From Actinomycetota bacterium (lineage in GTDB: Bacteria > Actinomycetota > Thermoleophilia > Gaiellales > F1-60-MAGs149), in the NCBI GenBank assembly GCA_005798855.1, contig SYIF01000127.1:1-33020 (forward strand): a DNA stretch of 33,020 bases, read 5' to 3'. The notes below the pieces were generated by a model. That model ran no database searches. It was not told where the DNA came from and saw only the letters and a list, made by a program, of their open reading frames with translations. Of the stretch, positions 1 to 33,020 are shown piece by piece; the stretch's first letter is position 1, and every line of letters begins with the position of its first letter. The translations under genes were made by a program, and so were the position numbers.

Positions 1-2
1 AG

Positions 3-728
3 CTGGCTGTGCTCGTCGAGACGATGCGCCGCGAGGGTTTCGAGTTAACGGTCGGTAAGCCGCAGGTTGTGACGCGCACGATTGACGGCAAGCGCCACGA
101 GCCAATGGAGCGCCTGGCAATTGACGTGCCGGAGGAGTTTGCTGGCGTCGTGATTCAGCTGCTTGGTATCCGTAAGGGCCGCATGGAACAGATGGTCAAC
201 CACGGTACGGGTTGGGTGCGGATCGAAGAGATCGTGCCGGCTCGTGGCCTGATCGGTTTCCGCACTGAGTTCTTGACCGAGACGCGGGGCACGGGCCAGC
301 TCCACCATGTCCTTGAGGGCTTTGAACCGTGGCATGGCGAGATCCGTTCGCGTGGTAATGGTTCGCTGATCGCCGATCGCCAGGGCCCAGTCACGGCGCA
401 CGCGTTGTTTACGTTGCAGGAGCGCGGCGAGATGTTCGTCGAGCCTGGCGTGATGGTCTATGGCGGCATGGTGATTGGCATTAACGCTCGCAGCGAGGAT
501 ATGGACATCAATCCGACGCGCGAGAAGAAGCTGACGAACATGCGCGCGTCGAGCGCAGACGAGTTGGTCCGCCTCACGCCTGCCCGCCACTTGTCGCTGG
601 AACAGTCGCTCGAGTTTATTGCCGAGGACGAATGCGTCGAGGTCACCCCCGCTGCGGTCCGCCTGCGCAAGGTCCAGCTTGATCCAAACAAGCGAAGACA
701 GGCTGAAAAGGTTCGGAAGGGCATTTAG
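3..728 (+). CDS. typA: TypA/BipA ribosome-associated GTPase, C-terminal part
   Basis: The reading frame is already open at the window edge, so the N-terminal G domain lies outside and only about 241 C-terminal residues are seen. They match the C-terminal half of TypA/BipA: the [10 protein letters not shown] segment, the [19 protein letters not shown] stretch, the [18 protein letters not shown] region and the [18 protein letters not shown] segment that is nearly invariant in this family. TypA is a translational GTPase that binds the 70S ribosome and helps in stress adaptation and 50S assembly (family knowledge). The frame ends at TAG 726-728. The next gene (cysN) converges on it, and the 207-bp gap between them holds strong hairpins. 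Apart from truncation by the window, nothing looks broken. Confidence 0.95.
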
Positions 729-935
729 GTCCTCAGGAACCTTTCTCCGAAGCTTTAGGCGAGTGAGTGTCCCACGCGCAGCGTGGTCTCTTGACACTCG
801 GGGGGACATGACAACCGCGCGGTTGTCATGTCCCCCCTGGATCGACGCTACGCAGCTGATTGCGCTTGGGTTCGTCTGCCCCGCTAGAACCGTGGGACGC
901 GAGGATTCACGGACCGCCCTGCACGCGCACGCGCT
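729..935. other. Convergent intergenic gap typA/cysN with hairpins
   Basis: This 207-bp gap separates two convergent genes. It holds a 6-bp stem with a GCA loop (CCACGC 772-777, GCGTGG 781-786) followed by a perfect 38-bp palindrome at 800-837. The remainder (838-935) shows no convincing ORF or promoter. The hairpins are well placed to act as a bidirectional terminator, although no T-run follows them. Confidence 0.6.
800..837. repeat. Perfect 38-bp palindrome, possible bidirectional terminator
   Basis: Each 19-nt arm reads GGGGGGACATGACAACCGC outward to centre, and the other arm is its exact reverse complement, with no unpaired centre. It lies between the convergent typA and cysN genes. A second 38-bp palindrome at 21712-21749 has the same arm length and the same GACAT pentamer at arm positions 6-10, which suggests a dispersed repeat family rather than a one-off terminator. 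Confidence 0.75.
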
Positions 936-2192
936 CTACCCAGCGAGTACGTTGCTGACCATCACTGCGGCGACGCTGCGGTTGGTCGCGGGGTCGATCA
1001 GCATCAGGCTTCCCAGTGCGCGATTGTCGGCGTACGTCTCGAGCACGAGGGGCTGAGCCGCAAGGATCGAGACGACGCCGAGATCGTTAGCTTCCAACAC
1101 ATCGGTGGGAACGTGCTCCATCGTGTCGAGCTCGAGGCGCTCGTGGAGTTCTTCGACGATGACGGGGACCGTGCGAGTGCTCTGTCGAGCCTCGAGGCGA
1201 GCGGGGATTGTCAGCGGCTGCTCGTCGAGCCAGGCAACGGTCGCGCGAATGCGAGTCGCGACGAGTGGCGGTTCGGCAGCCAGCGCGATGACGTCGCCAC
1301 GGGAGACGTCGATGTCGTCTTCGAGGTGGAGCGTCACGCTGAGTGGCGCGCTGGCACTTTCGCGCTCGTCGCCAAGCACGTCGATGCGAGCAATACGCGA
1401 TGTCGCGCCAGATGGCAGGGCCACAATCTCGTCGCCGACGGTGACAGCGCCACTGTCGATCCGGCCTGCGAGACCGCGAATGTCATGCGTGCCTTCGTCG
1501 TGGCGAATGACCCACTGGACAGGCATTCGGAAGGCCGTTTCGATGACGGGTGGGTCTAGATCGTGCAGGACCTCCAGGACCGTCGGGCCGTCATACCAGG
1601 GAGTTTCGGGCGAGTGCTCGGTGAGGTTGACGCCGTTGAGTGCCGAGAGTGGAATCGCGGTGATCCGCGGGCCGTCAATCTGAGCAGCGGACGCAACCAA
1701 CTCGTCGGCGATCTCGATGAAGCGCGCCTCGTCGTAGTCCACAAGATCGATTTTGTTGACACAGGCAATCACGTCACGCACGCCGAGCATGCCGCAGATC
1801 GCAAGGTGTCGACGCGTCTGCGCCGTCGTGCCGTTCTTCGCATCGACCAGCAGGATCGCGGCATCCGCACCAGCAGCGGCCGTCACCATATTGCGCGTGT
1901 ACTGCACGTGTCCAGGCGCATCGCCAAGCAGGATGCGCCGGCCATTGGCGTCGAATGAGCGGTAGGCAACATCGATTGTGATGCCCTGCTCGCGCTCGGC
2001 GCGCAGACCATCCGTCAGCAGCGCCAGGTCGATACCTTTGCGGCCACGCTTACGACTGGCCTCTTCGACGGCCTCGATCTCATCGCCACGTAGATGCCCG
2101 GTCTCGTAGAGCAAGCGGCCAATCAGCGTGCTCTTGCCATCATCGACCGAGCCGACAGCAACAACGTGGAGCTTCGGTGTTTCGACTGGCAT
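936..2192 (-). CDS. cysN: Sulfate adenylyltransferase large subunit (GTPase)
   Basis: This 418-residue protein is the regulatory GTPase of ATP sulfurylase. With CysD it couples GTP hydrolysis to formation of adenosine phosphosulfate (APS) from sulfate and ATP in the cytoplasm. Visible motifs are the P-loop GSVDDGKS (about 14-21), the switch region ending GITID (70-74), DAPGH (91-95) and NKID (146-149), followed by EF-Tu-like beta-barrel domains. There is no fused APS kinase (CysC) domain, which fits the APS-type reductase upstream. The length is at the short end of the family. The ATG at 2192 shares one base with the cysD stop (TAATG), so translation is probably coupled. It is the last gene of the cysH-TauE-cysD-cysN operon. 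Confidence 0.95.
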   Translation of the reverse strand: MPVETPKLHVVAVGSVDDGKSTLIGRLLYETGHLRGDEIEAVEEASRKRGRKGIDLALLTDGLRAEREQGITIDVAYRSFDANGRRILLGDAPGHVQYTRNMVTAAAGADAAILLVDAKNGTTAQTRRHLAICGMLGVRDVIACVNKIDLVDYDEARFIEIADELVASAAQIDGPRITAIPLSALNGVNLTEHSPETPWYDGPTVLEVLHDLDPPVIETAFRMPVQWVIRHDEGTHDIRGLAGRIDSGAVTVGDEIVALPSGATSRIARIDVLGDERESASAPLSVTLHLEDDIDVSRGDVIALAAEPPLVATRIRATVAWLDEQPLTIPARLEARQSTRTVPVIVEELHERLELDTMEHVPTDVLEANDLGVVSILAAQPLVLETYADNRALGSLMLIDPATNRSVAAVMVSNVLAG

Positions 2193-3103
2193 TAGAAGTA
2201 CCCGTTGCGCTTGCGGTCTTCCATCGCGGCCTCGGACGTCTTATCGTCCGCCCGCGAGGCGCCGCGCTCGGAGACGTCCGAGTTACGGGTCTCCTCAATC
2301 ACGGCTGCCACCGTCGCTGCCGTGGAGGCAATCGACCCGGTGCACGTCATATCGCCGACGGTGCGGAAGCGCACGGTCTCGGTGAAGACCTTCTCGTGCG
2401 GCAGGCGCTCAATCTCTTCGACGGCTGCGAGCAGCATGCCGGCACGAAGAAAGACCTCACGCTCGTGCGCGAAGTAGATCGACGGCAATTCCAAGCCTTC
2501 ACGCTCGATGTAGGACCAGATATCGATCTCGGTCCAGTTCGAGAGTGGGAACACGCGGAAGTGCTCACCGTTGCGCAGCTTCGTGTTGTAGATCGTCCAC
2601 GGCTCTGGGCGCTGATTGCGCGGGTCCCACTGACCAAAGGCGTCGCGATGCGAAAAGAAGCGCTCCTTGGCACGGCTGCGCTCTTCGTCTCGTCGCGCTC
2701 CACCAAAGCAAGCGTCAAATCGGTGCTCCGCGATGGCGTCAAGCAGGGTCGTCGTCTGAAGCCGATTACGACTCGCATGGAGGCCCGTCTCGTCTTGCAC
2801 ACGACCCTGATCGATCGAATCCTGCACCTTGGCAACGATCAAACGCTCATCGACATCCGTAGCGAAACGATCGCGGTACTCAATCACCTCGGGGAAATTG
2901 TGCCCCGTATCGACGTGCATCAAGGGGAACGGCAGCCCAGCAGGCGCAAAGGCCTTAATTGCGAGGTGAGCCAGAACAATCGAGTCTTTGCCACCACTAA
3001 ACAGCAGCACGGGGCGCTCGCACTCGGCAGCGCATTCACGAATGACGTGCACGGCCTCTGCCTCGAGAACGTCGAGGGTGGTCATTTCTGTCAGCATGGT
3101 CAT
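2192..3103 (-). CDS. cysD: Sulfate adenylyltransferase small subunit
   Basis: CysD (303 residues with this start, very close to the family's usual length) is the catalytic subunit of ATP sulfurylase. It carries the PP-loop SGGKDS at about residues 36-41, then HVDTGHNFPEV, the RRDEERSRAKER block, and the C-terminal segment ending RKRNGYF that is typical of CysD. Three in-frame ATGs lie close together (3103, 3097, 3085). The first is chosen because GGAG stands 8 nt before it and because it gives an ATGA overlap with the upstream TauE gene. The frame stays open far upstream of the start, but that part overlaps the TauE and cysH genes in another frame and is not real. Confidence 0.95.
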   Translation of the reverse strand: MTMLTEMTTLDVLEAEAVHVIRECAAECERPVLLFSGGKDSIVLAHLAIKAFAPAGLPFPLMHVDTGHNFPEVIEYRDRFATDVDERLIVAKVQDSIDQGRVQDETGLHASRNRLQTTTLLDAIAEHRFDACFGGARRDEERSRAKERFFSHRDAFGQWDPRNQRPEPWTIYNTKLRNGEHFRVFPLSNWTEIDIWSYIEREGLELPSIYFAHEREVFLRAGMLLAAVEEIERLPHEKVFTETVRFRTVGDMTCTGSIASTAATVAAVIEETRNSDVSERGASRADDKTSEAAMEDRKRNGYF

Positions 3104-3981
3104 GTGGGCAACTCCGGATGGGTTTGGCGGACACGGCGGTACATCACGACAACGCCGAGGGCAACCGTGGCGAACCAGAGCACAAGCCCGGCGGGCGGCA
3201 ATGGCAGCCCCGCCTTGACGGCGAGCGATCCAGCGGCCGCTAGGAGCACCCCAGCAAGCGCACAGCGAAGCGCCAGTGCGGGCAGCTTCACAGCGATCTT
3301 CGCACCAACGAGGACGCCTGGGACGGAGCCCAACAGGAGCAGCCCGGCCAGACCAAAGTCGACATTGCCGAGGATGATGTTGCCGATCGAGGCTGCCCAC
3401 AAGAGCAGCGCGGCATGAAAGACATCGGTGCCCACGACTCGGTGCGGAGCCAGCTGGAACACCGCAATTAGGAGCAGCGCGAGCACCGCGCCACTGCCGG
3501 CCGACGTCAGGCCGAGGACGAAGCCGACCAGCAGACCAGAGATGATGGCCGCGATCCACTGGTTCTTCGGTGCGCGCTCGGGACGGAGCGGCGGCGGAAA
3601 CAGCGTCTGCCAAAGCATTGCGATGCCACAGATTGCAATCGCGATCGCAACCACGATGATCAATGGTGTATCGATCGAAAAGCCGATGTGATCGTTGAGG
3701 TAGCTGAGCAGGAACACCGCGCCAATCGCCGCTGGCACGCTGCCGACGGCGAGCTGCAGTGACAGTCGCAGGTCGACCGTGCTCTTCTTGAAGTGGCTCG
3801 CGCCACCAACGGTCTTGGTGACTGCTGCGTAGAAGAGATCGGTACCGATTGCACTGACCGGCGGGACACCCGCCACGATCACGAGCAACGGGGTCATGAT
3901 CGAGCCGCCACCGACGCCTGTGGCCCCGACGAGCAGGCCCACGCCGACGCCGAACATGATCATCATGATTTCGTGGTTCAT
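3100..3981 (-). CDS. TauE/SafE-family membrane permease (sulfite or sulfate transport)
   Basis: This 293-residue integral membrane protein is of the TauE/SafE type. It has about eight hydrophobic segments and the family hallmark glycine-rich N-terminus (GATGVGGGSIMTPLL), repeated in the second half as GLTSAGSGAVLALLL. Family members export sulfite or sulfonates or move sulfur anions. The position between cysH and cysD, with ATGA overlaps to both (3978-3981 and 3100-3103), argues strongly for a sulfur-anion substrate. It could export toxic sulfite made by the APS reductase or act in sulfate uptake; the sequence cannot decide between these. The ATG at 3981 fits the usual start just before the first membrane segment. 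Confidence 0.88.
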   Translation of the reverse strand: MNHEIMMIMFGVGVGLLVGATGVGGGSIMTPLLVIVAGVPPVSAIGTDLFYAAVTKTVGGASHFKKSTVDLRLSLQLAVGSVPAAIGAVFLLSYLNDHIGFSIDTPLIIVVAIAIAICGIAMLWQTLFPPPLRPERAPKNQWIAAIISGLLVGFVLGLTSAGSGAVLALLLIAVFQLAPHRVVGTDVFHAALLLWAASIGNIILGNVDFGLAGLLLLGSVPGVLVGAKIAVKLPALALRCALAGVLLAAAGSLAVKAGLPLPPAGLVLWFATVALGVVVMYRRVRQTHPELPT

Positions 3982-4667
3982 AGCAGCGGCCCACCAGCCG
4001 GGTGAAGACCACATTCGGTCTTCTCGGAGTTCGCCCAGCGGCCCTCGCGACCGGCGCCAGGCTTCGTGCAATGCGTGCAGCCGATCGACGAGTAGCCCGC
4101 GGCGTGCAGCGGGTTGACCGGCAGGTCGCGCTCGTTGATGTACGCCCACACGTCGTCGAGCGTCCAGTCGGCGAGTGGACTGATCTTCCAGATCCCGCGC
4201 GCCTCGTCGTACTCCACCTTGCGCGTGTTGGCACGGGTCGAAGCCTGATCGCGGCGCAGGCCGGTGATCCATGCATCAAGCGCTCCGAGCGCCCGGCCGA
4301 GTGGTTCGACCTTGCGGAGACCACAGCAGGCGTTCGGGTCGGTTTCCCAGAGCCGATCGCCGTGCGCGGCGGCCTGCTCGTCGAGCGTCGGCCCGTGAAA
4401 CGATTCGACCGTCATGTTGTAGCGCTGCTCGACGGTCTGCCAGAGCGCGTAGGTCTCGGGGAAGAGGACACCGGTGTCGAGCGCGAAGACACGTGTGTCG
4501 GCGCGCGCGGCAAAAGCCATCTCGAGCAAGACCGACTCCTCCTGCTGAAACGAACAGGCGAGCGCAATGCTTGGCTGGAATGCCTCGAGTGCGGCCGCGA
4601 TGATCACGTCCGCGGTCAGAAGTTCCGCCTCATCGGGCGTAAATGGCAGGGGGTTAAGTGGTGTCAT
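3978..4667 (-). CDS. cysH: Assimilatory APS reductase (CysH family)
   Basis: CysH reduces activated sulfate to sulfite using thioredoxin. The iron-sulfur ligand pattern is present: CCGLRK, then CTHC, giving the CC...CxxC set that binds a 4Fe-4S cluster and marks the APS-using rather than PAPS-using enzyme. The catalytic C-terminal cysteine lies in ECGLH. No APS kinase is needed, which fits the unfused CysN. The start is uncertain. An in-frame GTG at 4703 would give 241 residues, but the ATG at 4667 (229 residues, beginning MTPLNPLPFTPDEAELL) is preferred because it forms an ATGA overlap with an 11-codon leader ORF that follows a -10 box. No Shine-Dalgarno precedes either start. It is the first enzyme gene of the operon. 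Confidence 0.93.
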   Translation of the reverse strand: MTPLNPLPFTPDEAELLTADVIIAAALEAFQPSIALACSFQQEESVLLEMAFAARADTRVFALDTGVLFPETYALWQTVEQRYNMTVESFHGPTLDEQAAAHGDRLWETDPNACCGLRKVEPLGRALGALDAWITGLRRDQASTRANTRKVEYDEARGIWKISPLADWTLDDVWAYINERDLPVNPLHAAGYSSIGCTHCTKPGAGREGRWANSEKTECGLHPAGGPLL

Positions 4668-4699
4668 CTGCGTCGAAGGAGAGCGACCTGCTCCCACAT
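4664..4699 (-). CDS. Putative 11-residue leader peptide upstream of cysH
   Basis: ATG at 4699 opens a short frame encoding MWEQVALLRRR, which ends at TGA 4666-4664. That stop overlaps the probable cysH ATG as ATGA. A TATCCT box (4708-4713) lies 8 nt before the ATG, the spacing seen before many leaderless starts in this window. The frame differs from the alternative GTG-initiated cysH. In mycobacteria, leaderless cysteine-rich mini-ORFs upstream of sulfur operons act as attenuators. This one has no cysteine and ends in three arginines (CGA CGC AGA), so coupling rather than cysteine sensing is the simpler reading. Translation is not proven. Confidence 0.45.
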   Translation of the reverse strand: MWEQVALLRRR

Positions 4700-4707
4700 G
4701 CACTAGA

Positions 4708-4713
4708 AGGATA
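4708..4713 (-). promoter_or_regulatory. Putative -10 box of the cysH operon
   Basis: TATCCT on the minus strand stands 8 nt before the leader ORF ATG at 4699. No good -35 is visible 17-18 nt upstream, where CGAACC stands. This suggests activator dependence and fits a dyad at 4740-4754. Confidence 0.45.
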
Positions 4714-4739
4714 CCTTATGTTCTGTAATGGGTTCGCTT

Positions 4740-4754
4740 ATAACTAATGGTTAT
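4740..4754. promoter_or_regulatory. Dyad ATAAC-N5-GTTAT, LysR-type-like operator
   Basis: A perfect 5-bp inverted repeat, ATAAC TAATG GTTAT, fits the T-N11-A pattern of LysR-type regulator sites. It would sit roughly 40-54 bp upstream of the predicted cysH operon transcription start, the usual place for an activator. Local sequence is A+T-rich, unlike its surroundings. CysB-like regulators control sulfur operons elsewhere, but no regulator gene is in the window. Confidence 0.4.
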
Positions 4755-4817
4755 TTGCCAGAGCTCCGCTTATTCGATTTCGGATCACTGCCAGAGCGGA
4801 GATGCCTGAGCCGCCGG

Positions 4818-4823
4818 TATCGT
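4818..4823 (+). promoter_or_regulatory. -10 box for leaderless aminotransferase gene
   Basis: TATCGT is followed by 7 nt and the GTG start at 4831, with no Shine-Dalgarno. This supports the GTG start and leaderless translation. Confidence 0.5.
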
Positions 4824-4830
4824 CTCGTTC

Positions 4831-6012
4831 GTGACCTCTGCCCCCGGCTTCTCTGCACTCTCCCTCCGCCTCTCCGACGAGCCGGACCCGGCCTGGGAAG
4901 TGCATGCCCTTGCTGCGCAGCGACGAGCCGCGGGCGAGGACATCATCATGCTCTCGATTGGTGAACCCGACTCACCACCACCCGCTGCAGTCCTGACCGA
5001 GATCGAGGCGTCGATCGCCCGTGGTCGCACCCGCTACTCCAACGCGCGAGGCGAAGACAGCGTGATCGCGGCGATCTGTGCTTACGCGACCAAGCAGGCC
5101 GGCCGCGAGATTCGCCCCGAGCACGTCAACTTCTTCCCCGGTGCCCAGACTGCACTGTTCGGCATGCTGATGACCGTTGTCGGCCCAGGCGACGGGCTGA
5201 TCGTGCCCGAGCCGTTCTACGCGCCGTACACGCAGGTGTTGGGCGCGACGGGCGTCGAGGTCTCGCACATCGCACTCCACCCAGAGCACGCCTTCCACCC
5301 GTCGATCGACGAACTGCACGCCGCGATCTCATCGCGCACGCGCGCGATGGTGATCACCAACCCGCACAACCCGACCGGCTCTGTGCTGACACGCGACGAG
5401 CTGATGGCGATCGCCGAGCTCTGCCGCGAACACAACATGTGGCTCGTCGCGGACGAGGTCTACAACGAGTTCATCTACGAGGGCGAGTTCACCAGCGTCC
5501 TCGCTCTCGAGGGGTATGAGGATCGAACGATCGCCCTTGGCACGCTTTCGAAGTCGTACGCCATGACGGGCTTTCGCCACGGCTGGGCAATCTCGCCCGC
5601 CGAAGCCGGAGCGCGTGCTGGCGTGCTGCTCGAGGCGATGCTGTTCGGTTGCGTGCAATTTATCCAAGACGCTGGCACCGTTGCTCTCTCTGATGGCGGC
5701 GCTTTCCCCCGTGCCGAACGCGAGAAGTACCTGCGCCGCCTCGACAAGGTGATGGCCGAGCTTGAGGGCTCCGACGTGATCCACCCGCGGCGGCCCGAGG
5801 CTGGCATGTTCGTGATGATCGACATTCGCCCGAGCGGGCTCGACGCCGATACCTTTGCCAAGCGCCTGCTCGACGAGCAGAAGGTTGCCGTCTTGCCGAC
5901 CCACACGTTTGGACCATCGGGCGCGGGTCACATCCGCATCTCGCTCGGCATGGACGACGACACGCTGGTCGAGGCGACGCGACGGATCCGCCGCTTCGCT
6001 GACGCGCTCTAA
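4831..6012 (+). CDS. Class I/II PLP-dependent aminotransferase
   Basis: This 393-residue fold-type I aminotransferase is of the aspartate aminotransferase superfamily. The motifs are IGEPD near residue 43, YSNARGEDSVIAAI for the substrate-binding N-terminal part, NPHNPTG (177-183), ADEVY (207-211, PLP ring contact), the PLP lysine K241 in TLSKSYAMTGFRHGW, and the C-terminal HIRISLG arginine that binds the substrate carboxylate. It transfers amino groups between an amino acid and a 2-oxo acid in the cytoplasm, and the exact substrate cannot be read. The start is GTG, with a -10 box 7 nt upstream. It converges on the multicopper oxidase gene, and the two stop codons share the bases CTAA (6009-6012). 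Confidence 0.92.
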   Translation: MTSAPGFSALSLRLSDEPDPAWEVHALAAQRRAAGEDIIMLSIGEPDSPPPAAVLTEIEASIARGRTRYSNARGEDSVIAAICAYATKQAGREIRPEHVNFFPGAQTALFGMLMTVVGPGDGLIVPEPFYAPYTQVLGATGVEVSHIALHPEHAFHPSIDELHAAISSRTRAMVITNPHNPTGSVLTRDELMAIAELCREHNMWLVADEVYNEFIYEGEFTSVLALEGYEDRTIALGTLSKSYAMTGFRHGWAISPAEAGARAGVLLEAMLFGCVQFIQDAGTVALSDGGAFPRAEREKYLRRLDKVMAELEGSDVIHPRRPEAGMFVMIDIRPSGLDADTFAKRLLDEQKVAVLPTHTFGPSGAGHIRISLGMDDDTLVEATRRIRRFADAL

Positions 6013-7622
6013 GGCGTCAGTTCAGCAACCACGAGGGGCGGCCTGCCGCGATCGACAACCTTGACGATCGCCATCATCCCGTGATCTTCGTGCACAAGTA
6101 CGTGGCAATGCAAGACAAACGTGCCCGCGTAATCGGCAAACGGAATCCGGATCGTGATCGTCTTACCCGGTGGAATCGCGATCGAATCGGCCCATTCCGG
6201 ATCGCCCTTGAGCTCCTTGCCATCCTTGCGAATGATCTGGTAATCGTCGACATGGAGATGGAAGTTATGCCACTCCGGCGAATCGTTGACGATCTTCCAC
6301 TCTTGAACGGTGTTGAGCGTCGCGACGAACGTCGGCCCGATCTTGTCATGGTGGTCATAGAAGAGCGCTCCGTCGATATAGAACGCGCGCTTCGGCGGAT
6401 CTTGCGTGAAGCGGATCGTATGACGTCCGGAGATCTTTACCTCAGGGCCGCGTAGATCTCTGACGGGTAGCAAGTTTGCCGGAATCTCCTGCGGCGTCTG
6501 TGCTGTGCCTGTCACGTTGAGCGAGGCGACCTGCACGCGGGGCTGCTTGCCGTATGGCGTCGGACGCTGATTAAATGCCGCCTGGACCAGCGGGAACGAA
6601 CCGGCCTTCTGCCCTGCCTGCACGAGCACCTCCATGCGCTGGCCGGGAGCGAGCCAGAGCTCGCCGACCTGCTTCGGATGAGCGAACGTGTTGGCGTCGG
6701 ACGACAGCTGCCAGTACCGCGCACCTTCCATCGGCAGAATCTTCAGAAAACGCTCGTACGAGGCGTTGAGCAGTCGCCACCGCTGCGTCTCTCCCGGTCG
6801 GATGTCGATGCGTGGCTGGACCTGACCGTTGATCGTGATCAGACGATGCTCCGGGGTGAGGTACTGCGAGCTCGCCACTACGCCATTCTTGACGGTCACG
6901 TTCTGGAAGACCATCACGCGATCCACGAGGCCCTTGATGCCAGGAACGTCGTCGAGCCCACCCTTGACGATGATTGCACCGGCCTGACCTGAGCCAACCT
7001 GCATGTCGGCGTAGTGATGCCCGTGTGGGTGATACCAAAACAGCCCAGCCGGATGATCGGCAGGAAGCTTGTACTTGTACTGGTACTGCTGACCCGGCGG
7101 GATCTTCAGCAGCACATCATCGGACGGTGCCACCGGCGAGACGTGCATGCCATGAACATGGAGATTCGTGATGTTGCCCAACTTCTGTGGGAATACCGCA
7201 TAGGGCTGACCGGGAAAAATCGGCGGTGGGTCCTGCGCGGAGGCGCCATACGGGAGGTAGTTCGCCTTCATGCGATTGCGGAGGAGGACGTTCATCGTGT
7301 CGCCCGGGTTTACGACCATCGTCGTACCGGGGAACTGCCCGTTGTAGACCTGACTGCGTACAGTGCGACCACCGAGATCGAACGTGCTCATGCCCGCGGT
7401 GAGGGTGTAGTCGAGGACTCCATTGACGGACGACACGATGTTAGGTGTCTGCAGCGGCTGGTCGGTGGCGTAGCCCTCGCACGGCTTGCACTCCGGTGTC
7501 GTCTTCGCCAACGCATCCGCCGGAGTCGTGCGCGTCAGGATGCTCGTGCCGGCCACCACGGTGATCAACAGGACAATGACAACCGTAGAACGAAAAACAA
7601 GAAATCGGTGCGAAGGAGACAT
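6009..7622 (-). CDS. Secreted multicopper oxidase
   Basis: This protein has 537 residues. The N-terminus has a basic start and a hydrophobic stretch (about 8-29), a signal peptide or membrane anchor, so it acts outside the membrane. All four copper-binding motifs are present: HVHGMH (155-160), WYHPHGHH (196-203), HNFHLH (452-457) and HCHVLVHEDHGM (505-516), which includes the type 1 copper cysteine and a methionine axial ligand. The family couples one-electron oxidation of metals or phenols to reduction of oxygen to water. The substrate is unknown; three-domain CueO/CotA/laccase-like enzymes are nearest in layout. The ATG at 7622 is chosen over upstream alternatives because TACGCT stands 6 nt before it and the signal peptide then starts correctly. 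Confidence 0.92.
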   Translation of the reverse strand: MSPSHRFLVFRSTVVIVLLITVVAGTSILTRTTPADALAKTTPECKPCEGYATDQPLQTPNIVSSVNGVLDYTLTAGMSTFDLGGRTVRSQVYNGQFPGTTMVVNPGDTMNVLLRNRMKANYLPYGASAQDPPPIFPGQPYAVFPQKLGNITNLHVHGMHVSPVAPSDDVLLKIPPGQQYQYKYKLPADHPAGLFWYHPHGHHYADMQVGSGQAGAIIVKGGLDDVPGIKGLVDRVMVFQNVTVKNGVVASSQYLTPEHRLITINGQVQPRIDIRPGETQRWRLLNASYERFLKILPMEGARYWQLSSDANTFAHPKQVGELWLAPGQRMEVLVQAGQKAGSFPLVQAAFNQRPTPYGKQPRVQVASLNVTGTAQTPQEIPANLLPVRDLRGPEVKISGRHTIRFTQDPPKRAFYIDGALFYDHHDKIGPTFVATLNTVQEWKIVNDSPEWHNFHLHVDDYQIIRKDGKELKGDPEWADSIAIPPGKTITIRIPFADYAGTFVLHCHVLVHEDHGMMAIVKVVDRGRPPLVVAELTP

Positions 7623-7628
7623 TGGGGA

Positions 7629-7662
7629 AGCGTAACGCGCGGGTAGCCACGAAGTGCATACT
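7629..7662. promoter_or_regulatory. Compact divergent promoters, multicopper oxidase / serine hydrolase
   Basis: Only 47 bp separate the two start codons (7622 minus, 7670 plus). The minus gene has TACGCT (7634-7629) 6 nt before its ATG. The plus gene has CATACT (7657-7662) 7 nt before its ATG. Each -35 region must lie over the other promoter's core, so the two cannot be occupied at once. No consensus -35 is evident. Confidence 0.5.
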
Positions 7663-7669
7663 GCATCGC

Positions 7670-8848
7670 ATGAGCGGGCAGAGCACACTGACGGTCGAGA
7701 ACTGGCTCTGGGACATGCATGGCACGCGCTCAGCGCAGCGTCTGGGCGAATTTCGACAGCTCGAGCGCATTAGCCGTGGCAGTGGCCCTGTTCGCGAACT
7801 TCTCGTCGACCTCGCGGCACTCGACGACCTCGAACTCGTCAGCCGCACCGGCGAGACCGTCACCCTCGCCCAGCACCTCGAGACGTCCTTCACCGAGGGC
7901 TTGATCGTGATCAAGGACGGCACGGTCGTCTACGAGCGCTACCTCAACGGACTGCAGCCAGACACGCAGCACCTGCTGGCGAGCATGACGAAGTCGATCA
8001 CGGCGTCGGTGCTCGGCATTGAGATCGCCAAGGGCACGCTAGGCCGCAACGATCGCGTCGCTGACATCGCTCCCGAGTTTGTCGCCACGAGCGTCGAGGA
8101 CGCGACCGTCGGACAGCTGATCGATATGACCGTCGGCACCGCGTTCGCCGAGGTCCACGACGAGCTAGCCGACCCCACGCAGGAATCGGATCTCATGCGC
8201 TTCTTTCGCCAGACCGGCACGATGCCGCTTGGCGACGCTAAACCGGTCGGCGTACTCGGCCTGTTTCGCGAGCTCGGTCTGGCCTATCCGCACGGCGACC
8301 ACTTCGAATACCGCACGCCCCTGACCTGTGTCGTGGCACGCATCCTCGAGATCGTCACCGGGCATCCCTACCTCGACCTTGTGTCTAACGACCTGTGGTC
8401 TCGCATCGGGGCCGAGCACGATGCGGCGATCGTGATCGACGCCGGCGGCTTCCCCTTCGCGGGCGGCGGCATGACCGCAACACTGCGCGATGTCGCACGT
8501 TATGGCCTCGCCCATCTCGACAATGGCACGGTCGAAGGCCAGCAGGTGATCCCGACCGATTGGATCGCCTCAACGCGTGATGGCTCAGATGACACGCGTC
8601 GCGCCTTTGCCGCCTGCCCACAGTTGACCGAGCAGGACCTCGTCGGTTGGTCCGAGTATCGCAACGCGTTCTGGGTCGTCGAGCCGGGCCGCATCTATGA
8701 GGCGCTCGGACTATTTGGCCAAGTCTGCCGCATCAACAACGAGACACGGACGGTGATTACCCGCTTCTCTGCTCAACCAATGGTGGAGCGCACGGAGATT
8801 GGGTTTGAGACGTATCGCGCCCATGCCGCCATCGAGGCTGCGTTCTGA
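7670..8848 (+). CDS. Serine hydrolase, beta-lactamase/penicillin-binding fold (class C-like)
   Basis: This 392-residue protein has the SxxK motif SMTK (S105, K108) that defines the beta-lactamase/DD-peptidase fold, preceded by the usual EGLIVIKDGTVVYERYLNG strand pair. A later GGFPFAGGGMTATLRDVARYG segment matches the 6-aminohexanoate-dimer hydrolase (NylB)/esterase group within this family. No signal peptide is visible, so it is probably a cytoplasmic esterase, amidase or peptidase rather than an antibiotic-resistance enzyme. The ATG at 7670 is favoured by the CATACT box 7 nt upstream; an in-frame TTG at 7622 would overlap the divergent gene's start. The substrate is not deducible. Confidence 0.85.
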   Translation: MSGQSTLTVENWLWDMHGTRSAQRLGEFRQLERISRGSGPVRELLVDLAALDDLELVSRTGETVTLAQHLETSFTEGLIVIKDGTVVYERYLNGLQPDTQHLLASMTKSITASVLGIEIAKGTLGRNDRVADIAPEFVATSVEDATVGQLIDMTVGTAFAEVHDELADPTQESDLMRFFRQTGTMPLGDAKPVGVLGLFRELGLAYPHGDHFEYRTPLTCVVARILEIVTGHPYLDLVSNDLWSRIGAEHDAAIVIDAGGFPFAGGGMTATLRDVARYGLAHLDNGTVEGQQVIPTDWIASTRDGSDDTRRAFAACPQLTEQDLVGWSEYRNAFWVVEPGRIYEALGLFGQVCRINNETRTVITRFSAQPMVERTEIGFETYRAHAAIEAAF

Positions 8849-8902
8849 CGTTAGGTAAACGACGCGCGCAACCCGCGGACGGCTCGCTGTTTTGTCCTCT
8901 GG

Positions 8903-8908
8903 TAGCAT
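8903..8908 (+). promoter_or_regulatory. Putative -10 box of the SDR gene
   Basis: TAGCAT lies 37 nt before the ATG at 8946. The resulting leader of about 30 nt carries AGGGAA as Shine-Dalgarno. This is one of the few genes here with a conventional leader. Confidence 0.35.
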
Positions 8909-8945
8909 CGATTCAATCGACCGCAGCACCCTCGAAGGGAACTCC

Positions 8946-9812
8946 ATGGCCACGCAACATAACCACATACTGATCACAGGTACCGCCTCTGGGATCGGCA
9001 AGGCAACGATGGAAGCAGCGCTGGAAGCCGGCTACCACGTCTTCGCTGGCGAACGCTCTGTCGAGACGAACGAGCAGCCTGGCGAGCAGGACAAGCTAAC
9101 GCGACTCCACCTCGACATTACGAACGATGACGATATCGCCGCCGCCGCCGAAGCGATCTCAAGCCACGTTGGCGATGCCGGCCTCGACGGGCTTGCGAAT
9201 ATCGCTGGCATCGGCATCCCCGGCCCGCTTGAGACGCTTCCGATCAGTGCGCTGCGTGCCTCATTCGCCGTCGACGTCTTTGGCCAGATCGCGCTCACAC
9301 AGGCACTGCTGCCATCGATTCGCAGCGCACAGGGACGAATCATCTTTATTGGCTCAATTGGCGACCGAGTCACAATCCCATTCATGGGCGCGCTGACGGC
9401 CGCTAAGTCGGCGATCGCCTCACTCAACGACACGCTGCGTCAGGAGCTTGCGCCATGGGGCATCGAAGTGATCCTGGTCGAGCCGGGCTTCATCAAGACG
9501 GGCGCCAACGAGACGTCTAAGGCGATGATCGACAAGGTCAGCGAAAACTTCACCCCGCCGCAGGCTGCCCTCTATGGCGAGACATTCAAGAACTTCACTG
9601 ATGCGGGCTACAAGACGCAGGAGGCCGGTAGCCCACCGGAGGGCGTTGCCAAGACGATCCTCGAAGCACTGACAACGAAACACCCCAAAGCCCACTATCT
9701 CACCGGCTCCAAAGCCCACCTCATGGCCGCGGTAGGGATGTTGCCAGCGAAGGTGCAGGACGCCGGCAAGCGAAAGATGTTTGACCTGCCCGATAAGGGA
9801 GTAAAAATTTAG
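8946..9812 (+). CDS. Short-chain dehydrogenase/reductase family protein lacking the catalytic Tyr
   Basis: This 288-residue Rossmann-fold protein has the classical SDR layout: TGTASGIG (11-18) for NAD(P), LDITN, NIAG (85-88) and the active-site serine region IGSIGD (S137). In the YxxxK element the lysine is present (K154), but the position of the catalytic tyrosine is leucine 150 (codon CTG, 9393-9395), in GALTAAKSA. The enzyme may therefore be non-catalytic, use another acid/base, or belong to an SDR subgroup with this substitution. A good Shine-Dalgarno (AGGGAA) precedes the ATG at 8946. It converges on the peptidase gene, and a small GCGGG-aag-CCCGC hairpin (9823-9835) lies between them. 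Confidence 0.85.
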   Translation: MATQHNHILITGTASGIGKATMEAALEAGYHVFAGERSVETNEQPGEQDKLTRLHLDITNDDDIAAAAEAISSHVGDAGLDGLANIAGIGIPGPLETLPISALRASFAVDVFGQIALTQALLPSIRSAQGRIIFIGSIGDRVTIPFMGALTAAKSAIASLNDTLRQELAPWGIEVILVEPGFIKTGANETSKAMIDKVSENFTPPQAALYGETFKNFTDAGYKTQEAGSPPEGVAKTILEALTTKHPKAHYLTGSKAHLMAAVGMLPAKVQDAGKRKMFDLPDKGVKI

Positions 9813-9822
9813 CAGCGAACGC

Positions 9823-9835
9823 GGCGGGAAGCCCG
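9823..9835. terminator. Weak hairpin between convergent genes
   Basis: GCGGG and CCCGC form a 5-bp G+C stem with an AAG loop in the 55-bp gap between the SDR and peptidase genes. No T-run follows. It is a plausible but weak bidirectional terminator. Confidence 0.3.
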
Positions 9836-9867
9836 CAGCACGCCTCACACGCGCCTAGCCCCAGCAG

Positions 9868-11001
9868 CTAGACGATCCGGCGAGCGTCGCGCAGGAGCTC
9901 GACGACGCGATCGCGCGGCAAGGCGGGCACGCGGCGGCCGAGGCGGCCGTGCATCTCCTCATTCGCGACAAGCGCATTGACGATCGCCTCTTCGACGCAC
10001 TGCACCGTCGCCGCAAAGAGACTGTCGATCCGTGTCCACGGCAGGAACGAGAGCGAGGAAATCTCGGCGCTCGTCGGCTCACCAAGTGGAAAGCCGCCCG
10101 AGAACGCGCCGGAGTTTGCCGTCGAGAAGGCAAGGAAGATGTCGCCCGAGAAGTGCGAGCCCGTGGTGCCGAGGCGGGCCAAGCCAAGTGGCACACGGCG
10201 TGCCAGCGCCTTCATCTGCGGCGGGAGGAGCGGCGCGTCTGTCGCCACAATCACGATGATCGAGCCAGCCCCGGGCGGGACCACCCAATCGTCCGAGCCA
10301 AGCGGGTCATCGTCTGCGAGCGCCTCACCGAGCTGGATACCAGCGATCGTCAACTCGCTGCGACTGCCAAAATTGCTCTGCACAAAGACGCCAACCGTGT
10401 AGGTATCGGAGCCCCACGCAACCTGCCGCGAGGCGGTTCCACTGCCGGCCTTAAAGCCGCAGCAGTTCATCCCCGTGCCACCACCAACCGAGCCCTCCTC
10501 GAGCGGGCCAGATGCGGCCGAGTCAAGGGCGGCATGGACCTCTTCTTCGGTGATGCGGCGGCCGTTTATCGTATGCAGAAAGCCGTCCCACGTCTCAGCT
10601 GCGACGGGCAAGGCCCATTCGTCATTGGGGTCCGGAAAGCGCGTATGCACCCAACTGTTGATGCCCGCCTGCGCGATACCAACCGCGGCTGTACTCGTGA
10701 TAGCGATCGGCAGGCTAACGGTGCCCGTTTCCTCGATCCACGCCCAGCCCGTCATCTCGCCATTGCCGTTGAGCGAGTAGACACCAGCAGCGCAAGCGTC
10801 GTGCGGATTGGCCTTGCCGCGCGGATGAATGCCGGTGACGCCGGTGCGCACATCGTCGCCCTCAATCACCGTCGTGTAGCCAACCTCAACGCCTGGTACA
10901 TCGGTGATCGCATTCCATGGACCGGGCGTGCCCGTGAAGGGAATGCCGAGGGAGCGGGCACGGGGCTTGCCGGACGGGGTGACGAGATGGGAATCGCTCA
11001 T
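9868..11001 (-). CDS. DmpA/P1-family N-terminal-nucleophile aminopeptidase
   Basis: This 377-residue protein matches the DmpA/BapA family (L-aminopeptidase D-amidase/esterase, peptidase family S58), whose members are usually about 370 residues. Diagnostic segments are AITDVPGVEVGYTTV near the N-terminus, GSVGGGTGMNCCGFKAGSGTASR (about 170-192), and GAGSIIVIVATDAPLLPPQMKALARR. In DmpA the precursor cleaves itself before the serine of the last segment, which then becomes the N-terminal nucleophile; here that would be between G246 and S247. It releases N-terminal amino acids from small peptides or amides. The start ATG has TGGGCA-N17-TACCGT and a 7-nt spacer upstream. It is divergent from an amidase gene, 54 bp apart. 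Confidence 0.9.
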   Translation of the reverse strand: MSDSHLVTPSGKPRARSLGIPFTGTPGPWNAITDVPGVEVGYTTVIEGDDVRTGVTGIHPRGKANPHDACAAGVYSLNGNGEMTGWAWIEETGTVSLPIAITSTAAVGIAQAGINSWVHTRFPDPNDEWALPVAAETWDGFLHTINGRRITEEEVHAALDSAASGPLEEGSVGGGTGMNCCGFKAGSGTASRQVAWGSDTYTVGVFVQSNFGSRSELTIAGIQLGEALADDDPLGSDDWVVPPGAGSIIVIVATDAPLLPPQMKALARRVPLGLARLGTTGSHFSGDIFLAFSTANSGAFSGGFPLGEPTSAEISSLSFLPWTRIDSLFAATVQCVEEAIVNALVANEEMHGRLGRRVPALPRDRVVELLRDARRIV

Positions 11002-11008
11002 ACCGCAG

Positions 11009-11049
11009 ACGGTACTGGACTGACACTGTTCTGCCCAGCCGACTAGGCT
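11009..11049. promoter_or_regulatory. Fully overlapping divergent promoters, peptidase / amidase
   Basis: On the plus strand, CTGACA (11020-11025), an 18-nt spacer and TAGGCT (11044-11049) lie 6 nt before the amidase ATG. On the minus strand, TGGGCA (11037-11032), a 17-nt spacer and TACCGT (11014-11009) lie 7 nt before the peptidase ATG. Each -35 falls inside the other promoter's spacer, so RNA polymerase can hold only one direction at a time. Confidence 0.6.
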
Positions 11050-11055
11050 TACCTC

Positions 11056-12483
11056 ATGACAGACCTCACCTACATCACTGCCAGCGACGCGCTCGCCGGC
11101 TTCGCTGCCAAAACGCTCTCGCCCGTCGAGGTGCTCGATGCCTTGATCGCCCGGGCGGAAGCTGTCGAGCCGACCATCAACGCCTTCTGCTGGACGCGTT
11201 TTGACGAGGCCCGGGCCGAAGCCAAGCTGGCCGAGCAGCGGTGGCAGGACGGCACCGCGCGACCCCTCGAAGGGATCGTCACGGCGATCAAGGACGAGGT
11301 GCCAATCGCTGGCCAACCATGGTCGATGGGGTCGCTGGTCTATCACGACCTGGTTGCGGAGGAAACGTCCCCGTTCGCACAGAGGATGTTTGATGCCGGT
11401 GTCATCCAGCACGCGCGCACCACTACGCCAGAGTTCTCGTGCGCAGGGTTTACACATTCGAAAATCCACGGCGTCACACGCAATCCCTGGAACCAAGAGT
11501 TTGCTGTTGGCGGATCGTCGGGTGGTGCCGGTGCCTCGCTTGCCGCCGGCACGTCCACGCTCGCAAGTGGCTCGGATATCGGAGGGTCAATCCGGATACC
11601 TGCATCATTTAATGGCGTCGTCGGCTTCAAGGCACCCCACGGCCGCGTGCCCTGCGAGCCACCAGGCGGACTCGATATGTATTGGCACAACGGTGGACTC
11701 GCACGCACCGTCGAGGACATGCGGCTGTATCAGAACGTCATGGCTGGCCCGCACCCGATGGATCACCGGTCGATCCGCCCCAAGTATGAGATCCCGGCCG
11801 GGATAGATGACGTCACGGGTTTCCGGATCGCATTTACGACCGATTTTGATGGCTGCTTCGCCCTCGATCCCGAGGTCGACAGAAACACGCGCGCTGCGGT
11901 AGACGCCCTCCAGGCGGCTGGAGCCACTGTTGTCGAAGTTCCGATTGGCCTCTCGCGAGATCTACTCAACGTCGCTACCGGCTACCACTTCGATTCGGTC
12001 TGGGGCCGTTGGATTGCGGCCATCTTGGATGAACACCGCGAACTCGTAACGGATCACACCATCGGCTTCGCGGAGTACGTTGCCCGACTCAGTGGAGACA
12101 CCGGCAATGGTTGGACACAGATCGAAGCGGAGGCCGAACTCTGGACTCCGATCGCAGACGTGTTGGAATCGTATGACGCGTTGCTCTGCCCAACACTCGG
12201 CACACGTGGCCTGATTGCTGGCGACGACTACTACGGGCACGGTCTCGAGGTCGGCGGACAGCAGCTTGACAACTACTTCGAAACGCTGATTACGCCCGTG
12301 TTCAACATCCTCAGCGCCTGCCCCGTACTCAACGTGCCGAGCGGCTTTGCCGACAACAACGTGCCGACTGGCCTGCAGATCGTCGGCCGCACGTTCGACG
12401 ATGCCACGACCTTCCAAATTGGTGCCGCCCTCGAACGCGAACGCCCATGGCTCGACACGCCGGAGCACCGTCCACTCCAGTAA
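11056..12483 (+). CDS. Amidase-signature family hydrolase
   Basis: This 475-residue cytoplasmic protein carries the complete amidase signature. The Ser-cisSer-Lys triad is visible as K79 (TAIKDEVP), S154 in GGSSGG, and the nucleophile S178 in SGSDIGGSIRIPASFNG, followed by VGFKAPHGRVP. The 24-residue spacing between the two serines is that of the family. It hydrolyses a carboxamide to acid plus ammonia. The lack of a gatB partner and the degradative neighbourhood argue against the tRNA-dependent GatA role. The start is set by the leaderless promoter directly upstream. It converges on soxG with a 27-bp gap that contains a hairpin. Confidence 0.92.
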   Translation: MTDLTYITASDALAGFAAKTLSPVEVLDALIARAEAVEPTINAFCWTRFDEARAEAKLAEQRWQDGTARPLEGIVTAIKDEVPIAGQPWSMGSLVYHDLVAEETSPFAQRMFDAGVIQHARTTTPEFSCAGFTHSKIHGVTRNPWNQEFAVGGSSGGAGASLAAGTSTLASGSDIGGSIRIPASFNGVVGFKAPHGRVPCEPPGGLDMYWHNGGLARTVEDMRLYQNVMAGPHPMDHRSIRPKYEIPAGIDDVTGFRIAFTTDFDGCFALDPEVDRNTRAAVDALQAAGATVVEVPIGLSRDLLNVATGYHFDSVWGRWIAAILDEHRELVTDHTIGFAEYVARLSGDTGNGWTQIEAEAELWTPIADVLESYDALLCPTLGTRGLIAGDDYYGHGLEVGGQQLDNYFETLITPVFNILSACPVLNVPSGFADNNVPTGLQIVGRTFDDATTFQIGAALERERPWLDTPEHRPLQ

Positions 12484-12484
12484 A

Positions 12485-12509
12485 TGACCGGAGGGGCTAT
12501 GCCCCGTCA
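12485..12509. terminator. Hairpin between convergent amidase and soxG
   Basis: GGGGC-TAT-GCCCC (12493-12505) is extended by TGAC/GTCA outer arms, with a 4-nt bulge on the left (12489-12492). The hairpin nearly fills the 27-bp gap between the two stop codons, so it probably terminates both transcripts. Its GGGG-N5-CCCC core resembles hairpins at 20594-20606 and 24407-24419. Confidence 0.5.
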
Positions 12510-12510
12510 G

Positions 12511-13092
12511 TTACCTGGTAGAGAAATCGGCTTGGAGGCCGAGCATGCCGTCGAGCAACCACTCGGCGACGTAGGCCGCGAACGAGGGGCGGACAAGCAG
12601 AAGATACGTGTCGTCGGTGCGCTGGTCGATCAGGACGCCGGCCTTCTGGATCAAGGTCTGGACGCATTGGCCAGGACCAAAGACGCGCGGGTGGAAATCG
12701 ATCGTGCAGCACGTCGCGAGCACCTCGCGCGCAAAGGCGCCGGACAACTCGAGGCCTGTGCGATTGGACGACAGATCAATCACGCCACCGTCCTCACCGA
12801 CCGCAGAGGCAAGGCTTGCAACAAGTGAGTCTTCCTGACCATCGGCAGCAACCACCAACCACTCGTCTGGCCCAAGCCAGAGCACGCGGTGAGCACCCGC
12901 AGCGACCGCGCGATTCGGGCCGGGAAGGTCGGATCCGAGGACGGCGGCAAGACGTGCAGCCGCCGGACCATCCGGGTCGAGCCGGAGGCCGACCTGGGCG
13001 AGAAACGGCACCGTGGTCAGCCGCGTATCGTCGACCGTCGTCGCGGCAATCTTCGCTTCGAGTGCGGCCAGTGGTTCGGCTCGACTAACCAT
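12511..13092 (-). CDS. soxG: Sarcosine oxidase gamma subunit
   Basis: This 193-residue protein has the SoxG pattern: a short N-terminal helix, VGLRLDPDGPAAARLAAVLG, the GPDEWLVVA segment, the DLSSNRTGLELSG motif, and the CTIDFHPRVFGPGQCVQTLIQKAGVLI block shared with folate-binding GcvT-like proteins. It is the small structural subunit of heterotetrameric sarcosine oxidase. It follows soxA with an 8-nt overlap when started at ATG 13092, which has AGGGGA at a suitable distance; an ATG at 13113 is the alternative. It is the last gene of soxBDAG. Confidence 0.9.
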   Translation of the reverse strand: MVSRAEPLAALEAKIAATTVDDTRLTTVPFLAQVGLRLDPDGPAAARLAAVLGSDLPGPNRAVAAGAHRVLWLGPDEWLVVAADGQEDSLVASLASAVGEDGGVIDLSSNRTGLELSGAFAREVLATCCTIDFHPRVFGPGQCVQTLIQKAGVLIDQRTDDTYLLLVRPSFAAYVAEWLLDGMLGLQADFSTR

Positions 13093-15922
13093 CGCGGCGA
13101 GTCCCCTCAGCATCGAAGATGATCGGATCGACCAGCTCGACGGCGACGGTGCGATCGAGCAGCGGCGCGTAGATCGTCTCGCCAATTCGGCTCCGACCAC
13201 CACGCACGAGCGCCAGACCAAACGTGCGACCCATCGCAGCGCTCTCGTACGACGAGGTGACATGCCCGATCATCGCGACGGGGATCTCGTACTCCGCCGT
13301 CTCGATCAACTGCGCACCCTCCGGTAGGCGGTCGTTTGGGTCGACGGGCAAGATGCCGACGAGCTGCTTGCGATCCTCGCGGAGCATGTCCGTGCGACGC
13401 AGGCTGCGACGGCCCACAAACTCCTTGTCGGCGATCATCCAATCGAGCCCGAGATCGAGCGGCGTGACCGTGCCATCCGTCTCTTGGCCGACGATGAAGT
13501 AGCCCTTCTCGGCACGCAGTACGTGCATTGCCTCGGTGCCGTAGGGCGTGATCCCGTAGGGCTCGCCGGCAGCAAACACGGCCTCCCACATCGCCAGACC
13601 CGACGTCGTCGGTACGTTGATCTCGAACGCGAGCTCGCCGGAAAACGAAATACGTGCCACGCGAGCAGGCATGCCAGCGACCACGGCGTCCTCGACCTGC
13701 ATGAACTTGAAGCTGTCCTGTGTGACATCGAGCTCGGGAGCGAGCGTCGACATCACCGTACGCACCTGCGGCCCAACCACGGCCACCGTCGCCCACTGCT
13801 CCGTCACGCTCGTCAGCCAGACATCGAGGTCGGGCCACTCGGTCTGGAGAAAATCTTCCATCCAATCAAGCACGCCGGCCGCGCCACCCGTGGTCGTCGT
13901 CGCCACGAAGTTGTCTTCGGCGACGCGCAAGACGACGCCGTCGTCGAAGACCATCCCGTCGGCTTTGCACATCACGCCATAGCGGGCACGGCCGACCTTG
14001 AGCGTGCCCATCGTGCCCGTGTAGAGCCGATCAAGAAAGACGCCAACGTCCTTGCCACGCAGATCGATCTTGCCAAGCGTCGAGGCGTCCATCATGCCGA
14101 CGCCCTCGCGCACCGCCGCACACTCGCGCAGCACGGCCGCGTCCATGTCCTCCGTGCCCTGCGGGAAAAACCATGGTCGCTTCCACTGACCAACATCCTC
14201 GAAGACGGCTCCGTGTGCGACGTGCCAGGAGTGGATTGCCGTTGTCCGGACGGGGTCGAAGCGTGCGCCAAGCGCACGACCGGCGAACGAACCGAAGGTC
14301 ACAGGCTGGGAGGGTGGTCGCGCATTCGACACGCCAATCATGTGAAAGTCGAGGTCGAAGTGGTCGGCCGCCAGGCGCCCCGCATTGACCTTGGCCGTGC
14401 GGCCCTGCTCGGTACCCGTGCCGACGAGCGTGTAGCGCTTGAGGTGCTCCACGTTCGTGATGCCCGAGTTGAGTGCGCGCTCGATGCCCGCCATCGTGAC
14501 GTCGCGGTGATGATCGACGAAGGAGTGCGACTCGTCGCCATCAACTGCAGCAACGCGGACAAAATCTGCTGGCGCCTGCTCGGTAACGTCAGCAGCCTCG
14601 GGCGCCGCCGGACCGCTGGTTGCCGAGCCAAAGCCCGTGGCCTCGGCAGCGACAAGACCAATCAGGTGCCCATCGCGACGACAAGCGGTGGTGCCAAAGA
14701 TTCCGGCGGCGGCACCAGTTACGCGCTGGCCAGCGACGACGTTGTCTTGCACGAAGGCCAGCAACTGCTCATCCCAGCGCGCCGTGCCACCAAGGTAGTG
14801 GTGCAAGTCGAAGAGCGGATCCCAGCCGCCCGACACGGCCAACACATCGCAGGTGATCAGCTCGGTTTCGCCGCCACCAAGCGGGGCCACGACCACGCCC
14901 GCGAGCGCACCATCCGCAGCGGCCGTGGTGTCCATGACAACGCTCCCGCCCCGCACCTCAACGCCCAACTCGCGCGCACGACGGGGCAACCAGCCTTGGG
15001 GATCGGGACGAACGTCAACTACCCGCGTCACGTCCACACCCGCGTTGATCAGGTCGAGCACCGTGCGATACGCATCATCGTTGGTCGTAAAGACCACGGC
15101 GCGCTCTGGCACGAGACCGTAGCGATGCAGGTAGCCACGCACACCAGCCGCAAGCATCACGCCCGGACGATCGTTGTTCGGAAAGACGAGTGGGCGCTCC
15201 GTCGCACCCGTCGCGACGACGAGCTCGTGTGTGCGCACCTGCCACATGCGACGCAGAGCGCGGCCGCGACGCTTGGCCTCCGGCAGATGCTCGCTGACGC
15301 GCTGCATCAATGCGATCGCGCCTTGATCGCCAACATTAAAGACAGTCGTGCGCGTGAGGATCGTCACCGCAGGGTTGTCCCGCAGGCGCTGCTCCACCTC
15401 AGCAACCCACAGGTGCGCCGGGCGATCGTCGATCACAACGTCCTCCCCCAGCAGCGAGCCGCCAAGGTGAGGATGCTCATCGACCAGCAAGACCCGCGCA
15501 CCCGCCTCGGCGGCGGCGAGTGCGGCGGCGAGGCCAGCTGGCCCAGCGCCCGCGACAAGCACGTCGCAGTGGGCGTGGCGCTTCTCGAAACGACCCGTGT
15601 CGGTGCCGGTCGGTAAGACGCCCTTGTGGATGCGGCTCATCGCGGTCAACCCCTCGTAGACCTCGACCTGCGTCAGGCGCATCAGCGGCTCGGACGACTC
15701 GCCCGTACCGATCTGTCCAAAGGCGTTCGGATCGGACATGGTGTCGGTCACGACACCACGCGGGCGGTTCATCAATACGCTCGAGCCAAGCACGCGAATG
15801 CCGTTCGCCAGCAGCACCGAGGCAACCGTGTCGCCTGGGTGTGCACTCATCGCACGCCCATCCCACGTGAAGCTGATCGTTCGGTCTTGGTTGATACGGC
15901 CGCGACCGGCGAGGCGCTTCAT
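13085..15922 (-). CDS. soxA: Sarcosine oxidase alpha subunit
   Basis: At 945 residues this is the full-size alpha subunit. The N-terminal region resembles 2Fe-2S-ferredoxin-like domains (FTWDGRAMSAHPGDTVASVLLANG, about 18-41). Then comes a Rossmann NAD-binding region beginning DVLVAGAGPAGLAAALAAAEAG (about 119-140), and the C-terminal half is a GcvT-like folate-binding domain. The complex demethylates sarcosine oxidatively to glycine, with the methyl group passed to tetrahydrofolate or released as formaldehyde, and yields hydrogen peroxide. The start ATG overlaps the soxD stop by 4 nt (ATGA), and the stop overlaps soxG. No frameshift is seen over the whole length. Confidence 0.95.
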   Translation of the reverse strand: MKRLAGRGRINQDRTISFTWDGRAMSAHPGDTVASVLLANGIRVLGSSVLMNRPRGVVTDTMSDPNAFGQIGTGESSEPLMRLTQVEVYEGLTAMSRIHKGVLPTGTDTGRFEKRHAHCDVLVAGAGPAGLAAALAAAEAGARVLLVDEHPHLGGSLLGEDVVIDDRPAHLWVAEVEQRLRDNPAVTILTRTTVFNVGDQGAIALMQRVSEHLPEAKRRGRALRRMWQVRTHELVVATGATERPLVFPNNDRPGVMLAAGVRGYLHRYGLVPERAVVFTTNDDAYRTVLDLINAGVDVTRVVDVRPDPQGWLPRRARELGVEVRGGSVVMDTTAAADGALAGVVVAPLGGGETELITCDVLAVSGGWDPLFDLHHYLGGTARWDEQLLAFVQDNVVAGQRVTGAAAGIFGTTACRRDGHLIGLVAAEATGFGSATSGPAAPEAADVTEQAPADFVRVAAVDGDESHSFVDHHRDVTMAGIERALNSGITNVEHLKRYTLVGTGTEQGRTAKVNAGRLAADHFDLDFHMIGVSNARPPSQPVTFGSFAGRALGARFDPVRTTAIHSWHVAHGAVFEDVGQWKRPWFFPQGTEDMDAAVLRECAAVREGVGMMDASTLGKIDLRGKDVGVFLDRLYTGTMGTLKVGRARYGVMCKADGMVFDDGVVLRVAEDNFVATTTTGGAAGVLDWMEDFLQTEWPDLDVWLTSVTEQWATVAVVGPQVRTVMSTLAPELDVTQDSFKFMQVEDAVVAGMPARVARISFSGELAFEINVPTTSGLAMWEAVFAAGEPYGITPYGTEAMHVLRAEKGYFIVGQETDGTVTPLDLGLDWMIADKEFVGRRSLRRTDMLREDRKQLVGILPVDPNDRLPEGAQLIETAEYEIPVAMIGHVTSSYESAAMGRTFGLALVRGGRSRIGETIYAPLLDRTVAVELVDPIIFDAEGTRRDG

Positions 15923-16197
15923 CGGGCGTCCTCTGGCCGCTCACCCGAGCGGTACGAGCCAACCATTTCGTGGGTACCGGTGTCGCGAATCACGTTGAAC
16001 CAGCGGCGACAGCCCGCTGCGTGGTTCCAACGCTCGGCATAGCGACCGCGCGAGTTGTCGCGGACAAACAGGAAGCGCGTCCACTCCTCATCAGAGAGCT
16101 GCTCCGGGTCGGCCGGATAGGCGACGTGCGCCTGGCCGCCGTACTTGAACTCCGGCTCGTCCCGCGGGCCGCAGTAGGGGCAGCGGATCTGGAACAT
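15919..16197 (-). CDS. soxD: Sarcosine oxidase delta subunit
   Basis: SoxD (92 residues) is the small zinc-binding subunit. It starts [10 protein letters not shown] with the first two cysteine ligands (C6, C9), continues with the GGQAHVAYP segment bearing the histidine, and has the final cysteine in NHAAGCRRWFNVIRDT. These are the conserved SoxD ligands and sequence blocks. The start ATG at 16197 shares one base with the soxB stop (TGATG), and the stop overlaps the soxA start by 4 nt. The open frame extends upstream inside soxB, but homologs begin at this ATG. Confidence 0.95.
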   Translation of the reverse strand: MFQIRCPYCGPRDEPEFKYGGQAHVAYPADPEQLSDEEWTRFLFVRDNSRGRYAERWNHAAGCRRWFNVIRDTGTHEMVGSYRSGERPEDAR

Positions 16198-17420
16198 CAG
16201 TGGGCTACGGCTGCGGCGCCATGCTCGTCGATCAGCTCGCCGGTCTCGAAGCGCGTCAGCGAGAACGGGCGGTTGAGCGCGTGCGGTTCGCCGGTCGCGA
16301 TCGTGTGCGCCATCACATAGCCCGAGCCCGGCGTGGCCTTGAAACCACCCGTCCCCCAGCCGCAATTGACGTAGAGATTCTCGACGGGTGTCAAGCCAAC
16401 GATCGGCGAGGCGTCGGGACAGACATCAACGATGCCGCCCCAGGTGCGCAGCACACGCGCGCGCGAAAACTGTGGGAACAGCTGCATACCGGCACTCATC
16501 TGCTCTTCGATCACGTGCAAACCGCCGCGCTGCGCATACGAATTGAAGGCATCGATGCCGGCGCCCATCACGAGCTCGCCCTTGTGAGCCTGCGAGACGT
16601 AGACATGCACCGCGTTGCTCATCACAACACAGTTGAGGATCTGCTCGTAAACCTCACTGACGAGCGCCTGCAAGGGGTGGGATTGGATCGGCACAGCGAA
16701 GCCGGCCATCGCCGTCAAGAGGCTCGTGCGACCAGCGGCGACGAGGCCAACCTTGCCGGCAGCGATCGGTCCGCGCGACGTCTGGAGCCCAGTCACGCGA
16801 CCGTCGACGACATCGATGTCTGTCACCTCACAGCCCTGGATGATGTCGACTCCAAGCGCGTCGCAGGCTCGACCGAGCGCGAAGATGACGGCATCGTGGC
16901 GCGCGATACCGCCGCGTCGCTGGAGCGTGGCACCCATCACCGGGTAGCGCGCCTCGGGGGAGATATCCACGATCGGACAGAACTCTTTGACCGCCTCGGC
17001 GTCGAGCCACTCAGCATCCACACCATTGAGGCGATTGGCGTTGACGCGACGAATGCTCTCGCGCTCGTCATGCAGGTTGTGCGCCAAGTTGAGGACGCCA
17101 CGCTGCGAGAAGAGGATGTCGTAGTCCAGCTCTTCGCCCCAGCCCTCCCAGAGCTGGAGCGCGTGCTCGTACATAGCCGCGCTCTCGTCCCAGAGGTAGT
17201 TCGAGCGAATAATCGTCGTGTTGCGCACGGCGTTGCCATTGCCGATCCAGCCGCGCTCGACAACCGCAATGTTCGTCAGGCCATGATTCTTGACGAGGTA
17301 GTACGCCGTTGAGAGTCCGTGCAAACCGCCGCCGACGATGACCGCGTCGTAGGACGACTTGGGCTCAGGGTTCCGCCAGAGAAACGGCGCGTTATGGAGT
17401 GCGTGTTCGTTCGGATCCAA
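16197..17420 (-). CDS. soxB: Sarcosine oxidase beta subunit
   Basis: SoxB (407 residues) is the flavin subunit where sarcosine is oxidised. Motifs are [13 protein letters not shown], the FAD-binding [14 protein letters not shown] (about 29-42), [14 protein letters not shown], and [13 protein letters not shown], whose H175 corresponds to the histidine that carries the covalent FMN in heterotetrameric sarcosine oxidases. The C-terminal GGWG-like segment [15 protein letters not shown] is also typical. The only in-frame start before the conserved region is TTG at 17420; stops lie in frame upstream and no Shine-Dalgarno is clear, so this start is provisional. A TTGACA-N18-TACGCT promoter would give a leader of about 30 nt. 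Confidence 0.95.
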
Positions 17421-17460
17421 AGTCGTTTCGCAGGGCTTGGTATTGACCGTGACATTTCAG

Positions 17461-17512
17461 AGCGTACGGGTCGTTAACCGCTGTTGTCAACTTATGAGCA
17501 CTATGCCATTGT
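17461..17512. promoter_or_regulatory. Divergent soxB / alcohol dehydrogenase promoters sharing a -35 element
   Basis: On the minus strand, TTGACA (17490-17485), an 18-nt spacer and TACGCT (17466-17461) face soxB. On the plus strand, TTGTCA (17484-17489), a 17-nt spacer and CATTGT (17507-17512) lie 6 nt before the dehydrogenase ATG. The two -35 hexamers overlap in the heptamer TTGTCAA. A second GTTGTCA (17511-17517) repeats the first, 28 bp downstream, and could be an operator. Confidence 0.5.
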
Positions 17513-17518
17513 TGTCAT

Positions 17519-18616
17519 ATGGCTACTATGCGCGCCGCGATCCTCCACGAATACAACACTCCCATGATCATCCACAACAACGTTGTGGTCGACGATCCCA
17601 AAGCAGGTGAGGTACTCGTCAAGATTGGCGCCAGTGGCGTCTGCCGCTCGGACGTGCACTCCAGCGAATGGGCTGGCGTGCAACCAATCCCCACGCTGCT
17701 CGGACACGAGGGCGCTGGCACGGTGGTCGCAGTCGGTCCAGACGTGACCGAGCTCGCGATCGGCGACCGCGTCGTCCTCATGTGGGTCGCTCCCTGCGGC
17801 TCGTGCAAAATGTGTGACCATGAACGCCCCGCGCTCTGCGAAGGGCAAGGATCGTACGAACTCGGGTTCGCGGTTGATGGCACGAGCCGCTACTCGCTCG
17901 AGGGCGAGCTGATCCACCACTACTCCTGCTCGACCTTCAGCGAGTACACCGTGGTTCCTGTCGAAGGGGCAATCAAAGTCGACACCGACCTGCCATGGGA
18001 ATACCTGGCGCTGGTCGGCTGTGCCGTGACGACTGGTGTCGGTGCCGCGATCAACACCGCCAACGTACGGCCGGGAGACTCCGTGGCCGTGATCGGCTGC
18101 GGCGGTGTCGGCCTCAGCGTCATTCAGGGAGCCCGCATCGCTGGCGCTTCGACCATCATCGCTATCGACACCAACCCCGGCAAACTCGACCTAGCCACCG
18201 AGCTTGGTGCGACCAATACGATCAACAGCTCCAGCGTCGACGCTATCGAGGCCGTTAGAAAGATCTCCCCGAATGGTGTCGACCATGCCTTCGAGGCGTT
18301 GGGACGCGAAACCACGATCCAACAGGCGATTGATATGACCACGCGTGGTGGGCAGACAACGCTGATCGGTATGGCCAAGGCAGAGGTTCGGCCAAGCATC
18401 CCAGCGCTGGATGTCGTTGTTGAGGAGCGCACCATCGCGGGATCGTGGTACGGCTCATTCGTCCCCGCCCGTGATATTCCCAAGATTGTCGGCTGGCTCG
18501 AAACGGGCGACCTCAAACTCGATGCCATCATCGAGCGGATAACTCTCGATGACGTCAATACGGCGTTCGATCGGATTCGCTCGGGCGAAGCCAACCGTCA
18601 GGTGATCATCTTCTAG
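17519..18616 (+). CDS. Zn-dependent alcohol dehydrogenase, formaldehyde-dehydrogenase-like
   Basis: This 365-residue medium-chain dehydrogenase has all zinc ligands. The catalytic site is C42, H63-E64 in LGHEGAG, and C168. The structural site is C93, C96, C99 and C107 in the CGSCKMC region. The coenzyme-binding motif is GCGGVG (193-198), and the length is that of class III-type and mycothiol-dependent formaldehyde dehydrogenases. It oxidises an alcohol or thiol-hemiacetal with NAD(P). Being divergent from and sharing a promoter region with soxB, and next to an amine oxidase, it may remove the formaldehyde or aldehydes those enzymes produce (inference). The ATG at 17519 fits the -10 box; ATG 17528 is an alternative. 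Confidence 0.88.
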   Translation: MATMRAAILHEYNTPMIIHNNVVVDDPKAGEVLVKIGASGVCRSDVHSSEWAGVQPIPTLLGHEGAGTVVAVGPDVTELAIGDRVVLMWVAPCGSCKMCDHERPALCEGQGSYELGFAVDGTSRYSLEGELIHHYSCSTFSEYTVVPVEGAIKVDTDLPWEYLALVGCAVTTGVGAAINTANVRPGDSVAVIGCGGVGLSVIQGARIAGASTIIAIDTNPGKLDLATELGATNTINSSSVDAIEAVRKISPNGVDHAFEALGRETTIQQAIDMTTRGGQTTLIGMAKAEVRPSIPALDVVVEERTIAGSWYGSFVPARDIPKIVGWLETGDLKLDAIIERITLDDVNTAFDRIRSGEANRQVIIF

Positions 18617-18623
18617 GCATCAA

Positions 18624-18652
18624 TTGGCACGAACCGAAAGTCACGGCATACT
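18624..18652 (+). promoter_or_regulatory. Promoter of copper amine oxidase gene (leaderless)
   Basis: TTGGCA (18624-18629), a 17-nt spacer and CATACT (18647-18652) stand 6 nt before the ATG at 18659. This is among the best promoters in the window, lying just after the dehydrogenase stop codon. The gene can therefore be transcribed on its own. Confidence 0.6.
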
Positions 18653-18658
18653 TTCACC

Positions 18659-20575
18659 ATGCCTGCACACCCACTCGACCCTCTCAGCCCCGACGAGCTC
18701 GCAGCCGCAATCGAGATCATCCGCCGCGAACAGAACCTGAATCAGAACCACCTCTTCGTCTTCACGCTGCTCGACGAGCCAGCCAAGGACATCCTCGCTG
18801 CCTGGAAGCCGGGCGACCCGATCGACCGCGCCGCGCGCATCACCGTCTGGGACCGCGCCGAAGGACTCCTGATCGAAAGCGTCGTCGGCCTCGACGGCAC
18901 GATTCGTCGTTGGGACCCGCAGCCCGGCCAGAAGGCCGCGCTGCTCGGACCCGAAGCGACAGCCTGCATTGCCGCTGCCAAGAGCGACCCGCGCGTACTT
19001 GAAGGGCTGCGGAAGCGAGGCATCGACGACGTATCGCAGATCCACATGGAGACCTGGCCCTTCGGCATCGACGTGCCTGAGCACCTCGACGATGGACGCC
19101 GCCTGTTTTGGACCCCGATGTGGCACCGACCGACGCCCGACGCCAACCAGTACGCGCATCCCATCGGCGGCCTGCATGCGATCGTCGCGATCGACACGGC
19201 CGAGGTCGTCGAGGTCGAAGACACCGACGGGATTCCGACGCCCCAGACACCCGGCCCGTACCGCCTCAGTCAGACCGGCGGCAATATCGCGCTCAAGCTG
19301 CTCGAAATCGTCCAACCCGAAGGCGCCTCCTTTACCGTCGACGGCTGGGAGATCAACTGGGAGCGCTGGCGTTTTCGCCTCGGCCACTGCCAACGCGAGG
19401 GCCTCGTCATCAACGACGTCCGTTTTGACGATGACGGCACCGAACGCAAGATTGCTCACCGCATGTCGATTGCCGAACTCGTCATCCCCTACGGCGACAT
19501 CGGCATCAACGGCGCGGCCCGCAAGGCTGCCTTCGACACGGGTGAGTTTGGTCTCGGTAACTACACGAACTCGCTGACGCTCGGCTGTGATTGTCTCGGC
19601 GAGATCGTCTACCTCGACACAGTGGTCGCCGATGCGGCGGGCGAGATCCACGTGACAAAGAACGGCATCTGCCTCCACGAAGAAGACTTCGGGATTCTGT
19701 GGAAGCACACCGATACCGATGGCCACGTTGAGGTGCGGCGCAGCCGTCGCTTTGTTGCCTCCTCGATCGCCACGATTGACAACTACGAATACGGCTACTT
19801 CTGGTACTTCTACCAGGACGGCACGATCGAGTTCGAAGCCAAATTGACAGGCATTGTGCTGACCCGCGCTGCCATCCCTGGCGAGCAAAACCTGTCCGCG
19901 TCCGAGCTCGAGCCGGGCCTGCTCGCGCCCTACCACCAGCACCTTTTCTGCGCGCGCCTCGACCTTGACGTCGATGGTGCCGGCAACACCGTCTACGAGG
20001 TCGATGCGGTCGCACACCCGATGGGGCCAGACAACCCGGCTGGCAACGCGTACTTCACACGCGAGACACCGCTCGCCTCGGAGAGTGTGGCTCAGCGCGT
20101 GATTGATCCGTTTGCGAGCCGCTTCTGGAAAGTCGTCAACCCGACGCGCTCAAACCACATGGGCAAACCCGTCGGCTACAAGTTAATGCCCGGCGGCGCC
20201 AACTGGCCGATGGCCGACCCGGAATCCGTGATCGGCAAACGTGCGCGCTTCATGTACCACCACCTCTGGGTCACACAGCAGCGGCCCGACGAGCTCTATC
20301 CGGCGGGCGACCATCCGTACCAGCACGACGGCCTCGACGGCCTGCCTCGCTGGACGGCCGCCGACCGCCCGCTCGAAGACGAGGATGTCGTGCTCTGGTA
20401 CACGTTCGGCACGAACCACATCCCGCGCACGGAAGACTGGCCGGTGATGCCGGTCGAGCACACCGGGTTCCATCTCAAGCCGAGCGGGTTCTTTCATCGC
20501 AGCCCCGGCATCGACGTGGCGCCAAGCGAGCCCAAGCACTGCTGCAGCACGAACCCGCACGACCCCAAGGATTGA
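18659..20575 (+). CDS. Copper-containing primary amine oxidase
   Basis: This 638-residue enzyme shows every key element of the copper/topaquinone amine oxidases: the catalytic base D293 in AAFDTGEFGLG, the topaquinone precursor Y376 in TIDNYEYGYFW, and the copper ligands H426 and H428 in YHQHLFCARLD and H587 in TFGTNHIPRTEDWPVMP. It converts primary amines to aldehydes with release of ammonia and hydrogen peroxide. No signal peptide is visible, so it is probably cytoplasmic, as in many actinobacteria. The C-terminus HCCSTNPHDPKD is slightly cysteine-rich. It lies next to the sarcosine oxidase operon and a Zn dehydrogenase that could take its aldehyde product (inference). Confidence 0.96.
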   Translation: MPAHPLDPLSPDELAAAIEIIRREQNLNQNHLFVFTLLDEPAKDILAAWKPGDPIDRAARITVWDRAEGLLIESVVGLDGTIRRWDPQPGQKAALLGPEATACIAAAKSDPRVLEGLRKRGIDDVSQIHMETWPFGIDVPEHLDDGRRLFWTPMWHRPTPDANQYAHPIGGLHAIVAIDTAEVVEVEDTDGIPTPQTPGPYRLSQTGGNIALKLLEIVQPEGASFTVDGWEINWERWRFRLGHCQREGLVINDVRFDDDGTERKIAHRMSIAELVIPYGDIGINGAARKAAFDTGEFGLGNYTNSLTLGCDCLGEIVYLDTVVADAAGEIHVTKNGICLHEEDFGILWKHTDTDGHVEVRRSRRFVASSIATIDNYEYGYFWYFYQDGTIEFEAKLTGIVLTRAAIPGEQNLSASELEPGLLAPYHQHLFCARLDLDVDGAGNTVYEVDAVAHPMGPDNPAGNAYFTRETPLASESVAQRVIDPFASRFWKVVNPTRSNHMGKPVGYKLMPGGANWPMADPESVIGKRARFMYHHLWVTQQRPDELYPAGDHPYQHDGLDGLPRWTAADRPLEDEDVVLWYTFGTNHIPRTEDWPVMPVEHTGFHLKPSGFFHRSPGIDVAPSEPKHCCSTNPHDPKD

Positions 20576-20583
20576 GTGGATCA

Positions 20584-20616
20584 ACGTTGCTTTGGGGTCT
20601 GACCCCAAGGCAACGT
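20584..20616. terminator. 33-bp hairpin between convergent genes
   Basis: Arms of 15 nt (20584-20598 and 20602-20616, one G-T wobble pair) close a 3-nt CTG loop, with the core GGGGTCTGACCCC. It fills most of the 51-bp gap between the amine oxidase and the LLM oxidoreductase, so it is a likely bidirectional terminator. The decamer GACCCCAAGG of its right arm also occurs exactly 40 bp upstream, inside the amine oxidase C-terminus (20561-20570). Confidence 0.65.
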
Positions 20617-20626
20617 CTGTTCGCAC

Positions 20627-21550
20627 CTACTTCAGCAGCGGCGCGATTGCTTGGAGCTGCGTGATGCCCGTCGGATCGGAGTCGTCGCCGAGCGCCTGGA
20701 TCGCGACCTGATCGGCACCAGCGTCAAGATGCTCGCGGAGCTTGGCAACCACCGTCTCGGCGTCACCATGGGCGACGAGGGCGTCGATCAGACGATCCGA
20801 GCCACCATTGGCAATGTCGTCCTCGGTGAAGCCCATCCAGATCAGGTTGCGCTTGTAGTTCTCGATCTGGAGATACCAGCCAATTGCGCCGCGGGCACGC
20901 TCGCGCGCCTTAGCGGCATCGGTCTCGATGATGATCTTGTGCTCGGGGATCAGCAGCGGGTCGGGCCCGAGGATCTCGCGAGCACGAGCGGTGTGCTCGA
21001 CGGGGACGAGATACGGGTGTGCTCCGAGCGACAGGTCGCGCGCGACCTCGAGCATTGGCTTACGCAGTGCCGCAATAATCGACTGCACAGGAGCGACGGG
21101 ATCCGCCGATGCGTCTGGCGTGCTGAACTCTGTCGCGTTCAGTTGCGTCAAGTACTCACTCATCTTCGTGACGGGCTTGAGGTACGTCGCGCCACGCGGA
21201 TCGACCTGCGGCGGGTGGCTGACGCCGAGTCCGAGCAGAAAGCGATCATCGAACGAGTCGTTGAGGGTGCGAGAGGCACTCGCCGAGGCAAGCGCATCGC
21301 GGGCCCAGACGTTGGCGATGCCACTCGCGACCATGATCTTCTTCGTGGCACCGAGGATGACTGCGCCGTTCGAGTACGACTCGCGCACGCCCATGCCTTC
21401 GGGGTACCAGAGGCACGTGTAGCCCGCAGCCTCGACAGCTGCCGCAGTTGGTCGACCCAGCGCAGCCGGTACGGCGGTGAGTGCACCCACCCAGGCGCCC
21501 CACGTGCCGATTTTGCTGCGCATGGCTGCGCGGTCTTCGCTGAGTCCCAT
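20627..21550 (-). CDS. LLM-class (luciferase-like) F420-type oxidoreductase
   Basis: This 307-residue protein fits the bacterial-luciferase-like TIM-barrel family: AAAVEAAGYTCLWYPEG near residue 30, GATKKIMVASGIANVWARDALASASASRTLND, FLLGLGVSHPP, and a C-terminal GGSDRLIDALVAHGDAETVVAKLREHLDAGADQVAIQAL, a hallmark of the TIGR-type actinobacterial F420-dependent subgroup. Such enzymes use F420 or flavin. The substrate is unknown. Start ATG 21550 has a clear Shine-Dalgarno (AAGGGGA, 4 nt spacer), unlike the leaderless majority here; ATG 21583 is an alternative. A 221-bp gap with a 38-bp palindrome separates it from the divergent ATP-grasp gene. Confidence 0.88.
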   Translation of the reverse strand: MGLSEDRAAMRSKIGTWGAWVGALTAVPAALGRPTAAAVEAAGYTCLWYPEGMGVRESYSNGAVILGATKKIMVASGIANVWARDALASASASRTLNDSFDDRFLLGLGVSHPPQVDPRGATYLKPVTKMSEYLTQLNATEFSTPDASADPVAPVQSIIAALRKPMLEVARDLSLGAHPYLVPVEHTARAREILGPDPLLIPEHKIIIETDAAKARERARGAIGWYLQIENYKRNLIWMGFTEDDIANGGSDRLIDALVAHGDAETVVAKLREHLDAGADQVAIQALGDDSDPTGITQLQAIAPLLK

Positions 21551-21711
21551 CGTGTCCCCTTGGTCGAACTGGTCTGGCGACATGATGCCGCCAATTGCCC
21601 TTCGCGTCCGCACATACTCCAAGCCTTCACGCACAACTAGCGCAGGCAGGTAGGCAGAACTGTCGCAGCAAGCGCGGTGAAGGCGTTGCAACAGAGCAAA
21701 ACGAGCTTTGA

Positions 21712-21749
21712 GAGGCGACATTCTGGGCCCGGGCCAAGAATGTCGCCTC
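21712..21749. repeat. 38-bp near-perfect palindrome upstream of ATP-grasp gene
   Basis: The 19-nt arms (GAGGCGACATTCTGGGCCC and its complement) have a single mismatch (21725/21736). It shares arm length and the GACAT position with the palindrome at 800-837. Here it lies between divergent genes, 22 bp before the ATG at 21772, and covers the expected -35 region of that gene. It could be an operator rather than a terminator. Confidence 0.65.
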
Positions 21750-21758
21750 ACTACCCAG

Positions 21759-21764
21759 TACCCT
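21759..21764 (+). promoter_or_regulatory. -10 box of the first ATP-grasp gene
   Basis: TACCCT lies 7 nt before the ATG at 21772, with no Shine-Dalgarno. The expected -35 region is inside the right arm of the palindrome 21712-21749. Confidence 0.4.
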
Positions 21765-21771
21765 TCAGCCC

Positions 21772-22995
21772 ATGCTCGACGCAGCCACTACCAAGACCCT
21801 TCGCCGCGTACTCGCAGAACGCCCCGACAAGCCGCTCGGCATCGTCCTCGACGTCGGCTTTACGAACGGGCTTGCCTCCGCCCGCGCGCTGCGCGATGCT
21901 GGTGCGCCCGTGATCGTCGTCGACCACCGCAAAGGCGCGCTTGGTTTTAGATCGCGCGGCGTTGCCCCCGTGCTGGCGCCCGACCCGGCCGTCGACGAAG
22001 CGGGCTTCATCGACGTGCTCGCCGAGATTGCCGCCCTGACCGGGCGCACGGGATTCCTGTTCCCCACCCACGATGCCCACCTCGTCGCCGTCTCCAAGCA
22101 CGCCGACCGCATCCAGCCGCTCGTACTACCGGGCTCGCACTGGGACATCATCGAGCCGCTGATGGCGAAGATTCCACAGATCGAATTGGCCGAGCGCGCC
22201 GGCGTGCCCGTGCCCCGCTCGTTTATGCCGACGACGCGCGAAGAGGCCGAGGCCGCTGCCGCGCAGATCCCGTACCCCGCAATCGCTAAGCCAAGCATCG
22301 GCATCGACTTTAAGCACGCCGAGAAGGTGCCGGTGATCCTCGCCAACACGCCAGAGGAACTCGTCGAAGGCTATGAGCGCATTGCCGCAACGGGCGACCT
22401 TGCAATCTTCCAAGAGGTGATCCCGGGTGGTGACGATGCACTCTGGACCGTCGGCTCCTTCAGCACCAACGGCGGCGAAGCGGTCGGCACGTTCTGTGGC
22501 CGCAAGCTCGTACAGCGCCCACCGATCTTTGGCACCTGCCGGGTTGGCGAGGCGCGCTGGGCCGACGAACCCGTCGCCTACGCCGACGCCCTACTCCGCA
22601 CCAGTGGCTTCGATGGCATCACGCAGATCGAATTCAAGCACGACCCGCGCGATGGCTCGTACCGCCTGATCGAGATCAACCTCCGCAGTTGGCAATGGCA
22701 TTCGCTCGCACGACGCTGCGGTGTCGACCTCGTTGGCCTCTGCTATCGCAGCGCCTGTGGCGAGCCCGCCGGCCGCCTGATCTCTGGGCCGCGGCACGAC
22801 GGTCGGCGCTGGGTTGCCGCAGTGCCTCACCTCAAGGAAGGCTTGGGTGGACGCGAGAGCCTCGGCAGTATCTTTAAACCCCTTGCGGGCATCATCGAGG
22901 AACCTGTCTTCAGCATCCGCGACCCGAAGCCAGGCGCTGTACAGGTGGCTGGCCTCGTAGTTGGTCCCGTGAAGCGACGGCTCAAGCGGGGCTAA
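21772..22995 (+). CDS. ATP-grasp ligase (carboxylate-amine ligase type)
   Basis: This 407-residue protein has the ATP-grasp layout: an N-terminal Rossmann-like preATP domain (GIVLDVGFTNGLASARALRDAGAPVIVVD), the ATP-binding lysine region YPAIAKPSIGIDFKHAEKVPVI (about 164-185), FQEVIPGGDDALWTVGSF, and the metal-binding end LIEINLRSWQWHSLARRCGVDL (about 302-323). This last block is typical of D-aspartate-ligase-like and other carboxylate-amine ligases found in surface-polymer clusters. It would join a carboxylate to an amine or sugar-linked amine through an acyl phosphate. The acceptor is unknown. It begins the surface-glycan block and converges on a glycosyltransferase. Confidence 0.85.
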   Translation: MLDAATTKTLRRVLAERPDKPLGIVLDVGFTNGLASARALRDAGAPVIVVDHRKGALGFRSRGVAPVLAPDPAVDEAGFIDVLAEIAALTGRTGFLFPTHDAHLVAVSKHADRIQPLVLPGSHWDIIEPLMAKIPQIELAERAGVPVPRSFMPTTREEAEAAAAQIPYPAIAKPSIGIDFKHAEKVPVILANTPEELVEGYERIAATGDLAIFQEVIPGGDDALWTVGSFSTNGGEAVGTFCGRKLVQRPPIFGTCRVGEARWADEPVAYADALLRTSGFDGITQIEFKHDPRDGSYRLIEINLRSWQWHSLARRCGVDLVGLCYRSACGEPAGRLISGPRHDGRRWVAAVPHLKEGLGGRESLGSIFKPLAGIIEEPVFSIRDPKPGAVQVAGLVVGPVKRRLKRG

Positions 22996-23050
22996 CGGCG
23001 TTGCTTCGCTCGCTCGAGCGCGTGCGCGGCATGCCAGTGCGGCCGGCGTC

Positions 23051-24361
23051 TCAACGCGTGACGGTCACACGGACCAGCGAAGCGAGTGTCTCGGCCTGGG
23101 TTTGGCGCGAGATACGCGTGCGGATATCGTCGGCGAGCAACGGACTTGGCAATGTGCCTGCCCGCCACTGATCTACATATTGCTCCACAGCCGCGCGTGT
23201 ACCAGTGACATCGTCGGGAGCAACAATCGCAGCGTCAACGGCCCGAAGTTCGCGTGCTGCTGCTCCGTGGGGCGGTAGCATCGCCAATACAGGTCGGCCG
23301 CAGGCGAGGAGTTCCCAGACCTTGCCAGGTAGAAACTTTGCCCCGTGCCCACCAGCATCTTGCATGAAGATCCGCGCACTGAAAATCAGCGCAACGTCAG
23401 CGTCGGCCTGTGCCTGGAGTGCGGCGGCATGCGAAGCGGGTGGTTCGATCGAAACGACAGGGTCGAGGCCGAGCTCGGTAATGCGGCTGCGGTCGGTATC
23501 GGGGAACCCCCCCATGAAGCGCAGGCGAATCAGATCGCGCAGTTCTGGCCGATCGCGTATGAGGTCGGCGACGGCCTGCAGTAGATACCGCGGCGAGCGA
23601 TCGTCAAAGAACCATCCGGTGTACGTAAAGGTGCAGTGATTAGCGTCGGGTCGGCGTTCGATCGCAGCGAGCTCGTCGAGGTCGATGCCATTAGGAATTA
23701 CCGCGAGTGGTAGATCGGCGCGCAGGCTGCGCACCTCGTCCTCGGCGTGATTGACGACGCTCGCTGCGTCCATGCCGCCAACACACCACCGGGCGAGTCG
23801 CGTGATCGCAGCCTGTTTGACACGAACCTCCACGCGCGACACATCAAGATCGGCGTGGGTGAGCCAGGGATCGCGCCAGTCTGCAATCCACGGCACGTCC
23901 GTGCGGGCACGGATCATACGTCCTGCGACGGCGAGGGTGTTCGGGGGCGCCGTGGTGATGAACGCGTCGAAGCGTCCCGTCTTGAGCAGCTTGAGTGCGG
24001 CCGGCACGACATCGGCCAGCCACGGCGCATTGGCGTCGGGGAGAAACAGTCGCTGTGGAGCAAGCGCTGCGCGCACGGCGAGCTTGCGCGCAGGCGTTGG
24101 CGCGTTGCGAATCCGATCGGCGGGAAGTTGTCGCAGCGACGGCCCTCGATAACGCACGCGATGCACCGGAACGTTGGCAGGGATACGGCTGACGGAGGCC
24201 GGGTCCTCGGCCAGCCACTTGGCGTCCGTTGGCACCAGCATCTCCACATCGATCCCTAGCTCTGGCAGACGCCGCGAGAACTGCAGCGTGCGCTCGACGC
24301 CACCACCACCGGTCGGCGGGTAGTAGAAGGCGATCAGGAGGATGCGGAGACAGTCGGTCAT
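23051..24361 (-). CDS. Glycosyltransferase, GT4-like (GT-B fold)
   Basis: This 436-residue protein begins MTDCLRILLIAFYYPPTGGGGVERTLQFSRRL, the glycine-rich acceptor-side loop of GT-B glycosyltransferases. It continues with WIADWRDPWL, VIPNGIDLDEL, FTYTGWFFDDRSPRYLLQAVADLI, and the donor-nucleotide site GGHGAKFLPGKVWELLACGRPVLAMLPPHGAAAREL. It probably transfers a sugar from a nucleotide donor to a lipid-linked or surface glycan in the cytoplasm. ATG 24361 is chosen because TACACT stands 7 nt upstream and the open frame above it crosses a palindrome. It is divergent from another glycosyltransferase, with which it shares promoter and start sequence in inverted orientation. Confidence 0.88.
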   Translation of the reverse strand: MTDCLRILLIAFYYPPTGGGGVERTLQFSRRLPELGIDVEMLVPTDAKWLAEDPASVSRIPANVPVHRVRYRGPSLRQLPADRIRNAPTPARKLAVRAALAPQRLFLPDANAPWLADVVPAALKLLKTGRFDAFITTAPPNTLAVAGRMIRARTDVPWIADWRDPWLTHADLDVSRVEVRVKQAAITRLARWCVGGMDAASVVNHAEDEVRSLRADLPLAVIPNGIDLDELAAIERRPDANHCTFTYTGWFFDDRSPRYLLQAVADLIRDRPELRDLIRLRFMGGFPDTDRSRITELGLDPVVSIEPPASHAAALQAQADADVALIFSARIFMQDAGGHGAKFLPGKVWELLACGRPVLAMLPPHGAAARELRAVDAAIVAPDDVTGTRAAVEQYVDQWRAGTLPSPLLADDIRTRISRQTQAETLASLVRVTVTR

Positions 24362-24366
24362 CCGCC

Positions 24367-24459
24367 CGAGTGTACGGCAACCCGAGTGGCACGCCGACGT
24401 CACAAAGGGGTTTGACCCCTTTGTGACATCCCGCCACCCCACCACCTGCCGTACACTCG
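24367..24459. promoter_or_regulatory. Symmetric divergent glycosyltransferase promoters on one dyad axis
   Basis: Outer arms CGAGTGTACGGCA (24367-24379) and TGCCGTACACTCG (24447-24459) are exact inverted repeats, and each holds a TACACT -10 box. Inner arms GTCACAAAGGGGT (24399-24411) and its complement (24415-24427) form a 13-bp stem with a TTG loop. Both pairs share exactly the same centre (24413). Each -10 is 24 nt from the inner palindrome. Start codons follow the -10 boxes by 7 nt (24361) and 8 nt (24466). Confidence 0.75.
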
Positions 24460-24465
24460 CCTGCA

Positions 24466-25464
24466 ATGACTGACCGCCTCCGCATTCTCCACGCGCCCCT
24501 CAATATCGCGGGTGGGCCTGAGGCGTTGAGTGCCGGACTGAACGAGTTTGGCTGTGACAGTCGACTGATGGTCTTTACGCGTCAGCCGTTTCGCGACGGC
24601 TCCGATATCAACCTGCATTTGCGGCAGGGTGGTGGCCCGGTCAACCTCGCGCTCAATCTCCCCAAGCAGGCCTACGCGTTGGGTCGCGCGATTCCGAACT
24701 ACGACATCTTCCAGTTCCACTTTGGCGTCACGATCGTGCCCAAGCGCATCAATCTGCCTCTGTTGGGCCGGCTCGCAAAGGGTCGCGTTTTCCACTTCTG
24801 GGGCTCGGACCTCCGCGACGCACCCGTGTCGAAATGGGATTACGCACTCCGCCATGCCGACGCCGCCGTCGTCGGCTCGTACGCGATTCTGCCGCGTGCG
24901 CCGCGCGCAGCCGACTGGCCCGACTACGACGTCGTACCGCCCGGGATCAACCTCGAGACCTGGCAGCCCGCTGTGCCAACCCCTGGCAAAACGATTCGCA
25001 TCGTGCACGCACCATCGCGACGGCGCTCAAAGGGCACGGAGGCTGTACTCGAGGCGGTCTCCACGTTGCAGAGCGAGGGCGCTCCGATCGAGCTCGATCT
25101 CGTCGAGAACACGCCAAACGATCAGGCGCGGCTGCGCTACGCCGCGGCCGACCTCGTAATCGACCAGCTCAACGTCGGCTGGTACGGCCTCTTCTCGATT
25201 GAATCGATGGCGCTCGGCAAGCCCTGCATCGTCCGTCTCGACCCCGAGGCGGTCGCCGCAACCGAGGCCGCCTTCGACACCAAGATCCCTCTGGTCAACG
25301 CGGACAAGGACACGCTGGTTGAAGTTCTGCGGGGTCTCGTTCGCGAGCCTGAGCAGCTAACCGAGATCGGCCACGCCTCGCGCGCCTACGTTGAGGCAGT
25401 GCACGGCCACACGGCAATCGCCGAGCGGATGCTCAACGTCTATCGCCGTCGCGGATTGGCGTAA
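24466..25464 (+). CDS. Glycosyltransferase, GT4-like, shorter form
   Basis: This 332-residue GT-B protein starts MTDRLRILHAPLNIAGGPEALSAGLNEFG. It contains FHFWGSDLRDAP, VVPPGINLETWQP and HAPSRRRSKGTEAVLEAV (start of the donor-binding half), then GWYGLFSIESMALGKPCIVRLDPEA, which places the conserved glutamate E of the E-x7-E region. Family members move a sugar from a nucleotide donor onto a growing glycan. It is shorter than the divergent neighbour, and the proteins are alike only at MTD-x-LRIL at the start. No Shine-Dalgarno is present; TACACT stands 8 nt before the ATG. Confidence 0.85.
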   Translation: MTDRLRILHAPLNIAGGPEALSAGLNEFGCDSRLMVFTRQPFRDGSDINLHLRQGGGPVNLALNLPKQAYALGRAIPNYDIFQFHFGVTIVPKRINLPLLGRLAKGRVFHFWGSDLRDAPVSKWDYALRHADAAVVGSYAILPRAPRAADWPDYDVVPPGINLETWQPAVPTPGKTIRIVHAPSRRRSKGTEAVLEAVSTLQSEGAPIELDLVENTPNDQARLRYAAADLVIDQLNVGWYGLFSIESMALGKPCIVRLDPEAVAATEAAFDTKIPLVNADKDTLVEVLRGLVREPEQLTEIGHASRAYVEAVHGHTAIAERMLNVYRRRGLA

Positions 25465-25505
25465 GCGTGCTGTACGGCCTCGGGCCCTGTCATGACCCGG
25501 AGGAC

Positions 25506-25534
25506 TATGTGGCTATGTGTTTATGTGATATGTT
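25506..25534 (+). promoter_or_regulatory. TATGTG direct repeats in toxin-antitoxin promoter
   Basis: TATGTG occurs at 25506, 25514 and 25522 (8-bp period), followed by TATGTT (25529-25534), which is also a good -10 box 6 nt before the antitoxin ATG. The first repeat sits exactly 17 bp before the -10, where the -35 should be. This fits an autoregulatory operator for a ribbon-helix-helix antitoxin. Confidence 0.55.
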
Positions 25535-25540
25535 CAGCGC

Positions 25541-25777
25541 ATGCCACAACTGCACCTCTATGTCTCTGATGCTGTCGCGGACACGATGCGCGCGCGTGCA
25601 CAGACGGAGGAACTCCCACTCAGTCGATATCTGGCAAAGGTGGTCACCGATTCGGTGACGGCCGGATGGCCAGCTGGGTATTTCGAAACCGTCTTTGGTA
25701 GCAGCCCCGACTTCGAAGTCCCTGACTGGCCCGACTACTCACCGCTTGAACCTTGGGACGGCACGCCCGACGCATGA
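25541..25777 (+). CDS. Ribbon-helix-helix antitoxin (VapB-like)
   Basis: This 78-residue protein has an N-terminal strand-helix-helix pattern (LHLYVSDAVADTMRARAQTEELPLSRYLAKVV, 4-35) typical of ribbon-helix-helix DNA-binding antitoxins. An acidic, aromatic C-terminal tail (FEVPDWPDYSPLEPWDG, 58-74) is of the kind that wraps and inhibits a PIN toxin. The toxin gene starts within its stop codon (ATGA). It would bind the TATGTG repeats in its own promoter (inference). Family assignment rests on layout and partner rather than strong sequence signatures. Confidence 0.75.
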   Translation: MPQLHLYVSDAVADTMRARAQTEELPLSRYLAKVVTDSVTAGWPAGYFETVFGSSPDFEVPDWPDYSPLEPWDGTPDA

Positions 25778-26175
25778 AGCGCATCCTCGATACCTCCGTC
25801 TTTGTCGATGCTTTACGCGGCAACGATGAGGTGCGCGAGCGGATGCAGGCCCACGACCCCGCAGGCCTCGCGACCTGCAGCATTGTGCGAGGCGAACTGA
25901 TGGTCGTCGTCGGCAGGTCGCGCGATTCGCAGCGAGAACACTTCCGTGTCGATCTCATGCTGCACCCAATCGCGATGTTCAACTTCGATGATCGCGCAGC
26001 GCGTGCCTTCGGCATCCTCACCGTCATGCTCCAAAAGGCCGGCACAATGATTGGCGTTCCCGATCTGATGATCGCGGCTACCGCTCTGTCGCGCGGAGCC
26101 ATCGTCGTGACGTCGAATCCTAATAATTTTGGACGCGTACCCGGCCTCGTCACCGAAAACTGGCGCACCCGCTAG
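25774..26175 (+). CDS. PIN-domain ribonuclease toxin (VapC-like)
   Basis: This 133-residue PIN-domain protein has acidic residues at D6 (ILDTSVFVDAL), E41 (RGELM) and D97 (VPDLMIAATAL), followed by VVTSNPNNFGRVPGL. The fourth acidic position often found in that last block appears as asparagine. VapC toxins cleave tRNA or rRNA when freed from their antitoxin. The ATG at 25774 overlaps the antitoxin stop by 4 nt, so the pair is translationally coupled. A 21-nt longer reading (GTG-like codon at 25753) would lie inside the antitoxin and is unlikely. Confidence 0.88.
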   Translation: MKRILDTSVFVDALRGNDEVRERMQAHDPAGLATCSIVRGELMVVVGRSRDSQREHFRVDLMLHPIAMFNFDDRAARAFGILTVMLQKAGTMIGVPDLMIAATALSRGAIVVTSNPNNFGRVPGLVTENWRTR

Positions 26176-26198
26176 AGCAGCAGAGCGGCCCAACCCGG

Positions 26199-26204
26199 TA
26201 GACT
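26199..26204 (+). promoter_or_regulatory. -10 box of the epimerase operon
   Basis: TAGACT stands 6 nt before the GTG start at 26211, in the 35-bp gap after the toxin gene. No -35 consensus is obvious. It supports the GTG start and a separate promoter for the four-gene operon. Confidence 0.45.
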
Positions 26205-26210
26205 CCGCAC

Positions 26211-27182
26211 GTGCTGAAGGGCAAGAAATTCTTTCTGACGGGCGGCGCCGGCTTTATTGGCACGACGATTGCGCGGCTGTTGGCAGACGACAACGACGTT
26301 GTCCTGTACGACAACCTGCACAACAACGCGTTGCAGCACACGGATCTCGGGCAGCACCCGAATATCACCTTAGTTCAGGGCGACATTCTCGACCTTGAAC
26401 TCCTGCGCAAGTCGGCCGCGGATGCCACGCACATCATTCATATGGCTGCAATCGCCGGCGTGGCGACGGTGCTCAAGAGCCCGGTGCGCACGATGCGCGT
26501 CAACCTGATGGGCACCGCGAATGTCGCAGAGGTCGCACAGGGTCTTGGCAGCCAGTTGGAGCGGCTCGTTGATTTCTCGACAAGTGAGGTCTTTGGACGC
26601 CACGCCTACAAGGTTGAAGAGACGCACGAGATGTCGGGTGGCCAAGTCGGCGAGGCCCGTTGGTCGTATGCGGTCTCGAAACTGGCGGGCGAGTTCTTCT
26701 TGCATGCGTACTTCGAGGAGTACGGCGTGCCCGTCGCAGTCGTACGCCCCTTCAATATTTACGGTCCGAACCAGATCGGCGTCGGCGCGATCCACCATTT
26801 CGTGCGCCATGCGATCGCGAACGAGGAGATCACCGTCCATAACGACGGTGCCCAGATTCGCGCCTGGTGCTACATGGACGACATTGCCGACGCGGTCCTC
26901 GAGATCCTCGAGAACGACGCGGCGATCGGGCAGTCCTTCAACATCGGTAACCCCCGCAGCGTCTGCACGACCTATGACCTCGCGCTGCGCATCAAGCGCC
27001 TTGCCAACTCGGAGTCGCCAGTCGTCTTTAAGCCGCTCGAGTACACCGACGTTGAGATCCGCATCCCCGACATCACGCAATCACGCGAGCTGCTCAAGTG
27101 GGAACCGAAGGTCGACCTCGATGAGGGCCTCTTGCGCACGATTGAGTGGTACCGCGCGGAGGCTGGCTCCGCCGCGAAGTGA
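26211..27182 (+). CDS. NAD-dependent nucleotide-sugar epimerase/dehydratase
   Basis: This 323-residue extended SDR has GGAGFIG (11-17) for NAD, HMAAIAGV, STS (123-125) and the catalytic Y153-AVSK-157 pair, followed by RPFNIYGPNQIGVGAIHHFV. It interconverts or dehydrates a nucleotide-activated sugar in the cytoplasm; the exact sugar cannot be read. It opens an operon in which the next three genes overlap one another by 4 nt. Its stop overlaps the ATP-grasp GTG start (GTGA, 27179-27182). The start codon is GTG, placed 6 nt after TAGACT. Confidence 0.92.
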   Translation: MLKGKKFFLTGGAGFIGTTIARLLADDNDVVLYDNLHNNALQHTDLGQHPNITLVQGDILDLELLRKSAADATHIIHMAAIAGVATVLKSPVRTMRVNLMGTANVAEVAQGLGSQLERLVDFSTSEVFGRHAYKVEETHEMSGGQVGEARWSYAVSKLAGEFFLHAYFEEYGVPVAVVRPFNIYGPNQIGVGAIHHFVRHAIANEEITVHNDGAQIRAWCYMDDIADAVLEILENDAAIGQSFNIGNPRSVCTTYDLALRIKRLANSESPVVFKPLEYTDVEIRIPDITQSRELLKWEPKVDLDEGLLRTIEWYRAEAGSAAK

Positions 27183-28453
27183 CGACCCCGGCCCTCGTCG
27201 TTCTTGGCGCCGGGCTCTCGCAGCGACCACTCGTTGAGCGTGCGCGGGCCCGCGGGTTGACGACGTGCGTTGTGGATGGTCGGACCGATCGCCCGGCTGC
27301 GGCGGCCGCTGATGTCTTCGTCCACCAGGACTTCTCCGACGTGCCTGGCACGATCGCTGCGCTCGAGGCAGCCGGTGTCGAGACGATCGGCGTGTGCTCG
27401 ATGGGATCGGAGCAGGCGGTCGTGCCGGGTGCGCGCCTCGCCGAGGCGCTTGGCCTGCCCGGTCTTCCGGTCTCGGCGGCGCTGGCCGCGACGGACAAGC
27501 TTGTGCAGCGCGGCCTCTACCGCGACCACGGTGTCCCCTCCGCTGGCTTCGCCGCTGCGCGCACGCTCGATGAGGCGCTGGCCGCGTACGACGAGCTGGG
27601 CCTGCGCGTGATCATCAAGCCGACCGACGGCGCCGCCCAGCGCGGCGTTAGCGACGTACAGTCGCGAGGCGACGTGGCAGCGGCCGTTGAGCACGCGATC
27701 CGCGAATCGCGGACAGGCGAGCTTATCGTCGAGGAGCACCTGTCGGGCCGCGAGTACACCGTGAATGCCTTCGTGCTCGGCGGCGTCTTCCACCCAGTCA
27801 GCGTGACGCTGCGCGACCTCGCGCCCGAGCCAGCCGTCGGTATCTGCATGGCGCACCGGTATCCGTGCGGCCGCTCCGATCAGGACGTGGCGACGATCAT
27901 CGACGTCGTGCGTCAGGCGACGATGGCGATCGGTATCGACGCCGCACCCGTCTACGCGCAGGTGCGCTTCGGTGACGACGGGGCCCGCATGATTGAGTGT
28001 GGTGCGCGCCTTGGCGGTGGCAGCGACGCACAGTTGGCGCGACTCGTGGTTGGCGTCGACCTGATGGAGACCGTCCTTGATACTGCACTCGGCGAGACCA
28101 GCCACACAAGCCTCGTGCCGCGCCCGACCGCAGAGCCCTTCGGCCACTCGCGCTTTGTGATCCCCCTCGCGCCGGGGCGGATCTCCCGTGCCGACCCCGG
28201 TACAGTCGCCGACCTGCCGGGCGTGCACGACGTCGGCTTTTTCCACCAGGCCGGCCAGATCGTGCCACCGCTCTGGTCGGCTTCGGGACGGCTCGGTGTG
28301 CTGCTGATGACAGCCGCCTCGGATGCCGAGCTCGACGCGCGGACAGAGGCGGCGCTCGCCGCTCTGCACGTCATCATCGAGCCCATGGGAGATGCCGAAG
28401 CAATGGCCGCATGGACGGAGCAGTTGAAGCGCGAGCGGACGGGCAGCGCATGA
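27179..28453 (+). CDS. ATP-grasp ligase, second of three
   Basis: This 424-residue protein has a preATP domain (VVLGAGLSQRPLVERARARGL), the nucleotide lysine and glycine-rich loop IIKPTDGAAQRGVSDV (145-160), EEHLSGREYTVNAFV (185-199), and the metal-binding MIECGARLGGGSDAQL (271-286). It resembles the PurK/BacD/L-amino-acid-ligase branch. It should activate a carboxylate with ATP and attach it to an amine. GTG 27179 is the start because it overlaps the epimerase stop as GTGA; the frame is open further upstream only inside the epimerase gene. Its stop overlaps the next gene as ATGA. Confidence 0.87.
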   Translation: MTTPALVVLGAGLSQRPLVERARARGLTTCVVDGRTDRPAAAAADVFVHQDFSDVPGTIAALEAAGVETIGVCSMGSEQAVVPGARLAEALGLPGLPVSAALAATDKLVQRGLYRDHGVPSAGFAAARTLDEALAAYDELGLRVIIKPTDGAAQRGVSDVQSRGDVAAAVEHAIRESRTGELIVEEHLSGREYTVNAFVLGGVFHPVSVTLRDLAPEPAVGICMAHRYPCGRSDQDVATIIDVVRQATMAIGIDAAPVYAQVRFGDDGARMIECGARLGGGSDAQLARLVVGVDLMETVLDTALGETSHTSLVPRPTAEPFGHSRFVIPLAPGRISRADPGTVADLPGVHDVGFFHQAGQIVPPLWSASGRLGVLLMTAASDAELDARTEAALAALHVIIEPMGDAEAMAAWTEQLKRERTGSA

Positions 28454-29100
28454 GCGACTTCTCGCCGGCGGGCTACGTCGAGCTGCTTGAGGCGATCAAA
28501 GCCGGGCGCTACCGCCTGCGCCCGTTTACAGTCGAGCAACCGGCCGAGCAGATGCTGTTTCTGCGCCACGACATTGACGTGTCGCTCGAGGACGCCGTTG
28601 CGATGGCCGAGCTTGAGCACGCGCACCACATTCGTGCCACCTACCTGCTGATGACGCGCAGCATCTTCTACAACCTTGCCTCACCCGCTGGCCTTGCTGC
28701 GGTGGCGCGGCTGCGAGATCTCGGCCACTGGGTCGGCCACCACGCCCTGCACCCGCACACCGATCCGGTCGTAGACTTGGGCTTTGACCCCGTGATGGCC
28801 TGGCACAACCCGGACCCCGCCTACATGGCCGACGCCGTGCCGGGCTGGGTGAACGTCATGGAGTCCCGGTTTACCAGCGACTTCGTGTGGACCTACCGCT
28901 CGGATTCGAACCAGGCGTGGCGCCGCGGCGATCCCGTCGAAGATCTGGCTGCTGGGCGCTTCCCGTGGCTACAGCTGCTGATCCACCCCGTGCTCTGGAT
29001 GGGTGGCACAAACGGGATGGCCGCCACGGCCGAGGCCTTCCTCGACCGCGATCGCACCCGCCGCCTCGAGCACCTGCACCGGGACGACCTGGACCTGTGA
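28450..29100 (+). CDS. Polysaccharide deacetylase-like (NodB/CE4-fold) protein
   Basis: This 216-residue protein shows the LRHDID metal motif (39-43) of the NodB fold, then SLEDAVAMAELEHAHHIRATYLLM, the strand GHWVGHHALHPH (92-103) where the zinc histidines are expected, YRSDSNQAWRRGDP (149-162) and LLIHPVLWMG (176-185). This layout is seen in small deacetylase-like proteins of surface-glycan clusters. It probably removes an acyl group from an amino sugar, although the HxxxH motif is not the textbook form. The start ATG overlaps the previous stop (ATGA) and its stop overlaps the next start (GTGA). Confidence 0.75.
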   Translation: MSDFSPAGYVELLEAIKAGRYRLRPFTVEQPAEQMLFLRHDIDVSLEDAVAMAELEHAHHIRATYLLMTRSIFYNLASPAGLAAVARLRDLGHWVGHHALHPHTDPVVDLGFDPVMAWHNPDPAYMADAVPGWVNVMESRFTSDFVWTYRSDSNQAWRRGDPVEDLAAGRFPWLQLLIHPVLWMGGTNGMAATAEAFLDRDRTRRLEHLHRDDLDL

Positions 29101-30137
29101 GCACCGAGCCGCTGACCATCCTCGTGACCGCCGTCGGCTCGCCCGGCTCGGCTGCGCTGCTGCGCGCGCTGAAGCAAAACGGCGAGCGCCCGGTGCGCAT
29201 CGTCGGCACCGACCTGCGCGAGGAAAACGTCGGGCGTTTCCACTGCGACGCCTTCAGCACCGTGCCCGAGGGCTCGGACCCCGCCTTCGGCCCAGCGATC
29301 CTCGAGCTGGCCCAGCGCGAGAGCGCTCGCGTCGTGTTGCCCCAGGCCTCGTTCGACCTCGCGGGCCTGGCCGAGCTACGCGCCGAGTTCGTGGCGGCCG
29401 GCATCGCACTGATTTGCTCGACGCCCGCGGCCGTGCGTGCGGCCGACAGCAAGCACGCCACGCTCGAGCTGTGCGAGCGACTCGGCGTGCGCGCCCCGGC
29501 CTTCCGCGTTGTGCGTGGTGGAGCTGCGGTGGCCGCTGCCGCCCGCGAGCTCGGCTATCCGGGCAGTGACATCTGCATGAAGCCCGTCGTAGCGGCGGGC
29601 TCGCGTGGCTTCCACGTCATTTCCACGAATGTCGACGCCCGCCACCAGCTGCTGCACGAGCGGCCCGGCGCGATGCCGCTGCGGCTCGAGGACGTCGAAC
29701 GCATCCTCGGTGACGACGAGACCGAGCTTCTCGTGATGGAGCTCGTCACCGGCCTCGAACGCACGGTCGACGGCTACGCGGAAACCGGCCGAATCGTGCT
29801 CGGGCACCCGAAGACGCGTGAGGCCATGCGTGCCGGCCTCGCCATGCGCTTCGAGACGCTCGACGCGCCCGAGCTGATGCAGGTCGCCGAAACGCTCGTG
29901 GCAGGCTTCGCCCTCGATGGGTTCTTCAACCTGCAGCTGATTGGCGACGCTGTGCTCGAGCTGAACCCCCGCATCTCGACGATCGTCTACCAGGACGACC
30001 TCAACCTGCCGTGGCTCGGCATCCGCCGCGCCCTCGGCGAGCTGACCGACGACGAGGCTGCCACGGCACAGGCCCGCGTCCGCTCGGGGCGGATCGCTCT
30101 GCGCTACTTCGACCAGCTCGAGTACGACCCGAACTAA
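29097..30137 (+). CDS. ATP-grasp ligase, third of three (carbamoyl-phosphate-synthase-like)
   Basis: This 346-residue protein has an N-terminal Rossmann-like domain (ILVTAVGSPGSAALLRALKQNG, 8-29), TDLREENVGRFHCD, the nucleotide-binding ICMKPVVAAGSRGFHVIS (159-176), LLVMELVTGLERTVDGYAETG and the metal-binding FFNLQLIGDAVLELNPRIST. It resembles the CarB-like ATP-grasp proteins of surface-polysaccharide clusters. The GTG at 29097 overlaps the deacetylase-like stop (GTGA). The stop TAA (30135-30137) shares bases with the stop of the convergent aminotransferase. It ends the four-gene operon. The chemistry is an acyl-phosphate ligation; substrates are unknown. Confidence 0.85.
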   Translation: MSTEPLTILVTAVGSPGSAALLRALKQNGERPVRIVGTDLREENVGRFHCDAFSTVPEGSDPAFGPAILELAQRESARVVLPQASFDLAGLAELRAEFVAAGIALICSTPAAVRAADSKHATLELCERLGVRAPAFRVVRGGAAVAAAARELGYPGSDICMKPVVAAGSRGFHVISTNVDARHQLLHERPGAMPLRLEDVERILGDDETELLVMELVTGLERTVDGYAETGRIVLGHPKTREAMRAGLAMRFETLDAPELMQVAETLVAGFALDGFFNLQLIGDAVLELNPRISTIVYQDDLNLPWLGIRRALGELTDDEAATAQARVRSGRIALRYFDQLEYDPN

Positions 30138-31210
30138 CCCAGCGCAGAAGCAAGCGCCGCAATCACGGACGCAACATCCTCGTCGCTCATCGCTGTGTGC
30201 ACGGGAAGTGCGAAACCGCGATCGACGATGTCCTCGGCGATTGGAGCCGATTGTCCGAGTTCGACAAGGCTGCCAATGCGCGTCATGGCGTAGGAGAGGA
30301 TGCCCGCGCCAATGCCCTGAGCCTGCATCGCCGCAACAAACGCATCGCGGTCAAGGCCAGGTGGGACGACAGCGCCAAAGGTCTGCTCGTTGACGGCCGC
30401 GCCAGCCGGATGCTGCTGAAACTCGATACCAAGCGCCCGCAGCGCAGAGCGGTAGGCCGTGCAGATCTCGCGGCGCCGACTGATCATGTCGTCGAGGCGC
30501 CCAAGTTGGACAAGGCCGATCGCCGCCTGCATCTCCGTCAGGCGCGCATTCGGACCAGGCTCGACGAAGACGCCCGGCGTGCTCTGACCATGGTTGTGGA
30601 GGACGCGTAGGCGGTCGGCGAGAGCGTCGTCGTCGGTCAGACACGCCCCGCCCTCGCCCGTCGTCAAGACCTTGCGTGGATGGAATGAGAGGCAGGAGAT
30701 GACGCCGAACGAGCCGCAAGGCTGGCCATTCAGCGTGCTGCCAATTGCGCAGGCTGCGTCCTCGATGATTGGCAGATCGGGCAGTGCCGCGGCGATGGCG
30801 GGCTGGTCCGCCGGTACGCCGAATTGGCCGATCGCAATCACGGCCGTCGTGGCCGTCGTTCGAGCCGCTGCCAAACCAAGCGCTTCGCCATTCCACGTGG
30901 CTTGATCAATGTCGACGAGGCGCGGCGTTGCGCCAACCCAGGCGGCGACGTGTGCCGGGCTCGGCCACGACATCGCTGGCACCAAGACCTCACCACTATC
31001 GATGTCGAGCGCGCGCAGCGCGAGCTCGAGCGCGGCCGTGCCGTTGGCAACGGCGATCGCGTGCTTACGACCGCAGCGTTCGGCCAGCCCCTGCTCAAAC
31101 TCCTGGACGAGCGCGCCCGAGATCAGCATGCCGCTCTCGAGCACACGCGTGACGGCAGCGATCTCCTCCGCTCCGAGCGCAGGTCTGGCAATCGGGACAC
31201 GGATTGTCAC
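30134..31210 (-). CDS. DegT/DnrJ/EryC1-family sugar aminotransferase
   Basis: This 358-residue PLP enzyme has the family blocks VPIARPALGAEEIAAVTRVLESG at the N-terminus, CGRKHAIAVANGTAALELALRAL, PAMSWPSPAHV, IIEDAACAIGS (D151) and SFHPRKVLTTGEGG with the PLP lysine K180. It transfers an amino group to a keto-sugar nucleotide, so the surface polymer probably contains an amino sugar. The GTG at 31210 is preferred, with TATTCT 6 nt upstream; ATG-like codons further up lie inside the flippase gene. It lies 22 bp after the flippase stop on the same strand, and its stop shares the CTAA bases with the convergent ATP-grasp gene. Confidence 0.93.
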   Translation of the reverse strand: MTIRVPIARPALGAEEIAAVTRVLESGMLISGALVQEFEQGLAERCGRKHAIAVANGTAALELALRALDIDSGEVLVPAMSWPSPAHVAAWVGATPRLVDIDQATWNGEALGLAAARTTATTAVIAIGQFGVPADQPAIAAALPDLPIIEDAACAIGSTLNGQPCGSFGVISCLSFHPRKVLTTGEGGACLTDDDALADRLRVLHNHGQSTPGVFVEPGPNARLTEMQAAIGLVQLGRLDDMISRRREICTAYRSALRALGIEFQQHPAGAAVNEQTFGAVVPPGLDRDAFVAAMQAQGIGAGILSYAMTRIGSLVELGQSAPIAEDIVDRGFALPVHTAMSDEDVASVIAALASALG

Positions 31211-31216
31211 AGGCGG

Positions 31217-31222
31217 AGAATA
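31217..31222 (-). promoter_or_regulatory. -10 box of the DegT aminotransferase gene
   Basis: TATTCT on the minus strand is 6 nt before the GTG start at 31210, inside the 22-bp gap after the flippase stop. No good -35 is visible. The gene may be transcribed from here as well as from the flippase promoter. Confidence 0.45.
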
Positions 31223-31232
31223 CCCGGCATGG

Positions 31233-32774
31233 TCAGGGCTCCTCGTCGGGCACGGGCTCGGCGGTGTCGCCTGGAGGTGCAGAGCCGCCACGGGTCCTCA
31301 GGCCGGTCACGATCGCTCGTGCCCGATCCAGCTCGGCACGCGTCAGGAAGCCAATCGCGATGTAGCCAAGGGGAATCGCCGCCGCCACGACGATACGCAG
31401 CGCGAGCGCGCCGGCCCCGCTGTCCGGAAGGAGGTACGTAGCCGCCAAGGCCAGCGCCAGGATCACCGGAATACGGGCAATGCGCCCCCACGGATACGGC
31501 ACTGGGAAGACCCGGTGCTCGCGCCAGAGCATCAGTGCAAACATCGAGCCATAGGCGATCACGAGTGACCAACCCGCTCCAGCAACCCCGAACGGCGGCA
31601 CGAGGAGCAGCAGCGCAATTACCTCAATCGCGGCTGCGGCTGCCACGACGACCCAGTTGAACTGGTTCGCCTTCTTGCGCCCCACGCCGATCGCCGCAAT
31701 AAAGTACCCGCCGTAGAGCGGCCCTGCGATCGCGATCGGGGTGATCGCTGCGGCCGCGCCCCAGTATGGCTCAGTCGTCAGCAGCCGCAGGAACCATGGC
31801 GCGAGGAGTGCCACCGACAGCGCCGCCCAGCCCATGAAAGCAAGGTAGAGCCCCATAACCGCCGCGTACGTCCGCTTGGCCTCGCCGTCATCCTTAATCG
31901 AATAGGCGAACGCGGGCCAGGCCAGCTGGAAGGCGTTGACGAGGAGCAACACGCCTGTACCGATGCGGAAGCCGGCGGCGAGGACACCAAGCGTGGCAGG
32001 CGTCGAGACCGCCAGCACGATTGGCCTATTGATGAGCGTGACGGCCCACATCGCGGCACCCGCCGGCATCAGAGGCACACCAAATTTGAGCATGTCTCGC
32101 AGCAATGGCCGATCGAGACCGAAGCCGAGCCAGTGACGCTGCTCAAAGAGAACGCCGAGGTACACGAGCGCCTGTCCAAGGTAGGCGCCGAGCAGCAGGC
32201 CGACGGGTCCCATGTGCAGGTGCACGAGAAAGATGTAGGAGAACAGCGCGGTGGCGATCAGATTGATGACCGTGCGCACGCTGTAGGCAACCGGACGCTC
32301 CTGCACGCGAAAGAGCGCGCTCGTCAACTCGTAGTTGACGGTCACGTAGACGCCAAGCGCGATCATCAGGACAAGATCCTGACCCGCGTCTGGCGTCGTG
32401 AAGACGGACTGCCCGAGCGCGCGCGAGGCGAGCGCTGTAATCAGCGCCCAGACCAGCGTCGTCACCTGCAATGCCCAGAATGCGGTCTGGAAGACGCGGC
32501 GCCGGCGCTCGGGATCCTCGTAGTCGAAGAAGAAGCGGAAGAACGAGTTGACGAGGCCGAGCCGAGCCACGATCGCGACGGCGAGGACGATACGCAGCGC
32601 TAGTTCCGCATCGCCGAACTGGGCGGGAGTCAGCTCGCTCGTGTAGAGCGGCAACAAGACGATGCCAAGCAGCGTGGCGGCAATCGAACCCGCACCGTAA
32701 ATCAGTGTCTGCTGCCCGATACGGGCAAGATTGCGCGGTACGCTCACATCCAGACCCGTTCCATTAGGGTTCAT
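31233..32774 (-). CDS. Wzx-type polysaccharide flippase (MVF/MATE superfamily)
   Basis: This 513-residue protein has about 12-14 hydrophobic segments spread over its whole length and starts with the typical IGQQTLIYGAGSIAATLLGIVLLPLYTSELTPAQFGDAELALRI pattern of Wzx/RfbX lipid-linked oligosaccharide flippases. The C-terminus is a short polar Pro/Glu tail. It should move the lipid-linked glycan across the cytoplasmic membrane. The start is chosen at ATG 32774, just before the conserved region; GTG 32747 is an alternative, and no Shine-Dalgarno or clear -10 helps. The frame continues upstream through arginine-rich sequence that is the shadow of the coiled-coil gene. Confidence 0.9.
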   Translation of the reverse strand: MNPNGTGLDVSVPRNLARIGQQTLIYGAGSIAATLLGIVLLPLYTSELTPAQFGDAELALRIVLAVAIVARLGLVNSFFRFFFDYEDPERRRRVFQTAFWALQVTTLVWALITALASRALGQSVFTTPDAGQDLVLMIALGVYVTVNYELTSALFRVQERPVAYSVRTVINLIATALFSYIFLVHLHMGPVGLLLGAYLGQALVYLGVLFEQRHWLGFGLDRPLLRDMLKFGVPLMPAGAAMWAVTLINRPIVLAVSTPATLGVLAAGFRIGTGVLLLVNAFQLAWPAFAYSIKDDGEAKRTYAAVMGLYLAFMGWAALSVALLAPWFLRLLTTEPYWGAAAAITPIAIAGPLYGGYFIAAIGVGRKKANQFNWVVVAAAAAIEVIALLLLVPPFGVAGAGWSLVIAYGSMFALMLWREHRVFPVPYPWGRIARIPVILALALAATYLLPDSGAGALALRIVVAAAIPLGYIAIGFLTRAELDRARAIVTGLRTRGGSAPPGDTAEPVPDEEP

Positions 32775-32811
32775 GGTGCCACGTGCCGGTCCGGCCGCCG
32801 GCCGCGACGAC

Positions 32812-33018
32812 TCAGAAGGAGGCGCCCGTGACTGCGGCAGCGGAGACCCCGCTACCCTCAGATTTCGACATTTTGGCCGCGACAGTGGCCGCCCGCTCCG
32901 CCTCGCGCTTGGCTTTTTCCGCGGCCCGCTCCGCCTCACGCCTCGCCTTCTCCTCCACCACCAGCGCCGCCTTCGCCGCCCGCTCCGCCTCAATCCGCGC
33001 CTTCTCCGCCGCCCGCTC
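32812..33018 (-). CDS. C-terminus of an Ala/Glu/Arg/Lys coiled-coil protein (partial)
   Basis: No start codon is visible because the gene enters from beyond the window end. The last 68 residues read as a charged helix with the repeated unit EAERAAEKAKR, then a flexible Ser/Gly/Ala tail ending VTGASF and TGA at 32814-32812. The DNA repeats as well: GCCCGCTCCGCCTC on the plus strand at 32891, 32924, 32978 and partly 33011, spaced 33, 54 and 33 bp, all multiples of three. Such regions occur in TolA-like, DivIVA-like or other scaffold proteins; the family cannot be named from this end. The flippase start follows 37 nt downstream on the same strand. Confidence 0.7.
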   Translation of the reverse strand, partial: ERAAEKARIEAERAAKAALVVEEKARREAERAAEKAKREAERAATVAAKMSKSEGSGVSAAAVTGASF

Positions 33019-33020
33019 CG

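Follow-up and report, generated by a model that had tools for sequence, protein, structure and literature searches.

The closest described systems are TIRYT/TIRtron elements, in which TIRYT genes carry untagged terminal repeats, some of them self-complementary (Di Nocera et al. 2013, PMC3733652). The self-complementary repeats form families of moderate size, as exemplified by ORF 1152 of S. maltophilia K279a (PMC3733652). In the classification of Quentin et al. (2018, PMC6006769), 20 of 26 TIRYT examples belong to subclass 2.1 of TnpAY1, which equals group 1 of Bertels, and the study reports that REP-like sequences were not found for this subclass. The double-foot REPs of subclass 2.4 are symmetric palindromes that could come from the central deletion of an inverted REP dimer (PMC6006769), and Bertels and Rainey (2011, PMC3116915) mention, as an unpublished observation in SBW25, that REPIN singlets arise via a deletion between two REPs. 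Group 3 REPs are perfect palindromes recognized by a HuH RAYT; they have a total length of 16 or 10 nt with an interruption of 3–4 nt, and the first is preceded by GTAG (PMC8266576, 2021). A literature search on REP-associated tyrosine transposases with palindromic repeats in Actinobacteria retrieved no report.

The window analyzed here is a stretch of 33,020 nt (contig SYIF01000127.1, assembly GCA_005798855.1) from an Actinomycetota bacterium of the lineage Thermoleophilia; Gaiellales; F1-60-MAGs149. Our main reading, to which we assign a probability of roughly 85%, is that its palindromes are REP-like non-autonomous repeats, each family being cognate to a HuH/Y1 tyrosine-transposase relative of the RAYT/TIRYT type, and that the perfect palindrome most likely arose from the collapse of a pair. 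The relevant features of the window are:

3 to 728, plus strand: C-terminal part of TypA/BipA, left neighbour of palindrome 1
800 to 837, no strand: family-1 palindrome (palindrome 1), core AACCGCGCGGTT, between the convergent typA/bipA-like and cysN-like genes
838 to 865, plus strand: outward tail TGGATCGACGCTACGCAGCTGATTGCGC, read by eye, of a type found beside some family-1 copies
936 to 2192, minus strand: CysN-like sulfate adenylyltransferase large subunit, right neighbour of palindrome 1
20584 to 20616, no strand: fourth palindrome ACGTTGCTTTGGGGTCTGACCCCAAGGCAACGT, similar by eye to the flanks of HuH genes in G006:C16 and G009:C166
21712 to 21749, no strand: family-2 palindrome (palindrome 2) with one mismatched pair, between divergent genes; its family is shared with the flanks of G000:C23:13164-13865
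24399 to 24427, no strand: third-family palindrome GTCACAAARGGGTYWGACCCYTTTGTGAC, counted with up to 3 mismatches

Only these four palindromes exceeded the threshold in the window. Palindrome 1 was confirmed to be a perfect palindrome of 38 bp with 19-nt arms and no loop; 100 first-order Markov sequences matched to the window in length and composition gave a longest loopless perfect arm of 13 nt (mean 8.2). The initial annotation had also described palindrome 2 as perfect. Its coordinates hold, but 1 of its 19 pairs is mismatched; the orthologous palindrome in the relative G009 is perfect. The pentamer GACAT is indeed present at arm positions 6–10 of both, and the reported geometry, with palindrome 1 between convergent and palindrome 2 between divergent genes, is correct. 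The divergent neighbours are genes for an F420-dependent LLM oxidoreductase and for a protein with a carbamoyl-phosphate-synthase-type ATP-binding match. The window had no Rfam match at gathering scores. The exact tail motif CAGCTGATTGCGC occurs once in the window, and a tail resembling that at 838–865 was read by eye in G005 as well. A related tail motif has 12 places in the own genome, 10 beside a family-1 palindrome, one beside a half palindrome (C19:6763) and one beside none (C18:3536). The idea that the flank motif is a free target site is not supported, because 10 of its 12 places adjoin a family-1 palindrome.

Palindromes 1 and 2 are both dispersed repeats, but each belongs to a family of its own. 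Family 1 has the form GGACATGAC...GTCATGTCC and family 2 the form GCGACATTCT...AGAATGTCGC; the reversed, uncomplemented pattern served as control in each case. Family 1 was counted with GGACAYSACN{6,14}GTSRTGTCC, a broadened version of a stricter pattern that had matched in only 3 of 61 genomes. The number of family-1 places was 84 in the own genome (G000, a bin of 1.93 Mb in 142 contigs, 72% complete) and 302 across 8 of the 13 genomes of the genus (84, 57, 84, 53, 16, 4, 3 and 1), against 0 for the control. Outside the genus, family 1 is nearly absent: of the 399 class genomes sampled, 386 do not belong to the genus, and 8 of these had one match each, while the control gave one match each in 2 of the 386. 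Family 2 was found at 9 places in G000, 2 in G005, 9 in G009 and 6 in G006, while the other nine genus genomes and the control yielded none. The third family, counted with up to 3 mismatches, has 12 places in the own genome and 51 in G009. The proposal of the initial annotation that the palindromes belong to a dispersed repeat was thus borne out. It had named two findings that would speak against this, only two copies in the genome or arms that are not conserved in close relatives; instead, many copies were counted and the arms are conserved. Its view of the two palindromes as sister copies had to be abandoned, as they flank different transposase relatives and are linked only via the homology of these proteins (31% identity).

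Nine contigs of G000 (C129, C50, C77, C105, C137, C126, C44, C8 and C21) have an end at most about 50 bases from a family-1 palindrome, probably because the repeats interrupted the assembly. At the intergenic site that carries the family-3 palindrome in the window (24362–24478), G005 (L008) has a triple family-1 composite. The composites at L005:1439-1594 and L008:1439-1594 are nested structures of 156 bp, in which terminal inverted repeats enclose a central palindrome; with some flank, their RNA folds have predicted energies of -136 and -151 kcal/mol.

A protein query detected 17 HuH genes in 8 of the 13 genus genomes, including one in the own genome. A search with PF01797 (E 1e-3) gave matches in 6 of the 13 genomes and missed the HuH gene of the own genome. 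Flanking palindromes are present at all 17 genes, at three of them partly or at a relaxed threshold only. A palindrome above the first threshold was found on at least one side of 16 genes and on both sides of 12. L050 (G006:C12) has only weaker palindromes, clustered, on both sides; at L047 and L049 (G003:C5 and G011:C207) one side passes the threshold and the second has a weaker palindrome; and at L040 and L048 one flank is missing at a contig end. The orientation of a flank cannot be told when the palindrome is perfectly symmetric. Palindromes above threshold are concentrated at the genes: the 10.8 kb adjoining the 17 HuH genes contain 38 (3.5/kb), whereas more distant parts of the same loci have 3 in 21.4 kb (0.14/kb) and eight control loci have 3 in 31.9 kb (0.09/kb).

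The families differ in the gene that they flank. A HuH gene beside pyrR in G005 has a family-1 palindrome on both sides, and a homologue in G006 (69%) has one on the side that is present in the contig. The HuH gene of G000 (C23:13164-13865) sits between two family-2 palindromes, and the third family flanks a HuH gene in G009. The protein query detected no family-1 HuH gene in the assembled own genome. However, contig C129 starts inside a family-1 palindrome just upstream of pyrR, which is the position of the G005 gene, and true absence and an assembly gap are therefore indistinguishable. The HuH genes found in G009, which has 84 family-1 copies, go with other palindromes, and in G008 (16 copies) the protein query found no HuH gene.

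An alignment of 16 of the proteins, which left out the 17th (G002:C383), shows no variation at the two HuH histidines or at the tyrosine. Y1_Tnp was matched by 8 of 10 proteins scanned against Pfam, 7 of them at or above the cut-off. The family-2 protein of G000 and its relative in G005:C71 had no Y1_Tnp match at E 0.05, and the assignment of the G000 protein is based on homology and an NCBIfam match below the cut-off. All seven of the 17 proteins tested with NCBIfam REP_Tyr_transpos scored 40.5–68.2 bits, under the cut-off of 80 bits. C-terminal HTH-like matches were present in all 10 of the 17 proteins scanned (best E 9e-5 to 0.04, all below Pfam cut-offs). The transposase relatives of families 1 and 2 are 31% identical. 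The GACAT common to both families may go back to the ancestor of this transposase clade, because related HuH genes in G005 and G011 have flanking palindromes of the GGACATG type. The WQ of 4er8 (E. coli TnpA_REP), presumably the published W94/Q95 near the GTAG guide, aligned with the WQ of L052 in phmmer. Of the 16 aligned proteins, 3 retain WQ and 13 have other residues in its place.

Distant relatives were collected by scanning contigs with an alignment of nine of the 17 HuH proteins, and the best 80 of 533 confirmed relatives were taken. Among these 80, 72 have both flanks, and 56 of the 72 have an exact inverted repeat of at least 12 nt between the two sides, which includes GGGTC or GACCC in 44 of the 56. 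A self-complementary flanking repeat was detected twice among the 72, by script at L145 (a Sterolibacterium MAG, palindrome with 30-nt arms) and by eye at L190 (a Thermoleophilia MAG, ACGGGGACTGTCCCCGT), and 13 of the 72 have some palindrome scoring at least 10 on a side. Self-complementary flanks are thus rare among these best 80 of 533 relatives, unlike in the genus.

The gene context of the palindromes was determined with our own, non-standard gene caller. The 50 family-1 clusters examined comprise 25 between convergent, 12 between tandem and 2 between divergent genes, one overlapping a weak ORF and 10 at contig edges; the corresponding numbers for the 12 family-2 sites are 2 convergent, 5 tandem and 5 divergent. 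Among the 39 intergenic family-1 sites for which both neighbouring genes were called, 25 are thus convergent, compared with 4 of the 16 window gaps of at least 30 bp. This bias, together with a predicted RNA hairpin that is very stable whichever strand is transcribed (-37.4 and -36.8 kcal/mol, z -7.4 and -7.7), would fit bidirectional hairpins of the intrinsic terminator type that were selected between convergent genes. Nevertheless, we consider this explanation rather unlikely. The T-run after the hairpin is absent on both strands, just 2 of the 12 family-2 sites are convergent, and the same convergent gap lacks such a palindrome in G012 and G001. Moreover, a terminator function leaves unexplained the identity across unlinked loci, the inverted pairs, the linkage to HuH genes and the near-confinement to the genus. 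The convergent bias allows a side role as terminator. The typA/cysN gap contains different palindromes in G007 and G010, and in G010 (L068) it has a tandem array of CTTTGCTTTGGGGTCAG-like units.

Comparison of orthologous sites revealed that a single palindrome and an inverted pair can occupy the same position. At the site of palindrome 1, G005 has an inverted pair in the same flanks, with another core. At L093 the pair is found in G000 and G006, and a single palindrome with a 60-bp gap, core to core, in G008, whereas at L117 G000 has the single form and G009 the pair. At each of the three sites the single palindrome corresponds to the two outer arms of the pair joined together, at L117 and in the window with base differences. 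The three sites were noted among the orthologous pairs inspected, which do not amount to a systematic survey; there are also pairs with the same state in both species (e.g. L115/G002 and L112/G009). Based on this state difference, the perfect palindrome of the window is most likely a collapsed inverted pair, although the direction and mechanism of the deletion are inferred. The same three sites can be read in the reverse direction, with the perfect palindrome as an empty target and the inverted pairs as palindromes with a central insertion, and the outer and inner arms of the pairs do differ. By eye, however, many spacers look mutually unrelated and no conserved inserted element is evident, which makes this reversal quite unlikely.

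The collapse of pairs does not obviously explain most of the singletons. In the 65 of the 84 G000 places that were examined, 30 clusters away from contig edges are solitary and 11 have two or three copies. When edge copies are included, 20 of the 38 solitary copies are perfect palindromes, compared with 4 of the 27 clustered ones (Fisher p 0.002); the mean pairwise differences over 30 positions are 3.7 for solitary and 4.3 for clustered copies. The doublet, which is the main and better conserved form in REPINs, is neither in family 1. One identical perfect palindrome accounts for 17 of the 30 solitary copies away from edges, and remnants of a partner beside solitary copies are not in excess (3 of 30, control 3 of 30). 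Taken together with the replacement of WQ in 13 of 16 proteins, these results suggest a tentative extension, for which we claim only a limited likelihood: the unit that is spread by a GTAG-blind HuH enzyme might be the solitary two-fold symmetric palindrome and not the REPIN pair.

There are two loci at which genes in synteny encode diverged proteins and are flanked by palindromes that differ between the species. One is the pyrR locus, where the homologue in G003 (42% over 238 aa) is flanked by a different palindrome, which has 23 copies in G003, 11 in G011 and none in the other 11 genomes; G003 still carries 4 family-1 places. In the stretch compared upstream of pyrR, such a palindrome is absent from G007 and G001. 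The other locus holds the family-2 gene of G000 and its syntenic counterpart in G005:C71. The two HuH proteins are 50% identical, the neighbouring SDR-type protein is 95% identical, and the flanking palindromes differ, with GGGCCCGGGCCC common to both. The initial annotation had considered sites of a DNA-binding protein, and this remains acceptable in the sense that the cognate HuH enzyme is the likely binder of the palindromes. In contrast, operator or architectural sites for a host protein on double-stranded DNA are highly improbable despite the near-perfect dyad symmetry and the weak C-terminal HTH-like matches of the HuH proteins themselves, as the palindrome differs between species along with the local HuH protein at the two loci, the extragenic dispersal is wide and only 2 of 39 family-1 sites lie between divergent genes.

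The enzymes and palindromes are of an already known kind (RAYT/TIRYT), and the repeats of the genus are a variant of it. They share with TIRYTs and subclass 2.1, as far as the cited accounts describe these, a HuH-tyrosine protein and inverted repeats that flank the gene and are untagged, the latter as seen in family 1, where tags were looked for; the HTH-like C-terminal extension may be shared as well. In contrast to these accounts, none of the 17 genes found in the genus is without a flanking palindrome, several families exist side by side, of which the three counted range from 9 to 84 places in G000, and orthologous sites differ between single and pair. Dispersed extragenic palindromes, inverted pairs and a cognate, fast-evolving RAYT are also features of the REP/REPIN-RAYT systems (Nunvar 2010, PMC2817692; PMC3116915). 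Compared with the REPs and REPINs of these sources, the GTAG/CGTC tag is absent, clusters mostly consist of a single copy, and such solitary copies are no more diverse than clustered ones. In the 130 feet (6 nt each) of 65 family-1 copies, GTAG, CGTC and GACG did not occur and GTGG occurred twice; the double-foot REPs, as described, keep GT[AG]G feet. In comparison with the described group 3 REPs, the palindromes of the genus have longer arms, no or a very short loop, and no tag.

Based on position and copy number, we propose that each family is cognate to the HuH/Y1 relative whose gene has the same palindrome as flank. By analogy with E. coli TnpA_REP and IS200/IS605, the enzyme might recognize the palindrome as a single-strand hairpin in lagging-strand DNA and might spread palindromes or inverted pairs to intergenic DNA by copying or moving them. 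At 800–837, the middle of a pair would have been deleted between its two self-complementary cores, which are direct repeats of one another, so that outer arm was joined to outer arm.

In summary, for the TIRYT branch, which was described in 2013 and left open in 2018, the genus offers several coexisting pairs of enzyme and palindrome that differ together between sister species. These coexisting pairs make the cognate recognition of symmetric, untagged palindromes directly testable. In addition, the orthologous sites document the state difference expected from a step that others have proposed, from an inverted REP pair to a perfect palindrome.

Follow-up and report, generated by a model that had tools for sequence, protein, structure and literature searches.

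Dispersed imperfect palindromes of 30–45 nt, occurring singly or as inverted doublets with a spacer, are known as REP or REPIN elements and are associated with RAYT transposases (PMC2817692, PMC3116915). The RAYT gene is flanked on both sides by cognate REP copies, and different RAYTs are paired with different palindromes (PMC2817692, PMC3116915). Single REPs are regarded as remnants of REPINs (PMC3116915). In Actinobacteria, e.g. Mycobacterium tuberculosis, leaderless promoters carry a TANNNT -10 box, have no conserved -35 element, and initiate transcription at or beside the start codon (PMC3898074). Short inverted repeats, in turn, are homogenised by polymerase template switching (PMC8604942, PMC7202029). 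The locus described here resembles each of the three systems in part.

The analysed stretch of 33,020 nt (contig SYIF01000127.1 of assembly GCA_005798855.1), hereafter the window, contains two divergent genes, P1 and P2, encoding glycosyltransferases. The features of the locus are presented in Table 1. The symmetry between the genes very probably results from divergent leaderless promoters with a REP in the middle and from coding starts set by the encoded peptides; the matching promoter arms may have been either copied or supplied together.

Table 1. Features of the divergent glycosyltransferase locus, in positions of the window.
Feature	Position	Strand	Properties
Glycosyltransferase P1, 436 aa, GT-B type	23051-24361	-	ATG at 24361; Pfam Glyco_transf_4 / Glyco_trans_4_4 above cut-off
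First 25 nt of P1 (MTDCLRIL)	24337-24361	-	21/25 identical to P2 start; peptide and codon usage
Left arm, putative leaderless promoter core of P1	24367-24379	-	-10 box TACACT at 24374-24369, 7 nt from ATG
Putative REP hairpin GACGTCACAAAGGGGTTTGACCCCTTTGTGACATC	24396-24430		single copy, family also as doublets; dispersed, RAYT-flanking in a congener
Right arm, putative leaderless promoter core of P2	24447-24459	+	-10 box TACACT at 24452-24457, 8 nt from ATG
First 25 nt of P2 (MTDRLRIL)	24466-24490	+	21/25 identical to P1 start; peptide and codon usage
Glycosyltransferase P2, 332 aa, GT-B-like	24466-25464	+	ATG at 24466; weak Pfam Glycos_transf_1, E = 6e-4, below cut-off

The pair adjoins genes of an epimerase, a DegT aminotransferase and a polysaccharide flippase. 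The P1 orthologues of the congeners had the identical start position, P2 orthologues were found in 10 of 12 congeners, and the divergent pair was readable in 10. The genus to which the MAG belongs is represented by MAGs deposited under Thermoleophilia, Gaiellales or Actinobacteria; two of them (L116, L120) were deposited as Bifidobacterium breve and are evidently mislabelled. In other genomes of the order (G017, G020, G039, G054 and others) both homologues were located on the same contig and on opposite strands, about 14–28 kb apart, and not adjacent as in this genus. A PIN-domain protein (VapC-like) is encoded at 25774-26175 within the sugar-biosynthesis cluster. The segment from about 25470 to 26130 is a variable site, since it could not be aligned in G001, G005, G009 or G010.

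The inner stem consisted of 13 bp (24399-24411 paired with 24415-24427) with a loop of 3 nt and was extended over the whole hairpin with one mismatch. The outer arms were complementary at 13 of 13 positions, both stem and arms were centred on 24413, and the distance from the stem to the -10 box was 24 nt on each side. The 13-bp stem, the arms, their common centre and the 24-nt distance, as well as the agreement of the coding starts, had been described in the initial annotation and were all recovered. The annotation had also placed everything on one exact dyad axis, which was correct for the stem and the arms, whereas the centre of the start codons was 24413.5, since the spacers from arm to ATG differ in length (5 and 6 nt) and in sequence (GGCGG versus CCTGCA). 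No matching sequence was detected between the two sides upstream of the arms, and the 16-nt segments separating the arms from the hairpin were not complementary. Folded as single-stranded DNA, the region nested all the layers with -49.1 kcal/mol, compared with -22.5 +/- 3.0 kcal/mol of the shuffled sequences (z = -8.8). The search of the 1.93-Mb MAG with the exact arm 13-mer resulted in these two sites only, so the arm sequence is not widespread in the genome. Rfam and tRNA searches gave no match. The symmetry as a whole exceeds chance, and its layers differ in cause.

The central palindrome was determined to be a member of a dispersed family. In its own MAG, 20 sites with up to 3 mismatches were detected, compared with none for the reversed-pattern control, and the copies often consisted of two hairpins about 67–76 bp apart. 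Of the strong palindromes in 430 kb of sequence, 24 of 26 were intergenic. In the congener G009 (contig C6, L195 numbering) a RAYT of 278 aa is encoded by an ORF at 1569-2405, and doublets of this palindrome lie on both its sides (about 1503-1603 and 2449-2552). This RAYT contained the HUH motif and matched Pfam Y1_Tnp above the cut-off, and its NCBIfam REP_Tyr_transpos match (E = 6.6e-19) was below the curated cut-off. In the orthologous gap, G009 carried a doublet, whereas G006 and the window carried a single hairpin. The central hairpin would thus be a degenerate single REP, the leftover of a REPIN with two hairpins that a RAYT transposase had spread.

Dispersal, single and doublet forms, the flanked RAYT and singles resembling decayed doublets are all shared with the described REP/RAYT systems. 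There are also differences. The known elements end with GTAG or CGTC tags (PMC3733652), whereas no consistent GTAG or CGTC foot tetranucleotide was evident in the aligned copies of this family. Its size, like that of the other families here, was about 20–35 copies per MAG as compared with hundreds for known REPs; the RAYTs scored below the NCBIfam equivalog cut-off; and the window REP lies between divergent genes, while most REPs are found between convergent or tandem ones. The flanking of a RAYT by this palindrome was observed in G009 and not in the own MAG (72% complete), which yielded neither a close copy of the cognate RAYT nor a Pfam match to Y1_Tnp. A protein query of the same MAG yielded one distant RAYT, flanked by another family (REP family B); this stands against the preferred reading. 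A text search of the literature with the core sequence GGGTCTGACCC/GGGTCAGACCC retrieved no relevant paper.

The palindrome had been suggested to be an operator, at which a bound regulator would control both genes equally via symmetric promoters. The exactly central position, 24 nt from each of two identical -10 boxes, is what such an arrangement would produce. However, the palindrome belongs to a dispersed, RAYT-associated family, palindromes of this kind mostly separate convergent or tandem genes, and the copy in the window is changed in both stem and loop compared with that of G009. The congeners argue in the same direction. The gene pair was intact in G001, G004, G008, G010 and G012 with no palindrome in the gap, and in G003, G005 and G007 the gap contained different, unrelated REPs; hence, of the 10 congeners with a readable divergent gap, only G006 and G009 had the central palindrome, and the other 8 lacked it or had another one in its place. 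An operator is therefore extremely improbable, and no regulator driving both genes was indicated. Being dispersed, RAYT-flanking and absent or replaced in congeners, the palindrome is best assigned to the REP elements spread by RAYTs, and would separate the two promoters probably without a specific regulatory role.

The palindromes resembling the gap inserts flanked other RAYTs of the genus: GATGTTCCAAAGGGG in G003:C9, GGACATGACAA in G005:C31, and GATCAACTTTGCTTTGGGG in G006:C16 and G009:C166. Judged from these similarities, at least four REP families have entered the gap. The window itself holds three more REP-like palindromes of other families, at 800-837 (GGACATGACAA...), 20584-20616 (TTGCTTTGGGGTCTGACCCC...) and 21712-21749 (GACATTCTGGGCCCGGGCC...). 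The own genome has been acted on by several RAYT-REP systems.

The intergenic DNA turns over fast. The P1 genes of the own genome (G000) and G005 were about 97.5% identical at the DNA level while their intergenic DNA was unrelated; the intergenic DNA common to G000, G006 and G009 was 97–98% identical. The P1 block with this 97.5% identity to G005 spans 22849-24362, compared with about 83% for the flanking genes (26133-30070) and 70–86% for the body of P1 against other congeners, which points to a recent recombination of P1 between species. An inversion of the intergenic segment between G000 and G010 was considered and judged too weak (cross matches of 12 nt versus 10). In G003 (C35:105106-105158; L150 5106-5158) the leaderless promoter of P1 was located within a private palindrome with a stem of 24 bp, so that an inverted copy of the P1 promoter faces the other gene. 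The genus-wide search for the TACCCTTG palindrome found the locus of G003 only.

The arms had been annotated as the -10 region of each gene, and the promoter statistics agree with this. For these, genes were predicted in 430 kb of G000 and in 200 kb of G003 by a simple gene finder written for the analysis. Among the 195 sampled genes preceded by a gap, 43 (about 22%) had TANNNT 6–8 nt before the start; in the 430 kb of G000, 25, 14 and 4 genes had it at 6, 7 and 8 nt, respectively, as compared with about one per position elsewhere. The same concentration was observed in G003. No enrichment of a TTG -35 motif was seen in this class. The ends of the REP were also considered as -35 elements and were rejected due to the missing TTG enrichment and their too large distance from the -10 boxes. 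The TANNNT box, the lack of a conserved -35 and the share of genes concerned (about a fifth to a quarter) are similar to M. tuberculosis, with the difference that the leaderless start is here deduced from spacing alone. Each gene would thus be read from its own leaderless promoter, with the -10 box 7–8 nt upstream of the ATG, and transcription would begin at or beside the A of the ATG. As both arms are probably leaderless promoters, their distance to the ATG is fixed on each side. The identity of the arms is left unexplained by the promoter class.

In the case of the coding starts, the initial annotation proposed an inverted duplication in which promoter and start codon were copied as one block around the palindrome. 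The arms identical at 13 of 13 positions, the starts at 21 of 25 and the nearly equal spacing are in line with such an event, as is the occurrence of an MTD-like P2 start only in G000, G006, G008 and G009, where P1 also starts with MT(D/E) or VTD. However, the spacer within the supposed block differs, nothing matches upstream of the arms, and the starts are alike also in genomes with unrelated arms. Given the peptides MTDCLRILL and MTDRLRILH and the genome codon usage, the simulated identity was 19.4 of 25, with P(>=21) = 0.23, and the start matches were not tighter within than between genomes (permutation P = 0.43). DNA duplication is thus not needed for the starts, since the peptides and codon usage account for the 21 of 25 matches; the duplication of the starts was rejected, and the block as a whole is very unlikely to have been copied. 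The starts match because both genes encode the first strand of the GT-B fold (MTDxLRIL) at this place and use the preferred codons of the genome. The two proteins had been described as sharing only the MTD-x-LRIL start; their similarity was indeed confined to the N terminus, where a weak alignment (E = 0.033) was obtained.

The arms require a separate explanation. Their match was the only one of 13/13 among 903 promoter pairs and had a probability of about 3e-5 under the promoter matrix. In the other 50 of 51 divergent pairs the longest shared run was at most 6 nt. The comparison window and the measures used for these arm statistics were picked after the match was seen. Pure coincidence would mean that two strong consensus-like leaderless promoters happened to agree and the REP came to lie centrally by chance. 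TACNCT preceded by CG is indeed near the leaderless consensus of the genome, unrelated promoter pairs shared runs of at least 12 nt in 3 of 820 cases, and a centred insertion would, judged from the gap length, occur by chance in a few per cent. The matrix probability and the short runs of the other divergent pairs speak against it, making coincidence rather doubtful. A further argument against it is that promoters matched within a genome recur with differing sequences: besides TGCCGTACACTCG in G000, G006 and G009, these were GCGTACACTCG in G010, CCCATAATGTC in G007 and TACCCTTG in G005. The P1 and P2 promoters were unlike in G003, G008, and G001/G004/G012, i.e. relatives with the divergent pair and unrelated arms do occur beside those with matched arms. 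Of the two observations that the initial annotation regarded as refuting, unrelated arms in relatives were thus obtained, and many genomic copies of the arm were not. When P2 was permuted among seven lineages, which are few and non-independent through recombination, P was 0.018 for the longest run and 0.09 for the best 13-nt window; this small sample weakens the case for homogenisation. Arm identity exceeds a shared consensus, and a recurring homogenisation or supply of -10 boxes by REPs is plausible but unproven.

The arms may also derive from an earlier palindromic REP, whose outward arms became -10 boxes and whose centre was later split by another REP. Both G007 promoters had 12-nt runs in common with one arm of GGGCCCATAATGTCCGCC (G009:C221), a variant of REP family B, and when these promoters were shuffled 20,000 times this match was never reached. 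The P2 promoter of G003 had 13 nt in common with a family B arm. Moreover, a family C REPIN sits between the G007 promoters, and the distant RAYT of the own genome is flanked by family B. In contrast, a search of 13 congeneric genomes for a REP with the arms GAGTGTAC...GTACACTC yielded the G010 locus only, and the 16 nt between arm and REP are not complementary. For the window, this origin is unlikely. In G010, GCGTACACTCG faces both directions with no REP in the gap, and the arms are therefore not dependent on the REP.

The likeliest origin of the arms is that one was copied onto the other by template switching between inverted repeats, or that both -10 boxes were supplied together. Copying would have taken place in a hairpin-rich intergenic segment with fast turnover. 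As in the known cases, imperfect inverted-repeat arms would become identical and hairpin-forming DNA would be the substrate; the proposed switching would here act on facing promoters with a long interval. The unmatched arm-to-ATG spacers argue against a simple recent copy.

The locus shows how layers of independent origin, namely a mobile hairpin, leaderless promoters and a common protein start, can add up to a dyad that looks convincingly regulatory. Tentatively, palindromic DNA may repeatedly rebuild head-to-head promoters, with REP insertion and template switching copying or supplying -10 boxes on both sides, resulting in concerted evolution within species and in differences between species. 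A hairpin spread by a transposase would then be a source of matched divergent promoters. If the residual promoter match is real, facing promoters would have evolved in concert at this locus of freshwater Thermoleophilia, and REP arms would have been recruited as -10 boxes. The RAYT-driven repeats would in this way be linked to the turnover of promoters.
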